Shown: positions 1 through 64,000 of the stretch, piece by piece | How positions within the stretch are numbered: the stretch's first letter is position 1 | Layout: each line of letters starts with the position of its first letter | Source of the DNA: Cordylochernes scorpioides | Lineage: Eukaryota; Arthropoda; Arachnida; Pseudoscorpiones; Chernetidae | NCBI GenBank assembly: GCA_030710605.1 | Contig: CP092886.1 | Coordinates: 52,905,862 to 52,969,861, forward strand | DNA length: 64,000 bases | Direction: 5' to 3' | Position numbers and translations under genes: made by a program | Notes under the pieces: generated by a model | Seen by the model: the letters and a program-made list of their open reading frames with translations, nothing else | Told to the model about the DNA's origin: nothing | Databases searched by the model: none

Positions 1-175
1 TTGGCGCTTGTCAGCCTGGAGCAGGCTGTACCAGAAATTGGGTTGACCAAATATCATGGAGCAAGTTAAATAAACGTTTATTTTTTCTCCACTAGATGGC
101 GCTCTGACATCTGAAAAGCACACGTGCTTTGATCAGGATATGCCTTTTTTATTTTTAATATCAACACCTGACCTT
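1..175 (-). mobile_element. Hammerhead-repeat family A, fragment cut by window edge
   Basis: It shares the family landmarks seen at 24.1-24.4, 29.9-30.1, 43.6-43.9 and 59.3-59.7 kb: a block reading 'gatggcgctctg', a palindromic 18-mer region in complete copies, and a terminal tag containing 'caggatatgcc'. Bases 1-20 on the minus strand contain the start of the hammerhead core (CUGACAA then GCGCC). The rest lies outside the window. Confidence 0.6.
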
Positions 176-263
176 TTTTTCTATTGTTTTCTCATATATA
201 TAATAAATACCTTTATATTTAAACTGTTCGACATTGGGCGACGATTTATCCGTTTATTTATGT

Positions 264-301
264 TCTCCTGTATAGGGACGAAGATGCCCGAAAGCTTGAG
301 A
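264..301 (+). ncRNA. Hammerhead-like motif, family B
   Basis: Read 5' to 3': UCUC, CUGUAUA, GGG, a 9-nt loop, CCC, GAAA, GCUU, GAGA. UCUC pairs with GAGA as stem I, GGG with CCC as stem II, and AG with CU as a two-pair stem III. The core differs from canonical CUGAUGA. Compared with the copies at 615-652 and 1381-1418, the outer stem I pair changes from G-C to U-A, which is compensatory. Very short stem III is typical of Penelope-type hammerheads, which work best as dimers. The right-arm twin is 23,983-24,020 on minus. Confidence 0.5.
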
Positions 302-555
302 TTCCTTTAATAAAATGAAAAGAAACTCATCTCCAGATCCTGTTTAATCGTTTATGTCCAGGAAATTCTTTTATAAATCAATTGATATAAATATATTTAG
401 GAATGATATTATCTGAATTATATGGTTATACTAAGCTAATTAGAAAGAAATTCACTCTTGAAACGGTGAGTTGAATTCTTATATATATATAAATATAATT
501 TATTTTGAATTATTTCATAGTTCTAAGTCCAATATTATAACCTCTGTGAAATCTT
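302..555. other. A+T-rich interval without recognised gene
   Basis: Nothing beyond low-complexity A+T sequence is recognised. It probably belongs to the flank of the Penelope-like repeats on either side. Confidence 0.5.
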
Positions 556-614
556 TAGGACAAAATAATAAAGCCACCGAGGTTGCGTTTCTTTCTTTAA
601 AAACGTTTAATAAT

Positions 615-652
615 GCTCAAGCTTTCGGGTATGGTGTCCCTTCTACAGGAGC
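615..652 (-). ncRNA. Hammerhead-like motif, family B
   Basis: On the minus strand: GCUC, CUGUAGA, A, GGG, an 8-nt loop, CCC, GAAA, GCUU, GAGC. GCUC/GAGC form a perfect four-pair stem I and GGG/CCC form stem II. GAAA and the CUU triplet sit where hammerhead topology expects them. It lies in one terminal inverted repeat of the Penelope-like remnant. Confidence 0.5.
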
Positions 653-814
653 AACGCAAATCTTTTTTTTTTTTTTTTAACCAGAATATTTACATCTTTC
701 TAAACTTAAGGAAAAACTATTATATAATAATTTAACATATGAGATTTGAATTAGCTATGGAAAAGTGTTACCAAATAGGAGCTATTGCATTAAATATGGG
801 GAAGTGTACATTTT

Positions 815-1420
815 TTAATTGCTATTTATGAGTTCTGTATATGATTCTGGAATTTCAATGTGTCCTATTGATGCTTGCGTGTTTTAATGATAAAAAAAGC
901 CTCTAAATACAGTCTTTTCTGTTTGTTGTTTATGTTGGTGTAGAAAGTTTTTGGGTTATTTAGGTTGAAGGTGTGACCTGTATTTTGTGTGTGTTGGTAT
1001 AAAAGGGATTTTTTATCTTTTTTTATTTATGGATCTGGTGTGCTCGTTTGTCCTGTCTATTACTTGTCTGCTGGTTTCGCCTATGTACATACTATTGCAT
1101 TGGTTGCATTTTATTGAGTATATTGCTTGACTGTTGTATATTGGTGAGTTATGGCTATTGTTTTTTGTTATGGGATTTCTGACTATTGCGCCTATGTTGG
1201 GTGTGTTTTCGTAATATGTTTTTATACCGTATTTTCTAATTTCTGGGGCTATTTTTACGCTATTAGGGGAGTACGGTATGATGTAAATAGATTTATATGT
1301 TTGACTATTGCTTGTGTTATTGGGGTTATAAAAATGCCTTAATATGAAATTTTTTGGGTATCCAGCTGTGGCTTTGCGTTGCTCCTGTAGAAGGGCCACC
1401 ATACCCGAAAGCTTGAGCAT
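815..1420 (-). pseudogene. Penelope-like GIY-YIG endonuclease fragment, frameshifted
   Basis: C-terminal part of a Penelope-like element polyprotein. In these elements this domain nicks target DNA for reverse transcription. Visible features: an IYSIKC block, a CNQCNSMYIGETSR block with the two cysteines and the YIG, then an R...EH arrangement, matching GIY-YIG architecture of this clade. The continuous frame runs from 1420 to about 1013 and ends early at NKKR. The remainder, up to a stop at 815-817, continues in another frame after a length change in an A/T run near 1,015. There is no reverse transcriptase part. The right-arm copy reads through this place but is broken elsewhere, so each copy carries its own lesion. 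Non-functional as it stands. Confidence 0.8.
1381..1418 (+). ncRNA. Hammerhead-like motif, family B
   Basis: Same organisation as 615-652 but on the plus strand. Stem I is GCUC/GAGC, stem II is GGG/CCC with loop CCACCAUA, then GAAAGCUU. It overlaps the 5' end of the antisense Penelope-like frame. Confidence 0.5.
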
Positions 1421-1477
1421 TATTAAACGTTTTTAAAGAAATAAACGCAACCTCGGAGGCTTTAATATTTTGTCCTA

Positions 1478-1872
1478 ATAGTTCTAAGTATATATAGATT
1501 TTTCAAAACAATATATTAATGGGAATTTTGACTCTACTCGAGATATGTACTAAAGGGCACGTGTACAGTGAAGTTAGTATTGCGCGTATATCTTTCAAAT
1601 AAATATACCATTCTGAATTTATATTCCGAGCACATAATAAACTTGTTTTTATATTGGGGGCTTTAATTTGATTTAAAAACAGCGAGACAAGAATGTGCTT
1701 GTTTGAGAACTGTGTTTAAAAAAGAAGTAGGAAATATCTTGAGGCTGAAAAAATGCATCTGAGTTATTTTCTTGGTATATATATAGATATATAGAATATA
1801 AAATACTCATATTATTATTTGTAATAATTATTTTAGCAAGATGTGTTTCTTTTCACATATAAAATATTATAT
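1478..1872. other. A+T-rich flank shared with later duplicated segment
   Basis: No gene seen. The stretch around 1,600-1,790 resembles 31,800-32,240 and is mirrored at 22,450-22,800. The ancestral duplicated segment therefore included this flank as well as the G/W-rich gene. Confidence 0.5.
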
Positions 1873-2075
1873 TTACAGACCTTACTCTAATGATAAAATG
1901 TGTTTAATGAGAGAGTATGGTTCATCAGTGGTGAATCCTCTAAGCGGTTTCGTCAAATTAATATTCAGATTGCTCTAATATTGTATTGGGTTGTTTTTAT
2001 TTACATCGAATTTGATATTGAAAGAATCTTGGGGATATTTAGGGAACTTATGGACATAAGCGTATAGGTCTGTAA
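1873..2075. mobile_element. MITE-like element with TTACAGACCT inverted termini
   Basis: About 203 bp bounded by perfect 10-bp inverted repeats (TTACAGACCT / AGGTCTGTAA). The centre contains, on the minus strand, a conserved CACTGATGA sequence shared with copies at 30.2-31.1, 31.5-31.8, 34.0 and 34.5 kb. No coding capacity. Mirrored at about 22,216-22,418. Confidence 0.7.
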
Positions 2076-2512
2076 GGGTGCATACATATAATTTAGCGAA
2101 GCCTCTGAGGGGTTCACCACAGATTAGTTAATCCCTCTCATTCAACAACATTTGAATCATCATTCAATTACATCATTCAAGTAAGTCCTGTAAAGGTAAT
2201 ATTTGATGTTATATGGGCAAATAAACTTATTTTACCAAAATTAATTATTACAATTTTAACTATAGATGACCCAATGAATTTATAAAAATACTGAACAATA
2301 TATTATGAATAATGTAACTTATTGTAAATATATAAATATGAAAAGTGTAAATATTGTATATACTGTATATTATGGATCATTTAAAATCCTCAACAATAAT
2401 CGGTTCATTAAATGATAAACAGCGAATAAAGTTTTGGAATGAATTGCGCGAGATAAACATCGAAAGGAAGGCTATCAAACAATATTAATATCGATGCTCT
2501 TGCTATATATAT

Positions 2513-2852
2513 TGTTGCACTAGGTTGCGGCTTGGCAGACTCTTCAATCTTGATCCTCTCCTGTGCTGGGTCTTGCATCTTACCAGAGCGTGTTTCAACC
2601 ATCGTACAAATTTATATAAGGGAATAATGAGATAACTCTACTTTAAGTAGCCTCCAGAATTCTTTATTTATTTCTCACATCAAAGAGAGCAGTGAAGTCA
2701 CGCAGTGTACCTAAATACAAATGATGAATCTATAATACATTAATTCTGCTTATAATACATAAATTCTGTTTAATAAAATGAATAAATATAAATTTGAATT
2801 TAATATATATTACAAATTAAAATAAAATAGGTTCATTAGCCATGATGCAACA
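2513..2852 (-). mobile_element. 340-bp insertion with TG...CA termini, possible solo LTR
   Basis: Present only in the left arm. The right arm reads straight through the site. Termini are TGTTGCA and TGCAACA, flanked by ATAT on both sides, as for a 4-bp target duplication in an A+T-rich site. On the minus strand it contains a polyadenylation-like AATAAA and then an open stretch starting MVETRSGK, which resembles the start of some LTR-element gag proteins. It could be a solo LTR, a truncated miniature LTR element or a MITE. Confidence 0.5.
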
Positions 2853-3179
2853 ATATAGTCCGTTGGAATTCTTCCTATTGATAAAACTACAGCACATCGA
2901 CCTCAATGATAGAATTAATAAAACAGATTTGAAATGTACAAATTTATATTGGTTATATTTATGTATTTGTTCCATGGGTTGAAGAAAGATTGGTATAATC
3001 CATGATCTTTGCGATCCCAAAATCGGTATTGAACCTCACATTAAGAACTTTTTCGAAGAAAGAATCACTTCAATGGCCCCGATTATTTGAAAAGTTCAAC
3101 CTCACCAGTGAAATAAAGCACTCAAACGTCGTCCTGGCACATTTGTAATTACAAGGGTCGAACTGATTTTACATGTTTA

Positions 3180-3330
3180 GACATATGGTGTATTTACTGT
3201 AAATACAGTAGCTAACTGCTGCCGCCACGACTAGCATGGCCTTTACGACGTGTACTCGCGTAAAATTTATAAATGTTTGTTCCATTAGTTTGATTAAATG
3301 CGAGTTAACGCATGCCTTTTTAAATAATAA
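3180..3330. repeat. Segment shared by duplicated gene units
   Basis: The 'gtacacgtcgtaaaggc' region and its surroundings are repeated at 21,340-21,480 (mirror) and, more divergently, at 31,260-31,420. This marks the extent of the duplicated unit upstream of the gene. No coding function seen. Confidence 0.5.
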
Positions 3331-3628
3331 AAATGAATTGTTTGTATATATATTTTATTATATTAATTTAATATTTAATTTCAATTATTCTTCAGCAAGA
3401 TATCCGTATTAATCTTTGAGGAAATGATTATTTTACAGAATATTTTTCAATCAACTTATTTTGCCGTCAGGTCAACAAGGAGGTGAACAATGGTCATCAC
3501 TTTAAAATTATCTCTTTTGTAAAATTCTTGTAGGAGAAAATTGAAGAACAAATCGTATTACGCCATCCACTGCACCTATGGCAAGTTTTTGTCACAAGGC
3601 GGGCAAGGCCACGCGCTGGGGCAGCAGG

Positions 3629-3636
3629 TATATAGG
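3629..3636 (+). promoter_or_regulatory. TATA box of G/W-rich gene copy 1
   Basis: TATATAGG lies 39 bp before the ATG and is conserved, with about 50 bp around it, in all four copies. A start site about 30 bp downstream would leave a leader of only roughly 10 nt. Confidence 0.6.
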
Positions 3637-3667
3637 CCGGACTGGACCGTGGGCCGACACAACCACG

Positions 3668-3980
3668 ATGAGGCCTCTGGTGGTAAGTCACCGTTGAACC
3701 AGTGTTCGCTCACAGCTGATTTCTTGTTGTCTAGATCGTTGCTCTGTTTGCTCTCGTTGCCGCCGCCGCTGCCGTTCCCTGGGGCGGTTATGGCTTGGGC
3801 GGATACGGCGGATGGGGAGGTTGGGGATGGGGCGGTCACCCCGTGGGCCGTGCCGTAGCCTACGGTAGCTCCATCAAGCACCCCGGCGGCTGGGGCTGGG
3901 GCGGTCTGGGCTACGGTGGCTGGGGAGGTGCTGGCTGGGGCCGCGGCTGGGGCTGGGGCGGACATGGTGGTTGGCATTGA
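3668..3980 (+). CDS. Secreted glycine/tryptophan-rich protein, copy 1 (2 coding exons)
   Basis: Spliced CDS 3668-3682 joined to 3735-3980, 86 residues. Exon 1 encodes MRPLV. The 52-bp intron begins GTAAGT and ends CTAG. Residues 1 to about 18 form a signal peptide (MRPLVIVALFALVAAAAA), followed by VPWGGYG. The mature part is GGY/GGW/GWG repeats with one non-repetitive block (VGRAVAYGSSIKHPGG) and a GHGGWH end. Secretion and a structural role in cuticle are inferences from composition. A YGGW-type antimicrobial or neuropeptide-like peptide is the main alternative. This is the first of four paralogues, and the differences seen among copies 1-3 in exon 2 are synonymous. The start is chosen because it supplies the signal peptide's N-terminus and is identical in all copies. 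Confidence 0.85.
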
Positions 3981-4324
3981 TCAGCCCACAATAGGTAAAT
4001 AATCCCATTGCTTTCTTTTTACGCATGATATATATATGTTATGAGAATATCTAAACTTACTCGAAACCTATCCGTTCAATATAAATATCGAGCTTCAAGC
4101 ACCTATATCTTTCTAGTAATCAAATTTGAAAACCTTTCTATATATTGCAAAATATTTTAAAATATATTTTTCAATATCAATTAAGTTTTTATTTATCCCT
4201 ATTAGAAATTTTAAAATATAATGTTCACATCACTTTTAAAATGAAGTTAGAATAATGTATATACAATTATATCTACATGTGAAAAAAATCCAAAAATTAC
4301 AAATAAATATTTTGTGTGTTCCAG

Positions 4325-4460
4325 CAAAAGAATCCTGTAAAGTAAAACATCAAAATTCAAAATTAAAATTGGATTGTAGAAATTTAAATTACTTTAAAAT
4401 TGTAAGATTGAAAGAAAAATTAAAATTTATGTGTTTTATTAATTTTCTGTCTCTCTTTTA
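4325..4460 (+). other. Predicted 3' UTR exon of copy 1
   Basis: After the stop codon the sequence reads AATAG then GTAAAT (donor at 3995). A pyrimidine-containing TTCCAG acceptor ends at 4324. Both sites and the following ~130 bp are conserved beside all four gene copies. An open frame across this exon changes amino acids freely between copies, so I treat it as untranslated. Confidence 0.5.
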
Positions 4461-5502
4461 AATTCACATTTCCATTTACCAACATGCTTCTTACCAACAA
4501 AAGAGATGCATCTATAACTTGATGTATTAATAAGGATACATGGGCTATGGTAAACCAAAACAATGGGAAACCAGGGAGAGCAAGGATATATATAATGTAT
4601 CGCCAAAGGAAAAAACATCTGGTACCTATATGCGGTGAATTAAAACACCATCATATATTTGTCTAAGAAACAAATACATATATTTTATGTTGTCTGAATT
4701 CAAAACCTTAAATTCCATAAAGAGGTAAATAAGTGGAACTGTTCTAAATGTTGATGACGGCAACAGAAAAGGTTAGAAACGTCCATAGACCGTGATAACA
4801 CTAGGATGAACAGAAGAACACTCTACTATCATATGCAACAAATAAAAAGGCCTGTTCTATTGACCCTGGAGTAAAAAAAGTATGAAGACATTGAAATCCG
4901 TATAAGAATAGAATAAATCTATGCTGGAGGTCAAGTTAACGTACACATAATGAACCTGTTACTTCTTCTGAAATACACGTGTTATTGGTCATAATAATCA
5001 AGGTTTGTGGTTAGCGACTTCTTTTACTCTATGTGCACCGCATGCTTGCAAAACGAGTAAGTTGCGCAAATTTTGCGCTTTCAGGTGTGAGCAGATTTCC
5101 GTATTGGTCTTTGCACTCACTTTGGTGGTAATGGACTTTCTAGGAATTTTTTTAAGTGCCCAAAGCCGAATTCGATTCTTAAACATTTCTTTAGCGTTCA
5201 GCTTGCTATAAAGAGTAATCTTCAACAAACATATTTGATAATCAGTTTATTTTTCTTTATTGGCCTCACGCATATAGAACTTTCATCTTTCCTATACTGC
5301 CGCCAGTTAGTTTAATATTCCATCATCGCACTGCCAACACGAAATAATGTGTGTTATTAGAAGTCTTCATTCTAATAATGTGTGTTTATCGTTTTATGTA
5401 ATTTTTATACTTTTTATGCAGGAGGAGAACTATTAGGAGGGAATTATAGATCTCGAACATAAACTTTAAAATACAAAAAAGAAAAAATATATATATTTAA
5501 TA
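4461..5502. repeat. Downstream part of the duplicated gene unit, no gene
   Basis: The sequence to about 5,220 recurs next to copy 2 (19.3-20.2 kb), copy 3 (27.66-28.37 kb) and, in part, copy 4 (36.73-37.03 kb). An open frame at 4,998-5,228 (minus) is not maintained in the copy 3 segment, so it is not taken as coding. Confidence 0.6.
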
Positions 5503-5720
5503 CTAGCCGAGTGACCCGGGCAACGCCCTGGATTTCCCCGAAGGTCCTGTATAGAAACATTAAGAGTATAGATGGTGGTTTAAAAATAGCAATAGGTATA
5601 TTCTGATTTCTTATAAGCAGCAGTACGAGTAAGTTTTTAAATGAAACAACTTTCTAATCAAAGTATATACATTCGGGAAGATACGAACACGGATAAATCC
5701 TGTGCATGTTGAGTAGATCC
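5503..5720 (-). mobile_element. Helitron-like terminal fragment (CTAG end)
   Basis: Begins CTAGCCGAGTGACCCGGG followed by CAACGCC, and shares an internal block (cggataaatcctgtgcat) with the complete element at 63,181-63,529. CTAG plus a short GC palindrome resembles ends of non-autonomous Helitron/Helentron-like elements. The mirrored copy is 18,831-19,048. The other end is not identified. Confidence 0.5.
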
Positions 5721-6412
5721 CCTAAGAAAATTTCTACAGAGAATTAATTCTGATTATATGCAAAAAAACTAATCAACAATTTAATTAGAAAAACGAAATA
5801 TCTACCATTAGGAATAAATAAAATTTAATAAAACAAACGCACTTGTTTTAAAAGAAGGCAATTTGGTGATAATGAATATATAAAGTTATATTTGCAGCAA
5901 AATATCTATGATTTTGGAAAGTATAATAAATTGAATATACATAAAACAGCTAACATTTGGAGTATAAATATGATTTCGAGTATATAGATTGCTATTGATG
6001 ATATTGGAGAGCAGTAGCGTTACACACCCAATATAGTGGACATTGCGACTGCTGTGATAGAGAGATGAATGGGGACATCTGAGGCTCTTCATTGGATACG
6101 ACAACAACAACAACAACAATGATATTGGAATAGGATTACTAAAATATGACAGATGAATTAAAATATCAATTGACTTTTGGTAGCTTTCTGCTTGTAAAAA
6201 ATTAAATCAAAGCAATTTGGTCAAAATAAATAAACTTTTTGAAGTCAAAATATCTACAATTGGAAATTGAATAAATAAAAAATACTAATATTTGGAGATA
6301 AAATAGGTGTGGCACACGAAGTAGAATATAACGAATATTTTGGAATATAGATAGCTATAATTAAAAAGGCATATATTGGATCAAAATAAAGGTATTGGCG
6401 TTCAGTCAACTG
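5721..6412. other. A+T-rich interval, no gene seen
   Basis: Contains a short (CAA)n run near 6,103-6,117 and, at 6,370-6,412, the truncated left half of a family C foldback ('tatattggatcaaaat' tag) that the next element has split. Weak open frames here are not supported. Confidence 0.5.
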
Positions 6413-7129
6413 AAATATTGCCACGTGGAAAATTAGGGAAGACAAAAATTTCAGGAGGAGACAACAATTTATTTCTGGCAAGGAGAAACTATGAATGGTA
6501 AACAAAAGATAAGACATGAGGGAAATTTACAGAGTAGCAAAATATAAACATAAAAATGACCACTCTGTTAATAAAAATGATAAAATTAATAAATACTTTG
6601 TTACATAGATTCTTCCCTATGGGAGCTGTGACTCACAGCTAGCAATTTTTGTAGATACTGACATGGATCTGACGTGCTTCTGCCAAGGAACCATCGAAGT
6701 CTTGGAACTTTGTCCCTAGTACCTTAGCGTCTTTCTTCTTGCGGCGTGAAGAGCGGCTTTGTCGTCGTATTGTCTATAGGGAAATCGTCATCTTCGTGGG
6801 AAGTCTTGGTGTTAGCACGGCGGTGGAATCCTGGAGTCAGTCTCCGAAAATGTAGATCACAGCAACCATGGCTTCAAAGTCTTCTCGGCGGTCTTCAGTT
6901 TGTCTTCTCTAACTTACCCAGCATCTCCACCAAAATGCCACATGAAAAATTAGGGGAAGACAAAAACTTCAGGAGGAGACAACAATTTATTTCAGGCAAG
7001 AACAAACTATGAATGGTAAATAAAAGATAAGTCATGAGGGAAATTTACAGAGTAGCAAAATATAAACATAAAAAAATGACCACTCTGTTAATAAAAATAA
7101 TGAAATTAATAAATACTTTGTTAAAATAT
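6413..7129 (-). mobile_element. TRIM-like miniature LTR retrotransposon (left arm)
   Basis: Two direct repeats of about 185-188 bp, 6419-6603 and 6936-7123, flank a ~330-bp interior. The 6-bp target duplication AAATAT is present at 6413-6418 and 7124-7129. On the minus strand the first LTR is followed within 2-3 nt by TTGGTGGAGATGCTGGG, close to the primer-binding-site position of the gag-only element at 25.4 kb. No gag or pol is recognisable. It inserted inside a family C foldback, splitting the motif at AAATAT. The mirrored copy is 17,427-18,130. Confidence 0.8.
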
Positions 7130-8190
7130 TGTTAAAATAATTGTTGTTTTGATCCAATATATGTCTTTTTAATAAAAGATTTATTCATGGATTGATCTAT
7201 TCTCAAAATAGATAGCTATTCATATTTCAGTATCTTTTGAGGAGAATGCTTTTAAAACATTACAGCTAAAACTTTGTTAGTTTATTATATATATATATAG
7301 ATATGCGTGGTGATATATATTGGAATTCGATTACTCTGAAATATTATATTTATACAATATAACAGATATATTAAAATATTTTGATTTTTTGCAGTTTTTT
7401 CTTGGAAAAATATAAAATTGAAACAGAATCATACTAACAATTATGATAAAGGTATTTAACAATTCAATAAGAAACACGAAATATATCTATGATTAGACAT
7501 TGATTAATTCAATAATTCAAACGCACATGTTTTGGAAACAAAGCAATTTGGTGAAGAGAGATAAATAAAGTAAAATATAAAATGGAAAATCCAATGATTG
7601 GAAAATTTTAATTAATTGAAAAAAATATAAAACTACTTATATTTGGAGAATATATAAGTGTGACACACGAAGTAAAAAATAACGAAAAATTTGTTGTTTA
7701 GATCAACATATATAGCACTTGTAATCATAATTATTATATATTTTGAGTCAAAAGGCGTTTTTTTAAAAAACGGTCTCTAATGGACATTTAAAATTAAAGT
7801 ATAAGAATAGTATTTTTTAAAATATATTTATTTGATTCTATAGAATACTTACTTTTGAATACTTATAAAATTGCCATATGACATATAATAAACATAACAG
7901 ATGTCTCCATCTGTATGTTGAAAATTAAATTATTATGCGCATTTTATCATATAAGACGAATTTCTACAACTAGTAGTGAAATAGAAATGTAGTGAGATCT
8001 GGTGGATTAAATTTGCGCTGGGCAGAGAGAATTATCATAGATTTAACTATTTTTGTAAATATATTTATGATTATCTTTCTAACCTAAAAGGTTCAGGTTT
8101 CTAATATATATTATTGTTTCTCTTTTTTATTTTAATTCCTTTTTCTTCTATAATATGTTTATAACTGTTTCTGTTTAAAAAATGTAAATT
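7130..8190. other. A+T-rich interval, no gene seen
   Basis: Includes a TA run near 7,287-7,299 and the remaining half of the split family C repeat at 7,130-7,180. No coding signal. Confidence 0.5.
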
Positions 8191-8246
8191 GACGCAATTA
8201 TCCCTAGCCGGAATATCGCGTTTTGTGTGTTGAAATAAATAAATCT
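8191..8246 (+). mobile_element. 3' end relic of an R1/I-like LINE
   Basis: The segment from 'gacgcaattatcccta' through 'atcgcgtttt' to 'aaataaataaat' aligns with the 3' end of the LINE at 41,418-41,474 ('gacgcaaatatccctga', 'atcgcgttt', 'aataaatgaataa'). Only the extreme 3' end is present, as expected for severe 5' truncation. Mirrored at 16,306-16,359. Confidence 0.6.
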
Positions 8247-8666
8247 GGGATGGTTAATCACTAATGAGCCAATCTTCATCAAAAATCACCCTATGATGTT
8301 ATAAGAAAATATAATAAATAATTAAATCTTCAATAGAATTGTAAAAATGTGTTTTTTTTACTAATGTTGACTAAATAGAATTTTATATTTGGTAGATTGT
8401 TCTTTTAGCTTGATGTCAGGGCTAAAAGGCAAACTATTTGTGGATATTTTGCAATTAAAGAACTTCTTTTAATAATTCGCTAAATGACAACGCAAAGAAT
8501 AGATTTTCACCGGCATACTATACATATAATTAACAATATATCCTTAATAGTTGTAGAGATGTTGTGAATTACAGTCGAAGCATAAGGATGAACCAATACT
8601 TTACAAATATTCTTCCTTTTCACATTACTATTTGTAGAAATTAGGCTTATGTGATAAAATATTGTA

Positions 8667-9130
8667 ACGTGGTTGACAAGGCCAAGATACCAGAGTAAAG
8701 TTGGGGAAAGAGGGGTGGACTCTAGCGGCCCCCGCTGCCGTTTGGCAGGCGCTAAAAACAGCATTCCTGTTTGGGGCAGGACGGAGTCTGGTTACATCTG
8801 CGGCAAAGTAAGACGTGTCGACTTGCCTCCGGGCGTGTGGATGATCCGGCAAGGAGAGCCTGACATCGGAGCGGTCTATAAGACGATCTAGTCCAGGCTG
8901 GACGTGTATTGTGTGGAGCGGAACGCTTCACAAGAGTGACATCCACGGCGCGCCAAAAATTCTTCTGACGGGGAGGTTGAAGGCAAGTTGAAGTCCCACT
9001 GTTGTATTCCTTCTGTTAAGTGAGATACAATGAAGCGCTAACTTTAACTGCAATCCCTTCGAACTCACATGTGTATCTTTGTGGCATCCTGAGTAGACAA
9101 AGTACAAGAATAGCGTCTGGGTACGACGTA
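8667..9130. other. GC-rich island, unassigned
   Basis: Clearly richer in G+C than its surroundings. Frames on both strands are open for 60-85 codons, but none resembles a family I know. The twin at 15,430-15,870 has indels that break the frames, so there is no protein-level conservation. It may be the body of an unrecognised transposable element or an untranslated exon. Confidence 0.4.
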
Positions 9131-9642
9131 ACAATATATAGAGCTATATAAAATCGTCCATAATATCATATGATTCCTAAGCCTACAATTTGTATGAAAA
9201 AAGGTTGAAATTAAATTATTAACGGAACAAGTGGCAAATCTGCTCTCCCAATATGATTGTTTAACATTCGACTGACCTTATATGTTATAGTAGGGTAATA
9301 AACGATGAAACCAATAAGCGATCGATTAATATAATTCACTTTAGTTTCGTTTTTTAATGGCATGGCGAATCCTTTTGAAATTAGATGACCCCGTTAAATC
9401 CGCACCCAGTAAATCGAGAGTTCAGTAGGTTTTAAATTCCGTTAAATAGTAAATACATCCAGGTTTATCTACTATTCTATTTATCGGATCTAATTTGGTT
9501 TCAAACGTGGTTATAAATAACGCTATTTCAATGAGATACTGACAGCAATAGCTAAATGGGGCCTAATCGGTTAAATTTTCGTTTCAAAACCTTTGTCCTT
9601 GTCAGGATATGAAACCAAATTACAAATATGAAATTTTAAAAC
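9131..9642. other. A+T-rich interval, no gene seen
   Basis: Conserved in the right arm (about 14,910-15,420) apart from small changes. No feature recognised. Confidence 0.5.
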
Positions 9643-9654
9643 ATTTTACAAAAT

Positions 9655-9926
9655 TATTAAATAAAAACAAACGATAGCAATGCGTCTCTTTATACATAAA
9701 ATTTTTTAATATGCTAGCCTTCGGATCTTATCGATCCTTCAACAGGCCAAGCTGTAAATTGAGAGAAAGAATTAATTCTTTCTCTCAATTTTCAGCTTGG
9801 CCTGTTGAAGGATCGATAAGATCCGAAAGCTAGCATATTAAAAAAATTTATGTATAAAGAGACGCATTCCTATCGTTTGTTTTTATTTAATAATTTATAG
9901 CAATTCTTTTGTCTATTTTACAAAAT
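9655..9926. mobile_element. Foldback insertion private to left arm
   Basis: A 272-bp insertion flanked by a 12-bp duplication ATTTTACAAAAT (9643-9654 and 9915-9926). The right arm has a single copy of this 12-mer at 14,898-14,909, the unoccupied site. The insert folds back on itself with ~110-bp arms meeting at an AGAAAGAATTAATTCTTTCT palindrome near 9,770. No coding capacity. Confidence 0.85.
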
Positions 9927-10629
9927 ATCCAAACTAATATTTTCAATAATTTATAAAAATTCATTTGATATGTGAATTGATCCTTTTTCATAATATGTTC
10001 TTGCAACCGTATGCCTTTTCATGCATATATTCTTCAAAAATAAATAAAGAGATATTTGACCTTTTCTTATTTGCCCGTACTTGTTTCGAAAGGTTTAACA
10101 TCAATAATTTTATTTTCCAATGTTAATACGAGCTTGAAGTCTGTTCTATATGGTCTGCATATACTTATGTATTGAACCATTCCTATTGAACATTAGATCT
10201 TACCATTTTATGATTCTAAATTTACCTAGCCTTCTTTGCTATTCCTATTTCTTTTAAAAGGTCTTATAAATTTTGATATTATTTCGTCCAATTGATGACA
10301 TTTGTGAGATATACATTTCAACGAACAAGGTGACAACGTGCCGCGGAGTATAATAAACCACTAGGTTAGGTTGGTGCAGGTTAGGTTGTTTGAAAATAGG
10401 AATATTTTCACCGTCGTAGGCCTAGCGCGGAATAATAGAATCGGCTCGCTCTCACTCTGACCGCTAAAATAATTATATCACTATAATACATTTAATCATC
10501 TATATCTCAAATATGTATTTTATTCGTCATTGTGGTGAATGCATCATATATATCACAAAATAAGCAATATCTATATTTAATATATTTTTTGAAAATAGAG
10601 CAATCCATAAATAAATCCTTAATTAAAAA

Positions 10630-10826
10630 GGCATATATTGGATCAAAATATCATTTATTTTACAAATATTTCAGTTGGCTGAACGCCAACCTTTATCAAG
10701 GTATTAAAACATATTAATTTTGTTGAAACACATTAATATGTTATAATACTTTGAAAACGGTTGGCGTTCAGTCAACTGAAATATTGGTAAAATAAATGAT
10801 ATTTTGATCCAATATAAGCCTATTTA
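10630..10826. mobile_element. Family C foldback element (left arm)
   Basis: Two inverted arms beginning with 'tatattggatcaaaat' surround a short centre. Each arm contains a hammerhead-like stem-loop: 10,661-10,703 on minus, and a degenerate one at about 10,745-10,790 on plus. No protein. The mirror element is 13,992-14,206. Confidence 0.65.
10661..10703 (-). ncRNA. Hammerhead-like motif, family C
   Basis: Minus strand: UACC, UUGAUAAAG, GUUGGC, loop GUUCA, GCCAAC, U, GAAA, UAUU, UGUA. Stem II is six perfect pairs. The core is degenerate relative to CUGAUGA (A in place of G8). Confidence 0.4.
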
Positions 10827-11432
10827 ATTAAAGTTTCAATATATTGTAAATTACATATATAGGTAAATTAGCTTAATATTCTAAGAAAAATTATTATGCG
10901 ACCTTGTCATGAAATATTCAAAAGTAATATATTGCATTTCTTAAATATGTGTGTGTCCAATAAAAGATTTTCCATTTTAAATATCTTTTTAAAAAATTGA
11001 TATTTTATCGAAGATGATGGCAAATCACGTTCAGTGTTTTCAGATAGAAGTTGTGTGTTCAGCGTGGCGTCAGGAGAAATGACGATATCCAACCAGTTGG
11101 TGCCATTCCACTGCACTTAGTCTTGCCTTCTCCGACCACATCTAATCAGTCATTTGTTCAAGCTCGATCTCCTCCCCTGAGTCGTGGATATTTACCTTAA
11201 CCTACTTCTCGCCAGTACGTCCACATTTAATGGGTGCTCAGCCAGGCGGAATATATTATGTTACTGACAGGTTGTATTGTTTGCTACTGCTCTCTTGGTG
11301 TGGAGGCTTTTCACCTATACCAATTACACGTGATACAGTCCTTGATATTTATCGTCGGCAAATAGCGACTGTATCTTACTGTTGTAGCATAGTGAATGTA
11401 CATAGTTTTGTTTTATTTAAATAATGTATATG

Positions 11433-11609
11433 CAGTTAAACCTGTCTATAGCGCCCCCTCTAAATAGCGCCTCCCTCTCTATAGCGCCCGATTTTAAAAA
11501 CGTAGTACGATGCGATTCACATTAAAAATGACCTATCTATAGCACCCCCTCTCTATAGCACCCTATTTTGGTGAGTCCCAAGAAAAGGCGCTATTGACAG
11601 ATTTAACTG
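11433..11609. mobile_element. Pogo/Tigger-type MITE
   Basis: Inverted termini start CAGTTAAACCTGTCTATAGC and end in its complement, a pattern typical of pogo/Tigger non-autonomous elements. A TA follows the right end. About 177 bp, non-coding. Further copies are 13,201-13,377 and 34,726-34,885. Confidence 0.8.
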
Positions 11610-11919
11610 TACATATTTATATTAATTATTTTCAAAATATTATAATATATATATAATTATTATCTGTATATATAATGGGTGTAATAAATCTCAGAGAAAG
11701 AATGCCTTCGTTGGTCATGCAGAACCCGGGTGGCGCGCGTGTGCTCACTTGAGGCAGTGTACTCGTAGAACAATAAAAAAGCTTGAGGTAAAGAGTTTTG
11801 TTCACCGTCTGAATTTACCTCACTCATTTCTTGTCAATGATTGAATACTCTTAATAAATATATGAAACCTAAGTGTACAACACTATAAATCAGTTCGAAT
11901 ATCAAACATACACATACAA

Positions 11920-12066
11920 AGTATTTGAGCCCCATTTGTTGCTTACATTTACTGATGGGGTTGGACTTGTACAATAGTCGAGGACCAATAATGCAAAAAA
12001 GTGGTAAATTCAGGACTCGATCCTGGATCGTTGTTGCCGAAAAAAAGGTTTGTATCACCCACCCCC
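11920..12066 (-). repeat. tRNA-derived SINE copy
   Basis: On the minus strand a pol III-like box B (CCAGGATCGAGTCCTG) lies ~35 nt after a GGGTGGGTGATACAAACC stretch where box A would be. A unique body follows ('ggttggacttgtacaat' read on plus). The body is shared with 49,165-49,345 and with 12,793-12,890. Confidence 0.5.
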
Positions 12067-12692
12067 GCAAATATAACAGAACTCGGATGATGTAAAAAAA
12101 AGGAATAAGAGGTTCCAGTTTAACTGATATGAGAGACAGGTCGCGTCATTAGGTACTGATATTTATGTCTTCTTCTGGGAATATAATTATTTTAGGACAC
12201 TTAAAAAGATTTTATTTATTTCATTTTTTCATTATTTATATATATTTCACACATACATATTGTGCGAAAAATAATAATATGAAAAAAAAAGGTAGATTTG
12301 AACAACTTGTAAGACATTTTTTATACTTCATCGTCATTCCTATACACAATTCGTACATTATTGTGTAGCACAGAGGTGGTATACCGTAATTTTATTTACA
12401 AATTTTAGTTTATGATGCTTTACATTTTATACAACAATAGAGATTTAAAGAAAATGTGTTTCTAGATTCAAAAAAGGAGAAATTACGATTCGGTGTTCTA
12501 TTCTAAGAGCGCGCCACAGATAGAGAAATTTCAGGAATGGAAACTTTCAGGAAGAAACAACATGCTACATCGAAAAGAATGCTTGCTCACTTTGAGAAAC
12601 AACACTTCAGTCTGTCTTCTAACGAAGTGCATTCCAACACACCTCCAACGATGGAAAGGGAAACCGCCTGTTTCAGCTATCATCCCACATGT
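12067..12692. other. Spacer between palindrome arms, no gene seen
   Basis: A+T-rich sequence with no counterpart in the right arm. It shows no convincing coding potential, tRNA or recognisable element. Short open frames running into the N block are artefacts of the gap. Confidence 0.6.
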
Positions 12693-12792
12693 NNNNNNNN
12701 NNNNNNNNNNNNNNNNNNNNNNNNNNNNNNNNNNNNNNNNNNNNNNNNNNNNNNNNNNNNNNNNNNNNNNNNNNNNNNNNNNNNNNNNNNNN
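12693..12792. other. Assembly gap of exactly 100 N
   Basis: One hundred consecutive N. The round length suggests a scaffolding gap of unknown true size. It sits at the inner edge of the right palindrome arm, so the palindrome centre is unresolved. Confidence 0.99.
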
Positions 12793-12890
12793 CAGGATTG
12801 AGTCCCGCATTTACCACTTTTTTGCATTATTGCTCTTCGATTATTGTACAAGTCCAACCCCATCAGTAAGTGTAAGTAACAAATGGGTCT
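12793..12890 (+). repeat. tRNA-derived SINE copy truncated by gap
   Basis: Mirror of 11,920-12,066. It starts at the gap within the box B-like GGATTGAGTCCC and retains the body with 'caagtccaaccccatcagt'. The 5' part is lost in the gap. Confidence 0.45.
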
Positions 12891-13200
12891 TAATGGGTCA
12901 TACTTTGTATGTGTATGTGTGATATTTGAACTGATTTATAGTGTTGTACACTTAGGTTTCATATATTTCTTAAATATATTTATTCGTTGACAAGAAAAAA
13001 TTGAGGTCAACTCAGACGGCGAACAAAACTCTTTATTTTTCTCTTATTAGAGACACACACTGCCACACGTGAGCGAGCGCGCGCCACCCACGTTCTGCAT
13101 ATGACCAACGAAGGCATTCCCTCTCTGAGATTTATTACATCCAGTATATACAGATAATAATTATATTATAATATTTTAAAATAATTTAGATAATTATGTA

Positions 13201-13377
13201 CAGTTAAATCTGTCTATAGCTCCCTCTCTTGGGACTCATCAAAATAGGGTGCTATAGAGAGGGGGTGCTATAGACAGGTCACTTTTAATGTAAAGCGCAT
13301 CGTACTACGTTTTTAAAATCGGGCGCTATAAAGAGGAAGGCGCTATTTAGAGGGGGCGCTATAGACAGGTTTAACTG
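13201..13377. mobile_element. Pogo/Tigger-type MITE (right arm)
   Basis: Mirror of 11,433-11,609 with the same CAGTTAAA... termini and a TA before the left end. Confidence 0.8.
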
Positions 13378-14022
13378 CATATACATTATTTAAATAAAAC
13401 CAAACTATGTACATTCACTATGCTACAACAGTAAGATACAGTCGCTATTTGCCGACGATAAATATCAAGGACTGTATCACGTGTAATTGGTATAGGTAAA
13501 AAGCTCCACACCAAGAGAGCAGTAGCAAACAATACAACCTGTCAGTAGCATAATATATTCCGCCTGGCTGAGCACCCATTAAATGTGGACGTACTGGCGA
13601 GAAGTAGGTTAAGGTAAATATCCACGACTCAGGGGAGGAGATCGAGCTTGAACAAATGACTGATTAGATGTGGTCGGAGAAGGCAAGACTAAGTGCAGGG
13701 GAATGGCACCAACTGGTTGGATATCGTCATTTCTCCTGACGCCACGCTGAACACACAACTTCTATCTGAAAACACTGAACGTGATTTGCCATCATCTTTG
13801 ATAAAATATCAATTTCTTAAAAATATATTTAAAATGGAAAATCATTTATTGGACACATATTTAAGAAATGCAATATATTACTTTTTGAATATTTCATGAC
13901 AAGGTCGCATAATAATTTTTCTAAGAGTATTAAGCGAATTTAACTATATGTGTAATTTACGATATATTGTGAAACATTAATTAAAAAGGCTTATATATAT
14001 TGGATCAAAATATCATTTATTT

Positions 14023-14065
14023 CACCAATATTTCAGTTGGCTGAACGCTAACCTTTATCAAGGTA
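14023..14065 (-). ncRNA. Hammerhead-like motif, family C
   Basis: Minus strand: UACC, UUGAUAAAG, GUUAGC/GCCAAC stem II with one mismatch, GAAA, UAUU, GGUG. Inverted partner of the next motif. Confidence 0.35.
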
Positions 14066-14123
14066 TTAAAACATATTAATGTGTGTCAACAACAGGTTTT
14101 TGACACAGATTAATATGTTTTAA

Positions 14124-14166
14124 TACCTTGATAAAGGTTGGCGTTCAGCCAACTGAAATATTGGTA
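14124..14166 (+). ncRNA. Hammerhead-like motif, family C (best copy)
   Basis: UACC, UUGAUAAAG, GUUGGC, loop GUUCA, GCCAAC, U, GAAA, UAUU, GGUA. Stem I is UACC/GGUA and stem II is GUUGGC/GCCAAC, both perfect. The order of parts is that of a type I hammerhead with a minimal stem III. The core deviates from the consensus, so catalysis is uncertain. Confidence 0.45.
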
Positions 14167-14206
14167 AAATAAATGATATTTTGACCCAATATATACCTTT
14201 TTAATT

Positions 14207-15429
14207 AAGGATTTATTTATGGATTGCTCTATTTTCAAAAATATTAATTAAATATAGATATGGCTTATTTTGTGATATATATGATACATTCACCACAACG
14301 ACGAATAAAATTCATATTTGAGATATAGATGATTAAATGTGTTATAATGATATAATTATTTTAGCGGTCAGAGTGAGAGCGAGCCGATTCTATTATCCCG
14401 CGCTAGGCCTACGACGGTGAAAATATTCCTATTTTCAAACAACCTAACCTGCACCAACCTAACCTAGTGGTTTATTATACTCCGCGGCACGTTGTCACCT
14501 TGTTCGTTGAAATGTATATCTCACAAATGTCATCAATTGGACGAAATAATATCAAAATTTATAAGACCTTTTAAAAGAAATAGGAATAGCAAAGAAGGCT
14601 AGGTAAATTTAGAATCATAAAATGGTAAGATCTAATGTTCAATAGGAATGGTTCAATACATAAGTATATGCAGACCATATAGAACAGACTTCAAGCTCGT
14701 ATTAACATTGGGAAGTAAAATTATTTCTGTTAAACCTTTCGAAACAAGTAAGGGCAAATAAGAAATGGTCAGATATCAATTTTTTTTAAAAATAATATAT
14801 GCATAAAAATGCATACGGTTGCAAGAACATATTATGAAAAAGGATCAATCACATATCAAATGAATTTTTATAAATTATTGAAAAGATTAGTTTGGATATT
14901 TTGTAAAATGTTTTAAAATTTCATATTTGTAATTTGGTTTCATATCCTGACAAGGACAAAGGTTTTGAAACGAAAATTCAACCGATCAGGCCCCATTTAG
15001 CTATTGCTGTCAGTATCTTATTGAAATAGCGTTATTTATAACCACGTTTGAAACCAAATTAGATCCGATAAATAGAATAGTAGATAAACCTGGATGTGTT
15101 TACTATTTAACGGAATTTAAAACCTACTAAACTCTCGATTTACTGGGTGCGGATTTAACGGGGTCCTTTAATTTCAAAAGGATTCGCCATGCAATTAAAA
15201 AACGAAACTAAAGTGGATTTTATTAATCGATCGCTTATTGGTTTCATCATTTATTACCCCACTATAACATATGAGGTCAGTGTAATGTTACTATCATATT
15301 GAGAGAGCAGATTTGCCACTTGTTTCGTTAAAATTAAATTTCAACCTTCGGTTCACACAAATTGTAGGCTTAGGAATCATATCATATTATGGACGATTTT
15401 ATATAGCTCTATATATTGTTAGGTCGTAC
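14207..15429. other. Right-arm A+T-rich interval, no gene seen
   Basis: Mirror of about 9,130-10,630. The 12-bp empty insertion site of the left-arm foldback is at 14,898-14,909. No coding features. Confidence 0.5.
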
Positions 15430-15870
15430 CCAGACGCTATTCTTGTACTTTGTCTACTCAGGATGCCACAAAGATACACATGTGAGTTCGAAGGGATTGC
15501 AGCTAAAGTTAGTGCTTCATTATATCTCACTTAATAGAAGGAATACAACAATGGAACTTGCCTTCAACCTTCCCGTCAGAAGAATTCTTGACGCGCCGTG
15601 GATGTCACGCTTGTGCAGCGTCCCGCTCCACACAATACACGTCCAGCCTGGACTAGACCGTCTTATAGACCGCTCCGATGTCAGGCTCTCCTTGCCGGAT
15701 CATCCACACACCCGGAGGCAAGTCGCCAAGTCTTCTCCTCGCCGAAGATGTAACCAGGCTCCGTCCTGCCCCAGACAGGAATGCTGTTTTTAGCGCCTGC
15801 CACATGGCAGCGGGGGCCGCTAGAGTCCACCCCTCTTTTCCCAACTTTACTCTGGTATCTTGGCCTTGTC
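15430..15870. other. GC-rich island, right-arm copy
   Basis: Mirror of 8,667-9,130. Frames differ because of indels, including in the stretch around 15,725-15,745, so I do not call a gene. Confidence 0.4.
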
Positions 15871-16305
15871 ATCCACGTTACAATATTTTATCACATAAGG
15901 CAAATTTCTACAAATAGTAATCTGAAAATGAAGAATATTTGTAAGCCTTGGTTCATCCTTATGCTTCAACTGTAATTCACAACATCTCTACAACTATTAA
16001 TGATACATTGTTAATTATATTTTATTTATCGTATGCATGTTAAAATATTTTCTTTGCGTTGTCATTTAGCGAAATTATTAAAAGAAGTTCTTTAATTGCA
16101 AAATATCCACAAATAGTTTGCCTTTTAGCCCTGACATCAAGCTAAAAGAACAATCTACCAAATATAAAATTATATTTAGTCAACATTAGTAAAAAACACA
16201 CATTTTTACAATTCTATTGAAGATTTAATTATTTATTATATTTTCTTATAACATCATAGGGTGATTTTTGATGAAGATTGGCTCATTAGTGATTAACCAT
16301 CCCAG
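15871..16305. other. A+T-rich interval, no gene seen
   Basis: Mirror of about 8,247-8,666, without a recognised feature. Confidence 0.5.
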
Positions 16306-16359
16306 ATTTATTTATTTCAACACACAAAACGCGATATTCCGGCTAGGGATAATTGCGTC
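16306..16359 (-). mobile_element. 3' end relic of an R1/I-like LINE (right arm)
   Basis: Mirror of 8,191-8,246. Confidence 0.55.
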
Positions 16360-17426
16360 AATTTACATTTTTTAAACAGAAACAGTTATAAACATATTAT
16401 AGAAGAAAAAGGAATTAAAATAAAAAAGAGAAACAATAATATATATTAGAAACCTGAACCTTTTAGGTTAGAAAGATAATCATAAATATATTTACAAAAA
16501 TAGTTAAATCTATGATAATTCTCTCTGCCCAGCGCAAATTTAATCCACCAGATCTCACTACATTTCTATTTCACTACTAGTTGTAGAAATTCGTCTTATA
16601 TGATAAAATGCGCATAATAATTTAATTTTCAACATACAGATGGAGACATCTGTTATGTTTATTATATGTCATATGGCAATTTTATAAGTATTCAAAAGTA
16701 AGTATTCTATAGAATCAAATAAATATATTTTAAAAAATACTATTCTTATACTTTAATTTTAAATGTCCATTAGAGACCGTTTTTTAAAAAAACGCCTTTT
16801 GACTCAAAATATATAATAATTATGATTACAAGTGCTATATATGTTGATCTAAACAACAAATTTTTCGTTATTTTTTACTTCGTGTGTCACACTTATATAT
16901 TCTCCAAATATAAGTAGTTTTATATTTTTTTCAATTAATTAAAATTTTCCAATCATTGGATTTTCCATTTTATATTTTACTTTATTTATCTCTCTTCACC
17001 AAATTGCTTTGTTTCCAAAACATGTGCGTTTGAATTATTGAATTAATCAATGTCTAATCATAGATATATTTCGTGTTTCTTATTGAATTGTTAAATACCT
17101 TTATCATAATTGTTAGTATGATTCTGTTTCAATTTTATATTTTTCCAAGAAAAAACTGCAAAAAATCAAAATATTTTAATATATCTGTTATATTGTATAA
17201 ATATAATATTTAAGAGTAATCGAATTCCAATATATATCACCACGCATATCTATATATATATATAATAAACTAACAAAGTTTTAGCTGTAATGTTTTAAAA
17301 GCATTCTCCTCAAAAGATACTGAAATATGAATAGCTATCTATTTTGAAAATAGATCAATCCATGAATAAATCTTTTATTAAAAAGACATATATTGGATCA
17401 AAACAACAATTATTTTAACAATATTT
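16360..17426. other. A+T-rich interval, no gene seen
   Basis: Mirror of 7,130-8,190, with a TA run near 17,255-17,272 and a split family C half at its right end. Confidence 0.5.
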
Positions 17427-18130
17427 TAACAAAGTATTTATTAATTTTATTATTTTTATTAACAGAGTGGTCATTTTTTTATGTTTATATTTTGCTACTC
17501 TGTAAATTTCCCTCATGACTTATCTTTTATTTACCATTCATAGTTTGTTCTTGCCTGAAATAAATTGTTGTCTCCTCCTGAAGTTTTTGTCTTCCCTAAT
17601 TTTTCATGTGGCATTTTGGTGGAGATGCTGGGTAAGTTAGAGAAGACAAACTGAAGACCGCCGAGAAGACTTTGAAGCCATGGTTGCTGTGATCTACATT
17701 TTCGGAGACTGACTCGAGGATTCCACCGCCGTGCCAAAGCCAAGACTTCCCTCGAAGATGACGATTTCCCTATAGACAATACGACGACAAAGCCGCTCTT
17801 CACGCCGCAAGAAGAAAGACGCTAAGGTACTAGGGACAAAGTTCCAAGACTTCGATGGTTCCTTGGCAGAAGCACGTCAGATCCATGTCAGTATCTACAA
17901 AAATTGCTAGCTGTGAGTCACAGCTCCCATAGGGAAGAATCTATGTAACAAAGTATTTATTAATTTTATCATTTTTATTAACAGAGTGGTCATTTTTATG
18001 TTTATATTTTGCTACTCTGTAAATTTCCCTCATGTCTTATCTTTTGTTTACCATTCATAGTTTCTCCTTGCCAGAAATAAATTGTTGTCTCCTCCTGAAT
18101 TTTTTGTCTTCCCTAATTTTCCACGTGGCA
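17427..18130 (+). mobile_element. TRIM-like miniature LTR retrotransposon (right arm)
   Basis: LTRs at 17,427-17,613 and 17,946-18,130. TTGGTGGAGATGCTGGG, a primer-site-like sequence, starts two bases after the first LTR. The flanking ATATTT copies are at 17,421-17,426 and 18,131-18,136. The interior has no recognisable gag or pol. It shares the insertion site with the left-arm copy, so it predates the arm duplication. Confidence 0.8.
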
Positions 18131-18830
18131 ATATTTCAGTTGACTGAACGCCAATACCTTTATTTTGATCCAATATATGCCTTTTTAATTATAGCTATCT
18201 ATATTCCAAAATATTCGTTATATTCTACTTCGTGTGCCACACCTATTTTATCTCCAAATATTAGTATTTTTTATTTATTCAATTTCCAATTGTAGATATT
18301 TTGACTTCAAAAAGTTTATTTATTTTGACCAAATTGCTTTGATTTTAATTTTTTACAAGCAGAAAGCTACCAAAAGTCAATTGATATTTTAATTCATCTG
18401 TCATATTTTAGTAATCCTATTCCAATATCATTGTTGTTGTTGTTGTTGTCGTATCCAATGAAGAGCCTCAGATGTCCCCATTCATCTCTCTATCACAGCA
18501 GTCGCAATGTCCACTATATTGGGTGTGTAACGCTACTGCTCTCCAATATCATCAATAGCAATCTATATACTCGAAATCATATTTATACTCCAAATGTTAG
18601 CTGTTTTATGTATATTCAATTTATTATACTTTCCAAAATCATAGATATTTTGCTGCAAATATAACTTTATATATTCATTATCACCAAATTGCCTTCTTTT
18701 AAAACAAGTGCGTTTGTTTTATTAAATTTTATTTATTCCTAATGGTAGATATTTCGTTTTTCTAATTAAATTGTTGATTAGTTTTTTTGCATATAATCAG
18801 AATTAATTCTCTGTAGAAATTTTCTTAGGG

Positions 18831-19048
18831 GATCTACTCAACATGCACAGGATTTATCCGTGTTCGTATCTTCCCGAATGTATATACTTTGATTAGAAAG
18901 TTGTTTCATTTAAAAACTTACTCGTACTGCTGCTTATAAGAAATCAGAATATACCTATTGCTATTTTTAAACCACCATCTATACTCTTAATGTTTCTATA
19001 CAGGACCTTCGGGGAAATCCAGGGCGTTTGCCCGGGTCACTCGGCTAG
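18831..19048 (+). mobile_element. Helitron-like terminal fragment (right arm)
   Basis: Mirror of 5,503-5,720, ending GGGTCACTCGGCTAG. Confidence 0.5.
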
Positions 19049-19954
19049 TATTAAATATATATATTTTTTCTTTTTTGTATTTTAAAGTTTATGTTCGAGA
19101 TCTATAATTCCCTCCTAATAGTTCTCCTCCTGCATAAAAAGTATAAAAATTACATAAAACGATAAACACACACTATTAGAATGAAGACTTCAAATAACAC
19201 ACATTATTTCGTGTTGGCAGTGCGATGATGGAATATTAAACTAACTGGCGGCAGTATAGGAAAGATGAAATTTCTATATGCGTGAGGCCAATAAAGAAAA
19301 ATGAACTGATTATCAAATATGTTTGTTGAAGATTACTCTTTATAGCAAGCTGAACGCTAAAGAAATGTTTAAGAATCGAATTCGGCTTTGGGCACTTAAA
19401 AAAATTCCTAGAAAGTCCAATACCACCAGAATGAGTGCAAAAACCAAAACGGAAATCTGCTCACACCTGAAAGCGCAAATTTTGCGGAGCTTACTCGTTT
19501 TGCAAGCATGCGGTGCACATACAGTAAAAGCAGTCGCTAACCACAAACCTTGATTATTATGACCTATAACACTTAAATTTCAGGAGAAGTAAAAAGTTCA
19601 TTATGTGTACATTAACTTGACCTCCAGCATACATTTATTCTATTCTTATACGGATTTCAATGTCTTCAAACTTTCTTTACTCTAGGATCAATAGAACAGG
19701 CCTTTTTATTTGTTGCATATGATATTAGAGTATTCTTCAGTTCATCCTAGTATTGTCAAGGTGTATAAACGTTTCTAACCTTTTCTGATGCCGTCATCAA
19801 CTTTTAGAGCAGTTCCACTTATTTTTCTCTTTATATTCTTTGAGGTTTGGAGTTGGGACAACATATTATATATGTGCTTGTTTCTTAGACCAGTATATGA
19901 TGGTGTTTGGCATTCACCCCATCTAGGTACCAGATGATTTTTCCTTTAGTGATG
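19049..19954. repeat. Downstream part of the duplicated gene unit (right arm)
   Basis: Mirror of roughly 4,600-5,500. No gene. Confidence 0.5.
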
Positions 19955-19966
19955 CATTATATATAT

Positions 19967-20058
19967 GTTCAAATCAATAAGCTTGAGGGATAAGTATCTT
20001 TCAAGCTCATTGATTTGAACATTCCATTAGGGGATTAGCCTATTAACATTATATATAT
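19967..20058. mobile_element. 92-bp insertion private to right arm
   Basis: Flanked by direct copies of CATTATATATAT (19,955-19,966 and 20,047-20,058). The left arm has one copy and no insert. The insert begins GTTCAAATCAAT and soon returns as ATTGATTTGAAC, giving a small hairpin. Non-coding. Confidence 0.75.
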
Positions 20059-20164
20059 CCTTGTCTCTCTGGTTTCCTATTGTTTTGGTTTACCATAGCC
20101 TATGTATCCTTATTAATGCACCAAGTTATAGATGCATCTCTTTTGTTAGAAATAAGTATGCAGG

Positions 20165-20317
20165 TGAAATAGAAATTAGTTTAAAAGAGAGACAGAAAAT
20201 TAATAAAACACATAAATTTTAATTTTCCTTTCAATCTTACAATTTTAAAGTAATTTAAATTTCTACAATCCAATTTTAATTTTGAATTTTGATGTTTTAC
20301 TTTACAAGATTCTTTTG
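20165..20317 (-). other. Predicted 3' UTR exon of copy 2
   Basis: Acceptor TTCCAG precedes 20,317 on the minus strand. The matching donor is at 20,659. Same structure as in copy 1. Confidence 0.5.
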
Positions 20318-20673
20318 CTGGAACACACAAAATATTTAATTGTAATTTTTGGATTTTTTCACATGTGTGTAGATATAATTGTATATACACATTATTCTTA
20401 CTTCATTTTAAAAGTGATGTGAACATTATATTTTAAAATTTCTAATAGGGATAAATAAAAACTTAATTGATATTGAAAAATATATTTTAAAATATTTTGC
20501 AGTATATAGAAAGGTTTTCAAATTTGATTACTAGAAAGCATATAGGTATTTGAAGCTCGGAATTTTTTTCGAACGGATAGGTTTCGAGTAAGTTTAGATA
20601 TTATTTTTACATATATATATATAGAACATCCGTGTGAAGATAGCGATGGGATTATTTACCTATTGTAGGCTGA

Positions 20674-20985
20674 TCAATGCCAACCACCATGTCCGCCCCA
20701 GCCCCAGCCGCGGCCCCAGCCAGCACCTCCCCAGCCACCGTAGCCCAGACCGCCCCAGCCCCATCCGCCGGGGTGCTTGATGGAGCTACCGTAGGCTACG
20801 GCACGGCCCACGGGGTGACCGCCCCATCCCCAACCTCCCCATCCGCCGTATCCGCCCAAGCCATAGCCGCCCCAGGGAACGGCAGCGGCAGCGGCAACGA
20901 GAGCAAACAGAGCAACGATCTAGACAACAAGAAATCAGCTGGGAGCGAACACTGGTCTACGGTGACTTACCACCAGAGGCCTCAT
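20674..20985 (-). CDS. Secreted glycine/tryptophan-rich protein, copy 2
   Basis: Complement of 20,674-20,919 joined to 20,971-20,985, with a 51-bp GT-AG intron. 86 residues with the same sequence as copy 1 as far as I can read, differing by silent changes in Ala and Gly codons. A signal peptide (about 18 residues) is followed by GGY/GGW repeats, the VAYGSSIKHP block and a GHGGWH end. It lies in the right palindrome arm as the twin of copy 1. If the palindrome is an assembly product of two haplotypes, copies 1 and 2 are alleles, not paralogues. A cuticular structural role is inferred from composition only. Confidence 0.85.
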
Positions 20986-21009
20986 CGTGGTTGTGTCGGC
21001 CCACGGTCC

Positions 21010-21025
21010 AGTCCGGCCTATATAC
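21010..21025 (-). promoter_or_regulatory. TATA-box region of copy 2
   Basis: The TATATAGG element in the minus-strand promoter lies about 39 bp upstream of the ATG at 20,985, as in copy 1. Confidence 0.55.
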
Positions 21026-21141
21026 CTGCTGCCCCAGCGCGTGGCCTTGCCCGCCTCGTTACAAAAACTAGCCATAGGTGCAGTGGATGGCGTAATACGA
21101 TTTGTTCTTTAATTTTCTTCGACAAGAAATTTACAAAATAG

Positions 21142-22215
21142 ATAATTTTAAAGTGATGGCCAATGTTCACCTCCTTGTTGACCTGACGGCAAAATAAGTT
21201 GATTGAAAAATATTCTGTAAAATAATCATTTCCTCAAAGATTAATACGGATATCATTGCTAAATTATAATTGAAATTATATATTCAATTAATATAATAAA
21301 ATATATATACAAACAATTAATTTTTATTATTTAAAAAGGCATGCGTTAACTCGCATTTAATCAAACTAATGGAACAAACATTTATAAATTTTATCGCGAG
21401 TACACGTCGTAAAGGCCATGCTAGTCGTGGCGGCAGCAGTTAGCTACTGTATTTACAGTAAATACACCATATGTCTAAACATGTAGTAAGCAGTTCGACT
21501 TTCATTATTAAAATGTTCCAGGATGAAGATTGAATACTTTATTTCACTGGTGAGGTTGAACTTTCGAAAGAATCAGGGCCATTAAAGTAATTCTTTCTTC
21601 AAAAAAGTTCTCAATTCGAGGTTCAATTCCGATTTTTGGATAGCAAAAAATTGATTAATTATATCACTCTTTCACCAACACCATGGAACTTACATTAATA
21701 TGACCAATATGAATTTGTGCATTTTAAATCTGTTTTATTTATTCTATCATTGAGGTCGATGTGCTGTAGTTTTATCAATAGGAAGATATCCAACGGACCA
21801 TATATATTGCAAGAGCATCGATATTAATATTGTTTGATAGCCTTCCTTTTGATGTTTATCTCGCACAATCGGTTCCAAAACTTTATTCGCTGTTTATCAT
21901 TTAATGAACCGATTATTGTTGAGGATTTTGATTGATTCATAATATACAATATTTACATTATTCATATTTATATATTTACAATAATTTTCATTATTCATAA
22001 TATATTGTTCAGTATTTTTATAAATTCATATAGTTAAAATTGTAATAATTAATTTTGGTAAAATAAGTTTATTTTCCCATATAACATCAAATATTACCTT
22101 TACATGACTTACTTCAATGATGTAATTGAATGATGATTCAAATGTTGTTGAATGAGAGGGATTAACTAATCAGTGGTAACCCTTCTGCATTAGGCTAAAT
22201 TATATATATGGACCC
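21142..22215. other. Right-arm interval without gene
   Basis: Mirror of about 2,080-3,540 minus the 340-bp left-arm insertion. The uninterrupted site is around 21,800-21,815. Confidence 0.5.
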
Positions 22216-22418
22216 TTACAGACTTATACGCTTATGTCCATAAGTTCCCTAAATATCCCCAAGATTCTTTCCATATCAAATTCGATGTAAATAAAAACAA
22301 CCCAATACAATATTAGAGCAATCTGAAGATTAATTTGACGAAACCGCTTAGAGGATTCAACACTGATGAACCATACTCTCTCATTAAACACATTTTATCA
22401 TTAGAGTAAGGTCTGTAA
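22216..22418. mobile_element. MITE-like element with CAGACCT-type termini (right arm)
   Basis: Mirror of 1,873-2,075. One terminus is less well kept (CTTACAGACTTATA). Confidence 0.6.
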
Positions 22419-22870
22419 ATATAATATTTTATATGTGAAAAGAAACACATCTTGCTAAAATAATTATTACAAATAATAATATGAGTATTTTATATTCTAT
22501 ATATCTATATATATACCAAGAAAATAATTCAGATGCATTTTTTCAGCCTCAAGATATTTCCTACTTCTTTTTTAAACACAGTTCTCAAAACAAGCACATT
22601 CTTGTCTCGCTGTTTTTAAATCAAATTAAAGCCCCAATATAAAAACAAGTTTATTATGTGCTCGGAATATAAATTCAGAATGGTATATTTATTTGAAAGA
22701 TATACGCGCAATACTAACTTCACTGTACACGTGCCCTTTAGTACATATCTCGAGTAGAGTCAAAATTCCCATTAATATATTGTTTTGAAAAATCTATATA
22801 TACTTAGAACTATTAGGACAAAATATTAAAGCCTCCGAGGTTGCGTTTATTTCTTTAAAAACGTTTAATA

Positions 22871-23472
22871 ATGCTCAAGCTTTCGGGTATGGTGGCCCTT
22901 CTACAGGAGCAACGCAAAGCCACAGCTGGATACCCAAAAAATTTCATATTAAGGCATTTTATAACCCCAATAACACAAGCAATAGTCAAACATATAAATC
23001 TATTTGCATCATACCGTACTCCCCTAATAGCGTAAAAATAGCCCCAGAAATTAGAAAATACGGTATAAAAACATATTACGAAAACACACCCAACATAGGC
23101 GCAATAGTCAGAAATCCCATAACAAAAAACAATAGCCATAACTCACCAATATACAACAGTCAAGCAATATACTCAATAAAATGCAAGCAATGCAATAGTA
23201 TGTACATAGGCGAAACCAGCAGACAAGTAATAGACAGGACAAACGAGCACACCAGATCCATAAATAAAAAAGATAAAAAATCCCTTTTATACCAACACAC
23301 ACAAAATACAGGTCACACCTTCAACCTAAATAACCCAAAAACTTTCTACACCAACATAAACAACAAACAGAAAAGACTGTATTTAGAGGCTTTTTTATCA
23401 TTAAAACACGCAAGCATCAATAGACACATTGAAATTCCAGAATCATATACAGAACTCATAAATAGCAATTAA
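22871..23472 (+). pseudogene. Penelope-like GIY-YIG endonuclease fragment, right-arm copy
   Basis: The GIY-YIG portion is open from MYIGETSR (23,200) to the stop at 23,470-23,472. It includes R...EHTRSI and the C-terminal LEAFLSLKHASINRHIEIP block typical of Penelope-like elements. A shorter A/T run near 22,960 relative to the left arm shifts the frame upstream. The reverse transcriptase and start region are absent, so it is a remnant. It is intact exactly where the left copy is broken. Confidence 0.8.
22873..22910 (-). ncRNA. Hammerhead-like motif, family B
   Basis: Mirror of 1,381-1,418: GCUC/GAGC stem I, GGG/CCC stem II, GAAAGCUU. Confidence 0.45.
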
Positions 23473-23629
23473 AAAATGTACACTTCCCCATATTTAATGC
23501 AATAGCTCCTATTTCGTAACACTTTTCCATAGCTAATTCAAATCTCATATGTTAAATTATTATATAATAGTTTTTACCTTAAGTTTAGAAAGATGTAAAT
23601 ATTCTGGATAAAAAAAAAAGATTTGCGTT

Positions 23630-23667
23630 GCTCCTGTAGAAGGGACACCATACCCGAAAGCTTGAGC
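23630..23667 (+). ncRNA. Hammerhead-like motif, family B
   Basis: Mirror of 615-652, stem pairs intact. Confidence 0.45.
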
Positions 23668-23982
23668 ATTATTAAACGTTTTTAAAGAAAGAAACGCAAC
23701 CTCGGAGGCTTTATTATTTTGTCCTAAAGATTTCACAGAGGTTATAATATTGGACTTAGAACTATGAAATAATTCAAAATAAATTATATTTATATATATA
23801 TAAGAATTCAACTCACCGTTTCAAGAGTGAATTTCTTTCTAATTAGAGCTTAGTATAACCATATAATTCAGACAATATCATTCCTAAATATATTTATATC
23901 AATTGATTTATAAAATAATTTCCTGGACATAAACGATTAAACAGGTTCTGGAGATGAGTTTCTTTTCATTTTATTAAAGGAA

Positions 23983-24020
23983 TCTCAAGCTTTCGGGCAT
24001 CTTCGTCCCTATACAGGAGA
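23983..24020 (-). ncRNA. Hammerhead-like motif, family B
   Basis: Mirror of 264-301, with the UCUC/GAGA stem I variant. Confidence 0.45.
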
Positions 24021-24130
24021 ACATAAATAAACGGATAAATCGTCGCCCAATGTCGAACAGTTTAAATATAAAGGTATTTATTATATATATGAGAAAACAA
24101 TAGAAAAAAAGGGCAGGTGTTGATATTAAA

Positions 24131-24440
24131 AATAAAGAAGGCATATCCTGATCAAAGCACGTGTGCTTTTCACATGTCAGAGCGCCATCTAGTGGAAAAA
24201 AATACAATAAACGTTTATTTAACTTGCTCCATGATATTTGGCCAACCCAATTTCTGGTACAGCCTGCTCCAGGCTGACAAGCGCCAACAACGCGAAACGC
24301 GTTCGTGGATGGATTTTCTTGATTTATCAAGAAATTGGGTTGGCCAAATATCACGGAGCAAGTTAAATAAACATTTAGTTTATTTTTGCTCTACCAGATG
24401 GCGCTCTGCCATCTAAAAAGCACATGTGATTTTGGTCAGA
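24131..24440 (+). mobile_element. Hammerhead-repeat family A, complete copy
   Basis: Bounded by inverted tags (ggcatatcctgatcaaagca at 24,139-24,158 and a diverged partner at 24,419-24,446), with inverted 'gatggcgctctg' blocks inside. The centre holds the hammerhead at 24,269-24,308, then the TTCTTGATTTATCAAGAA palindrome. No coding capacity. It resembles animal retrozyme or Penelope LTR-type units. Confidence 0.65.
24269..24308 (+). ncRNA. Hammerhead ribozyme candidate, family A
   Basis: CCAGG, CUGACAA, GCG, loop CCAACAA, CGC, GAAA, CGCGUU, CGUGG. Stem I has four of five pairs, stem II is GCG/CGC, and GAAA lies 3' of stem II. A GUU cleavage triplet directly precedes the 3' strand of stem I. 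The core is CUGACAA, one base from CUGANGA (G8 to A), so activity of this copy is doubtful. Confidence 0.6.
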
Positions 24441-24519
24441 ATATGCCTTCCTTTTTTTAGTATATATATATATATTTTAAAAAAGATGCATATATTGAAT
24501 TTATAATGAATTTATTGTT

Positions 24520-24560
24520 CCAATATTTCGAGGGGCAACTCGCCTCTCTTTATCGAGGAT
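24520..24560 (-). ncRNA. Hammerhead-like motif, family C variant
   Basis: UCC, UCGAUAAAG, a GAGG...CCUC stem II, GAAA, UAUU, GGA. Same scaffold as 14,124-14,166, but stem II has an unrelated sequence that still pairs. Confidence 0.45.
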
Positions 24561-24870
24561 GTTTGTGTTTTCACTAAAGCATGCGCGCACGTGTACACCA
24601 CTCTCGTTCTACAAGGCCAATGAAAGAATTGTATCTTTGATTTAAACATTACATTCAGTATATATATACAGCTAATAATTATATACATTATTACAGATAA
24701 ATACCATTATTATTATTTTGTCTACACATTGTGCTTGAAATAGAGCTTTATATATAACAGTGTAACCGTAAATAATTGTGTGCATACATTCTAATTCTAA
24801 ATTAATGATAAAATTTTAAGGGTAATAAATGAGTAAATTAAAAGTATATACATAGTTATCTGCCGAAGAC

Positions 24871-24930
24871 AAACACAGTATAAACAGAAAAATTGATTTT
24901 CCAGAAATTTATAAAGAATTCATATCCTAA
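24871..24930 (+). pseudogene. C-terminal tail of a Penelope-like protein
   Basis: Twenty codons, KHSINRKIDFPEIYKEFIS then stop, matching the C-terminal pattern KHASINRHIEIPESYTELINSN of the remnant at 23.4 kb. Everything upstream is replaced by the inverted arm. Confidence 0.6.
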
Positions 24931-25240
24931 TTGATTGTAAATAACTATGTATATACTTTTAATTTACTCATTTATTACCCTTAAAATTTTATCATTAATT
25001 TAGAATTAATATGTATGCACACAATTATTTACGGTTACACTGTTATATATAAATCTCTATTTCAAGCACAATGTGTAGACAAAATAATAATAATGGTATT
25101 TATCTGTAATAATGTATATAATTATTAGCTGTATATATATACTGAATGTAATGTTTAAATCAAAGATACAATTCTTTCATTGGCCTTGTAGAACGAGAGT
25201 GGTGTACACGTGCGCGCATGCTTTAGTGAAAACACAAACA

Positions 25241-25281
25241 TCCTCGATAAAGAGAGGCGAGTTGCCCCTCGAAATATTGGA
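25241..25281 (+). ncRNA. Hammerhead-like motif, family C variant
   Basis: Plus-strand partner of 24,520-24,560 with the UCC/GGA stem I and GAGG/CCUC stem II. Confidence 0.45.
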
Positions 25282-25322
25282 ACAATAAATTCATTATAAA
25301 TTCAATATATGCATCTTTTTTA

Positions 25323-25357
25323 AAATATAATTTTAATTATGGATTGCTCAATCTTCA

Positions 25358-25395
<38 letters not shown>
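25323..25395. repeat. (TA)n microsatellite
   Basis: A TA run at about 25,359-25,395 directly abuts the 5' LTR of the next element. Confidence 0.7.
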
Positions 25396-25634
25396 TGTGG
25401 TGAAGAAATAATTTATTATTTAATTTAATTATTCAATGAAAATATTTAGAAACAGATTTAAATATTTACATTTTCTAAATCACATCATTTATTTTCCTAG
25501 CTTGCTTGCTCAATATTCTCTAGCTGTAGATAGTTGGGTTAATATTTTAATATTAGTCGACTAGTCGAGCTGACGTCATCAATAAATACGCTTACATCTT
25601 AAGATATACAAATACTTGATTTCTACGCTGCAAC
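25396..25634 (+). repeat. 5' LTR
   Basis: 239 bp, from TGTGG to GCAAC. TATA-like 'ataaata' near 25,581. Confidence 0.8.
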
Positions 25635-25707
25635 TGGTGGAGAAGCTGGACCGATACTCATTAAGAAATAAAAGAAAAATGATTCTGTTGAACCAGAAGG
25701 AACTTCT

Positions 25708-26580
25708 ATGAATGTAAAGACTGAGGCGAGTACCCAGGTAAACAACTACCTTGTTCAACATTTGCCAAGGAACCCTTCCATTTTCTTCGGGGAGGATGGT
25801 GAAGGTCTCCAAAAATGGTTAAAAGGGTATGCACGTGTGGCAAGGTACAACCATTGGGATGAAACACTTTGTCTTACTAAAGTTTATTTTTATCTGTTTG
25901 GAACTGCTCTAAAATGGTTTGAGAACAACGAAGAAAGTATACAGACTTGAAAAGAATTCACATCTCAATTAGAGAATGTGTTCGAAAAAAAAAAAGAAAA
26001 TTCAAAATTGCAAGCAGAGAAGAAACTTAAAACACGGGCGCAGTTAAAAGGTGAGAGTACCGAATTTTACATCCAGGATGTCCTGAACTTGTGCAAAGAA
26101 TTTGATCCTCAAATGAGCGAGAAGATAAAATCTCCCACCTCATGAAGGGGATAGCTGAGGAGCTTTATCAAGCAATCCTACCGAGGGATGTACAGAGCAC
26201 CGAGCAATTCATTACAGAAGGTCGTCGTGTCGAAGCGCTCCGTCGTAGGCGAGCTACCTCAACCAGGTACGAGGGCCTACCAAATGTAGCCTCTCTGTGT
26301 GACCAGGATGACGGAGAAGATCTGTCATAGCTGATCAGAAAAATTGTCCGCGAGGAGATACAGCAAGCATTGGACTCACCTCAAGAGGAGCCTAAAATCG
26401 CTGCCATTGAAGATGTAGTGAGGGAGGAGATTGTAAAGACCTTGGCACCTAGATCAAAACCTACAATAAGTCCCCCTCAAGCACTCAGTCCGGTATCAAA
26501 TATGTTTTTACTGTGGACACCTAGGTCACGTCGTCCGCTATTGCCGCGACAGAAAGAGACACAACGAGGAAAGAAGAAAT
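25708..26580 (+). pseudogene. Ty3/gypsy gag, degraded
   Basis: Retrotransposon capsid/nucleocapsid remnant. First frame 25,708-25,950: LVQHLPRNPSIFFGEDGEGL and the KWLKGYARVARYNHWDE region typical of arthropod gypsy capsids, ending at a stop where Trp is expected. The same frame is then open again from 25,951 (KEFTSQLENVFE...). A frameshift lies near 26,125, and the next frame (26,142-26,330) covers LMKGIAEELYQAILP. A further stop is at 26,328-26,330. Near 26,501 a zinc knuckle C-X2-C-X4-H-X4-C (CFYCGHLGHVVRYC) reads in a different frame from its surroundings. Multiple lesions mean no intact product. Confidence 0.8.
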
Positions 26581-27018
26581 GAATATTTCCAAAGAAAGCA
26601 AGACGCAATGGTATTCTACAACTCTCGAGCCGAATCTCAGGAGCCCAACGACGAATCATCGAGGGAAACTTTCAGTGGCTACCGAAGCCCTACCCCATAT
26701 CCCGGTCGAAACAGACAACATTTCTCACATGCTAAAAGACCTATCTGTACGCTCCGCCATGAAATAGATGATAGATCATATTGGAGATGAAGCCACAAAG
26801 TTAGAAAATCCTCCCTTGCCGACCACAGTAGAAATAAGAAAAAACTACATTGACGTAAATATATACCTGCAAGCTCTCATGAAGAAGATATCTCAACTGA
26901 AAGAAGACATCCACCGCAGACACATGAAAATTTTCCTGGCCCTAGTACTAGTTATTGAGACTGACGACGTAAGTCTCCTGCTGAGCATCGGTTCGATGCT
27001 CTTTATAGGAGGAGGCTA

Positions 27019-27260
27019 TGTGGCAAAAAAATAATTTATTATTTAATTCAGTTTAATTATTCAATGAAAATATTTGAAAACAGATTTAAAATTTCACATT
27101 TTCTAAATCATCATTTAGTTGTCTAGCTTGCTTGCTCGATATTCTCTAGCTGTAGATAGTTGGGTTAATTTTTTAATATTAGTCGACTAGTCGTGCTGAC
27201 GTCATCTATAAATACCCTTACATCTTAAGATATACAAATACCTGATTTCTACGCTACAAT
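27019..27260 (+). repeat. 3' LTR
   Basis: 242 bp, TGTGG to ACAAT. A few per cent differences by eye from the 5' LTR, so the insertion is not recent. Confidence 0.8.
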
Positions 27261-27659
27261 ACATACAGGTATATATAGAATTCATTCAATAGAAAGTGTG
27301 TTACCTTCTAACAATATCTGATCAGACCAAATCACAATCCTTTATAGAGTGACGTAAAATGAGGTATTATGCTCTGGAAGAGTGCTGGGTCCATTATCTG
27401 TTGGGAATTGGAAGAAGAAAGAAAGAACCGCACCATATTCTATTAAATGGGAAGATGCTTCACTATCTCTAGTAAAGAACTTAAATGGAAGGGAAACAAA
27501 ATCAGCAGCTATATACCATGATATACGGGTCTTTTTAGTCAGGTTTGTGTGCTCAAGACTCTCTATGATAACAAAATGAAAGTTCGTGACCATGATCCAG
27601 ATTCTATTCCCCCATTGGGCACTTTTTTCTGAAAATATCATAAAATATTCTAACACCTA
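27261..27659. other. Unassigned interval
   Basis: Weak frames on both strands (27,342-27,656) resemble nothing I recognise and are read in both directions. Not called. Confidence 0.4.
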
Positions 27660-28370
27660 AAGTGAAGGCAAATAACAAAGCGGAAACCTACCCACTGAGT
27701 GCAAAAGCCGCGCAGCTTTCTACTTCTGTAAGAATGTGGTGCACTGACAGTAAGGACAGTCGCTAACTACCTACATTAATTATCGTGTCATATAACACAT
27801 GTATTCTGAGGGAAGTGAAAAGGTCAATTATATGCTTCTACTTGTTCTTCAGAGAACATAAATTCAATTCTTATACAATTTCAATGTTTTTAATATCTTC
27901 TTTACTCCATAATTAATAGAAAATGCTTATTTTTATTTAAGAAATACATTGCCAAAATAATTATTAAAAAAAATTATTGATGTATAACAATTGATTTATA
28001 TTGTTTTTCCTTTGTTGCATTTGATATGAGAGTGCACTTCTGTTTCATCCTAGTGTTGTCAAAACCTATAGATATTTCTAACATTTTCTGATAACGGCAT
28101 CAGCTTTCAAAACAATTCCACTCATTTCCCTTTCTAAAGAATTTATATTTTGTATTTGAGACGATATGTGTTCTTGTTACTCAGCCTAGCATCTGATGGT
28201 GTTGTTTATTGACCATCTAGTTCCCAGTTGTTTTTTCTCTAATAACCAATATATATCCTTGATATCTCTTGTTTTCTATTGTTTTGATTTGTTATAGAAC
28301 TTGTCACCTTATTTATAAATGCATATATTTTGTTGGTAAGAAGTGTATAAGCGAATGAAAATAAGTTTAA
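27660..28370. repeat. Downstream part of the duplicated gene unit (copy 3)
   Basis: Homologous to 4,470-5,220. The reading frame seen there is broken here, supporting a non-coding nature. Confidence 0.6.
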
Positions 28371-28501
28371 AAGAGACAGATGATTAATAAAATACATATA
28401 TTTTAATTTTTCCTTCAATCTTACAAATTTAAAGTAATTTAAATTTCTACAATCCAATTTTGATTTTGAATTTTGATGTGACACTTTACAGGATTCTTTT
28501 G
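28371..28501 (-). other. Predicted 3' UTR exon of copy 3
   Basis: TTCCAG acceptor immediately upstream of 28,501 on minus, donor at 29,282. The intron (28,502-29,282) is about 780 bp, compared with about 330 bp in copy 1, because it contains a tRNA gene and a Helitron-like insertion. Confidence 0.5.
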
Positions 28502-28755
28502 CTGGAACACACAAAAAATATTTTAATATAATTAATAAAATTTTGTATAGATTTCAAATTTGATCATTATTTTTTGCTTATACAAAACATGAATCTTTTA
28601 AATGATATATATTTCGGACAGAGATATTTTTCAAGTAAGTTTAGATATTCTTATAACATATTCTAGATACAAGTATCAAAGTCATCAACACTCAATTCTG
28701 TCATCGTTTGCTTTTGTGAATGGAATAAATACCCAAATATGGCCATTTATTATAA

Positions 28756-28826
28756 GCATCGGTGGTTCAGTGGTAGAATGCTCGCCTGCCATGCGGGCGG
28801 CCCGGGTTAGATTCCCGGCCGATGCA
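28756..28826 (+). tRNA. tRNA-Gly (anticodon GCC)
   Basis: 71 nt with perfect acceptor pairing GCATCGG/CCGATGC, a D-arm GGTTCAGTGGTAGAAT, anticodon loop CTGCCAT and T-stem CCGGG/CCCGG. A long T run follows as pol III terminator. The T-loop reads TTAGATT instead of TTCGATT, changing C56 that normally contacts the D-loop and lies in box B, so activity may be reduced. It sits antisense inside intron 2 of gene copy 3. Confidence 0.8.
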
Positions 28827-28870
28827 TTTTTTTTTTTTTACAATTTTTAAAACTCATTTATATTATCCGT

Positions 28871-29234
28871 ATATATATAAAAGCCAGTGTATGTATGTAT
28901 GTATGTTTGTCGGCTATACACGTCCACAATACGTAACTAATCTGACTGAAATTTAACAGTATATAGAGTAGAATATGTTTTAACTTATAGTGAAAATTTC
29001 AGTTCTCTATCCCGAATATTCGTCGAGTTATTTGAAAATTTGCCCTTTCGCTCGCGAGCAGCGCCTCTAGCGGTGAAGATGGGAGGTAATATCAGCTGAC
29101 CTATGTACATGTAAAGTTTGGAGCGGGACACAAGAGTGACATCCATGCCGCCAATTTATAATTGTAACAAATAGTATTTGAATAAAAACATTCAATCGGA
29201 TAGAACACGGGCGTTGCCCGGGTCATTCGGCTAG
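28871..29234 (+). mobile_element. Helitron/Helentron-like non-autonomous element
   Basis: Starts TATATATAAAAGCCAGTGTA with a TATG repeat. Ends with the GC palindrome CGGGCGTTGCCCGGG and CATTCGGCTAG. The same architecture occurs at 50,791-51,706 and 63,181-63,529. Non-coding. Family assignment is by pattern only. Confidence 0.55.
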
Positions 29235-29296
29235 CATATATATATATAGCATTCGTAAAAAGAAAGCAATGGGATTATTTACCTATTGTAGGCTGA

Positions 29297-29609
29297 TCAA
29301 TGCCAACCACCATGTCCGCCCCAGCCCCAGCCGCGGCCCCAGCCAGCACCTCCCCAGCCACCGTAGCCCAGACCGCCCCAGCCCCAGCCGCCGGGGTGCT
29401 TGATAGAGCTACCGTAGGCTACGGCACGGCCCACGGGGTGACCGCCCCATCCCCAACCTCCCCATCCGCCGTATCCGCCCAAGCCATAGCCGCCCCAGGG
29501 AACGGCAGCGGCAGCAGCAACGAGAGCAAACAGAGCAACGATCTAGACAACAAGGAATTAGCTGGGAGCGAACACTGGTTCAACGGTGACTTACCACCAG
29601 AGGCCTCAT
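29297..29609 (-). CDS. Secreted glycine/tryptophan-rich protein, copy 3
   Basis: Complement of 29,297-29,542 joined to 29,595-29,609, with a 52-bp intron (GTAAGT...CTAG). 86 residues, apparently the same protein as copies 1 and 2. The substitutions I can see, in a Ser codon of GSSIK and an Ala codon of the signal peptide, are silent. The signal peptide, GGY/GGW repeats and C-terminal GHGGWH are intact. It lies 8.6 kb from copy 2 in the same orientation, so the family grew by tandem segmental duplication. Confidence 0.85.
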
Positions 29610-29629
29610 CGTGGTTGTGTCGGCCCACG

Positions 29630-29650
29630 GTCCAGTCCGGCCTATATACC
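29630..29650 (-). promoter_or_regulatory. TATA-box region of copy 3
   Basis: The TATATAGG element (minus strand) lies about 39 bp upstream of the ATG at 29,609, conserved with its surroundings. Confidence 0.55.
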
Positions 29651-29911
29651 TGCTGCCCCAGCGCGTGGCCTTGCCCGCCTCGTGACAAAAACTAGCCATA
29701 GGTGCAGTGGATGGCGCAATACGATTTGTTCTTTTATTTTATCCTACAAGAATTTGACAAAAGGGATTATTTTGAAGTGATGGCCATTGTACACAATCTT
29801 TTGACCGCACACAATAAAATAAGTAGATTGAAAATATTCCGTAAAATATTTTCCCTGAAATATAAATACGCATATCATTGCTGAAATATAATTTCAATTA
29901 TAAACAAAGTA

Positions 29912-30130
29912 GGCATATCCTGACCAGGAGCATTTTTTGGTCGCAGTAGAACAGCCTGCTCCACGCTGACGAGCGCGAAACGCGTTCGTGGATGGCTTTT
30001 TTTGATTTATCAAGAAATTGGGTTGGCCAAAAATCAGGGAACAGGCTAAATCAATGAATAGTTGATTTCTGTTTTACCAGATGGCGCTCTGCCTTCTGAA
30101 AAACACATGTGCTCCTGGTCAGGATATGCC
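29912..30130 (+). mobile_element. Hammerhead-repeat family A, 219-bp unit
   Basis: Perfect 21-bp terminal inverted repeats (29,912-29,932 and 30,110-30,130, starting GGCATATCCTGACC) enclose a hammerhead candidate, a TTGATTTATCAA palindrome and the 'gatggcgctctgcc' block. No protein. Confidence 0.75.
29961..29991 (+). ncRNA. Hammerhead ribozyme candidate, family A, minimal stem II
   Basis: CCACG, CUGACGA, GCGC, GAAA, CGCGUU, CGUGG. The core matches CUGANGA exactly and stem I (CCACG/CGUGG) is perfect. Stem II is collapsed to GCGC because the loop seen at 24,284-24,290 is missing, so a monomer is unlikely to fold. A dimer could. Confidence 0.6.
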
Positions 30131-30245
30131 TACTTTGTTTTTAATATCAACACCTGACCCACTTATTATTTATTTTTTTCTATTGTTTTTTCAATTGCAA
30201 TTATATATTTTCAATAAACATAAATTATATATAATCAAATATTAT

Positions 30246-30452
30246 CTCTACAGACCTTACTGCAATGATATGAGTTAATGAATGAGAGGGCTTGGCTCAT
30301 CAGTAGTGAACCCTCTCAGCGGTTTCGCCAAATTAATCTCTAGACCGCTCTACTATTGTATTGGACTGGTTTTGTTATACTCTGCATTTTCTATGGAAGG
30401 CAGCTTAGGGGTGTTTAGTGAACTATGGACATAAGCTTATAGGTCTGTAGAG
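30246..30452. mobile_element. MITE-like element with CTCTACAGACCT termini
   Basis: 12-bp perfect inverted ends at 30,246-30,257 and 30,441-30,452. The interior is shared with 1,873-2,075. Confidence 0.75.
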
Positions 30453-31186
30453 GTACATACATATAATTTCAAAGAATTGCATCGAGCAAAGCTCTTCCGC
30501 AAAATATGTTTTCATAACCAATATATATTAGCAAATTAAATTTTATTGCCATCTATCGTTAAAATTTTACACAAATAAATTTACTGGCAGTCCAATACAA
30601 TAGTAGAGCGGTCTAGAGATTAATTTGGCGAAACCGCTGAGAGGGTTCACTACTGATGAGCCAAGCCCTCTCATTCAATAACTCATATCATTGCAGTAAG
30701 GTCTGTAGAGATAATATTTTATGATATTTAAAAGAAACTCATTGCCAGTAAATTTATTTGTGTAAAATTTTAACGATAGATGGCAATAAAATTTAATTTA
30801 CTAATATATTGGTTATGAAAACATATTTTGCGGAAGAGCTTTGCTCGATGCAATTCTTTGAAATTATATGTATGTACCTCTACAGACCTATAAGCTTATG
30901 TCCATAGTTCACTAAACACCCCTAAGCTGCCTTCCATAGAAAATGCAGAGTATATAACAAAACCAGTCCAATACAATAGTAGAGCGGTCTAGAGATTAAT
31001 TTGGCGAAACCGCTGAGAGGGTTCACTACTGATGAGCCAAGCCCTCTCATTCAATAACTCATATCATTGCAGTAAGGTCTGTAGAGATAATATTTGATGA
31101 TATTTAAAAGAAACGCATTGCCAGTAAATTTATTTGTGTAAAATTTTAACGATAGATGGCAATAAAATTTAATTTACTATTATAAA
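30453..31186. repeat. Nested inverted and direct copies of the MITE-like element
   Basis: Two direct copies of a ~377-bp block start at about 30,589 and 30,966 ('agtccaatacaatagtagag'). The copy at 30,246-30,600 is inverted relative to parts of them. The flank 'taacgatagatggcaat' recurs on each copy. The result is a small amplified cluster, without genes. Confidence 0.7.
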
Positions 31187-31202
31187 TTATATATATATAT
31201 AC

Positions 31203-31240
<38 letters not shown>
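31187..31240. repeat. (TA)n microsatellite
   Basis: TA dinucleotide tract interrupted once by ACG. Confidence 0.85.
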
Positions 31241-31242
<2 letters not shown>

Positions 31243-31259
31243 GTTTTCTTTTTATTATT

Positions 31260-32260
31260 AAAAAGGCCACGCTTTTTTTTACACGACGTCACGCTTCATC
31301 AAGCCAAAGGAACATATATTTGTTTAAATTATCTTGAGTACACGTTGTAAAGGCAATGATAGTCATGGCGGGCAGTAGTTAGCGACTGCATTTACTTCAA
31401 ACTCACCATATATCTAAACATGTAAAAAAATATATTTTAGACTTTTCTACTTACAAATGTGTGCCAAAATACCTTAGTATCTCTACAAATCTTATTAAAA
31501 TGATGAAAGTTTTTAAATGAGACGGATTAGCTCATCAGTGATGAACCCCTCAGCGGTTTCGGCAAATTATATGTATGCATCTCAAGAGACCTATAAGCTT
31601 TTGTACAGAGGCTTCCTTAATACTCCTAAAGTGGCTTCTATAGTATATGTAGGGTAAATATAACCATTCCGATACAATAGTAGAGCGGTCTGTTGATTGA
31701 TTTGGCTAAACCACTGTGAGACTTGACCACTTATGAGCCAAGCCCTCTAATTCAACAACTTTTATCTTTGCAGTAAGGACGGTAGAAATATTATTTGTTG
31801 ATAAATGTTAAAGGAAACACATTGCCTAAATAAATATTACAAATTTTAATACAGTACTTTATCAAATTTCTATATCTGCCTGTGTTAAATGGCTCAGATG
31901 ATTTTTTCAGTCTCAAGATATTTCCTACTTATTTAAAGCACAGTTTTAGAGCCAATCACATATTTCTCTCGCTGAATTTAAACCATATATAAGCACCTAT
32001 AGAAACACAGGTTTAGTACGTGTGCGTAAGAAATTTCAGGATGGAATATTTATTTTAAAATATATACATTACCACTAGTACTGTACAAGTGCTCTCAGTA
32101 CACAACTCAAATAAAGTCAAAATTTGATTTAGTATATTGTTTTGGAAAATAATGTACTTAGAACTATAAAACAATAAGAATAATATTATATGGCTCAAAA
32201 TTATAATAATTCAACTCATATTTTCGAGTAACGATCATTTCTCATTAGCTAGTCATATAA
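31260..32260. repeat. Diverged copy of the gene-unit flank
   Basis: Resembles 3,180-3,330 at its left end and 1,600-1,790 at its right end, with another degenerate MITE-like copy at about 31,490-31,800 between. This extends the duplicated unit of copy 3 to about 3 kb upstream of the gene. No gene seen. Confidence 0.5.
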
Positions 32261-32437
32261 CCATAATTCAGACAATATAGTTCCGAAATATAAACTACGT
32301 AACACTGAAATTTCAAAACCAAGAATTAGTGGGAAAATATTGGCAAAAATCTGCATAAATAGAGAACAAGTAATGAACAATAAATAATCTTTATTAGAAT
32401 AGAATAGACTTCTACACTGCACGACATCACCGTCCAT

Positions 32438-32930
32438 TTAATATGTTGTTGGACCACGGTGGACAGCAATGAAGGCAGCAACACGTGTTGGCACTGACTC
32501 AATGAACGTGCGGATTGTGTCCTGTGGGATGGCTGCCCATTCCCTGTAAATTTTCTGAACGCGGGTGCGTCAGCACCCATGGTTAGGTCCCAGACGTGTT
32601 CTATAGGGGAGAAATCAGGAGAGACTAGTGGCCATGGAAACACCAAGGTTTCATGAAGGCATGTTGGCTGATTCGCCATCCGGCGGATGCGTCGTCCACG
32701 CGTTTTGAAGTCATTCTGGCCGCATAGCACCCTTTAATCATGCCAAATTCCTTGTTCCAAGCTTCTTCGCCATAGTAGGTACACTGTGGACGCGTCAAGG
32801 TGTCTGTCCGCAGAGATATGACGTATGAACCAACCGGGTATTCTGAGGCTAATCATAATACGTCTCGAGAAATCGTCTTTCTGCTGGAGTTGCTTGTGCT
32901 GGCGGTGGTCTGGCATTCTCTTTCTTTTAC
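32438..32930 (-). pseudogene. Tc1-like transposase, frameshifted relic
   Basis: Minus-strand fragments of a Tc1/mariner superfamily transposase. An N-terminal helix-turn-helix-like piece (MPDHRQHKQLQQKDDFSRRI, from 32,916) is followed by a long gap. Then comes WPLVSPDFSPIEHVWD, containing the C-terminal catalytic-triad Glu region of DD34E enzymes. The C-terminus reads REWAAIPQDTIRTFIESVP and ends with the stop at 32,438-32,440. These parts lie in different frames and the central catalytic core is mostly missing, so it is inactive. Terminal inverted repeats were not found. Confidence 0.8.
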
Positions 32931-33226
32931 TAAACGTCTTCTCTGAGTCAAAAAACAAAATATTCAAAGGCCTTCTATCATTCAGAGAGATGTGAATATT
33001 GCAAAATGTTCAAGTTCCTTCTCATATATCTCAAGCAACATGCGCGGGATAACGGCTCAATTTGCATCATTTACATAACTCTGTGAACTAACTTCACCTT
33101 GAAACCTTGCCCAGTATTTCTTGGTTTTTAGATTCCACTGTTCTACAAAATGAAATTCCCAACATCATTAAGATTACAATAGAACAATCTATTTAATCAG
33201 ATCAAGTACGAATTGTCAATTCAACA

Positions 33227-33559
33227 ATGTATCCCAATTATAAATACCTACACAAATCAGTAGCCACGGAAAAGCGCCTTATAGCTAAACTAAGAATACT
33301 GTGTGTTTCTATTCGAGAAAGCCATGTGAAAAATCTGAAATCAGAAGAACTAAATTTCCTACTATGCACAAATAAAATCGAGACAGAAATAGAACACCAT
33401 ATATTTGAACGTATATCTCTTAAAACGGAGAGAGAAGCTCTTGTTTCTGAGATAGACCGCCTGAACTTCACCGTACAATATCTTCTATCAAGTCTGATAG
33501 ACAATATTGCTTTATATGTATATAATTTCTTCAGAAGAGTTATGAAAAAGCAGATCTGA
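33227..33559 (+). CDS. Hypothetical 110-residue coiled-coil-like ORF
   Basis: Longest unexplained frame in this stretch: MYPNYKYLHKSVATEKRLIA onwards, rich in Glu, Lys, Leu and Ile, with heptad-like spacing around residues 40-90 (KIETEIEHHIFERISLKTER). I do not recognise it. It could be an exon or the N-terminal remnant of a retroelement protein. The opposite strand is also open for 88 codons, a warning of chance. No promoter or splice sites stand out. Confidence 0.25.
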   Translation: MYPNYKYLHKSVATEKRLIAKLRILCVSIRESHVKNLKSEELNFLLCTNKIETEIEHHIFERISLKTEREALVSEIDRLNFTVQYLLSSLIDNIALYVYNFFRRVMKKQI

Positions 33560-34125
33560 TAAATTAGTCTTTATAATGATGATACTTAATCGTTTAAAAC
33601 TTTTTTCTTTTTTTTTTTTTTCTTCTTTTGTTAGACCATGCTTTTTGGTGCATTTCATGAAATATTGTACAAATAAAACCCCACTCATCCTGACCATTAT
33701 TGTCTACACTCTGGAGAATCTGTGTAAGACCAATGGGGTCTTGATAAAAGCTTGTGTGTGTGTATTTATTGGTTTTGCAAATTCATTGTTACGAGGTGTA
33801 TTTAAACTATAGCATTAGATCGTCGCAATTGTAACGCGGAGGTATTCAAATAAATATCAAACCTAAAAATGTAAAGATTTACTATAAATACGAGTGTGTG
33901 TGTTTCTCTACACATAAAAAACGATTTCTCTTCTTACCGCGGTTGTAAATAATGGAAGGACGTTGCTCATCAGTGGTGAACCTTCCCATTGGAGTTGTTA
34001 ATTTAATCCACCAAACTACAAATTGTAATACTGTATTGGATGATTCTGGTTAACATTCCAAACTTAAAATTCCATTCCTCATTGTCGCACAAAGTTTGGA
34101 ATGTTATCAATATATAGTACTTTAT
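33560..34125. other. Unassigned, with a degenerate MITE-like copy
   Basis: A T-rich run at 33,601-33,630 and a CUGAUGAG-containing MITE-like relic at about 33,950-34,060. No gene. Confidence 0.5.
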
Positions 34126-34275
34126 AAAAAATGGCATATCCTGACCAGGAGCACATGTGCTTTACAGAAGGCAGAGCGCCATCTGGTGGAACAGAAATCA
34201 ACTAAACATTGATTTAGCCTGTTCCCTGATATTTGGCCAACCCAATTTCTTGATAAATCAAGAAAAGCCATCCAG
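34126..34275 (-). mobile_element. Hammerhead-repeat family A, truncated before ribozyme
   Basis: Has the tag 'ggcatatcctgaccagga', the 'gcgccatctggtgg' block and the palindromic 18-mer region. The sequence leaves the family at about 34,272, directly before the hammerhead would begin. Confidence 0.65.
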
Positions 34276-34488
34276 ATGGCGGTAATTTTTTTTATATTGA
34301 TTTCAACACCTGATCTTTTTATCTTTTATTTTTTTATTTCGTTTTTTAATATAGTACTTTATGATTCTATTTTATTTGTACTCGTATAGATGGGGCGTTA
34401 TTGCTTTTAATTAATCCTGCAACTGTGTTGTTACAAATTGAAACTGATTTTGACGCGTATTATTATTTATGAAATGAAACAATTCTCT

Positions 34489-34700
34489 ACTGCCCTTACT
34501 GCAATAATAAAATAATGTATGGGTCTGTGGCTCATCAGTGGTGAACCCTCCCAGCGGTTTAGCAAGTTTAATCTGCCATACCGCTGTAATATTGCATTGC
34601 GCTATTTTGCTTTTATACCGATACTGAAGCTGAACTCTTGGAATAGTAATTTTGAATGAACTATGGACAAAAGCTTTGAGAACAGTTAAATTACATACAA
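34489..34700. mobile_element. MITE-like element, diverged copy
   Basis: Starts CTCTACTGCCCTTACTGC and contains the conserved 'ctcatcagtggtgaaccctc' centre. Confidence 0.55.
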
Positions 34701-34725
34701 CTAATTATTAATTACATACTATATA

Positions 34726-34885
34726 CAGTTAAACCTATCTATACCGCCTCCCTCTCTATAGCGCCCGATTTTAAATAGGTAGTACGATGCGATTTAAATT
34801 AAAAGTGACCTGTCTATAGCATCCCCTTTCTATACACCCTATTTTGGTGAGTCCCAAGAGTGGACGCTATAGACAGGTATAACTG
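34726..34885. mobile_element. Pogo/Tigger-type MITE, third copy
   Basis: CAGTTAAACC... ends with TA on both sides, the expected target duplication. Not part of the palindrome, so it is an independent insertion of the family at 11.4 kb. Confidence 0.8.
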
Positions 34886-35971
34886 TATATATAAATTCTT
34901 ACACGCGCTCTTCTTACTCGCCGCTGAAATTTTCCGAATAAAGAAATGTATCAAATATATATTTTTTCTAATATACACAATGAAGAAATATTCTTTTAAT
35001 ATTAAACCAATTCCAACTAAAACTCGGAAATAAATTTGTTTTGAAAAGTATTTATACAGAGATATGAAAAGAAAGGACTAAGAAAAACGTTTCCAAGTTA
35101 AGGGATAACACGCTAATCGTCCTTGACATAAGCTATTCCGTTTTAAATGGCCGCGTGGTCAGCGCAAGCACCTATTCAATATAGAAATCTACGGATAGCA
35201 TTCATACTGTGTGCCAGTCAAACCTATTTTCATAGTTATAATCAGGATGAACATTTGCGACAACCTAGCCAAGAACTACAACGAGATTACTCATTTATAC
35301 AAACTAATAAAGACTGTCAATCTGAACTTGTATATTAGCATAAATACGCAAATTATATAAATAAAAGGTTACCAATTCCAAGGGTGACACTATTAATAAA
35401 ATAATCACCTGGAATTTAAACGGATACTGTAGAATTATTTTCGTTTTCCACTCATTGATTATCTTAAAAAATTCGATATATATTTTCGTTCTGACTGAAA
35501 TTTGATGTCATTCCCTGATGAACTTTGCAATTGAAAAAAAAAAACTATGGAATTTATCAATCTATGGCGTTAAAACCCCTAAACCAAGGTATTTGTTCAT
35601 GGGGCATTATTATGGAAGTCAAAAAAACTATCCAGCGAGCAATTGTAGAAGTCGATGTGAAATCGCTATGGATTTCGCCAATCCCAGACTCAATACTGGT
35701 TTGTATGATTTTTGTAACCTCCCTCTAATCCACTCACAACTTGAGAATCTTAAAAACTTTTTCCTTGTTGTTCCGTTGAGAAAAATACAAGAGGAGTTAG
35801 AAATAGTCCTAGAAATAGAACCGCTGGGAGGGTTCACCACTTGTGAGCCAGGCCCTCCCATTAATTTTTCCGTTGCAGTGAGTGCAGTAGAAATTGTTTA
35901 ATTTAACAAAGAATCTTGCGCGTCTAAAATAGTTTCGAATTTTCATAACAGATGGCGCGCTAGTGCATCAA
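34886..35971. other. Unassigned, A+T-rich
   Basis: Weak frames at 35,518-35,901 overlap a repeat ('gagggttcaccacttgtgag' and 'agtgcagtagaaattgttt') shared with 63.8 kb, so they are not genes. Nothing else recognised. Confidence 0.5.
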
Positions 35972-36310
35972 AACAGTCCTTTGTGGCGATCTAAATGTTC
36001 GCACCAGTGACCTTGGAGATTTCCATAACTTGCTGGACGCACCGACACTGCTTTCTACCAACCGTTATTTCTACGATTCAACCTCATCATCTCTTGCAAG
36101 AACTCTTGTTGATTTACTCAATTAAAATTCAAACACGATAATAAATGGCAGATCTTTCAGTGAAAAAAATGTAAACTTTACTTTATCTCAACCCAAGGAT
36201 CCTCAGTTATTGATCTTTCTATTGTTTCGCCTGCGCTGCTTGAACTGATCGCTGATATTACTATTGAATGCATGCCTTATTCGGGTCATTTTCCACTTGT
36301 CTTGAAATTT
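35972..36310 (+). pseudogene. LINE apurinic endonuclease fragment
   Basis: Starts within the catalytic GDLN motif (TVLCGDLNVRTSDLGDFHNL). After a stop and a frame change it continues as SVIDLSIVSPALLELIAD...YSGHFPLVL, which corresponds to the SDH-F-P end of the endonuclease fold of CR1/Jockey-like non-LTR elements. The last motif has SGH in place of SDH. The reverse transcriptase is absent. Confidence 0.7.
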
Positions 36311-37034
36311 ATAGGTATGAACAATATAAAGTCAAATTTTCTACGAAGTTGCGTTTCTTTAGCAAGTATTCCTGGGCAGCTGACAAGGCTACATTTTTCA
36401 AAGGGCAATGTCAAGGACAGGTAAGATAGCTAATACAAGTTTTGGTGGTGTTAGGTCTGAATTGTGGTTCGACGGGGAATGCCACGTGGATAATTTTTTT
36501 TTTCTTCAAAGAAAAAATTATAAATTTAAATATCGTATTACGTCTTTGGTGCCAGTATATTATCAAAGAAAGGAAGACGTTTTTCTCAAAATTAAACGAC
36601 AGCAATTTACCTCAGTGCAAAGTATTCTAACCAGCGCCATAGCATGTCGAATGGTTGCGCGGTTCCTATTCAACTTTGAATTTGAAATCGGTGTCCGTTG
36701 GTTTCATCATAAAGATATCAAACCTATAGACGTTTCTAACCTTTTCTAATTCTGACATTAAATTTCAAAACAATCCACTTATTTCCCTCTCGGTGTAATT
36801 TAAAGTTTTCATTTGAGACTATATGTGTGCTTGTTACTCAGGCCAGTTTCTGATGGTGTTTTATATTGATTATCTAAAAACCAATGTTTTTCCGTTAACG
36901 ATACTATTATATATCCTTGCTCTCTCTGGTTTCCTAATATTTTGATTTGCCATAGCCCCTATCTCCTTATTTATAAACCAAGTTATAGATGCATCTCTTT
37001 TGTTAGAAAGAAGTGTGTAGGTGAATGGAAGTGA
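36311..37034. repeat. Unassigned, then downstream part of gene unit copy 4
   Basis: 36,735-37,034 is homologous to 4,470-4,780. The part before it (36,311-36,734) has no recognisable feature. Confidence 0.5.
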
Positions 37035-37173
37035 ATTTAAAAGAGAGACAGGAAATTAATAAAACAGATAAATTTTAATTTTTCTTTCAATCTTACAATT
37101 TTAAAGTAATTTAAATTTCTACAATCCAATTTGAATTTTGAATTTTGATGTTTTACTTTACAGAATTCTTTTG
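37035..37173 (-). other. Predicted 3' UTR exon of copy 4
   Basis: TTCCAG acceptor upstream of 37,173 on minus, donor near 37,528. Conserved with the other three copies. Confidence 0.5.
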
Positions 37174-37279
37174 CTGGAACACACAAAATAAATTAATATA
37201 ATTTTTTCCCTAAATATCTTTCTCTCATTATATTGAGAGAGAGATAGATTATTACGTTTACTTCATTTTATAGGCAATA

Positions 37280-37305
37280 TATATATATATATATATATAT
37301 ATATT
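37280..37305. repeat. (TA)n microsatellite
   Basis: Pure TA tract inside intron 2 of copy 4. Confidence 0.8.
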
Positions 37306-37542
37306 GAATTTCTAATAAGATAAAAAATAAAAACCTAATTAATATAGAAGAAATATTTCAAAATATTTTAGAGTTTTTAGAAAGATCTTCAATTTCTGTT
37401 ACTAGTATGCATATAGGTATTTGAAGCTCTAAATTGATATCGAACAGATATGCTTCAAATAAGTTTAGATATTCTTATAATATATATATATATAACATGC
37501 ATATAAAGAAAGCAATGGGATTATTTACCTATTGTAGGCTGA

Positions 37543-37870
37543 TCAATGCCAACCACCATGTCCGCCCGAGCCCCAGCCGCGGCCCCAGCCAGCACCTCCC
37601 CAGCCAGCTCCTCCCCAGCCACCGTAGCCCAGACCGCCCCAGCCCCAGCCGCCGGGGTGCTTGATGGAGCTACCGTAGGCTACGGCACGGCCCACGGGGT
37701 GACCGCCCCATCCCCAACCTCCCCATCCGCCGTATCCGCCCAAGCCATAGCCGCCCCAGGGAACGGCAGCGGCAGCGGCAACGAGAGCAAACAGAGCAAC
37801 GATCTAGACAACAAGAAATCAGCTGGGAGTGAACACTGGTCCAACGGTGACTTACCACCAGAGGCCTCAT
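37543..37870 (-). CDS. Secreted glycine/tryptophan-rich protein, copy 4 (long form)
   Basis: Complement of 37,543-37,803 joined to 37,856-37,870. 91 residues, five more than the other copies: one extra GWGGA repeat in the C-terminal half. There is also a Trp to Ser change in the GWGSGG segment. Signal peptide, intron (52 bp) and promoter are as in the other copies. It lies 8.25 kb from copy 3 in tandem. The in-frame 15-bp repeat gain suggests slippage within the repeat array and shows that length is tolerated. Confidence 0.85.
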
Positions 37871-37894
37871 CGTGGTTGTGTCGGCCCACGGTCC

Positions 37895-37912
37895 AGTCCG
37901 GCCTATATACCT
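37895..37912 (-). promoter_or_regulatory. TATA-box region of copy 4
   Basis: TATATAGG on minus about 39 bp upstream of the ATG at 37,870. Confidence 0.55.
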
Positions 37913-38262
37913 GCTGCCCCAGCGCGTGGCCTTGCCCGCCTTGTGACAAAAACTAGCCATAGGTGCAGTGGATTGCGCAATACGAATGGTTCTTAATTTT
38001 CTCCTACAATAATTTACGAAAGAGATAATTTCAAAGTGATGGCCATTGTTCACCTCATTGTTGACCTAACGGAAAAATAAGTTCAATCAGAGTGTATGCT
38101 GTATGATCACACTCTTCTTAGAGATGAATACGCATATCATTTCATATATAGTTGCACACACAATTAAATATATATACACAATAAAATTATATTTATTAAT
38201 GAAAAAGGCAGGTTTTCACGCAGTCACGCTACATAAAGCCAATGAAACAAACATATTCAAAA

Positions 38263-38684
38263 TATCTCCAGCGGTGTATAACACATTCCTTCCAGCGTTG
38301 AACACTTTCTGTAAATCCGCTTCGGAAATATGCTTGGGGTTGTTTTCTAAACCTTGTTTTATGGCTCGTTTTATTACTTCCTTTAGGTGTTCAAATATTT
38401 GTTTCTTTAGAATTCTTTTATTTGGGATAATAGATAGAAGCCACAAGGTGCCTAGTCTGGGCTGAATGGGAGTTGTGGAACCAGTGACCAACCCATTTTT
38501 CCAATATCCTCTGAAGTCTGTAAAGAGGTGTGAGGCCGTGCATTGTCATGGTGTAACTTGACGGATTAAAATGAATCTTTGATATATATTTTCGAACAGC
38601 TTCCCTAAGCCTTCGTAAAGTTATAACATAGCAAAAAGTGTTCCCAGTGTTCCCTTCTTCAAAATATTCAATATTTCACCTTGC
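38263..38684 (-). pseudogene. Mariner transposase, C-terminal half (split by LINE)
   Basis: Minus strand. RRLREA, then LHHDNARPH with the second catalytic Asp region of mariner enzymes, then GWSLVPQLPFSPD followed by a stop where YSPDLAP is normal, and a C-terminal stretch ending TAGDIL. It continues the N-terminal half at 41,484-42,241. The two are separated by the LINE insertion. Several stops and frameshifts make it inactive. Confidence 0.8.
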
Positions 38685-38693
38685 ATGTGCAAA

Positions 38694-39117
38694 CCTATTA
38701 TACTATGTGGTGACTTCAATTCTAGACACCCAGTCTGGTTTTATCCGACGACAAACTCCAATGGTTTCAAATTCCACTCCATCATAGACGAACACAGCCA
38801 CCTGCCGAAATTCAAGCATTATAGATCTTACGATTTCAAACAAAAAATCAACAAGTTTTGTACATAACTGGAAGACGACTATATTGACGCACATTTCAGA
38901 TCACGTTGCAATAACCTTTGACATTTATCATAATTTTAACAGGCAAAGGACAGTTCAAAACTCAACATGGAAATTTATAGAAAAAGATGCTAATTGGAAA
39001 ACATTTACTGAACAAATTTCAATACAAGATGTAGATAATATTATCACCAAGATAAACCACGCGTCAAACATAAAAGATATTGACAACATTGTGAAGAATC
39101 TCACACAAAATAATTAA
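38694..39117 (+). pseudogene. LINE endonuclease fragment
   Basis: The frame open from 38,685 reads ILCGDFNSRHPVWF, the catalytic GDFN motif with the R-H-W signature of R1/Jockey-type endonucleases, and continues through NSNGFKFHSIIDEHSHLP. After a frame change near 38,870, SDHVAITFDI marks the last endonuclease motif. Frameshifts and the missing N-terminus make it inactive. Confidence 0.8.
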
Positions 39118-39205
39118 AGAGGCAGCTTATCTGTCACTAAATGTCAAAACAAGTAGCGGAAATCATAAAACAAATACATACTGGTGGGATGGGAAGCTGG
39201 ATAAT

Positions 39206-39255
39206 ATGAAAAACGATTTCCACTATATTAGAAATTTGTATTATCGGCATGGAGT

Positions 39256-39286
<31 letters not shown>

Positions 39287-39628
39287 AAAAATACCTACAA
39301 ATCAATGAGAAATAAATATTTAAATAAAATTAAAAAGGCTAAAAGAGCGAGTTGGAGAAATTTTATAGAAGAAAGTCATTCAAATAACGCATTTGGTAAT
39401 GCTTATAGGATTTACAAGTCATTGAGATCGAAAAATAGGAATTTAGGATTACCTCTAATAAATAATTTACCAGATCATTTAAAGATCGACAAAATAAAAA
39501 GTTTAATGAACGATCTATTTCAGGATGATATTGGAGGTTTAGATGAAGATGATCATATTTTGATTAGAAATTATACGCCTAAATATAAAAATAAAAATAG
39601 TGTTTATATTGAATCCAAGGAAATATAG
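39206..39628 (+). pseudogene. LINE linker and start of reverse transcriptase
   Basis: KKAKRASWRNFIEESHSNN... is the region between endonuclease and reverse transcriptase typical of this clade. A CT repeat (39,259-39,283) encodes an extra SLSLSLSL. A stop lies at 39,626-39,628. The following sequence to 39,790 keeps APGPDYISNNMI in another frame. Confidence 0.75.
39259..39283 (+). repeat. (CT)n microsatellite inside the LINE
   Basis: About 12 CT repeats in frame. Confidence 0.85.
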
Positions 39629-39797
39629 ATGAAACAATTTTAAAAACTAATATTAAAAAAGCACCGGGCCCTGATTACATTAGTAACAATATGATCAGAC
39701 AAGCTAAAATAAAAATAATCCCAATTCTGCATCAAAAATTATTCCAAAACCAGGCAAAACGAATTATGAAGTAAATAAAATTTATAGACCTATATCA

Positions 39798-40442
39798 TTG
39801 ACATCTAATCTCTCTAAAACATTTGAGAATATAATAAAAAATAAATTAAGTAACTATTATTTAGAAAATAATCTAATGAGCTCAAGGCAGCACGGCTTTA
39901 TGAAATCTAGATCAACTATTACAGGAATGGAAAAAATTATAGAAACTATATTGAAACAAAAACAAAAAGAATTGATTTCCTTGATAGCTATAGATATAGC
40001 TGGTGCATTCGACAATGCATGGTGGCCTGCGATTATAAAACGAATGGATAATGATAATACGGATTTAATACGGATCATAAAATCTTATTTGAATAATGAA
40101 AGGGAGGTGAAATTTACATACGAATCAGAAACTTTTTATAAGAAACTAACTAAAGGATGTCCACAGGGTGGACCTTTATCACCACTTCTATGGAATATTT
40201 TGCTAAATGATTTGTTGATAAATTTTGAATCAATGAATGCAGAAATTATATGTTATGCAGACGACGTTACAATAATTTGCTGGAATAAGACTATCGAAGG
40301 ACTAAAAACCGCAAGTGAATACATCTTAAATTATGTGATCCAATGGTGTAATAGAAATAAATTAACGATCAGTACAGAGAAAACTAATTTGCTATACCTG
40401 CATAACAGAGAAAAATACCTATTAAGGTTATTAACAATATAA
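39798..40442 (+). pseudogene. LINE reverse transcriptase domain
   Basis: 214-residue open segment. SSRQHGFMKSRST corresponds to motif 2-3, AIDIAGAFDNAWWPAI to motif A with its catalytic Asp, KGCPQGGPLSPLLWNILLND to motif B, and CYADDVTII to the YADD active site. It is interrupted shortly after the thumb begins. The active-site residues are intact, but flanking lesions remove the full protein. Confidence 0.88.
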
Positions 40443-40540
40443 TTAGGCCGGTCAAGCAAGTAAAAATTCACAAATCACAATGGAAAAATAAAGTTAACTT
40501 TACTCCGCATGTAAATGATATTCTGTGTAAGGCAGGGTGT

Positions 40541-41272
40541 ATGAAAAATTTATTATGTTCACTAAGCGGCAATATGTGGGGTTTAGATACTCAAAAGAGG
40601 TTAACTTTATATAAAACAATAATAAGGCCTGTACTTACATACGGATCAGAAATTTGGTTTAAATATTTAAATAATCGTTCTAAACAAAAACTGAATTCCA
40701 TGCAGTACCAGATCATTTTATGGGCAGTCAGAGCATATAAAACTACTTCATCAAACTGTGTGCATAGTCTGGCACAAATCCCACTCCTAACAGACTATAT
40801 AGAATCTAGAATAATCAAATATGATCTAGCTCATCTGTCCACTAAAGATCTAATTGCTTACGAACCCCATGCTCCAAGTATAGTCAAATCATTCTTACAC
40901 GCAAAAATGAAAGAAATTTTTGATAATACTAATGAAATTTTCAGAAGCTTTTTCGTGTCTGGAATCCCAAGATTTTTCCGTCCAAATTTTTATAATATCC
41001 AATTCATTACAGATCATGGTAATTTTGGGAATTTTTTGTCAACTATCGGCGCGGTGAAGGAACCGGGATGTTTCTGCGGAGGTGAAATTCAGGACTCGAA
41101 ACATTTACTAATGGATTGCCCAATTTTCCGGGTTTATAGGGAAAACAAGTTTGGTCGTATTGGACAGCTTGATGAATTTGTAGACGATAAAGAGAGTTGT
41201 AAAAGTTTTGATCAATTTTGCAAATTTATTTACAACTTTCTTTTGAAATGGAAAAGGGAGAGGGAAACTTAG
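40541..41272 (+). pseudogene. LINE C-terminal domain with CCHC-like knuckle
   Basis: 243 residues: TLYKTIIRPVLTYGSEIWF is the thumb-proximal motif of R1/I/Jockey elements. CFCGGEIQDSKHLLMDCP is the terminal Cys-His knuckle. The frame differs from that of the reverse transcriptase segment. Stop at 41,270-41,272, then a ~200 bp 3' UTR. Confidence 0.85.
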
Positions 41273-41483
41273 AAGGAAAAGATTGCGATGCTTGCTTTGT
41301 TGTTTTGCTTTGTTATTTGTTTTTCTCTTCGGACAATTTTCTTTGGTTAATTATGTAAAATAATGAATTTAACAGGATTGTATATAGCCGATTTGTTGTG
41401 ATGTAGAGAGAGGTATCGACGCAAATATCCCTGAGTTTGGGACATCGCGTTTCATGATGTTAATAAATGAATAAATGTGCCAA

Positions 41484-42241
41484 AAGACAGTTGAAATCAC
41501 TTTTTTGCATGACCTCTGCACTTTGATTTTTATTTCTCAGGTGAGCTGAGATTATGCCATTCTAATAACTAGGCCTTAGATCTAAGTTAAAAGGGTATCC
41601 CCAGGTTAATTTCCAATCAATATTTTTGAAAAAAGTGTCTTTTTTTTTGGCCTCATAGAGATCTAGTAGCTCTTGGCATAGTGGAACCCTTTGATCACGC
41701 AGAACAGAGGTTAATTTCCTTGGAACCCATTTTGAAGAATCCTTTCTATAACCTAAATGTTCAATAATTGTTTATATTGCATTATACCCAACATTTAGTA
41801 TATAACACACAACTCTCTGATTGTTATTCTTCGATCATGACGGATAAGGTCATCAACCTTTTCTTCGTTTTCAGGGTTGGTTGCTGTTGATGATCTTCCA
41901 CTACGTGGTTTGTCATTCAAAGAATACTCACTATACATACATGCATCACTAAAGAATCTTCACATACATCTTATGGCATTGCTTACATTAATTGTGGATT
42001 ATCTGTGTACAATTTCACTCTCTGGTGAATCTCTGAAGCTGAAAATCCCTGCATTTCCAAAATTCGATAACGTATCTTCGTTTATGTTTTGATTTTCATA
42101 CCTTTATTTAAGGTATCTGAAAACAAAATTGATAATTATTATAAAAGCGCTTTTCGTACCAACATACTAAAATTTAAATAAAATAGGTCAATTATTATTC
42201 GAGTTATGGGCAAACAGGTATTACTTTTGAAACGCCCCCAG
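41484..42241 (-). pseudogene. Mariner transposase, N-terminal half, with 5' inverted terminus
   Basis: Minus strand. The element end TGGGGGCGTTTCAAAAGTAA near 42,241 looks like an irritans-type mariner terminus. Inside are a helix-turn-helix-like segment, SGRSSTATNPENEEKVDDL, then KWVPRKLTSVLRDQRV and CQELLDLYEAK. The usual TGDETW around the first catalytic Asp reads NIDWKLTW. Several frameshifts. Ends at the LINE target duplication. Confidence 0.75.
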
Positions 42242-43117
42242 TGTAATCTTCAACTTTTTTGTGCATTTGCCTGAAATTATTATTTTTTAGTTTCTTCTAT
42301 TTTTTAATATCAAATACCTTTTTCTAAAAGCTAATTTAAAAAAATACATTTTTGTTAATTTTAATATTTTAAAACTTAATATATAGCAAAGTTATTAAAA
42401 TATATAATTTAATATTTCAAATTTTAATGTTTCAGAATATATTTGTTTTAAAATGGTTAAAATCACTATATTAAAACCTTACTTGCGAAGGGCTTTATAC
42501 TTATTTCATACGTGCGAAGATCCTTTGATATTCAATATAGGTTGTCACAAAGAGGAAAGCTTTATCTTTTTTTTATTTTGTCAAACGAAAATAGTTTCCC
42601 AAATATTCATTTTTAAACCAAAAAAATAAATACATATAAAATAAAGCGTTTTAGATTATTAATATAGATCTTTACTTCTAAAAACATTTGGACCCAAATA
42701 AATAGAAAATTAAAATTTAAAATCAGCAATTTAATTTTTTAAATATAAAAAAAGTTTCTATAAAAGATATCAAAAGTTACAACCTTTCGAAAATATGGGT
42801 GCAATATTTTTTGAAAAATAGTACAAAATGTAATGCAGTTTTATGCACTTCACAGCATCTATAAATCGATGTCATAAAATAGGGCTGCACTTAAAATCGG
42901 CTTTTCACTAATTCGATCAATGAGGCTTAGAAGCTGTTGGAATGAATGACTGAAAAAGAGTCGATAAGTAGTTGAAAATCTTCGAAATAAAAAGGCAAAA
43001 TTCCAAAATAACTTCACTAGGTACCGCTCAAACAGAGAAACCTAACATATGATGTTAAATATAGTACAAAAGTGAATTTGAACTTGGATCAGGTAGATAA
43101 ATTAAGAAAATAAAGTC
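42242..43117. other. A+T-rich interval, no gene seen
   Basis: No recognised feature. Confidence 0.5.
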
Positions 43118-43281
43118 ATTTCCAGATCGTGCAACTAAAAATTGCTGATGGCTTTTCTTGATTAATCAAGAAACGGTATTTGGCTAATTTTGGAATAATT
43201 AAAAATCAACGATTAGTTGATATTTATTCCGATAGATGGCGCAATTCATCAGCAATTTTAGTTGCACGATCAGGAAATGCC
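43118..43281. mobile_element. Foldback related to family A, without ribozyme
   Basis: Inverted arms ('gatcgtgcaactaaa' and its complement) flank a TTCTTGATTAATCAAGAA palindrome and a 'gatggcgcaattc' block. The hammerhead core is absent. Confidence 0.6.
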
Positions 43282-43349
43282 TTTTTCCCTAACTTATGAT
43301 ATTTACAACAATAAATAATATGTGAAGGTTATTTACATATAAAAACAAT

Positions 43350-43421
43350 GCGTCCAAAGCAGGATTCGATCCCGCTTCATGGCTTTCGGGAATCGAAGGT
43401 TTTAACCACTCGTCCACCGAC
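43350..43421 (-). pseudogene. tRNA-like sequence (tRNA-Ser-like relic)
   Basis: Minus strand: a box A-like GGACGAGTGGTTAA and a box B-like GGGATCGAATCCTG, 72 nt overall. T-arm pairing GCGGG/CCTGC is good. Acceptor pairing is poor and the anticodon arm is irregular, so it is a pseudogene or SINE head, not a working tRNA. Confidence 0.45.
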
Positions 43422-43614
43422 TTATTATAAAAAGGCAATCATGTACAATTTGTATATTCGAATATAATATTTATATTTATTTAATCGGTATGTATAAATT
43501 TGCATGTTATAAGTACATTTTAAATCACAAGATTAAAACACAAATTATTATTTTCAAATTTATCATAAATAAGCACAACTTGTAACTTTTCTGCATACAA
43601 TTATATACATATAT

Positions 43615-43900
43615 CAAAAAAGCATATCTTGACCATATATCAGCACATGAGCTTTTAAGAAGGCAGAGCGCCATCTAGTGAAACAGAAATCAACTAAACG
43701 TTGATTTAGCCCGTTCCTTGATATTTGGCAGTTCCCATTTTCTTGATAAATATGGAAAAGCCAATCACGAACGCGTTTAAGGCTGTTGGCCCTCGTCAGC
43801 GTGGTGCAGGCTGTACTTCTCCGACCAAAAATATTTTGGTCCCAGAGGCTTATTGAGAAATCAAGATATGGGTATTTAAGGACAAACTTGCGTAAATACG
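43615..43900 (-). mobile_element. Hammerhead-repeat family A, minus-strand copy
   Basis: Same block order as at 59.4-59.7 kb: tail tag, 'gcgccatctagtg', palindromic region, hammerhead, 'ggaccaaaatattttt', then 'tgggtatttaagg'. Confidence 0.65.
43765..43804 (-). ncRNA. Hammerhead ribozyme relic, family A, covarying stem II
   Basis: Minus strand: CCACG, CUGACGA, GGGC, loop CAACA, GCCU, UAAA, CGCGUU, CGUGA. Stem II (GGGC/GCCU) differs from GCG/CGC of the 24.3-kb copy, yet pairs. The essential GAAA is UAAA (G12 changed), so probably inactive. Confidence 0.55.
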
Positions 43901-44999
43901 CTGAACACGTGAAAAAACAATAAAAAATAAACTAAATTAAAAAAATTATATATATATATATATATACAGATAAGGTTCAGATAAATGTTACACATTGATG
44001 AAATATATTTGGACACACATATGTGTGTAGTGTGGCATGTGAGGAAGTTATCAAATTTTCACATATTGCTCATAGTGGAAGTAAAGCAGTTATTTATGAA
44101 AAATAAAGAGTAACTACAAATAAAATAAGCTTATTTATGTAAATCTATATTGCCTCAATGTTAATGATGGAATTACACTCATGGATAAAATTTAAGGAAG
44201 TATAAATTCTTCAATATTACCGATCGTCTGTTTTTTTTTTTTTTTTAACTGGGCTATCTCGTGTCTCTTTAATAATAAAGGGCATTGTGTATCAAATACC
44301 TTTCAGAGTTATACGAATCCCGATATACATGATAAAAGGTAAAAGTTTCTTAAGTTTTGTTCATGGGTGTTAGCGCTACTTCTTTCAATCATTTAAAAGG
44401 AATATAGACAATTGGTGAAATGAAGTTAGATTTGAGAAGTTTCGACTCACCAGTGGTAAGACATCGAAGAGATTCCAATACGGATAAAACAAGACTTCCC
44501 ACATCATCTGCTTCTACAGTTTGCTAATGTATAAGTGTAACATGTGTGAAAGATATAGCGATGAATAATTCCATCATTAATTCACAGTATTGTATTCCGT
44601 TTTACTAATTTTCTCAATTATTATTTAGATCAAGGTTTCCATATCTCTCTTTCAATGTGAGCCATAGACAAATATAGCTTTAACAGGGGGGATCAATCAA
44701 ATCTATCTCACAATATAGAATTCTAAATATAATTGCTTCTCGTGAAATTTCGGAGAGATGAGAAAAAAAAGTGAACTTATTAAAGACGAATAATCTTTAT
44801 AATCTAAAGGAAGGAACTTAGCCTGTATAATAGAAAACTAGGTTCAGTAGGTATGCAGTGTATAAAGTTGGAATAAAATGATATACATACATAAAACACA
44901 CGTAGCAATGTCAATTTTCGCCCATGCTAATCTAACATTGACCTAACTCAACTTGAAATATGAATCGTAAAGATAGAGGCTGCCTGGCCGGCATTCATA
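43901..44999. other. A+T-rich interval, no gene seen
   Basis: Contains a TA run (43,948-43,967) and a T run at 44,230-44,247. No gene. Confidence 0.5.
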
Positions 45000-45082
45000 G
45001 TTCTTCAAATAAAAGATACTTCGCCAGTAAATTCTTTTAAAATAAAAGATTTACTGGCCGAAGTATATTTAATTTGAAGAAC
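45000..45082. repeat. Short inverted repeat
   Basis: 33-34 bp arms (45,000-45,032 and 45,049-45,082) starting GTTCTTCAAAT. Part of it is repeated directly about 130 bp downstream. Confidence 0.7.
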
Positions 45083-45289
45083 TTGAAATATGAAATTACT
45101 ATATATTTAACTATTTGAAAAAACAATTAAAAATAATATAAAATGTCAGGTCTTGGTTTTAAAATAAAAATATATTTATTGGCCGTAGTATCTATACTTT
45201 GAAGAACTTGAAATATAAAATTACTATATATTTAAATATTAGAAAAACAATTAAAAAATAAAAAAATAATAAAAAAGGTCAGGTCTGGT

Positions 45290-45370
45290 ATTAAAATCAA
45301 AAAAGGCATATCCTGACCACGAGCACATGAGCTTTTTAGATGGCGCTTTGACATAGTGCTCGTTGTGAGG
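45290..45370 (-). mobile_element. Hammerhead-repeat family A, end fragment
   Basis: 'ggcatatcctgaccacga' tag and 'gatggcgctttgac' block only. Confidence 0.55.
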
Positions 45371-48300
45371 ATGTGTCTTTTTATTTTAATATTTAAATTT
45401 ATGCAAATTAATATACATAGTGATGATGGATAAATAATTATTTATATAAATGTTCTCGAATTGATTAGATTCAAAGAGAAATATTGATATTGTAATTTAC
45501 ACTTTATTGATGATTCGATGACAGACGTCTTTGTCAAGTTAGGGTTCTCTCGATACGAATTAGAGTTGGATAAAGACACTGTACTGCTTGGTGCAATAAA
45601 CTACTACGTGATAAATAAGTCTCTTGTATTGGAAGTATGTGAAATATCTTCAACATGTAGAACTGTGAGAATTTAAATATTTCACAAGTTATATTTGGGT
45701 TTCAAAATAATATTTTTAGATATTTTCAAAGTGGATGTAACAATAACAGGGCAACAAGTCGAGACAAGTGGGCAACAACTTGTTTAGAAGGATTAAGATT
45801 TAGTAGTTAGAGAGGAGAACGGGCCGAAAATTGGAAGGCAACCTCCGATGGGGCTCGTAATTCTCTTGTCGTTCTGATCGCCTCAGCACAAGTTACGAGT
45901 TTCTCTAACTCCGTTTTATTGTCGGAGCTACTCCCACGGCTATTGTCTCGCCACTCCAACTGGCGGGGGAATTCCTGTGGACCGCGTCATTATTACAATG
46001 GTTAGATTGGCAGGACGTATTTTAATTACTGTACCACACAAAGTAGAGTTGCCTTGATATTAGTTTGTTTTGGTTTCCCTTCAAAAATTATTAATTTATA
46101 AATATTAATATATATTGTGAGAAATGAAATTTTATATGTGTGCGTACCGCGCGGCTTTTTTTTTTCAAAATGATTCATTATGAATTTATCTTTTTCAAAA
46201 TATTATATATGTGTGCTTTACATATTACATGCTCCAATTTAAACATTAAAAATGTATATTCAATAAAATAACAATATATAATATAAAGAAATAAAATAAC
46301 ACACAACCACAACACACACTATATATATGATATAGCCCTTTATTGTGTTAATAAGAAATAAAAAATATTTTTTAAATTTCTTTTAATAAAAATAAAAATA
46401 CAACCTTTCGCAATGAGTTTGTTTTATTATTTCTTTTAGTTCTACTTCATTTCTTCACTTCCCGATTTCAAAATTCATAGCTTTTTGATGTTGATTTAGA
46501 TAAATTAATAATTTAAAATATATTAATCATCACAAAAAAAAGATAATTTATATATACGAGCATGTATAGTTTTTTTATAAACACAGGTTTAAAAAAATGA
46601 TATGTATATATATATACGTATATCCATACTCGAGAATTTTTTTTCTTTTATAGATATGTCACAAAGTAAATTATCTTTGAAGACAAATTTTCAAAGTACG
46701 AAATAATTTCTAAATTTAAAAAATAAATATAAGTATACAATAATATCCTCAATGATAGAGAGATATATAGGCGTTGAAATTAATACATTTTAATATCAAA
46801 AGTGTGAAGTAATTTGCGCTATGTATGTATACAAGATAAACATGACTGTCTTGTAAAACCTTTATTGCGATAAAACCGTTATATATAATGGGTGTGGTAG
46901 TTTACATAGTGTTGAATTTGATGAACTGGCACAAGTGGAACTAATGTAAAGGACAAAAGTGTAAATTAACAATATCAAAATGGCTATCTTGAGATTCTGA
47001 TCTAATAGGTCAGAATTTATATAACAATATTAAATGTTGTATTTGAAGGACATCTCAAAAAATGTAGAATTTCAATGTGTTTTGGATTGTAACTTCAAGA
47101 CAGTTAGAAATAGAAATTTGGATTTTTTTTCCATTTGGCTTCTCTTGTAGAGCTTTAAACAATCCTCTCAAAATCCACTCAAGTCCCAACAAGGTTCCTA
47201 ACTGAATCCTCGTTACACTGATGGATTGTTCTTGTGTGTGTGAAATGTCTTTCATTATTATATGGTAAATGACATTTAGGTTTGTCGTCTTTAGCCTTAA
47301 ATACTTGCTAATGTGTACACATTAAATATAAAATTGATGAAATTAGATAATTCAACTCTATAAATTTAATACTCAAATCCCTTAAAAATATAAAATGTAA
47401 GCACAGGCACTTTATTTGAAGTAAAGCATATAAAGCGAAAGCATATTCCATCTCTAAAGAATACGTCATTTTTAGGTCAGACCTTTTTCAATGTTGTCGA
47501 CATCACTTCAAACAGGTTTCTTTGAAACAGTGATAAGTGTATATTCAAAAATAGGATTTTGACTTCAATATAAACAATGAATGGTTTCCTGGAGACATTT
47601 CGAATGAACATTCTTTTTCCAATAATCGAAATCATAAATTACTATTTTTGTGGGGTAGTCTCACTTTGGACATTGTACATAATTAACAAAAGATTTTTTT
47701 AATGAGAGCCACTTTGACAGGAAGAACTAAAGGTGAAACTATGAATGAAATAACTATTAAAGAACTATGAATGCCGGTCAGCCAACCTCAAACTTCAAGA
47801 TCTGCCTTCTTGGGTGTTGTGAATTCTGGACGTCCTTTAACCGTTTTTTTTTTTTTTTTTTTGTTGTTGGGGCTTATTCCTTATACGGAAACTATATTCA
47901 AAGTATTAATAACCATCTTGGAGATATATAGGATTCTAAGCTCAGTAGCTTCGCGCGTTCCTATTTCTATCCACACATCCAATATAATATATCTTGAAGA
48001 ATAAGATGAGATCGCTTAGAAACATTTGAGAGTGAAGAAAACAGATATATTAAAAATATATTTAAACATTTTATCCAAAAAGGGCAGCAAATTCGGTCGA
48101 GAAACCTGAAGCCTAAAGCAATAACTCTTAAAGTTATTATGAGCATGAAGACAAATTGCTTTTCATACACTCTCAATATCCCTATGTGTCATTTCTATAT
48201 AGAAAAGTAAATTTAGAATACTATATTATTATGCTTAATTCGAATATATAATGGAGAGAAAACCATTTATATATAAATTTGTATGCAATCCAGTATTAAC

Positions 48301-49164
48301 GAATCTGGACAAGGCACACGGCCAAATTATCGAGATCATTAATGTGAAAAAATATCTGATCACAAATTATTTTACTAATGAATGTGAATTTCTGGCAAGC
48401 ATAAGAACCCTTCGGTTCTTTTAACATGAAAGATAGGTACCTAGATTATTTTCAAATTCAATTAATTTTTATCATTAAGTTTCCTATTGATTTCAGATGA
48501 TATTTTTTTTGAAAATCATAAAGCAGTTTAAAGAAATTCATTTTTTCAATTGCAGCTCTTTAATTTGACGTCGCAGCGCACTTTGAAGTCCAGAATGAGG
48601 ACGGCGATCAAAGCCTTCAAATGGAATATTGACAAAAAGGCCATCTCGCTCTCTTTCAATTAATCTTAAAATGATTAAAATTAAAATACTCATCTCATTA
48701 TAAATTTAGGGAAAGGATATTTAATATTTTTCATTTTTGTGTGACCAGAAAATTTAAATTAGTTTCTTAATGTTTAATAAAAATACAGTTTTAATTGGAT
48801 TGGATTTGTTTAATTAATATCGGGGCCGCGCAAGTCGATTGGCTCCTTTTAGAGTTTTCCTCTTTAAAGTCTTCCATTGTGTATTCTACGTGGATTGAGG
48901 TGCTTAGAAGTTTAATTTCCATATTGAATCCTTATTGCACACTCTGTGGTCTGTATAGGCATACGGCTAAACCTCTTATAAGCAACTTTTCAGATTAAAA
49001 AAAAAAAACCTTTTACTCACCGACTACCTTTTTGTGAACTTAAATTGATTTTTCCCTTATCAGATGGTACAGATTATGATACTCATGGTGAATAGATAGC
49101 AACAGTTTTACCGTAAGTGCGCCACAAATATATACATGTAGAAAGCAGTTCGACCCTTACACTT
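45371..49164. other. Mostly unassigned A+T-rich DNA
   Basis: The only notable part is a GC-richer block at about 45,800-46,000 with no recognisable frame. T runs at 46,156-46,166 and 47,845-47,862. No gene supported. Confidence 0.45.
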
Positions 49165-49345
49165 AAAGTGTTACATAGCCCTTTTGTTGACTTGCACTCA
49201 CCGATGGTGTTGGACTTCTGAAATTATTTGGAGCCATTGAAGCAAATTTTTTCTCGTTAGAATAAAATGCCCACTGACAGAATCGATCCCCGATCGTGAC
49301 TGAGAAAAATGGACAGTTTATGCCCCTAATCCACCAACCCACCTT
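49165..49345 (-). repeat. tRNA-derived SINE copy, independent insertion
   Basis: Shares the body ('ggtgttggacttctg' versus 'ggggttggacttgta') with 11,920-12,066, and a box B-like GGGATCGATTCTG on minus with a GGTTGGTGGATTAGG box A-like segment upstream. Confidence 0.5.
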
Positions 49346-50570
49346 AAAAACGGCCCTTAGGGTAACTAGCCGAACCTTGAATGAAAGACTAATGCCAATA
49401 GCAACCAGAGTATTCATGGTTTGAATAGTTTCCCATTTGAGAATCTATGAATTATTTTGAATGAAGAGACCTCCCCCTATTCTGATTACTTACTGTCTAA
49501 GCTCTTATGTTTATAAAAAAAGAGAATTAAAAAATCATTTATATTTGTAGTTATATATAGAGTCATGCAAAACCCCTAAGAAGCATAGCACGCTCTTAAA
49601 AACTGGTCAGATGTTCTCAAAGATTTATTCACTAAAGGAACAAAAATAGATGTAGAAAAAATAATTTATATCTTCTATTCCGCTGGTGTTTTAGGTTGCT
49701 GCTGATATATTTTATAAATATCTTTAAAATACTTTAACCATAAGGAAGCTATGCTGAAAATAAATTCTAATTCTGAAGACCAGACAATTAAAAAAAATAA
49801 ATCGTGTCAATGATTTTTCGCTTTTATATATTATATACTTAATATTACAATAAATAATTATCCGTGTAATCTAATGCTTCATGCTCTATATACCTGATGT
49901 AGAACTTAAATTTGGCCCCATTTAATTATGTATGAAATGAATCTCCAAATTCACAAAAGTGCCAATTGGTCCATACGTCAAATCTCTACAGATCCAGGTA
50001 TTCCCTTTTATATACAAAAATTCAATGGATCACCTTTTACTGATATTATCCAAGTGTTTGATAAATACGGCTCTGGGTTTGTCAACCGATTTAATTGTTC
50101 TTTTGCTTAGGTAATATAATTTACATTAGTTTACATCTATAATGAAAACTAAAATATATTTATTATATCAGGGGGTCTTTTCAAATATTTTTATATTCAT
50201 CAAACTCATCACCAAATTTTAAAAGAGTAATCCATCAATACCTGTATGTTTCCTGGGAAAATATGAGAGTTAATTACACGAATAAATATTTGAATTGTCA
50301 AACAGGAATATTAACAATGGAACAGATCATTTAAATCGGCTTTGACAAGTCATGAGCTTGTTCAAAAGACAAAAAACAACTGGAGTAACGAACCATACTA
50401 ATATTCTTCAATCAAATAGAAAAAGATAATCTAAAAAGTGAACTTTTTTTTCAATTTTTAATTTTCTAAATATTTTTATATTTTTTAATGAAATTTTTTG
50501 AAAATTAAAAATGTGTTATGGTTGTTTTGCTATTCATATAATATATATTAGTATACTAAAAATATACTAG
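49346..50570. other. A+T-rich interval, no gene seen
   Basis: No feature recognised. Confidence 0.45.
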
Positions 50571-50677
50571 TTTTAAAATGAAAGAGACTATTAAGTATCA
50601 GAGTCATCAACAATCAATTCTGTCATCGTTTGCTTTTGTGAATGGAATAAATACCCAAATATGGCCATTTCTTATAA

Positions 50678-50742
50678 GCATCGGTGGTAGAATGCTCGCC
50701 TGCCACGCGGGCTGCCACGGGGTTCGAATCCCGGCCGATGCA
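50678..50742 (+). pseudogene. tRNA-Gly pseudogene
   Basis: Same acceptor (GCATCGG/CCGATGC) and flanking sequence as 28,756-28,826. The D-arm has lost 8 nt (TTCAGTGG missing) and the variable region is altered. The T-loop here is the normal TTCGAAT. Followed by a T run. Confidence 0.8.
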
Positions 50743-50790
50743 TTTTTTTTCTTACAATTTTTAAAATTCATTTATATTATTATTATTATC

Positions 50791-51706
50791 TTATATATAA
50801 AAGTCAATGTCTGTTTCGCGATAAACTCTAGAACTACTGAACCAATTGGTACCAAATTTTGCATGTCGCTTTTTATAAACCCGAGGAAATTTTCGGCTAC
50901 ATTTTGATTAGTATTTTTGACTATTTATATTTTTCATTTAAAGAACTTTTTTTTTGACGAGGAATAAATACAAGGCGAAGTTGCTTGCGTACTTTTTTAA
51001 AATATCTTTTTATACGAGTGCTACTTTTTTTTACAAAAGTATTGAGTATTGAGAGAGAGAAATTTATATTAATAAGTTACGGTAAGTGCACACAATGCAA
51101 TTTAAAAAAGACTTTACAAAATTAGCGTTACTGTATGTAAATAATGGCTTTCGTATTTTTTATTATTTTTTGTTCTGGCCTTTGTTTCTTTTTTATCTCT
51201 TTTATAAAAAATCGTTTAAAACGCAGTCGCAGTCATTAGCAAACACATATGTTCGCCTAATTTCCATGTGCTTTTTTATTTTTTACAGAAAAATATTTAC
51301 ATGCCAGTATTTTGGATTATTTTTTTATTAACCTATTTTTTTTTCTTATTCTTACTGAGAAGATGGGCATCGCAGTCAAGATCCATCGCAGTCACTCACT
51401 CAACTCAGGCAATTTCAAGGGTTAATGCGCAGGGGCGGGTACCTCGGGGGTTGTGTGAAAAAGCTGCCATCTATTTAAACTATATTGATTTTGAAACAAC
51501 TAAATGGCTTGCAAAAACATAAATAAAATACCTAAACACTAATATAATACAAATTTTTGCCATCACACACACCTTTTGCCTGTGGTTTATGTATTACTTC
51601 TGTATTGCTATTCTATGGCACTTCTACTATTTATTATTGATGTACTTTCAGTAAGAAGGAAATTGCACTCGGGGAATTCTCGGGCGAAGCCGGGTCATTC
51701 GTCTAG
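50791..51706 (+). mobile_element. Helitron/Helentron-like element, long copy
   Basis: Begins TTATATATAAAAGTCAATGT, continues 'aactactgaaccaattggta', a phrase common at the head of such elements, and ends CGGGCGAAGCCGGGTCATTC then GTCTAG. About 916 bp without a protein. Open frames inside are T-rich and unlikely to be real. Confidence 0.6.
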
Positions 51707-54050
51707 TTATATTATAAAATAAATAAAGCTTCCAGAGCTAAGTTTCTTATGAGGCCATTATATAAACAAATATAGAAAAGTATATTTTGAAATGGAAGGG
51801 ATTAATAAGGAAATTGAGACCTTGCAATTTTGTCATAACTTTGTCAGCAACCACAATGTCAAAGTTATATAGTCTTTAAGAAGAAAATGTTAATTATAGG
51901 ATGTTTCTGTATGCATGTCGTTGGACACCCAATAAAAGTTAGTTTTTTTGCTAACTGTCACTGTATAAAAAAGGATTTTTGGTCATAAGATAAACATTTT
52001 TAAAAATGCATAAGATAAATAAAGAATATATATATATGTCGTGATCGAATGGAAGGGTGCAACCGTTATGCTTACAATCCCCAAGAATTAGTTCCAGTCA
52101 AGTGAGCAGCGCACCCGCGACGTGCAGTAGCATTCGCCCGCGATGTCTGCCACGTTTACTTTTGTATAGTTTTTATAGATGGATGAATTTGCATATTTAC
52201 ATTTTGACACAAGTTTAGCATATTTACATACTTATTTTGGCGAAAATAAATTATACATCTTTGATATTATACAAATTATGACATATATATATTATGAGAT
52301 ATAGATTATAAAAAAACGCTTACCTCATAGTTATGAGTGGTATATAGAACATGATGAAATTATAGATATGAATGAAAATAGCAATTGAAACTTTTTGAAA
52401 TTTTGAGAAAACATAAATTAAAAAAAAAAAATAATAATATAAAAATTAAATAGAAAATAACATATGACCAGAATTTTTCAAATTTAAAAAGGTTATTAAA
52501 AATTAAATTATAAATGGGGATGAAATTTTTTAAGCTGTAGTTAAATTTTTTGTTTATATATATATATTTCGTATTCTTTTCTCTCATTTTAAAAATTAAA
52601 TATTCCAAACAAGAATTCGGGAATGTACACTAAGGACACACACACACACACACACAAAAAACCGACTGTATATTTAAGAAATATATATTTTACTTGTTGT
52701 TAAATGTTTGAAGAAATAATTATTCATTGGTTAAAATGATTTTAAAAAGGATAAAAATCTATCTAGTCAGGCTTCAAAACACCCTAAAGGACAGTTCTGT
52801 ATTGTTTTAAAGAAGAAACGCTAGTTTCCTAGTGAATTCTGTTTGACATTTCAACCATGCTAGCATCAAATTTATAGTGGTCATTTATAATTTTTGTCAT
52901 TATTTGAAATGCCCTCTTTGAAAAGAAAATAATGTTTTGATTTCCTAGGAAGAGTAGCTTGCTACAAGAAAAATTCTAGAAGGATTTAAATTCAACAAAT
53001 GCTATTTCAGTAATGGGTATATTAGTCACCTCTCAATACATTTACCCAAGCAGTGTTATAACAACAAGGCATCTTAATACCGCTATTTATAGTATTTTTT
53101 ATACAAGAACTATATTATTTATAATCAGAAATAGTGAAACAAAGAAATAATAAATAAGTTAAATGGAATGCTCGTTTAGAATAGCGCCATCTATAAACAC
53201 TAGATGGAATTAGGGGTGTTCTAATGCTGAAACTTCACCTATCATCGTTTGGTCATATATTTATAATTCTGTTTCATATGTTGATGTTTTTGTTGGAATT
53301 AATGTCGCGCTAGTGTTCCCGCCATAGCTGCAGAGCTTTGCCAACATCGCGTGACCTTGTCATTAGTTTTTTCCCCCGTTTAAGTTTTAGTGTTCATTTC
53401 AACGTTCATATAAGATTATATAAGGTTGAATACAGAATAAATATAAATATGAATAAATATGATTATACAATGATAAATATATGAATAGATAGATAAAAAT
53501 AAATAAAATAATTGATAAATATTCCATTATATAAAATATATATATAAAGAGAGAGAGAGAGATCAAAACTATACTGTTCTTGAACTTTTAAATTCTCACT
53601 ACAAATGATAGAGTATCAGAATTATAAAATCAAAAGTTGGAAAATGATATATAGATAAATAAATATTAATAAATATTTCCTTTCTAATATCTAAGTTGGT
53701 TAAAAAGTATTCATTTTTTAATTCCGAAGAGACGATCGCGTGAGTAGCTGTTGAATACCATTTTGAGCAGTCGACATAAAAGAAATTATTTATGAGAGTA
53801 AATTACGTAGCAATTTTAATTTTCCTAATTAGCATAAATAACTAATTAACGACTAGAGAGGGAAATCAACCCACACCACCTTATTTTATTACAAATAGAG
53901 CGAACCTTTCAACGGTGAATTGGGTCAATTATTTTATACAAGGAAGGAGAAAAAGAGAATGAAAATTATTTACATAGTCTTCAAAGCCTGAAATGTGGCC
54001 TATTAGTTGTTCAATAAAAATGTATACTCTCTTTATTTTATATAGTCTTG
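51707..54050. other. A+T-rich interval with microsatellites
   Basis: (CA)n at 52,637-52,656 and (GA)n at 53,551-53,563. No gene. Confidence 0.5.
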
Positions 54051-54240
54051 AAACTCCGCCTTTACCGGTCCCAAGCCCGGATGTAAAAGGAGGAGGGGAG
54101 CAGTAACAAGCTCGGTAAAAAATCTGGATTCATCAGGCCCGGCTGATAGTACCCTGTAAGGGCTCCTAATCCAGGGATACAGGATGAGCAGCGTTTGTAC
54201 TGTATTGTTAGGAGCGTCTGCACATGGTGTCTGTTCCTCA
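54051..54240 (+). mobile_element. GC-rich repeat fragment, possibly non-LTR derived
   Basis: Contains 'ggtcccaagcccggatg' and 'gggctcctaatccaggg'. The first phrase recurs in many animal retroelements as far as I recall. No frame is recognisable. Confidence 0.35.
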
Positions 54241-54275
54241 GGTCAAAAGTTCACCCAGTTCTACTTCACCCAGTC

Positions 54276-54345
54276 ATGATCTCAAGCTTTACAAGCTTGA
54301 TACCCTAATATGATTGAGTGGAAATAAGAAAAAGATATAAACTTG
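54276..54345 (+). repeat. Isolated monomer of the 85-bp satellite
   Basis: 'tctcaagctttacaagc', 'gataccctaatatgatt' and 'gagtggaaataag' match one unit of the array at 61,045-62,655, about 7 kb away. Confidence 0.7.
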
Positions 54346-54569
54346 ATTAATAAACAGGATATATATGTGACGTTTCTTTGTATATAGAATAAAGAACACC
54401 AAGGCCAGATAAAATATTATATAACGATGAAATAACCAGCATATATCTCTCTCGACGAAGTAATTTTCAATCTGAAATGTTGATGGCGCCTAGAGCCAAC
54501 TTCAATCTTGGAGGTATATATAACACTTTGAAAATGGAGCAATCCATACTTAAATCATTAGATAGTAAA

Positions 54570-54685
54570 AAGCATATATTGGATTGAAAAATGTAATGCC
54601 TCGATAAAGGTTGACGTTCAGCCAGCCGAAATATTGGTAAATAAATCTTTTATTTAATCCAATATATGCCTTTTTACTATCTAAT
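54570..54685 (+). mobile_element. Family C repeat, single copy
   Basis: 'catatattggattgaaaaat' and 'aatccaatatatgcct' inverted tags around one hammerhead-like motif. Confidence 0.6.
54597..54639 (+). ncRNA. Hammerhead-like motif, family C
   Basis: UGCC, UCGAUAAA, GGUUG, loop ACGUUCAGC, CAGCC, GAAA, UAUU, GGUA. Stem I uses a G-U wobble where the 14.1-kb copy has A-U. Stem II keeps five pairs despite sequence change. Confidence 0.45.
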
Positions 54686-54962
54686 ATAACACTGTTTTGA
54701 AAAATATATATTGAATAAATATATTATAATATCTAGATATATATATATTGTAGAAAATTTAATTTATTTTCACTATATTATTTATCTGATGATTCAAAAA
54801 CGGTTAGTCGACTCTTTGGTTTTCTAAATTAATTTGATTATCTTTTTAAATTTTTATATGAAGGCTCTATCTTCTTAAATAAATTATTTGATATTAGCGA
54901 CGAATTTAATTTTCTCAATTAATTAACTTACAATCTGGGCTAGCGCTGCTGCAATCATTCCA

Positions 54963-56200
54963 ATGAACTCTAAAGTGGAAAAACGAAGAAAGGCCGAAGA
55001 CTACAAGGTTTACCGCCGATTGAAACAAAAGAATAAGACATGTCTGTCAAAACTGAACAAGAAGGACAGCAGACGAGAGCATCCGTCACCTGCCTTCAGC
55101 AACCAAGATATTCATCTACATTTACAGGTAAGTCCCCAGCAATAGTGCTCAAATATTTTGATCGAGTAGCCATATACAATGGTTAGGATGATCAACTGTG
55201 CCATGACAACGTTGTTTGCTTCCTAGATGTAATTACTAAATGCTTGTTCAAGAACGTGGAAGGATATATAACGTCATGGGTATAATTTAAAAGCGATTTT
55301 CTTATAAATTTTGTCGATGGTAACCAATTTGTTTAAAAGGTTCAAAAACTTGCTACAACTATTTGAATTTCTGGTGCTTTCCAGTTATATCCATTAGGTA
55401 GTTCTAAAGTCAAAAATTACGGAAGCGTCGAAATCAATTAATTTTCATCGATTGTGACCATCTAAAATATTCATATTTCATAGCCAGAAAATTATCAAGA
55501 ATCATAATTTATAGAACAACTTGTTATCGGGATAACCAAGAAGGATCACCTAATTTGAGTAAAATAATTTCTATTTCCACATCAGATATCTCAGTATTCA
55601 ATAGGATAATAGACGAAGGTTTCCTAAGAAATCATATATGGTAAAATAAATATTAATCGCAATTTTCCTCAATACGATACAACAAGGCAAGGAAGAGTTT
55701 CGTATAACGCAGAACGCAAATAAATTGCTCAAATTTTAAAAATAGATGACTGACCTATTGGTACAATTGATCATATCTTAACTTACCCTGAAAATCTATG
55801 AACTAATCTATAATAAGATAGATATCAAATAGTGTATTGGCCGAAAACATTCACCAAAGGAAAACAAGAATTATTTAGACTTGGAAATGACTTTGCCTGA
55901 ATATTTAACCCAGTTATATTGGCATCAAAAACAAATCTCAAAGAACTGTAGAGCATCAAATTTCTACAGGGGATAATGCATCGATCAGGCGAATTCCTTA
56001 TCCATTATCCCCAACCGAACGTTAGATCATTCAGAATAAGGTCGACTAGATGCCACACGCAGTCATCATCCCGCCATCAGAAATCTCATTAGTCTCACTA
56101 GTTATTTTGGTAGACGATTTTACACAAAGGAACATTACAGATATTGTATCTTCTCTGAATGTAGCTAGTAAATTCAGTTGGATCTCGAAAAATTTAGAAA
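54963..56200 (+). pseudogene. Degraded Ty3/gypsy-like polyprotein region
   Basis: At 55,945-56,120 the readable frame EHQISTGDNASIRRIPYPLS, a stop, then PPSEISLVSLVILV matches the start of gypsy-type reverse transcriptase (the H-I-TG-...-R-Y-SP-E and S-P-PVVLV pattern). Upstream, 54,963-55,145 is a basic 60-residue frame that may be the gag start or an unrelated exon; it ends at a good splice donor (ACAG then GTAAGT). Many stops between. No LTRs identified. Confidence 0.6.
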
Positions 56201-56675
56201 GCTGAATGCCCTTAATCGGAGATAATGTGATACCAAATGGTTATTTTAGAAAAAGGCAAAAGCTGGTCTTTTAGTAGTTTCAGTTATCAAAGTAATTTAA
56301 CCTTTCGATCAAAATTTAACATGGAAATACGTAGAGGACAATGCATTTCATTTATTTTTTAATGCAAATAATTCGAATTTCATTAATATACGAATATACC
56401 TTGGCGCCATCTATGGGAATTGATACTAAGGGCCAAACTGTGTATCATAGTTTAGAGCTATGCCCTTACCAATACAGAATCAGCTTCAGTATTCGTAAAA
56501 TCCAATGGAAGTCCTCATAATATAGGTCGAATTGGTAATTGTTGTTTCATCCAGTACGGATCTATGAAAGATTCTAGGCCAGAATATAGTGAAAATTTGA
56601 GGAATAAAGATTTTTTATGTGAAAAAAAGTAGCATATAAATGTCTAAAATATATCAAAACAGGGCATTTATAATT
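56201..56675. other. A+T-rich interval, no gene seen
   Basis: No feature recognised. Confidence 0.45.
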
Positions 56676-57730
56676 TTTGTGCAGAATACACACACAGCTT
56701 TATTGAGACCACCGGTCTTATCCATGTGCAGAATACACACAGCTTTATTGAGACCACCGGTGTTATCTTTGTGAATAATACACACACAGCTTTATTGAGA
56801 CCACCAGTGTTATCTTTGTGGAGAATACACACACACACAGCTTTATTGAGACCACCGGTCTTGTCTTTGTGCAGAATACACACACAGCTTTATTGAGACC
56901 ACCGGTCTTATCTTTGTGTAGAATACACACACAGCTTTATTGAGACCACCGGTGCTATCTTTGTGCAGAATACACACACAGCTTTATTGAGACCACCGGT
57001 GCTATCTTTGTGCAGAATACACACACAGCTTTATTGCGACCACCGTTTTTTATCTTTGTGCAGAATACACACACAGCTTTATTGCGACCACCGTTTTTTA
57101 TATTTGTGCAGATTACACACACACAGCTTTATTGCGACCACCGGTGTTATCTTTGTGCAGAATACACACACACAGCTTTATTGAGACCACCGGTCTTATA
57201 TTTGTGCAGAATACACACACAGCTTTATTGAGACCACCGGTCTTATATTTGTGCAGAATACACACACAGCTTCATTGAGGCCACCGGTGTTATCTTTGTG
57301 CAGAATACACAGACAGCTTTATTGAGACCACCGGTGTTATATTTGTGAATAATACACACACAGCTTCATTGAGGGCACCGGTGTTATCTTTGTGCAGAAT
57401 ACACAGACAGCTTTATTGAGACCACTGGTGTTATATTTGTGCATAATACACACACAGCTTTATTGAGACCACCGGTGTTATATTTGTGCAGAATACACTG
57501 ACAGCTTTATTGAGACCACCGGTGTTATCTTTGTGCAGAATACACACACAGCTTTATTGAGACCACCGGTCTTATCTTTGTGCAGAATACACACACAGCT
57601 TTATTGAGACCATCGTTTTTATCTTTATGCAGAATACACACACAACTTTATTGAGACCACAGGTTTTATCTTTGTGCAGAATACACACACAGCTTTATTG
57701 AGACCACCGATCTTATCTTTGTGCAGAATA
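56676..57730. repeat. 47-bp minisatellite array
   Basis: About 22 tandem units with 'tttgtgcagaata', a CA run of variable length, 'gctttattgagaccac' and 'cggt'. Variants (GAG to GCG, GGTCT to GGTGT or GTTTTT) are scattered, and neighbouring units share some of them. Translations of the array are repetitive artefacts. Confidence 0.95.
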
Positions 57731-58043
57731 TACAGATTAAGATAAAATAATATAACGATTTGGAAATTTATACAATATATCAACATACATACCAATTTCT
57801 CTCGGCTATGACCTTCATAAGTGCAAGGACGGCTTCGATTTCGGAACGATCTAAAGGAAGCCTAAGCTATAATGAAATAATTTCAACTAGTAACATGCAG
57901 TGGCACATTATTTCATATAAATCTGTACGTTCTGTTTGCGGAGATTATAAGCAAAGTCTATTGCTTCAATGTATTCTCAATATAATATATATTTTTCTAT
58001 TTTATGTAAAAAAATAAACATAATGACTTTAATTTTATTTATT
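57731..58043. other. No gene seen
   Basis: A short open frame (57,760-58,017) without family resemblance. Not called. Confidence 0.45.
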
Positions 58044-58086
58044 TGCCAATATTTCTAATGGCAACACTTCGACCTGTATCAGGGTA
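58044..58086 (-). ncRNA. Hammerhead-like motif, family C, isolated
   Basis: Minus strand: UACC, CUGAUACAG, a weak stem II region, GAAA, UAUU, GGCA. The first four core bases match CUGA, better than other family C copies, but stem II pairing is poor. Confidence 0.3.
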
Positions 58087-58400
58087 CAAAAATATTTATA
58101 TTTTAACAATAATATATACTTATTGTTTAAAAAAGCGCATTCCATTATTAATACAAACCAATATATGTACATACTATATTTAAAATATTACTTCTCCTGG
58201 GCATTACGTGGATGATGAATTTACAAGAATTGAATCCTAGAATAAGATGGGCGAACACTTTTGTTGAAATATTGACATTTGAAAAAAAAGAAGTGATCTA
58301 TGATAAGCTATTATATTGTGCAACTAAAATGGTTTGCGCCATCGTTGCTCTATTTCACCTTTGTACTCCTTTCATATATATACTATTTGTACTATTTTTT

Positions 58401-58437
<37 letters not shown>
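58401..58437. repeat. (TA)n microsatellite
   Basis: TA tract. Open frames running through it are spurious. Confidence 0.85.
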
Positions 58438-58439
<2 letters not shown>

Positions 58440-59334
58440 CAAAAAAAGATTCTCTGTTGATTTTGGAATTAGATATATATATAATTATTACTTGCTGATG
58501 CTGGTTATTTTGTGGATACATAAGTATGTTTTTGGTATTGTTATTGCAGTCGTAGTAAAAATGATTTTAACTTTGAAGCACAAATTTCTTTAATTGTGCT
58601 AATGAAGTATATAACAGATAATTTGATAAAGTATTACCTGTTTTAATGCGAAAAGAATAAAGGAAACACAAGGCTAATATACATATGTACAAAAAGATTT
58701 GAGCTGGCCAACGGGAAACAACAACAATGGGTTTATATACTCCAAAGCCGCGACATCTGGCGGTCGATTTTACAGGGTAATTTGATCTGGGAATTATAAT
58801 TTTAAAATTAAATACAAAAATTTTATATAACATATATATAATGTGAAAATACATAGAATATTATTTTTATGAAATAGAGCTTCCTATATCCCTTTTAAAA
58901 TATTACCTATTGAATATATCAAAACAATGCATTTTGGTGACGATCTCCGTGCAGAGAGAACAGAATTAGATAAAGAAATATGCCCTAACACACTTGTTGA
59001 ACAAATTCAGCCAAAACAGACGATCACTATACCATGGTTTCACGCCATGGCCCTCATCAGTACTATAATAAGCTGCCGTGTACTGACATAACCTGAACCC
59101 ATTGTATACTGATGTTGACTTTCGTTCGAATACTCCACAAAGATCGTGGAGCAACATACTCTACTATCTAAATATCTTCATAGTAGATGAGTAAAAAATG
59201 ATTTGTTTAATGAATTCATCAAAAAAGGAGTCTCTTTTAACATGTATATTTAGAGTATATTTTAAATATATGAATAAACAGTATTAAAATATTTATTGTT
59301 ATTAAAATACTCCAATTATTTATAGTAATAATAA
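58438..59334. other. A+T-rich interval, no gene seen
   Basis: Weak frames only. 59,030-59,050 contains a CCATGGTTTCACGCCATGG palindrome of no known role. Confidence 0.45.
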
Positions 59335-59735
59335 AAAGCACATGTGCTCGTGGTCAGGAGATGCCTTCTTTATTTTTAATATCAACACCTGACCCACTTA
59401 TCTTTTATTTTTTTCTATTCTTTTTTCATGTATTAAGCGTCTTTACGCAAATTTGGCCTTAAATACCCATTTCTTGATTTCTCAAGAAGCCATTGGGACC
59501 AAAAATCTTTTTGGTCGCAGTAATTACAGCCTACTCCACGCTGACGAGAGCCAACAAACGCGTTCGTGGATGGCTTTTCTTGATTTATCAAGAAATTGGG
59601 TTGGCCAAATATCACCGAGCAAGCTAAAAAAAAAAAGTTTTGTTTATTTTTTCTCCACTAGATGGCGCTCTGCCATCTAAAAAGCACATGTGCTCGTGGT
59701 CAGGAGATGCCTTCGTTATTTTTAATATATATATC
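59335..59735 (+). mobile_element. Hammerhead-repeat family A, more than one head-to-tail unit
   Basis: The tag 'gcacatgtgctcgtggtcag' occurs at about 59,338 and again 346 bp later at 59,684, in the same orientation. Between them are the complete family blocks including the hammerhead relic and the TTCTTGATTTATCAAGAA palindrome. One unit plus a terminal repeat is the arrangement expected from a retrozyme-like intermediate. Confidence 0.7.
59536..59569 (+). ncRNA. Hammerhead ribozyme relic, family A
   Basis: CCACG, CUGACGA, then a shortened stem II region and ACGCGUU, CGUGG. Stem I is perfect and the core CUGACGA exact, but the GAAA has been lost with part of stem II. Confidence 0.5.
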
Positions 59736-61044
59736 CTCTTTTTAAATAAATTTAATGTGAATCTATAAAGCCTCCACGGATTCTTAGATGATAAATGTAA
59801 ATGTTGACTATTTGATGAAATGGCGATGAACATGCACATATATAAACATTGGAAACTAAAAATGTATATATTAAAAAATGTATATATTAAAAAATGAATA
59901 TATATATATATTCCTAACTTACGAAATGAATAACTGTAAGCTATCTTATTTAAAAGGAATCAATGCCCAGAAGCTATCTTTATCCTTTTAAATCCTATAT
60001 GTCAACAGGACTGAGTCAACAACTAATGGCATCCTTTTATTTTTCCATGAAAATTTCTACGCCGTATCTAAGTCAATGTTTAACTAATTAATAATCTCCT
60101 TTGACAAATATAACGATAAGTTTGAGAGCCAAGATGAAATGTTACTTTTCGCTTTTAAACTTTTCATTATGTCAATATTTATTTATCTCTCTTTCTCTCT
60201 GGTATCACTATTAAAAGTGTTTGGATAAACCTTTACTATTTCAAAAGTGAAAGGTTTTTTAAAAGCTATATATATATATGGAAACATCAGTATAAATTAG
60301 AAAATATCCTTACTAATTTTGTAACTGGAATTTGCTAAGAGTTTGTGTCATCTATAAATATAAACATCAACTATTTGTTCAAATTTTTATTCTATAATAT
60401 TGCCGTTTCCCTCTCAAACATTTTATTGATAAATCAAGAAAAACCAACCATGTATTCGATTCAGTATTTTGACCCAGGGAAGCGTTGTGCACCTAATGTA
60501 TGCACGGCTGCACCGCGATATTACAAAAAAAAAAATAATAATAAATAAATAAACCAATGGGAACAGGATCATGTTTTCCAATTAATAAAAAAGTGTATCC
60601 TGATTGTTTATTTGAAATTACTGCATCTACCATCGCAATAATTTCAACTTTTCCATGAATTTTTCAAATTAAAACCTTCAAAAATAATGTTTTGATATAT
60701 AGAAATGAATTTTATAAATATAATTGCCATCTATCAATCAATTTGTAACAATATATTATTGGTAAAATGGGTTCCTCTTTTTACATAAATCAAATAAAAA
60801 TAGTATCTCTACAGTACTGTAGATATTTTATTGTAATTGTAATTGTTTATGTAAGAAAAGAATTACATTGCCAGTAAAGTATTGTTACAAATTTCATAGA
60901 AATGAACATGAATATGTCGTTGATTTGATGTCGTTAAGATACACTGGATTTCGATATAGAGGGCCCCAAGACTATATGTCGTCGTGCTAAAAATAAGAAT
61001 TTGAATTTTTATTGTGTGTTTGTATAGCCTCCGTTTTATGAGAC
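59736..61044. other. Unassigned, with repeat fragments
   Basis: A trace of family A (60,428-60,450) and a fragment near 60,720-60,930 related to the flank of the 30-31 kb MITE-like cluster ('attgccatctatc', 'tctctacagtactg'). No gene. Confidence 0.45.
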
Positions 61045-62655
61045 AAATTTATATATACGTATCATGATTCACTAAGTCTCAAGCTCTACAAGATTGATGC
61101 CCTAATATGATTGAGTGAAGATAAGTAAGAAGAATATATTTACGTATCATGACTCACTAAGTCTCAAGCTCTACAAGATATATACCCTAATATAATGGAG
61201 TGAAGATAAGTAAGAAGAATATATTTACGTATCATGATTCACTAAGTCTCAAGCTCTACAAGATTGATGCCCTAATATGATTGAGTGAAGATAAGTAAGA
61301 AGAATATATTTAGGTATCATGGCTCACTAAGTCTCAAGCTCTACAAGATTGATACCCTAATATGATTGAGTGAAGATAAGTAAGAAGAATATATTTACGT
61401 ATCATGACTCACTATGTCTAAAGCTCTACAAGATTGATACCCTAATATGATTGAGTGAAGATAAGTAAGAAGAATATATTTACGTATCATGACTCACTAT
61501 GTCTAAAGCTCTACAAAATTGATACCTTGATATGATTGAGTGAAGATAAGAAAGACGAATATATTTACGTATCATGACTCATATGTCTGAAGCTCTACAA
61601 GATTGATACCCTAAAAGGATTGAGAGAAGATAAGAAAGACGAATATATTTACGTATCATGACTCACTATGTCTAAAGCTCTACAAAATTGATACCCTAAT
61701 ATGATTGAGAGAAGATAAGAAAGACGAATATATTTACGTATCATGACTCATATGTCTAAAGCTCTACAAAATTGATACCCTAATATGATTGAGTGAAGAT
61801 AAGTAAGAAGAATATATTTACGTATCATGATTCACTAAGTCTCAAGCTTTACAAGATTGATGCCCTAATATGATTGAGTGAAGATAAGTAAGAAGAATAT
61901 ATTTACGTATCATGACTCACTATGTCTAAAGCTCTACAAAATTGATACCTTAATATGATTGAGTGAAGATAAGAAAGACGAATATATTTACGTATCATGA
62001 CTCATATGTCTGAAGCTCTACAAGATTGATACCCTAAAAGGATTGAGAGAAGATAAGAAAGACGAATATATTTACGTATCATGACTCATATGTCTAAAGC
62101 TCTACAAGATTGATACCCTAAAAGGATTGAGAGAAGATAAGAAAGACGAATATATTTACGTATCATGACTCACTATGTCTAAAGCTCTACAAAATTGATA
62201 CCCTAATATGATTGAGAGAAGATAAGAAAGACGAATATATTTACGTATCATGACTCATATGTCTAAAGCTCTACAAAATTGATACCCTAATATGATTGAG
62301 AGAAGATAAGAAAGACGAATATATTTACGTATCATGACTCACTATGTCTCAAGCTCTACAAAATTGATATCCTAATATGATTGAGTGAAGATAAGTAAGA
62401 AGAATATATTAACGTATCATGACTCACTAAGTCTCAAGCTCTACAAAATTGATATTCTAATATGATTGAGTGAAGATAAGTAAGAAGAATATATTAACGT
62501 ATCATGACTCACTAAGTCTCAAGCTCTACAAAATTGATATTCTAATATGATTGAGTGAAGATAAGTAAGAAGAATATATTAACGTATCATGACTCACTAA
62601 GTCTCAAGCTCTACAAAATTGATATCCTAATATGATTGAGTGAAGATAAATAAGA
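61045..62655. repeat. 85-bp satellite array with 82-bp variant units
   Basis: About 19 tandem units containing 'tacgtatcatgactcacta', 'agctctacaa' and 'taatatgattgagtgaagat'. Some units lack 3 bp ('gactcatatgtct' instead of 'gactcactatgtct'). The long and short types partly alternate between 61,500 and 62,340, an early higher-order pattern. No coding function. Confidence 0.95.
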
Positions 62656-63180
62656 ATATATTTAAATATAATAATTACTCAGAAATTTATTTCGAACAAT
62701 GATAAATATAAACAATCGCTATTATTTAAGAATAAATTTTAATCGCACATATTGGATCTGAAGCTTTCGAACTTTATATTTCTTTTACATGCAGAAGAAC
62801 GGTAATTTATGCAAATTCTTTTACATATATTTTGTAATATGAGGAATTCTTTACCCTGAAACAATATATTCGTTATTTATTGATCTTTTCTAAACATATT
62901 CCTATATATATTACAACCATATAAGCGTTGTAAATAGAGAAATGGCTTCGGGCAATATATCGATTATTATTTTTCAATATTTCTGTTTTCAGAATCGATC
63001 TTATTTCAGCATTGTTTACCTGAATCAACCGTTGATTCGATTTGTATAGGATTTCAATGTTTAAATGTTATATTGGTATTTATAAAACAATTATTATATA
63101 TAATGGAGGACCTGGATTCGAAACCCCCTGAAATAATATTTTCGCGCAAAAAAATGAATATATTTTAAAAATATAAAACA
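62656..63180. other. A+T-rich interval, no gene seen
   Basis: No feature recognised. Confidence 0.45.
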
Positions 63181-63529
63181 CTAGACGTGTGACCCGGGCT
63201 TCGCCCCGGGATTGACCCGTGTGCATATCTACCCGAGTGATATATATTTAGATAAGATTTTTTTAAATAATTGTTTGTTATTAGCATTATCTATTTGTTT
63301 GCATCAGCATAATTTAATCCAATCTTTGATAGAGGGCGCTGTTCGTGAGCTAAGTAGAATCATTTGAATATATAGTTTTGATAATTGAATGATACATTTT
63401 TTAAAATAGCCTATCGTCTTCCCCGTATTCTTTTACCTATGTATGGAAATTCTGGTTTGAATTAGTGAACTACTGCGAATTTGTATACCGGACAAACAAA
63501 CATACAAACATTGATATTCATATATATAG
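63181..63529 (-). mobile_element. Helitron/Helentron-like element, complete short copy
   Basis: On minus it starts with 'tatatatgaatatcaatg' and a TTTG-rich stretch, and ends GGGGCGAAGCCCGGG, GTCACACG, TCTAG. It includes the internal block shared with 5,503-5,720. About 349 bp, non-coding. Confidence 0.6.
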
Positions 63530-63778
63530 ATATTTAAATTCTAGCAATATGAATGAGTTGTTTGTTAGAATGACGGCGAATTTCTTTAATCTAAATGTTT
63601 TTGTATTGGTTTATCGTTATTTAACGTTTAAAGTTCTTACAAGTCCTTTGATTGAATATTTTCATATTTTGACGTTTGTGCGGAACTGTATAGCTGTTGA
63701 AATACGATTTTAATCATCAAGGATAAAAATCAATGTTATTTATATATATTACGATGTACTAGAGCGCCATCTGTTATC

Positions 63779-63980
63779 AAATTATAAAACTATTTTAGAG
63801 GCGTAATATTCTTTTTAAAATAAAACAATTTCTACTGTCCTTACTGCGATGGAAAAATTAAAGGGAGGGTTCACCACTGATGAGCCAGGCCCTCCCTTTA
63901 ATTTTTCCATCGCAGTAAGGACAGTAGAAATTGTTTTATTTTAAAAAGAATATTACGCCTCTAAAATAGTTTTATAATTT
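63779..63980. repeat. Perfect foldback, 91-bp arms
   Basis: Arms 63,779-63,869 and 63,890-63,980 are exact reverse complements around a 20-nt loop (ttcaccactgatgagccagg). The loop is the conserved centre of the CUGAUGAG MITE-like family, and the arms resemble 35,870-35,960. Confidence 0.95.
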
Positions 63981-64000
63981 ATATATATGAAGTCCATTTA

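What the first reader, a model, noticed from the sequence alone, without database searches (positions are those of the whole stretch)
24131..30130. Family A repeats carry type I hammerhead ribozyme candidates with covarying stems
At 24,269-24,308, 29,961-29,991, 43,765-43,804 and 59,536-59,569 the same order of parts appears: CCACG-type strand, CUGACGA or CUGACAA, stem II, GAAA (or a mutated form), CGCGUU, CGUGG. Stem II is GCG/CGC in one copy and GGGC/GCCU in another, so pairing is kept while sequence changes. Tiny stem III is known from Penelope-like elements and animal retrozymes, whose hammerheads act as dimers. That the present copies cleave is inference. Each has at least one weakness: G8 changed, stem II collapsed, or GAAA lost.
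Basis: partly seen in the sequence, partly recalled or inferred. Interest (0 to 1): 0.85.

Follow-up and report, generated by a model that had tools for sequence, protein, structure and literature searches.

The report
Hammerhead retrozymes inserted like Penelope elements
Tens of thousands of small non-coding DNA copies in this animal genome carry a predicted self-cutting RNA motif, and the way their ends sit in the chromosome indicates that they spread with the machinery of Penelope retrotransposons, as had been proposed.

Summary
Genome-wide, undamaged copies are common: 22,703 exact matches to a pattern allowing G or A at position 8, none for the reversed pattern, and 19,080 to a second pattern that demands the full core. 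Two large families differ by a compensated pair in stem II. The unit is a non-coding repeat of about 340-350 nt, sometimes in tandem: a metazoan-type retrozyme whose weak stem III is a palindrome (ACGCGU).

New here: insertions are often head-to-head (29 of 52), end at two fixed points about 50 nt apart (A, B), and use A on one side and B on the other: 17 of 17 near-systematic cases with both ends classed, 31 of 33 overall; both exceptions lie in larger palindromes. A second family gives 7 of 8 (by eye). Penelope-like elements (PLEs) with hammerheads in this genome show the same one-tail rule, 8 of 8 (by eye). This matches the published PLE signature and supports the suggestion, untested in what I read, that PLE machinery mobilises metazoan retrozymes. 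Cleavage remains inference.

The parts
24089..24463 (+). Head-to-head retrozyme insertion: inverted left arm 24089-24255 (end type B), right arm 24255-24463 (end type A)
   Evidence: segments against the unit; inverted repeats
24269..24308 (+). Damaged type I hammerhead (G8 to A; one stem I mismatch); stem II GCG/CGC
29897..30193 (+). Head-to-head retrozyme insertion: short inverted left arm 29897-29932 (end A), right arm 29932-30193 (end B)
   Evidence: flanking repeat TTTCAATT
29961..29991 (+). Damaged hammerhead: stem II collapsed, core CTGACGA and GAAA kept
30117..30159 (+). Proposed reverse-transcription-start hairpin GGTCAGG...CCTGACC; the point corresponding to end A lies in its loop
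   Evidence: helix (columns 181-187/217-223); place read
34123..34350 (+). Head-to-head insertion without the ribozyme (A end left, B end right), flanked by a 14-bp direct repeat ATATAGTACTTTAT
43622..43931 (-). One-armed retrozyme copy; hammerhead at about 43765-43804 with GGGC/GCCT stem II and TAAA for GAAA
59332..59728 (+). One-armed copy (end A); damaged hammerhead 59536-59569
1..195 (.). Head-to-head copy cut by the window edge (1-33 minus, 33-195 plus); right end type B

Best explanation
Family A is a metazoan-type retrozyme: a non-coding unit of about 350 nt with a type I hammerhead whose stem III is little more than one A-U pair and the palindrome CGCG. Proposed cycle: multimeric transcripts are cut by the hammerhead into monomers and closed into circles (inferred). 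A PLE protein cuts an AT-rich target on both strands and primes reverse transcription from both DNA ends, at start sites A and B of the RNA. A lies in the loop of a conserved hairpin, B about 30-35 nt beyond it. The two cDNAs run through the ribozyme, sometimes several times round, and are joined in the middle. The result is a head-to-head insertion with one tailed and one untailed end, a short direct repeat and near-identical tandem units. Shown: the unit, the identity within the few arrays seen, the fixed ends, the one-A-one-B rule, AT-rich sites, and the same one-tail rule in this genome's PLEs. Inferred: cleavage, circles, dimers, and which PLE supplies the enzyme.
For: Units within an array differ by 0 (L011), 0 (L013) and 1 (L009) positions; L096 by 0 or 1. 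Of 131 3'-type ends, 106 fall in two narrow bands: 62 at U150-164 (A), 44 at U196-214 (B). Near-systematic sample: of 52 composites 29 head-to-head, 0 tail-to-tail, 21 one-armed; 17 of 17 A/B where both ends were classed. All loci: 48 head-to-head, 1 tail-to-tail of 85, and 31 of 33 A/B. Second family 7 of 8 (by eye). PLEs with hammerheads: 8 of 8 head-to-head pairs have exactly one tail (by eye); three of the five fetched PLE frames tested carry RVT_1 and GIY-YIG. Flanks of 33 insertions are 87% AT against 66% for the loci; direct repeats average 11.0 against 7.3 for re-dealt flanks, and 9 of 31 are at least 7 bp with three or more letters against 8.7% in the control. The start hairpin is 97.6% paired against at most 94.0% in shuffles. 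Published PLE facts that match: two adjacent internal start sites, cutting and extension of both strands, AT-rich targets (PMC11167929, parts 1-2 of 4); head-to-head inverted pLTRs, an optional tail on one of them, 8-10 bp repeats (PMC3846280, passages).
Against: No PLE sharing the retrozyme's start hairpin or tail sequence was found; only 26 PLE-search loci were compared. PLE tails are 35 bp, the retrozyme tail about 50 nt, and unlike in sequence. Inner 5' ends do not clearly mark the cleavage site: 5 of 113 within U348-U4, about 2 expected, though 42 of 113 lie within U331-U30 (16 expected). The energy model's monomer fold pairs core bases with the CGCGUU strand and so is not the active fold; the predicted dimers are not the double hammerhead, and damaged window copies gain as much by dimerising. 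End classes were set after seeing the histogram; 12 of 29 near-systematic head-to-head cases have an end outside both classes. Retrozyme loci come from one chromosome plus the window. Two of 31 insertions have no direct repeat. L011 is only 2 positions from another array, so array identity says less there.
Confidence: 0.82

Rival explanations
1. The repeats are MITE-like DNA transposons with long terminal inverted repeats, and the hammerhead is a passenger.
For: Inverted arms, direct repeats at AT-rich sites and small size.
Against: The two ends differ by a fixed stretch of about 50 nt instead of being mirror images; many copies are one-armed (21 of 52); inner junctions vary; tandem near-identical units occur.
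Confidence: 0.04
2. The retrozymes are mobilised by a LINE-type enzyme, and the inverted copies come from twin priming.
For: LINEs can make inverted 5' parts and target-site duplications (recalled); a LINE-like reverse-transcriptase frame lies in the window (39798-40442, by eye).
Against: Both outer ends are 3'-type and fixed; no poly-A seen at the ends printed; the one-tail rule is that of PLEs in the same genome.
Confidence: 0.07
3. PLE machinery, but head-to-head copies arise by self-priming or fold-back, not by two-ended priming.
For: Proposed for bdelloid PLEs because palindromes sit at the inverted junction (PMC3846280, passages); both arms are of the same subfamily in 25 of 25 composites where both were called, 11 of 36 being uncalled.
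Against: Fold-back would not predict one outer end at A and the other at B. L007, uncalled by the rule, looks by eye to have arms of different subfamilies, but its left end is atypical and it may be two nested insertions.
Confidence: 0.2
4. The hammerhead no longer works; it is a relic carried by an otherwise spreading repeat.
For: All four window copies are damaged; inner ends do not clearly mark the cleavage site; in one lizard PLE the ribozyme needed protein and was not needed for insertion in vitro (PMC11167929).
Against: Both large families keep a full core and paired stems, and arrays with near-identical units look young.
Confidence: 0.12

Closest known systems
Metazoan (non-LTR) retrozymes of Cervera and de la Pena 2020, above all axolotl HHR_Amex1
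   Same: Type I hammerhead with a one-pair stem III closed by a palindromic tetraloop; repeats of 330 and 350 bp; tandem copies; very high copy number (126,247 motifs in axolotl); highly self-paired predicted circles (PMC7229834: abstract, passages, sections 13 and 17).
   Different: Here many insertions are head-to-head with two fixed ends and a tail on one side; the main text of that paper has no occurrence of 'inverted'. Expression as circular RNA is unknown here.
Penelope-like elements (Penelope/Poseidon type, GIY-YIG)
   Same: Head-to-head copies, tail on one end, two adjacent internal start sites, AT-rich targets, hammerhead a short way upstream of the start hairpin (PMC11167929 parts 1-2, PMC3846280 passages; this genome's PLEs).
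   Different: The retrozyme has no coding capacity; tail and hairpin sequences differ; its stem III palindrome is ACGCGU, that of the PLEs here ACGU (ACGT in DNA).
Minimal dimeric hammerheads of PLEs (Lunse, Weinberg and Breaker 2017)
   Same: Very short stem III suited to dimer action (recalled; the paper is not held; its title was seen in the reference list of PMC7761336).
   Different: Those sit in PLEs; the present ones lie in short non-coding units with a longer stem I that includes an internal loop.

Membership tests
Hammerhead ribozyme, type I | CUGANGA / GAAA / NUH core in the right order with stems I and II | tested here: met
   Met by the genomic families; each of the four window copies fails at one or more points
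Hammerhead ribozyme, type I | Helices supported by covariation | tested here: met
   98.6% paired against at most 92.5% in 500 shuffles; 4 of 14 pairs have changes on both sides, shuffle mean 3.1; few independent events, none seen within decaying copies
Hammerhead ribozyme, type I | Match to the Rfam model | tested here: not met
   No hammerhead in the window at gathering score or at E<=10 in 23900-30300; none in the genome, where 74 of 285,298 first-look candidates were scored and the control was silent. The tiny stem III is the likely reason (inference)
Hammerhead ribozyme, type I | Self-cleavage | not testable with these tools
   needs RNA
Metazoan retrozyme | Non-coding unit of about 170-400 nt, GC below 50%, with a type I hammerhead | tested here: met
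   U units 345-352 bp, V unit 338 bp; GC 0.40-0.41, longest stop-to-stop stretch on the circle 49-96 aa
Metazoan retrozyme | Tandem copies | tested here: met
Metazoan retrozyme | Expressed as linear and circular RNA | not testable with these tools
   no RNA data
Insertion by PLE machinery | Two fixed adjacent 3' start points, head-to-head, tail on one end | tested here: met
   same in this genome's PLEs
Insertion by PLE machinery | AT-rich target with a short direct repeat | tested here: met
   87% AT flanks; mean repeat 11.0 against 7.3, 2 of 31 without one; repeats are hard to bound in TA runs
Insertion by PLE machinery | Shared start-hairpin or tail sequence with an autonomous PLE | tested here: inconclusive
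   similar layout by folding; no sequence match in the 26 loci compared apart from a neighbouring copy in L041 and 30 nt in L043
Penelope-like element (as member) | Reverse transcriptase with GIY-YIG endonuclease | tested here: not met
   the unit has no long reading frame; at most a non-autonomous partner

The most novel reading that the evidence does not exclude
The palindromic ribozyme loop (ACGCGU) is a dimerisation site: two retrozyme RNAs, or two monomer circles, are held together as a double hammerhead and copied as a pair, one from each end of the cut target. The one-A-one-B rule would then show that PLE integration is a coupled two-ended reaction in which the two start sites are shared out between the target strands: a distinct mode of target-primed reverse transcription, with something like a retroviral dimer genome.
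Probability: 0.2. Interest if true: 0.82.

Novelty: new variant of a known kind. Interest (0 to 1): 0.63.

Why it matters
The 2020 retrozyme paper named PLEs as a strong candidate for moving metazoan retrozymes (PMC7229834, section 17), and a 2024 review still lists LINEs or PLEs as possibilities (PMC11722881, passages). The ends counted here turn that question into a genomic test with tens of thousands of natural insertions available. The one-A-one-B rule also constrains how PLEs integrate, of which relatively little is known (PMC11167929, abstract).

Tried and rejected
Looked for run-off ends at the cleavage site as evidence of cleavage in vivo: the first blastn listing seemed to show a pile at U1, but most of those copies continue upstream (whose output was cut); the extended tally shows 5 of 113 at the site and a broad concentration around the ribozyme. 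Rfam in the window and genome: no hammerhead hit. The unit against 26 PLE-search loci: only L041 (a neighbouring copy) and 30 nt in L043. IMG/VR scanned for the motif: none. Spidroin family to place the organism: no hit, silent control; the organism is not identified. L049 and L051 scanned for other hammerheads: none. Compensation at pair 10.3/11.3: none in the 100 places printed. Arms compared: mostly the same subfamily. Dimer energies were computed as support for dimers and rejected as unspecific: U1, U2 and V gain 5.8-7.1 kcal/mol, the damaged window copies 5.0-7.7. One search gave the chance of 17/17 as 3.7e-6 with an A:B ratio of 62:41; the histogram gives 62:44, which I work out at about 5e-6; both treat ends as independent and are rough.

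Rows dropped and selection: composites under 80 nt and segments under 28 nt; segments under about 40 nt or 85% identity; PLE pair L119/L120 (no hammerhead found) and L052 (one end only) from the PLE count; 17 of 35 fuzzy rows judged to be chance. L009-L023 were chosen because they had neighbouring hits and are left out of the near-systematic figures. The near-systematic set is the first 8 places plus 40 loci from the 100 places listed, taken in order up to C1:10.73 Mb; places inside loci already fetched were skipped, and two others (C1:2446601, C1:10386280) were passed over. L095-L101 were chosen for neighbouring hits, so 7 of 8 is not a systematic figure. The symmetric V-family case is L105 (A/A).
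Full report
What was checked. A strict pattern hits three times where 100 shuffled windows give none, and the fourth lies on the minus strand. Each copy is damaged as described: G8 changed at 24269, stem II collapsed at 29961, GAAA lost at 43765, a deletion at 59536. Rfam does not see them, and its type I model finds nothing in the genome, though only 74 of 285,298 candidates were scored and the control was silent.

The family in the genome. The window lies in a 2.62-Gb assembly of 24 contigs whose organism I could not name. The pattern that fits the window copies (G or A at position 8) occurs 22,703 times and its reversed form never. A body pattern that does not touch the ribozyme occurs 17,932 times. 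A pattern for copies without C at 10.2, mostly the family CTGATGA-GGGC-loop-GCCC, occurs 19,080 times; the sets overlap in part. In loci picked by the body pattern, 13 of 35 fuzzy rows have an intact core; I read 17 of the 35 as chance matches, which leaves 13 of 18, and 4 of those 13 are neighbouring V-family copies. So intact cores are common although the window has none.

Anatomy of the unit. The 17 complete U-type units are 345-352 bp and the V unit of L096 is 338 bp; GC is 0.40-0.41 with no long reading frame. Three U arrays have two or more complete units; they differ by 0 (L011), 0 (L013) and 1 (L009) positions. L013 differs from its nearest other array by 13; L011 from its nearest by 2, and L009 and L010 by 1-2, being copies in one palindrome. 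V units in L096 differ by 0 or 1. For L013, at least, all units on both arms come from one monomer, as a circular or freshly multiplied template would give. Unconstrained RNAalifold on 36 distinct rows finds both parts of stem I, stem II, several hairpins and a hairpin GGTCAGG/CCTGACC (GATAAGG/CCTTATC in V); 10 of 53 pairs have changes on both sides, four of them in the hammerhead. It also pairs core bases with the CGCGUU strand, which the active fold would not have. The 14 hammerhead pairs are 98.6% paired; 500 shuffles reach 92.5% at most and slid partners 29-48%; the start hairpin is 97.6% against 94.0%. The number of two-sided pairs is no better than in shuffles (4 against a mean of 3.1; 1 against 1.0), and hairpins 1 and 3 are uninformative. 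The changes separate a few subfamilies, so independent events are few, and in single decaying copies compensation is not seen. Predicted circles of the three units look alike, a rod with the hammerhead at one end, and are far more stable than mononucleotide shuffles. Dimer energies are unspecific: intact units gain 5.8-7.1 kcal/mol and damaged window copies 5.0-7.7.

The ends. Unit coordinates start at the predicted cleavage site. Of 131 3'-type ends in 85 composites, 62 lie at U150-164 (A) and 44 at U196-214 (B); 48 composites are head-to-head and 1 tail-to-tail. In the near-systematic sample (first 8 places, 40 loci) 29 of 52 composites are head-to-head, 0 tail-to-tail and 21 one-armed; one-armed ends are A 15, B 2, other 4. 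Where both ends could be classed, 17 of 17 have one A and one B, the other 12 head-to-head cases having an end outside the classes; over all loci 31 of 33. The two exceptions, L010 (A/A) and L015 (B/B), sit in larger palindromes whose host flanks are inverted copies too (identity 1.00 and 0.74), so they look like later duplications. In the V family 7 of 8 follow the rule, L105 being A/A (read by eye, loci partly chosen). Flanks are 87% AT against 66%; direct repeats average 11.0 against 7.3 for re-dealt flanks, 2 of 31 having none; the window copy at 34123 has a clear 14-bp repeat.

The same rule in Penelope-like elements. GIY-YIG is abundant in this genome: 146 matches among 150 scored of 17,015 first-look candidates. 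Of five fetched frames three (L050, L052, L054) carry RVT_1 and GIY-YIG, L049 GIY-YIG only and L051 neither. Hammerheads in these loci read CTGACGA, a long stem II, GAAA, CGT[CT]. In head-to-head PLE pairs with a hammerhead on both sides, 8 of 8 have the 35-bp tail on exactly one side (L050, L053, L054, L115/116, L117/118, L121/122, L123/124, L125/126, by eye); the untailed end of L115 stops some 17 nt short of the usual point. Five of them show direct repeats of 7-11 bp by eye. The untailed end falls in the loop of a hairpin CTGGCC/GGCCAG and the tailed end beyond it (folds), a layout like the retrozyme's.

What this says about mechanism. A lizard PLE protein starts reverse transcription at two adjacent internal sites, cuts and extends both strands, and prefers AT-rich DNA; the genomic tail is the sequence between the two start sites (PMC11167929, parts 1-2 of 4). 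Bdelloid PLEs are mostly head-to-head, with an optional tail on one of the inverted pLTRs (PMC3846280, passages). The retrozyme shows these insertion features without coding for anything. The economical reading is that a PLE enzyme inserts retrozyme RNA. The A/B rule suggests that the two starts are coupled within one insertion; the in vitro paper saw no difference in start site between strands, so coupling is a new, testable point. Many insertions read through the cleavage site. Their inner ends do not mark it sharply (5 of 113 within U348-U4, about 2 expected) but gather around the ribozyme (42 of 113 within U331-U30, 16 expected). The template is therefore often closed or uncut there, or copying tends to stop near the ribozyme.

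Limits. Cleavage, circular RNA and dimers were not tested. No PLE with a matching hairpin sequence was found in the loci compared. End classes were set after inspection. The retrozyme loci come from one chromosome and the window. Statements about print rest on the searches and the passages named; the 2014 and 2017 PLE-hammerhead papers were not held.

Verdict. What lifts it above a further example is that the insertion ends bear directly, as genomic evidence, on which machinery moves metazoan retrozymes.

Noticed in passing
window 3576-3977, 20677-21141, 29300-29695, 37546-37956: Four closely similar frames (MPTTMSAPAPAAAPAST...), perhaps the antisense of a small Gly/Trp-rich gene present in four copies (by eye).
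   Followed up: no
window 1013-1420 (-): Frame that looks by eye like a PLE GIY-YIG fragment (YSIKCNQCNSMYIGETSRQ); Pfam gave no match at E<=0.001.
   Followed up: partly
window about 24500-25320: Large inverted repeat beside the first retrozyme copy, with a CCAATATTTCGAGG...TTTATCGAGG motif in both arms; similar sequence flanks the copies in L014 and L023. It may be another head-to-head relic (by eye).
   Followed up: no
window about 25400-27260: Two similar stretches flank a gag-like region with stops: looks like a decayed LTR element (by eye).
   Followed up: no
window 39798-40442 (+): LINE-like reverse transcriptase frame (by eye).
   Followed up: no
window 28756-28826 and 50678-50742: Two tRNA matches (64 and 29.8 bits), the second apparently a shortened version of the first.
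   Followed up: no
L123: A PLE's tailed end lies close beside a retrozyme copy, so one inserted beside or into the other (by eye).
   Followed up: no
L049: A 3.3-kb inverted repeat at 98.6% identity; GIY-YIG lies near the start of the tested frame, with no reverse transcriptase match in it.
   Followed up: partly
G000 C2:49820726-50509658: Several places, some in tandem at about 335-bp spacing, share stem II GCAC/GCGC with an A-C mismatch, suggesting a spreading subfamily with a weakened stem II.
   Followed up: no
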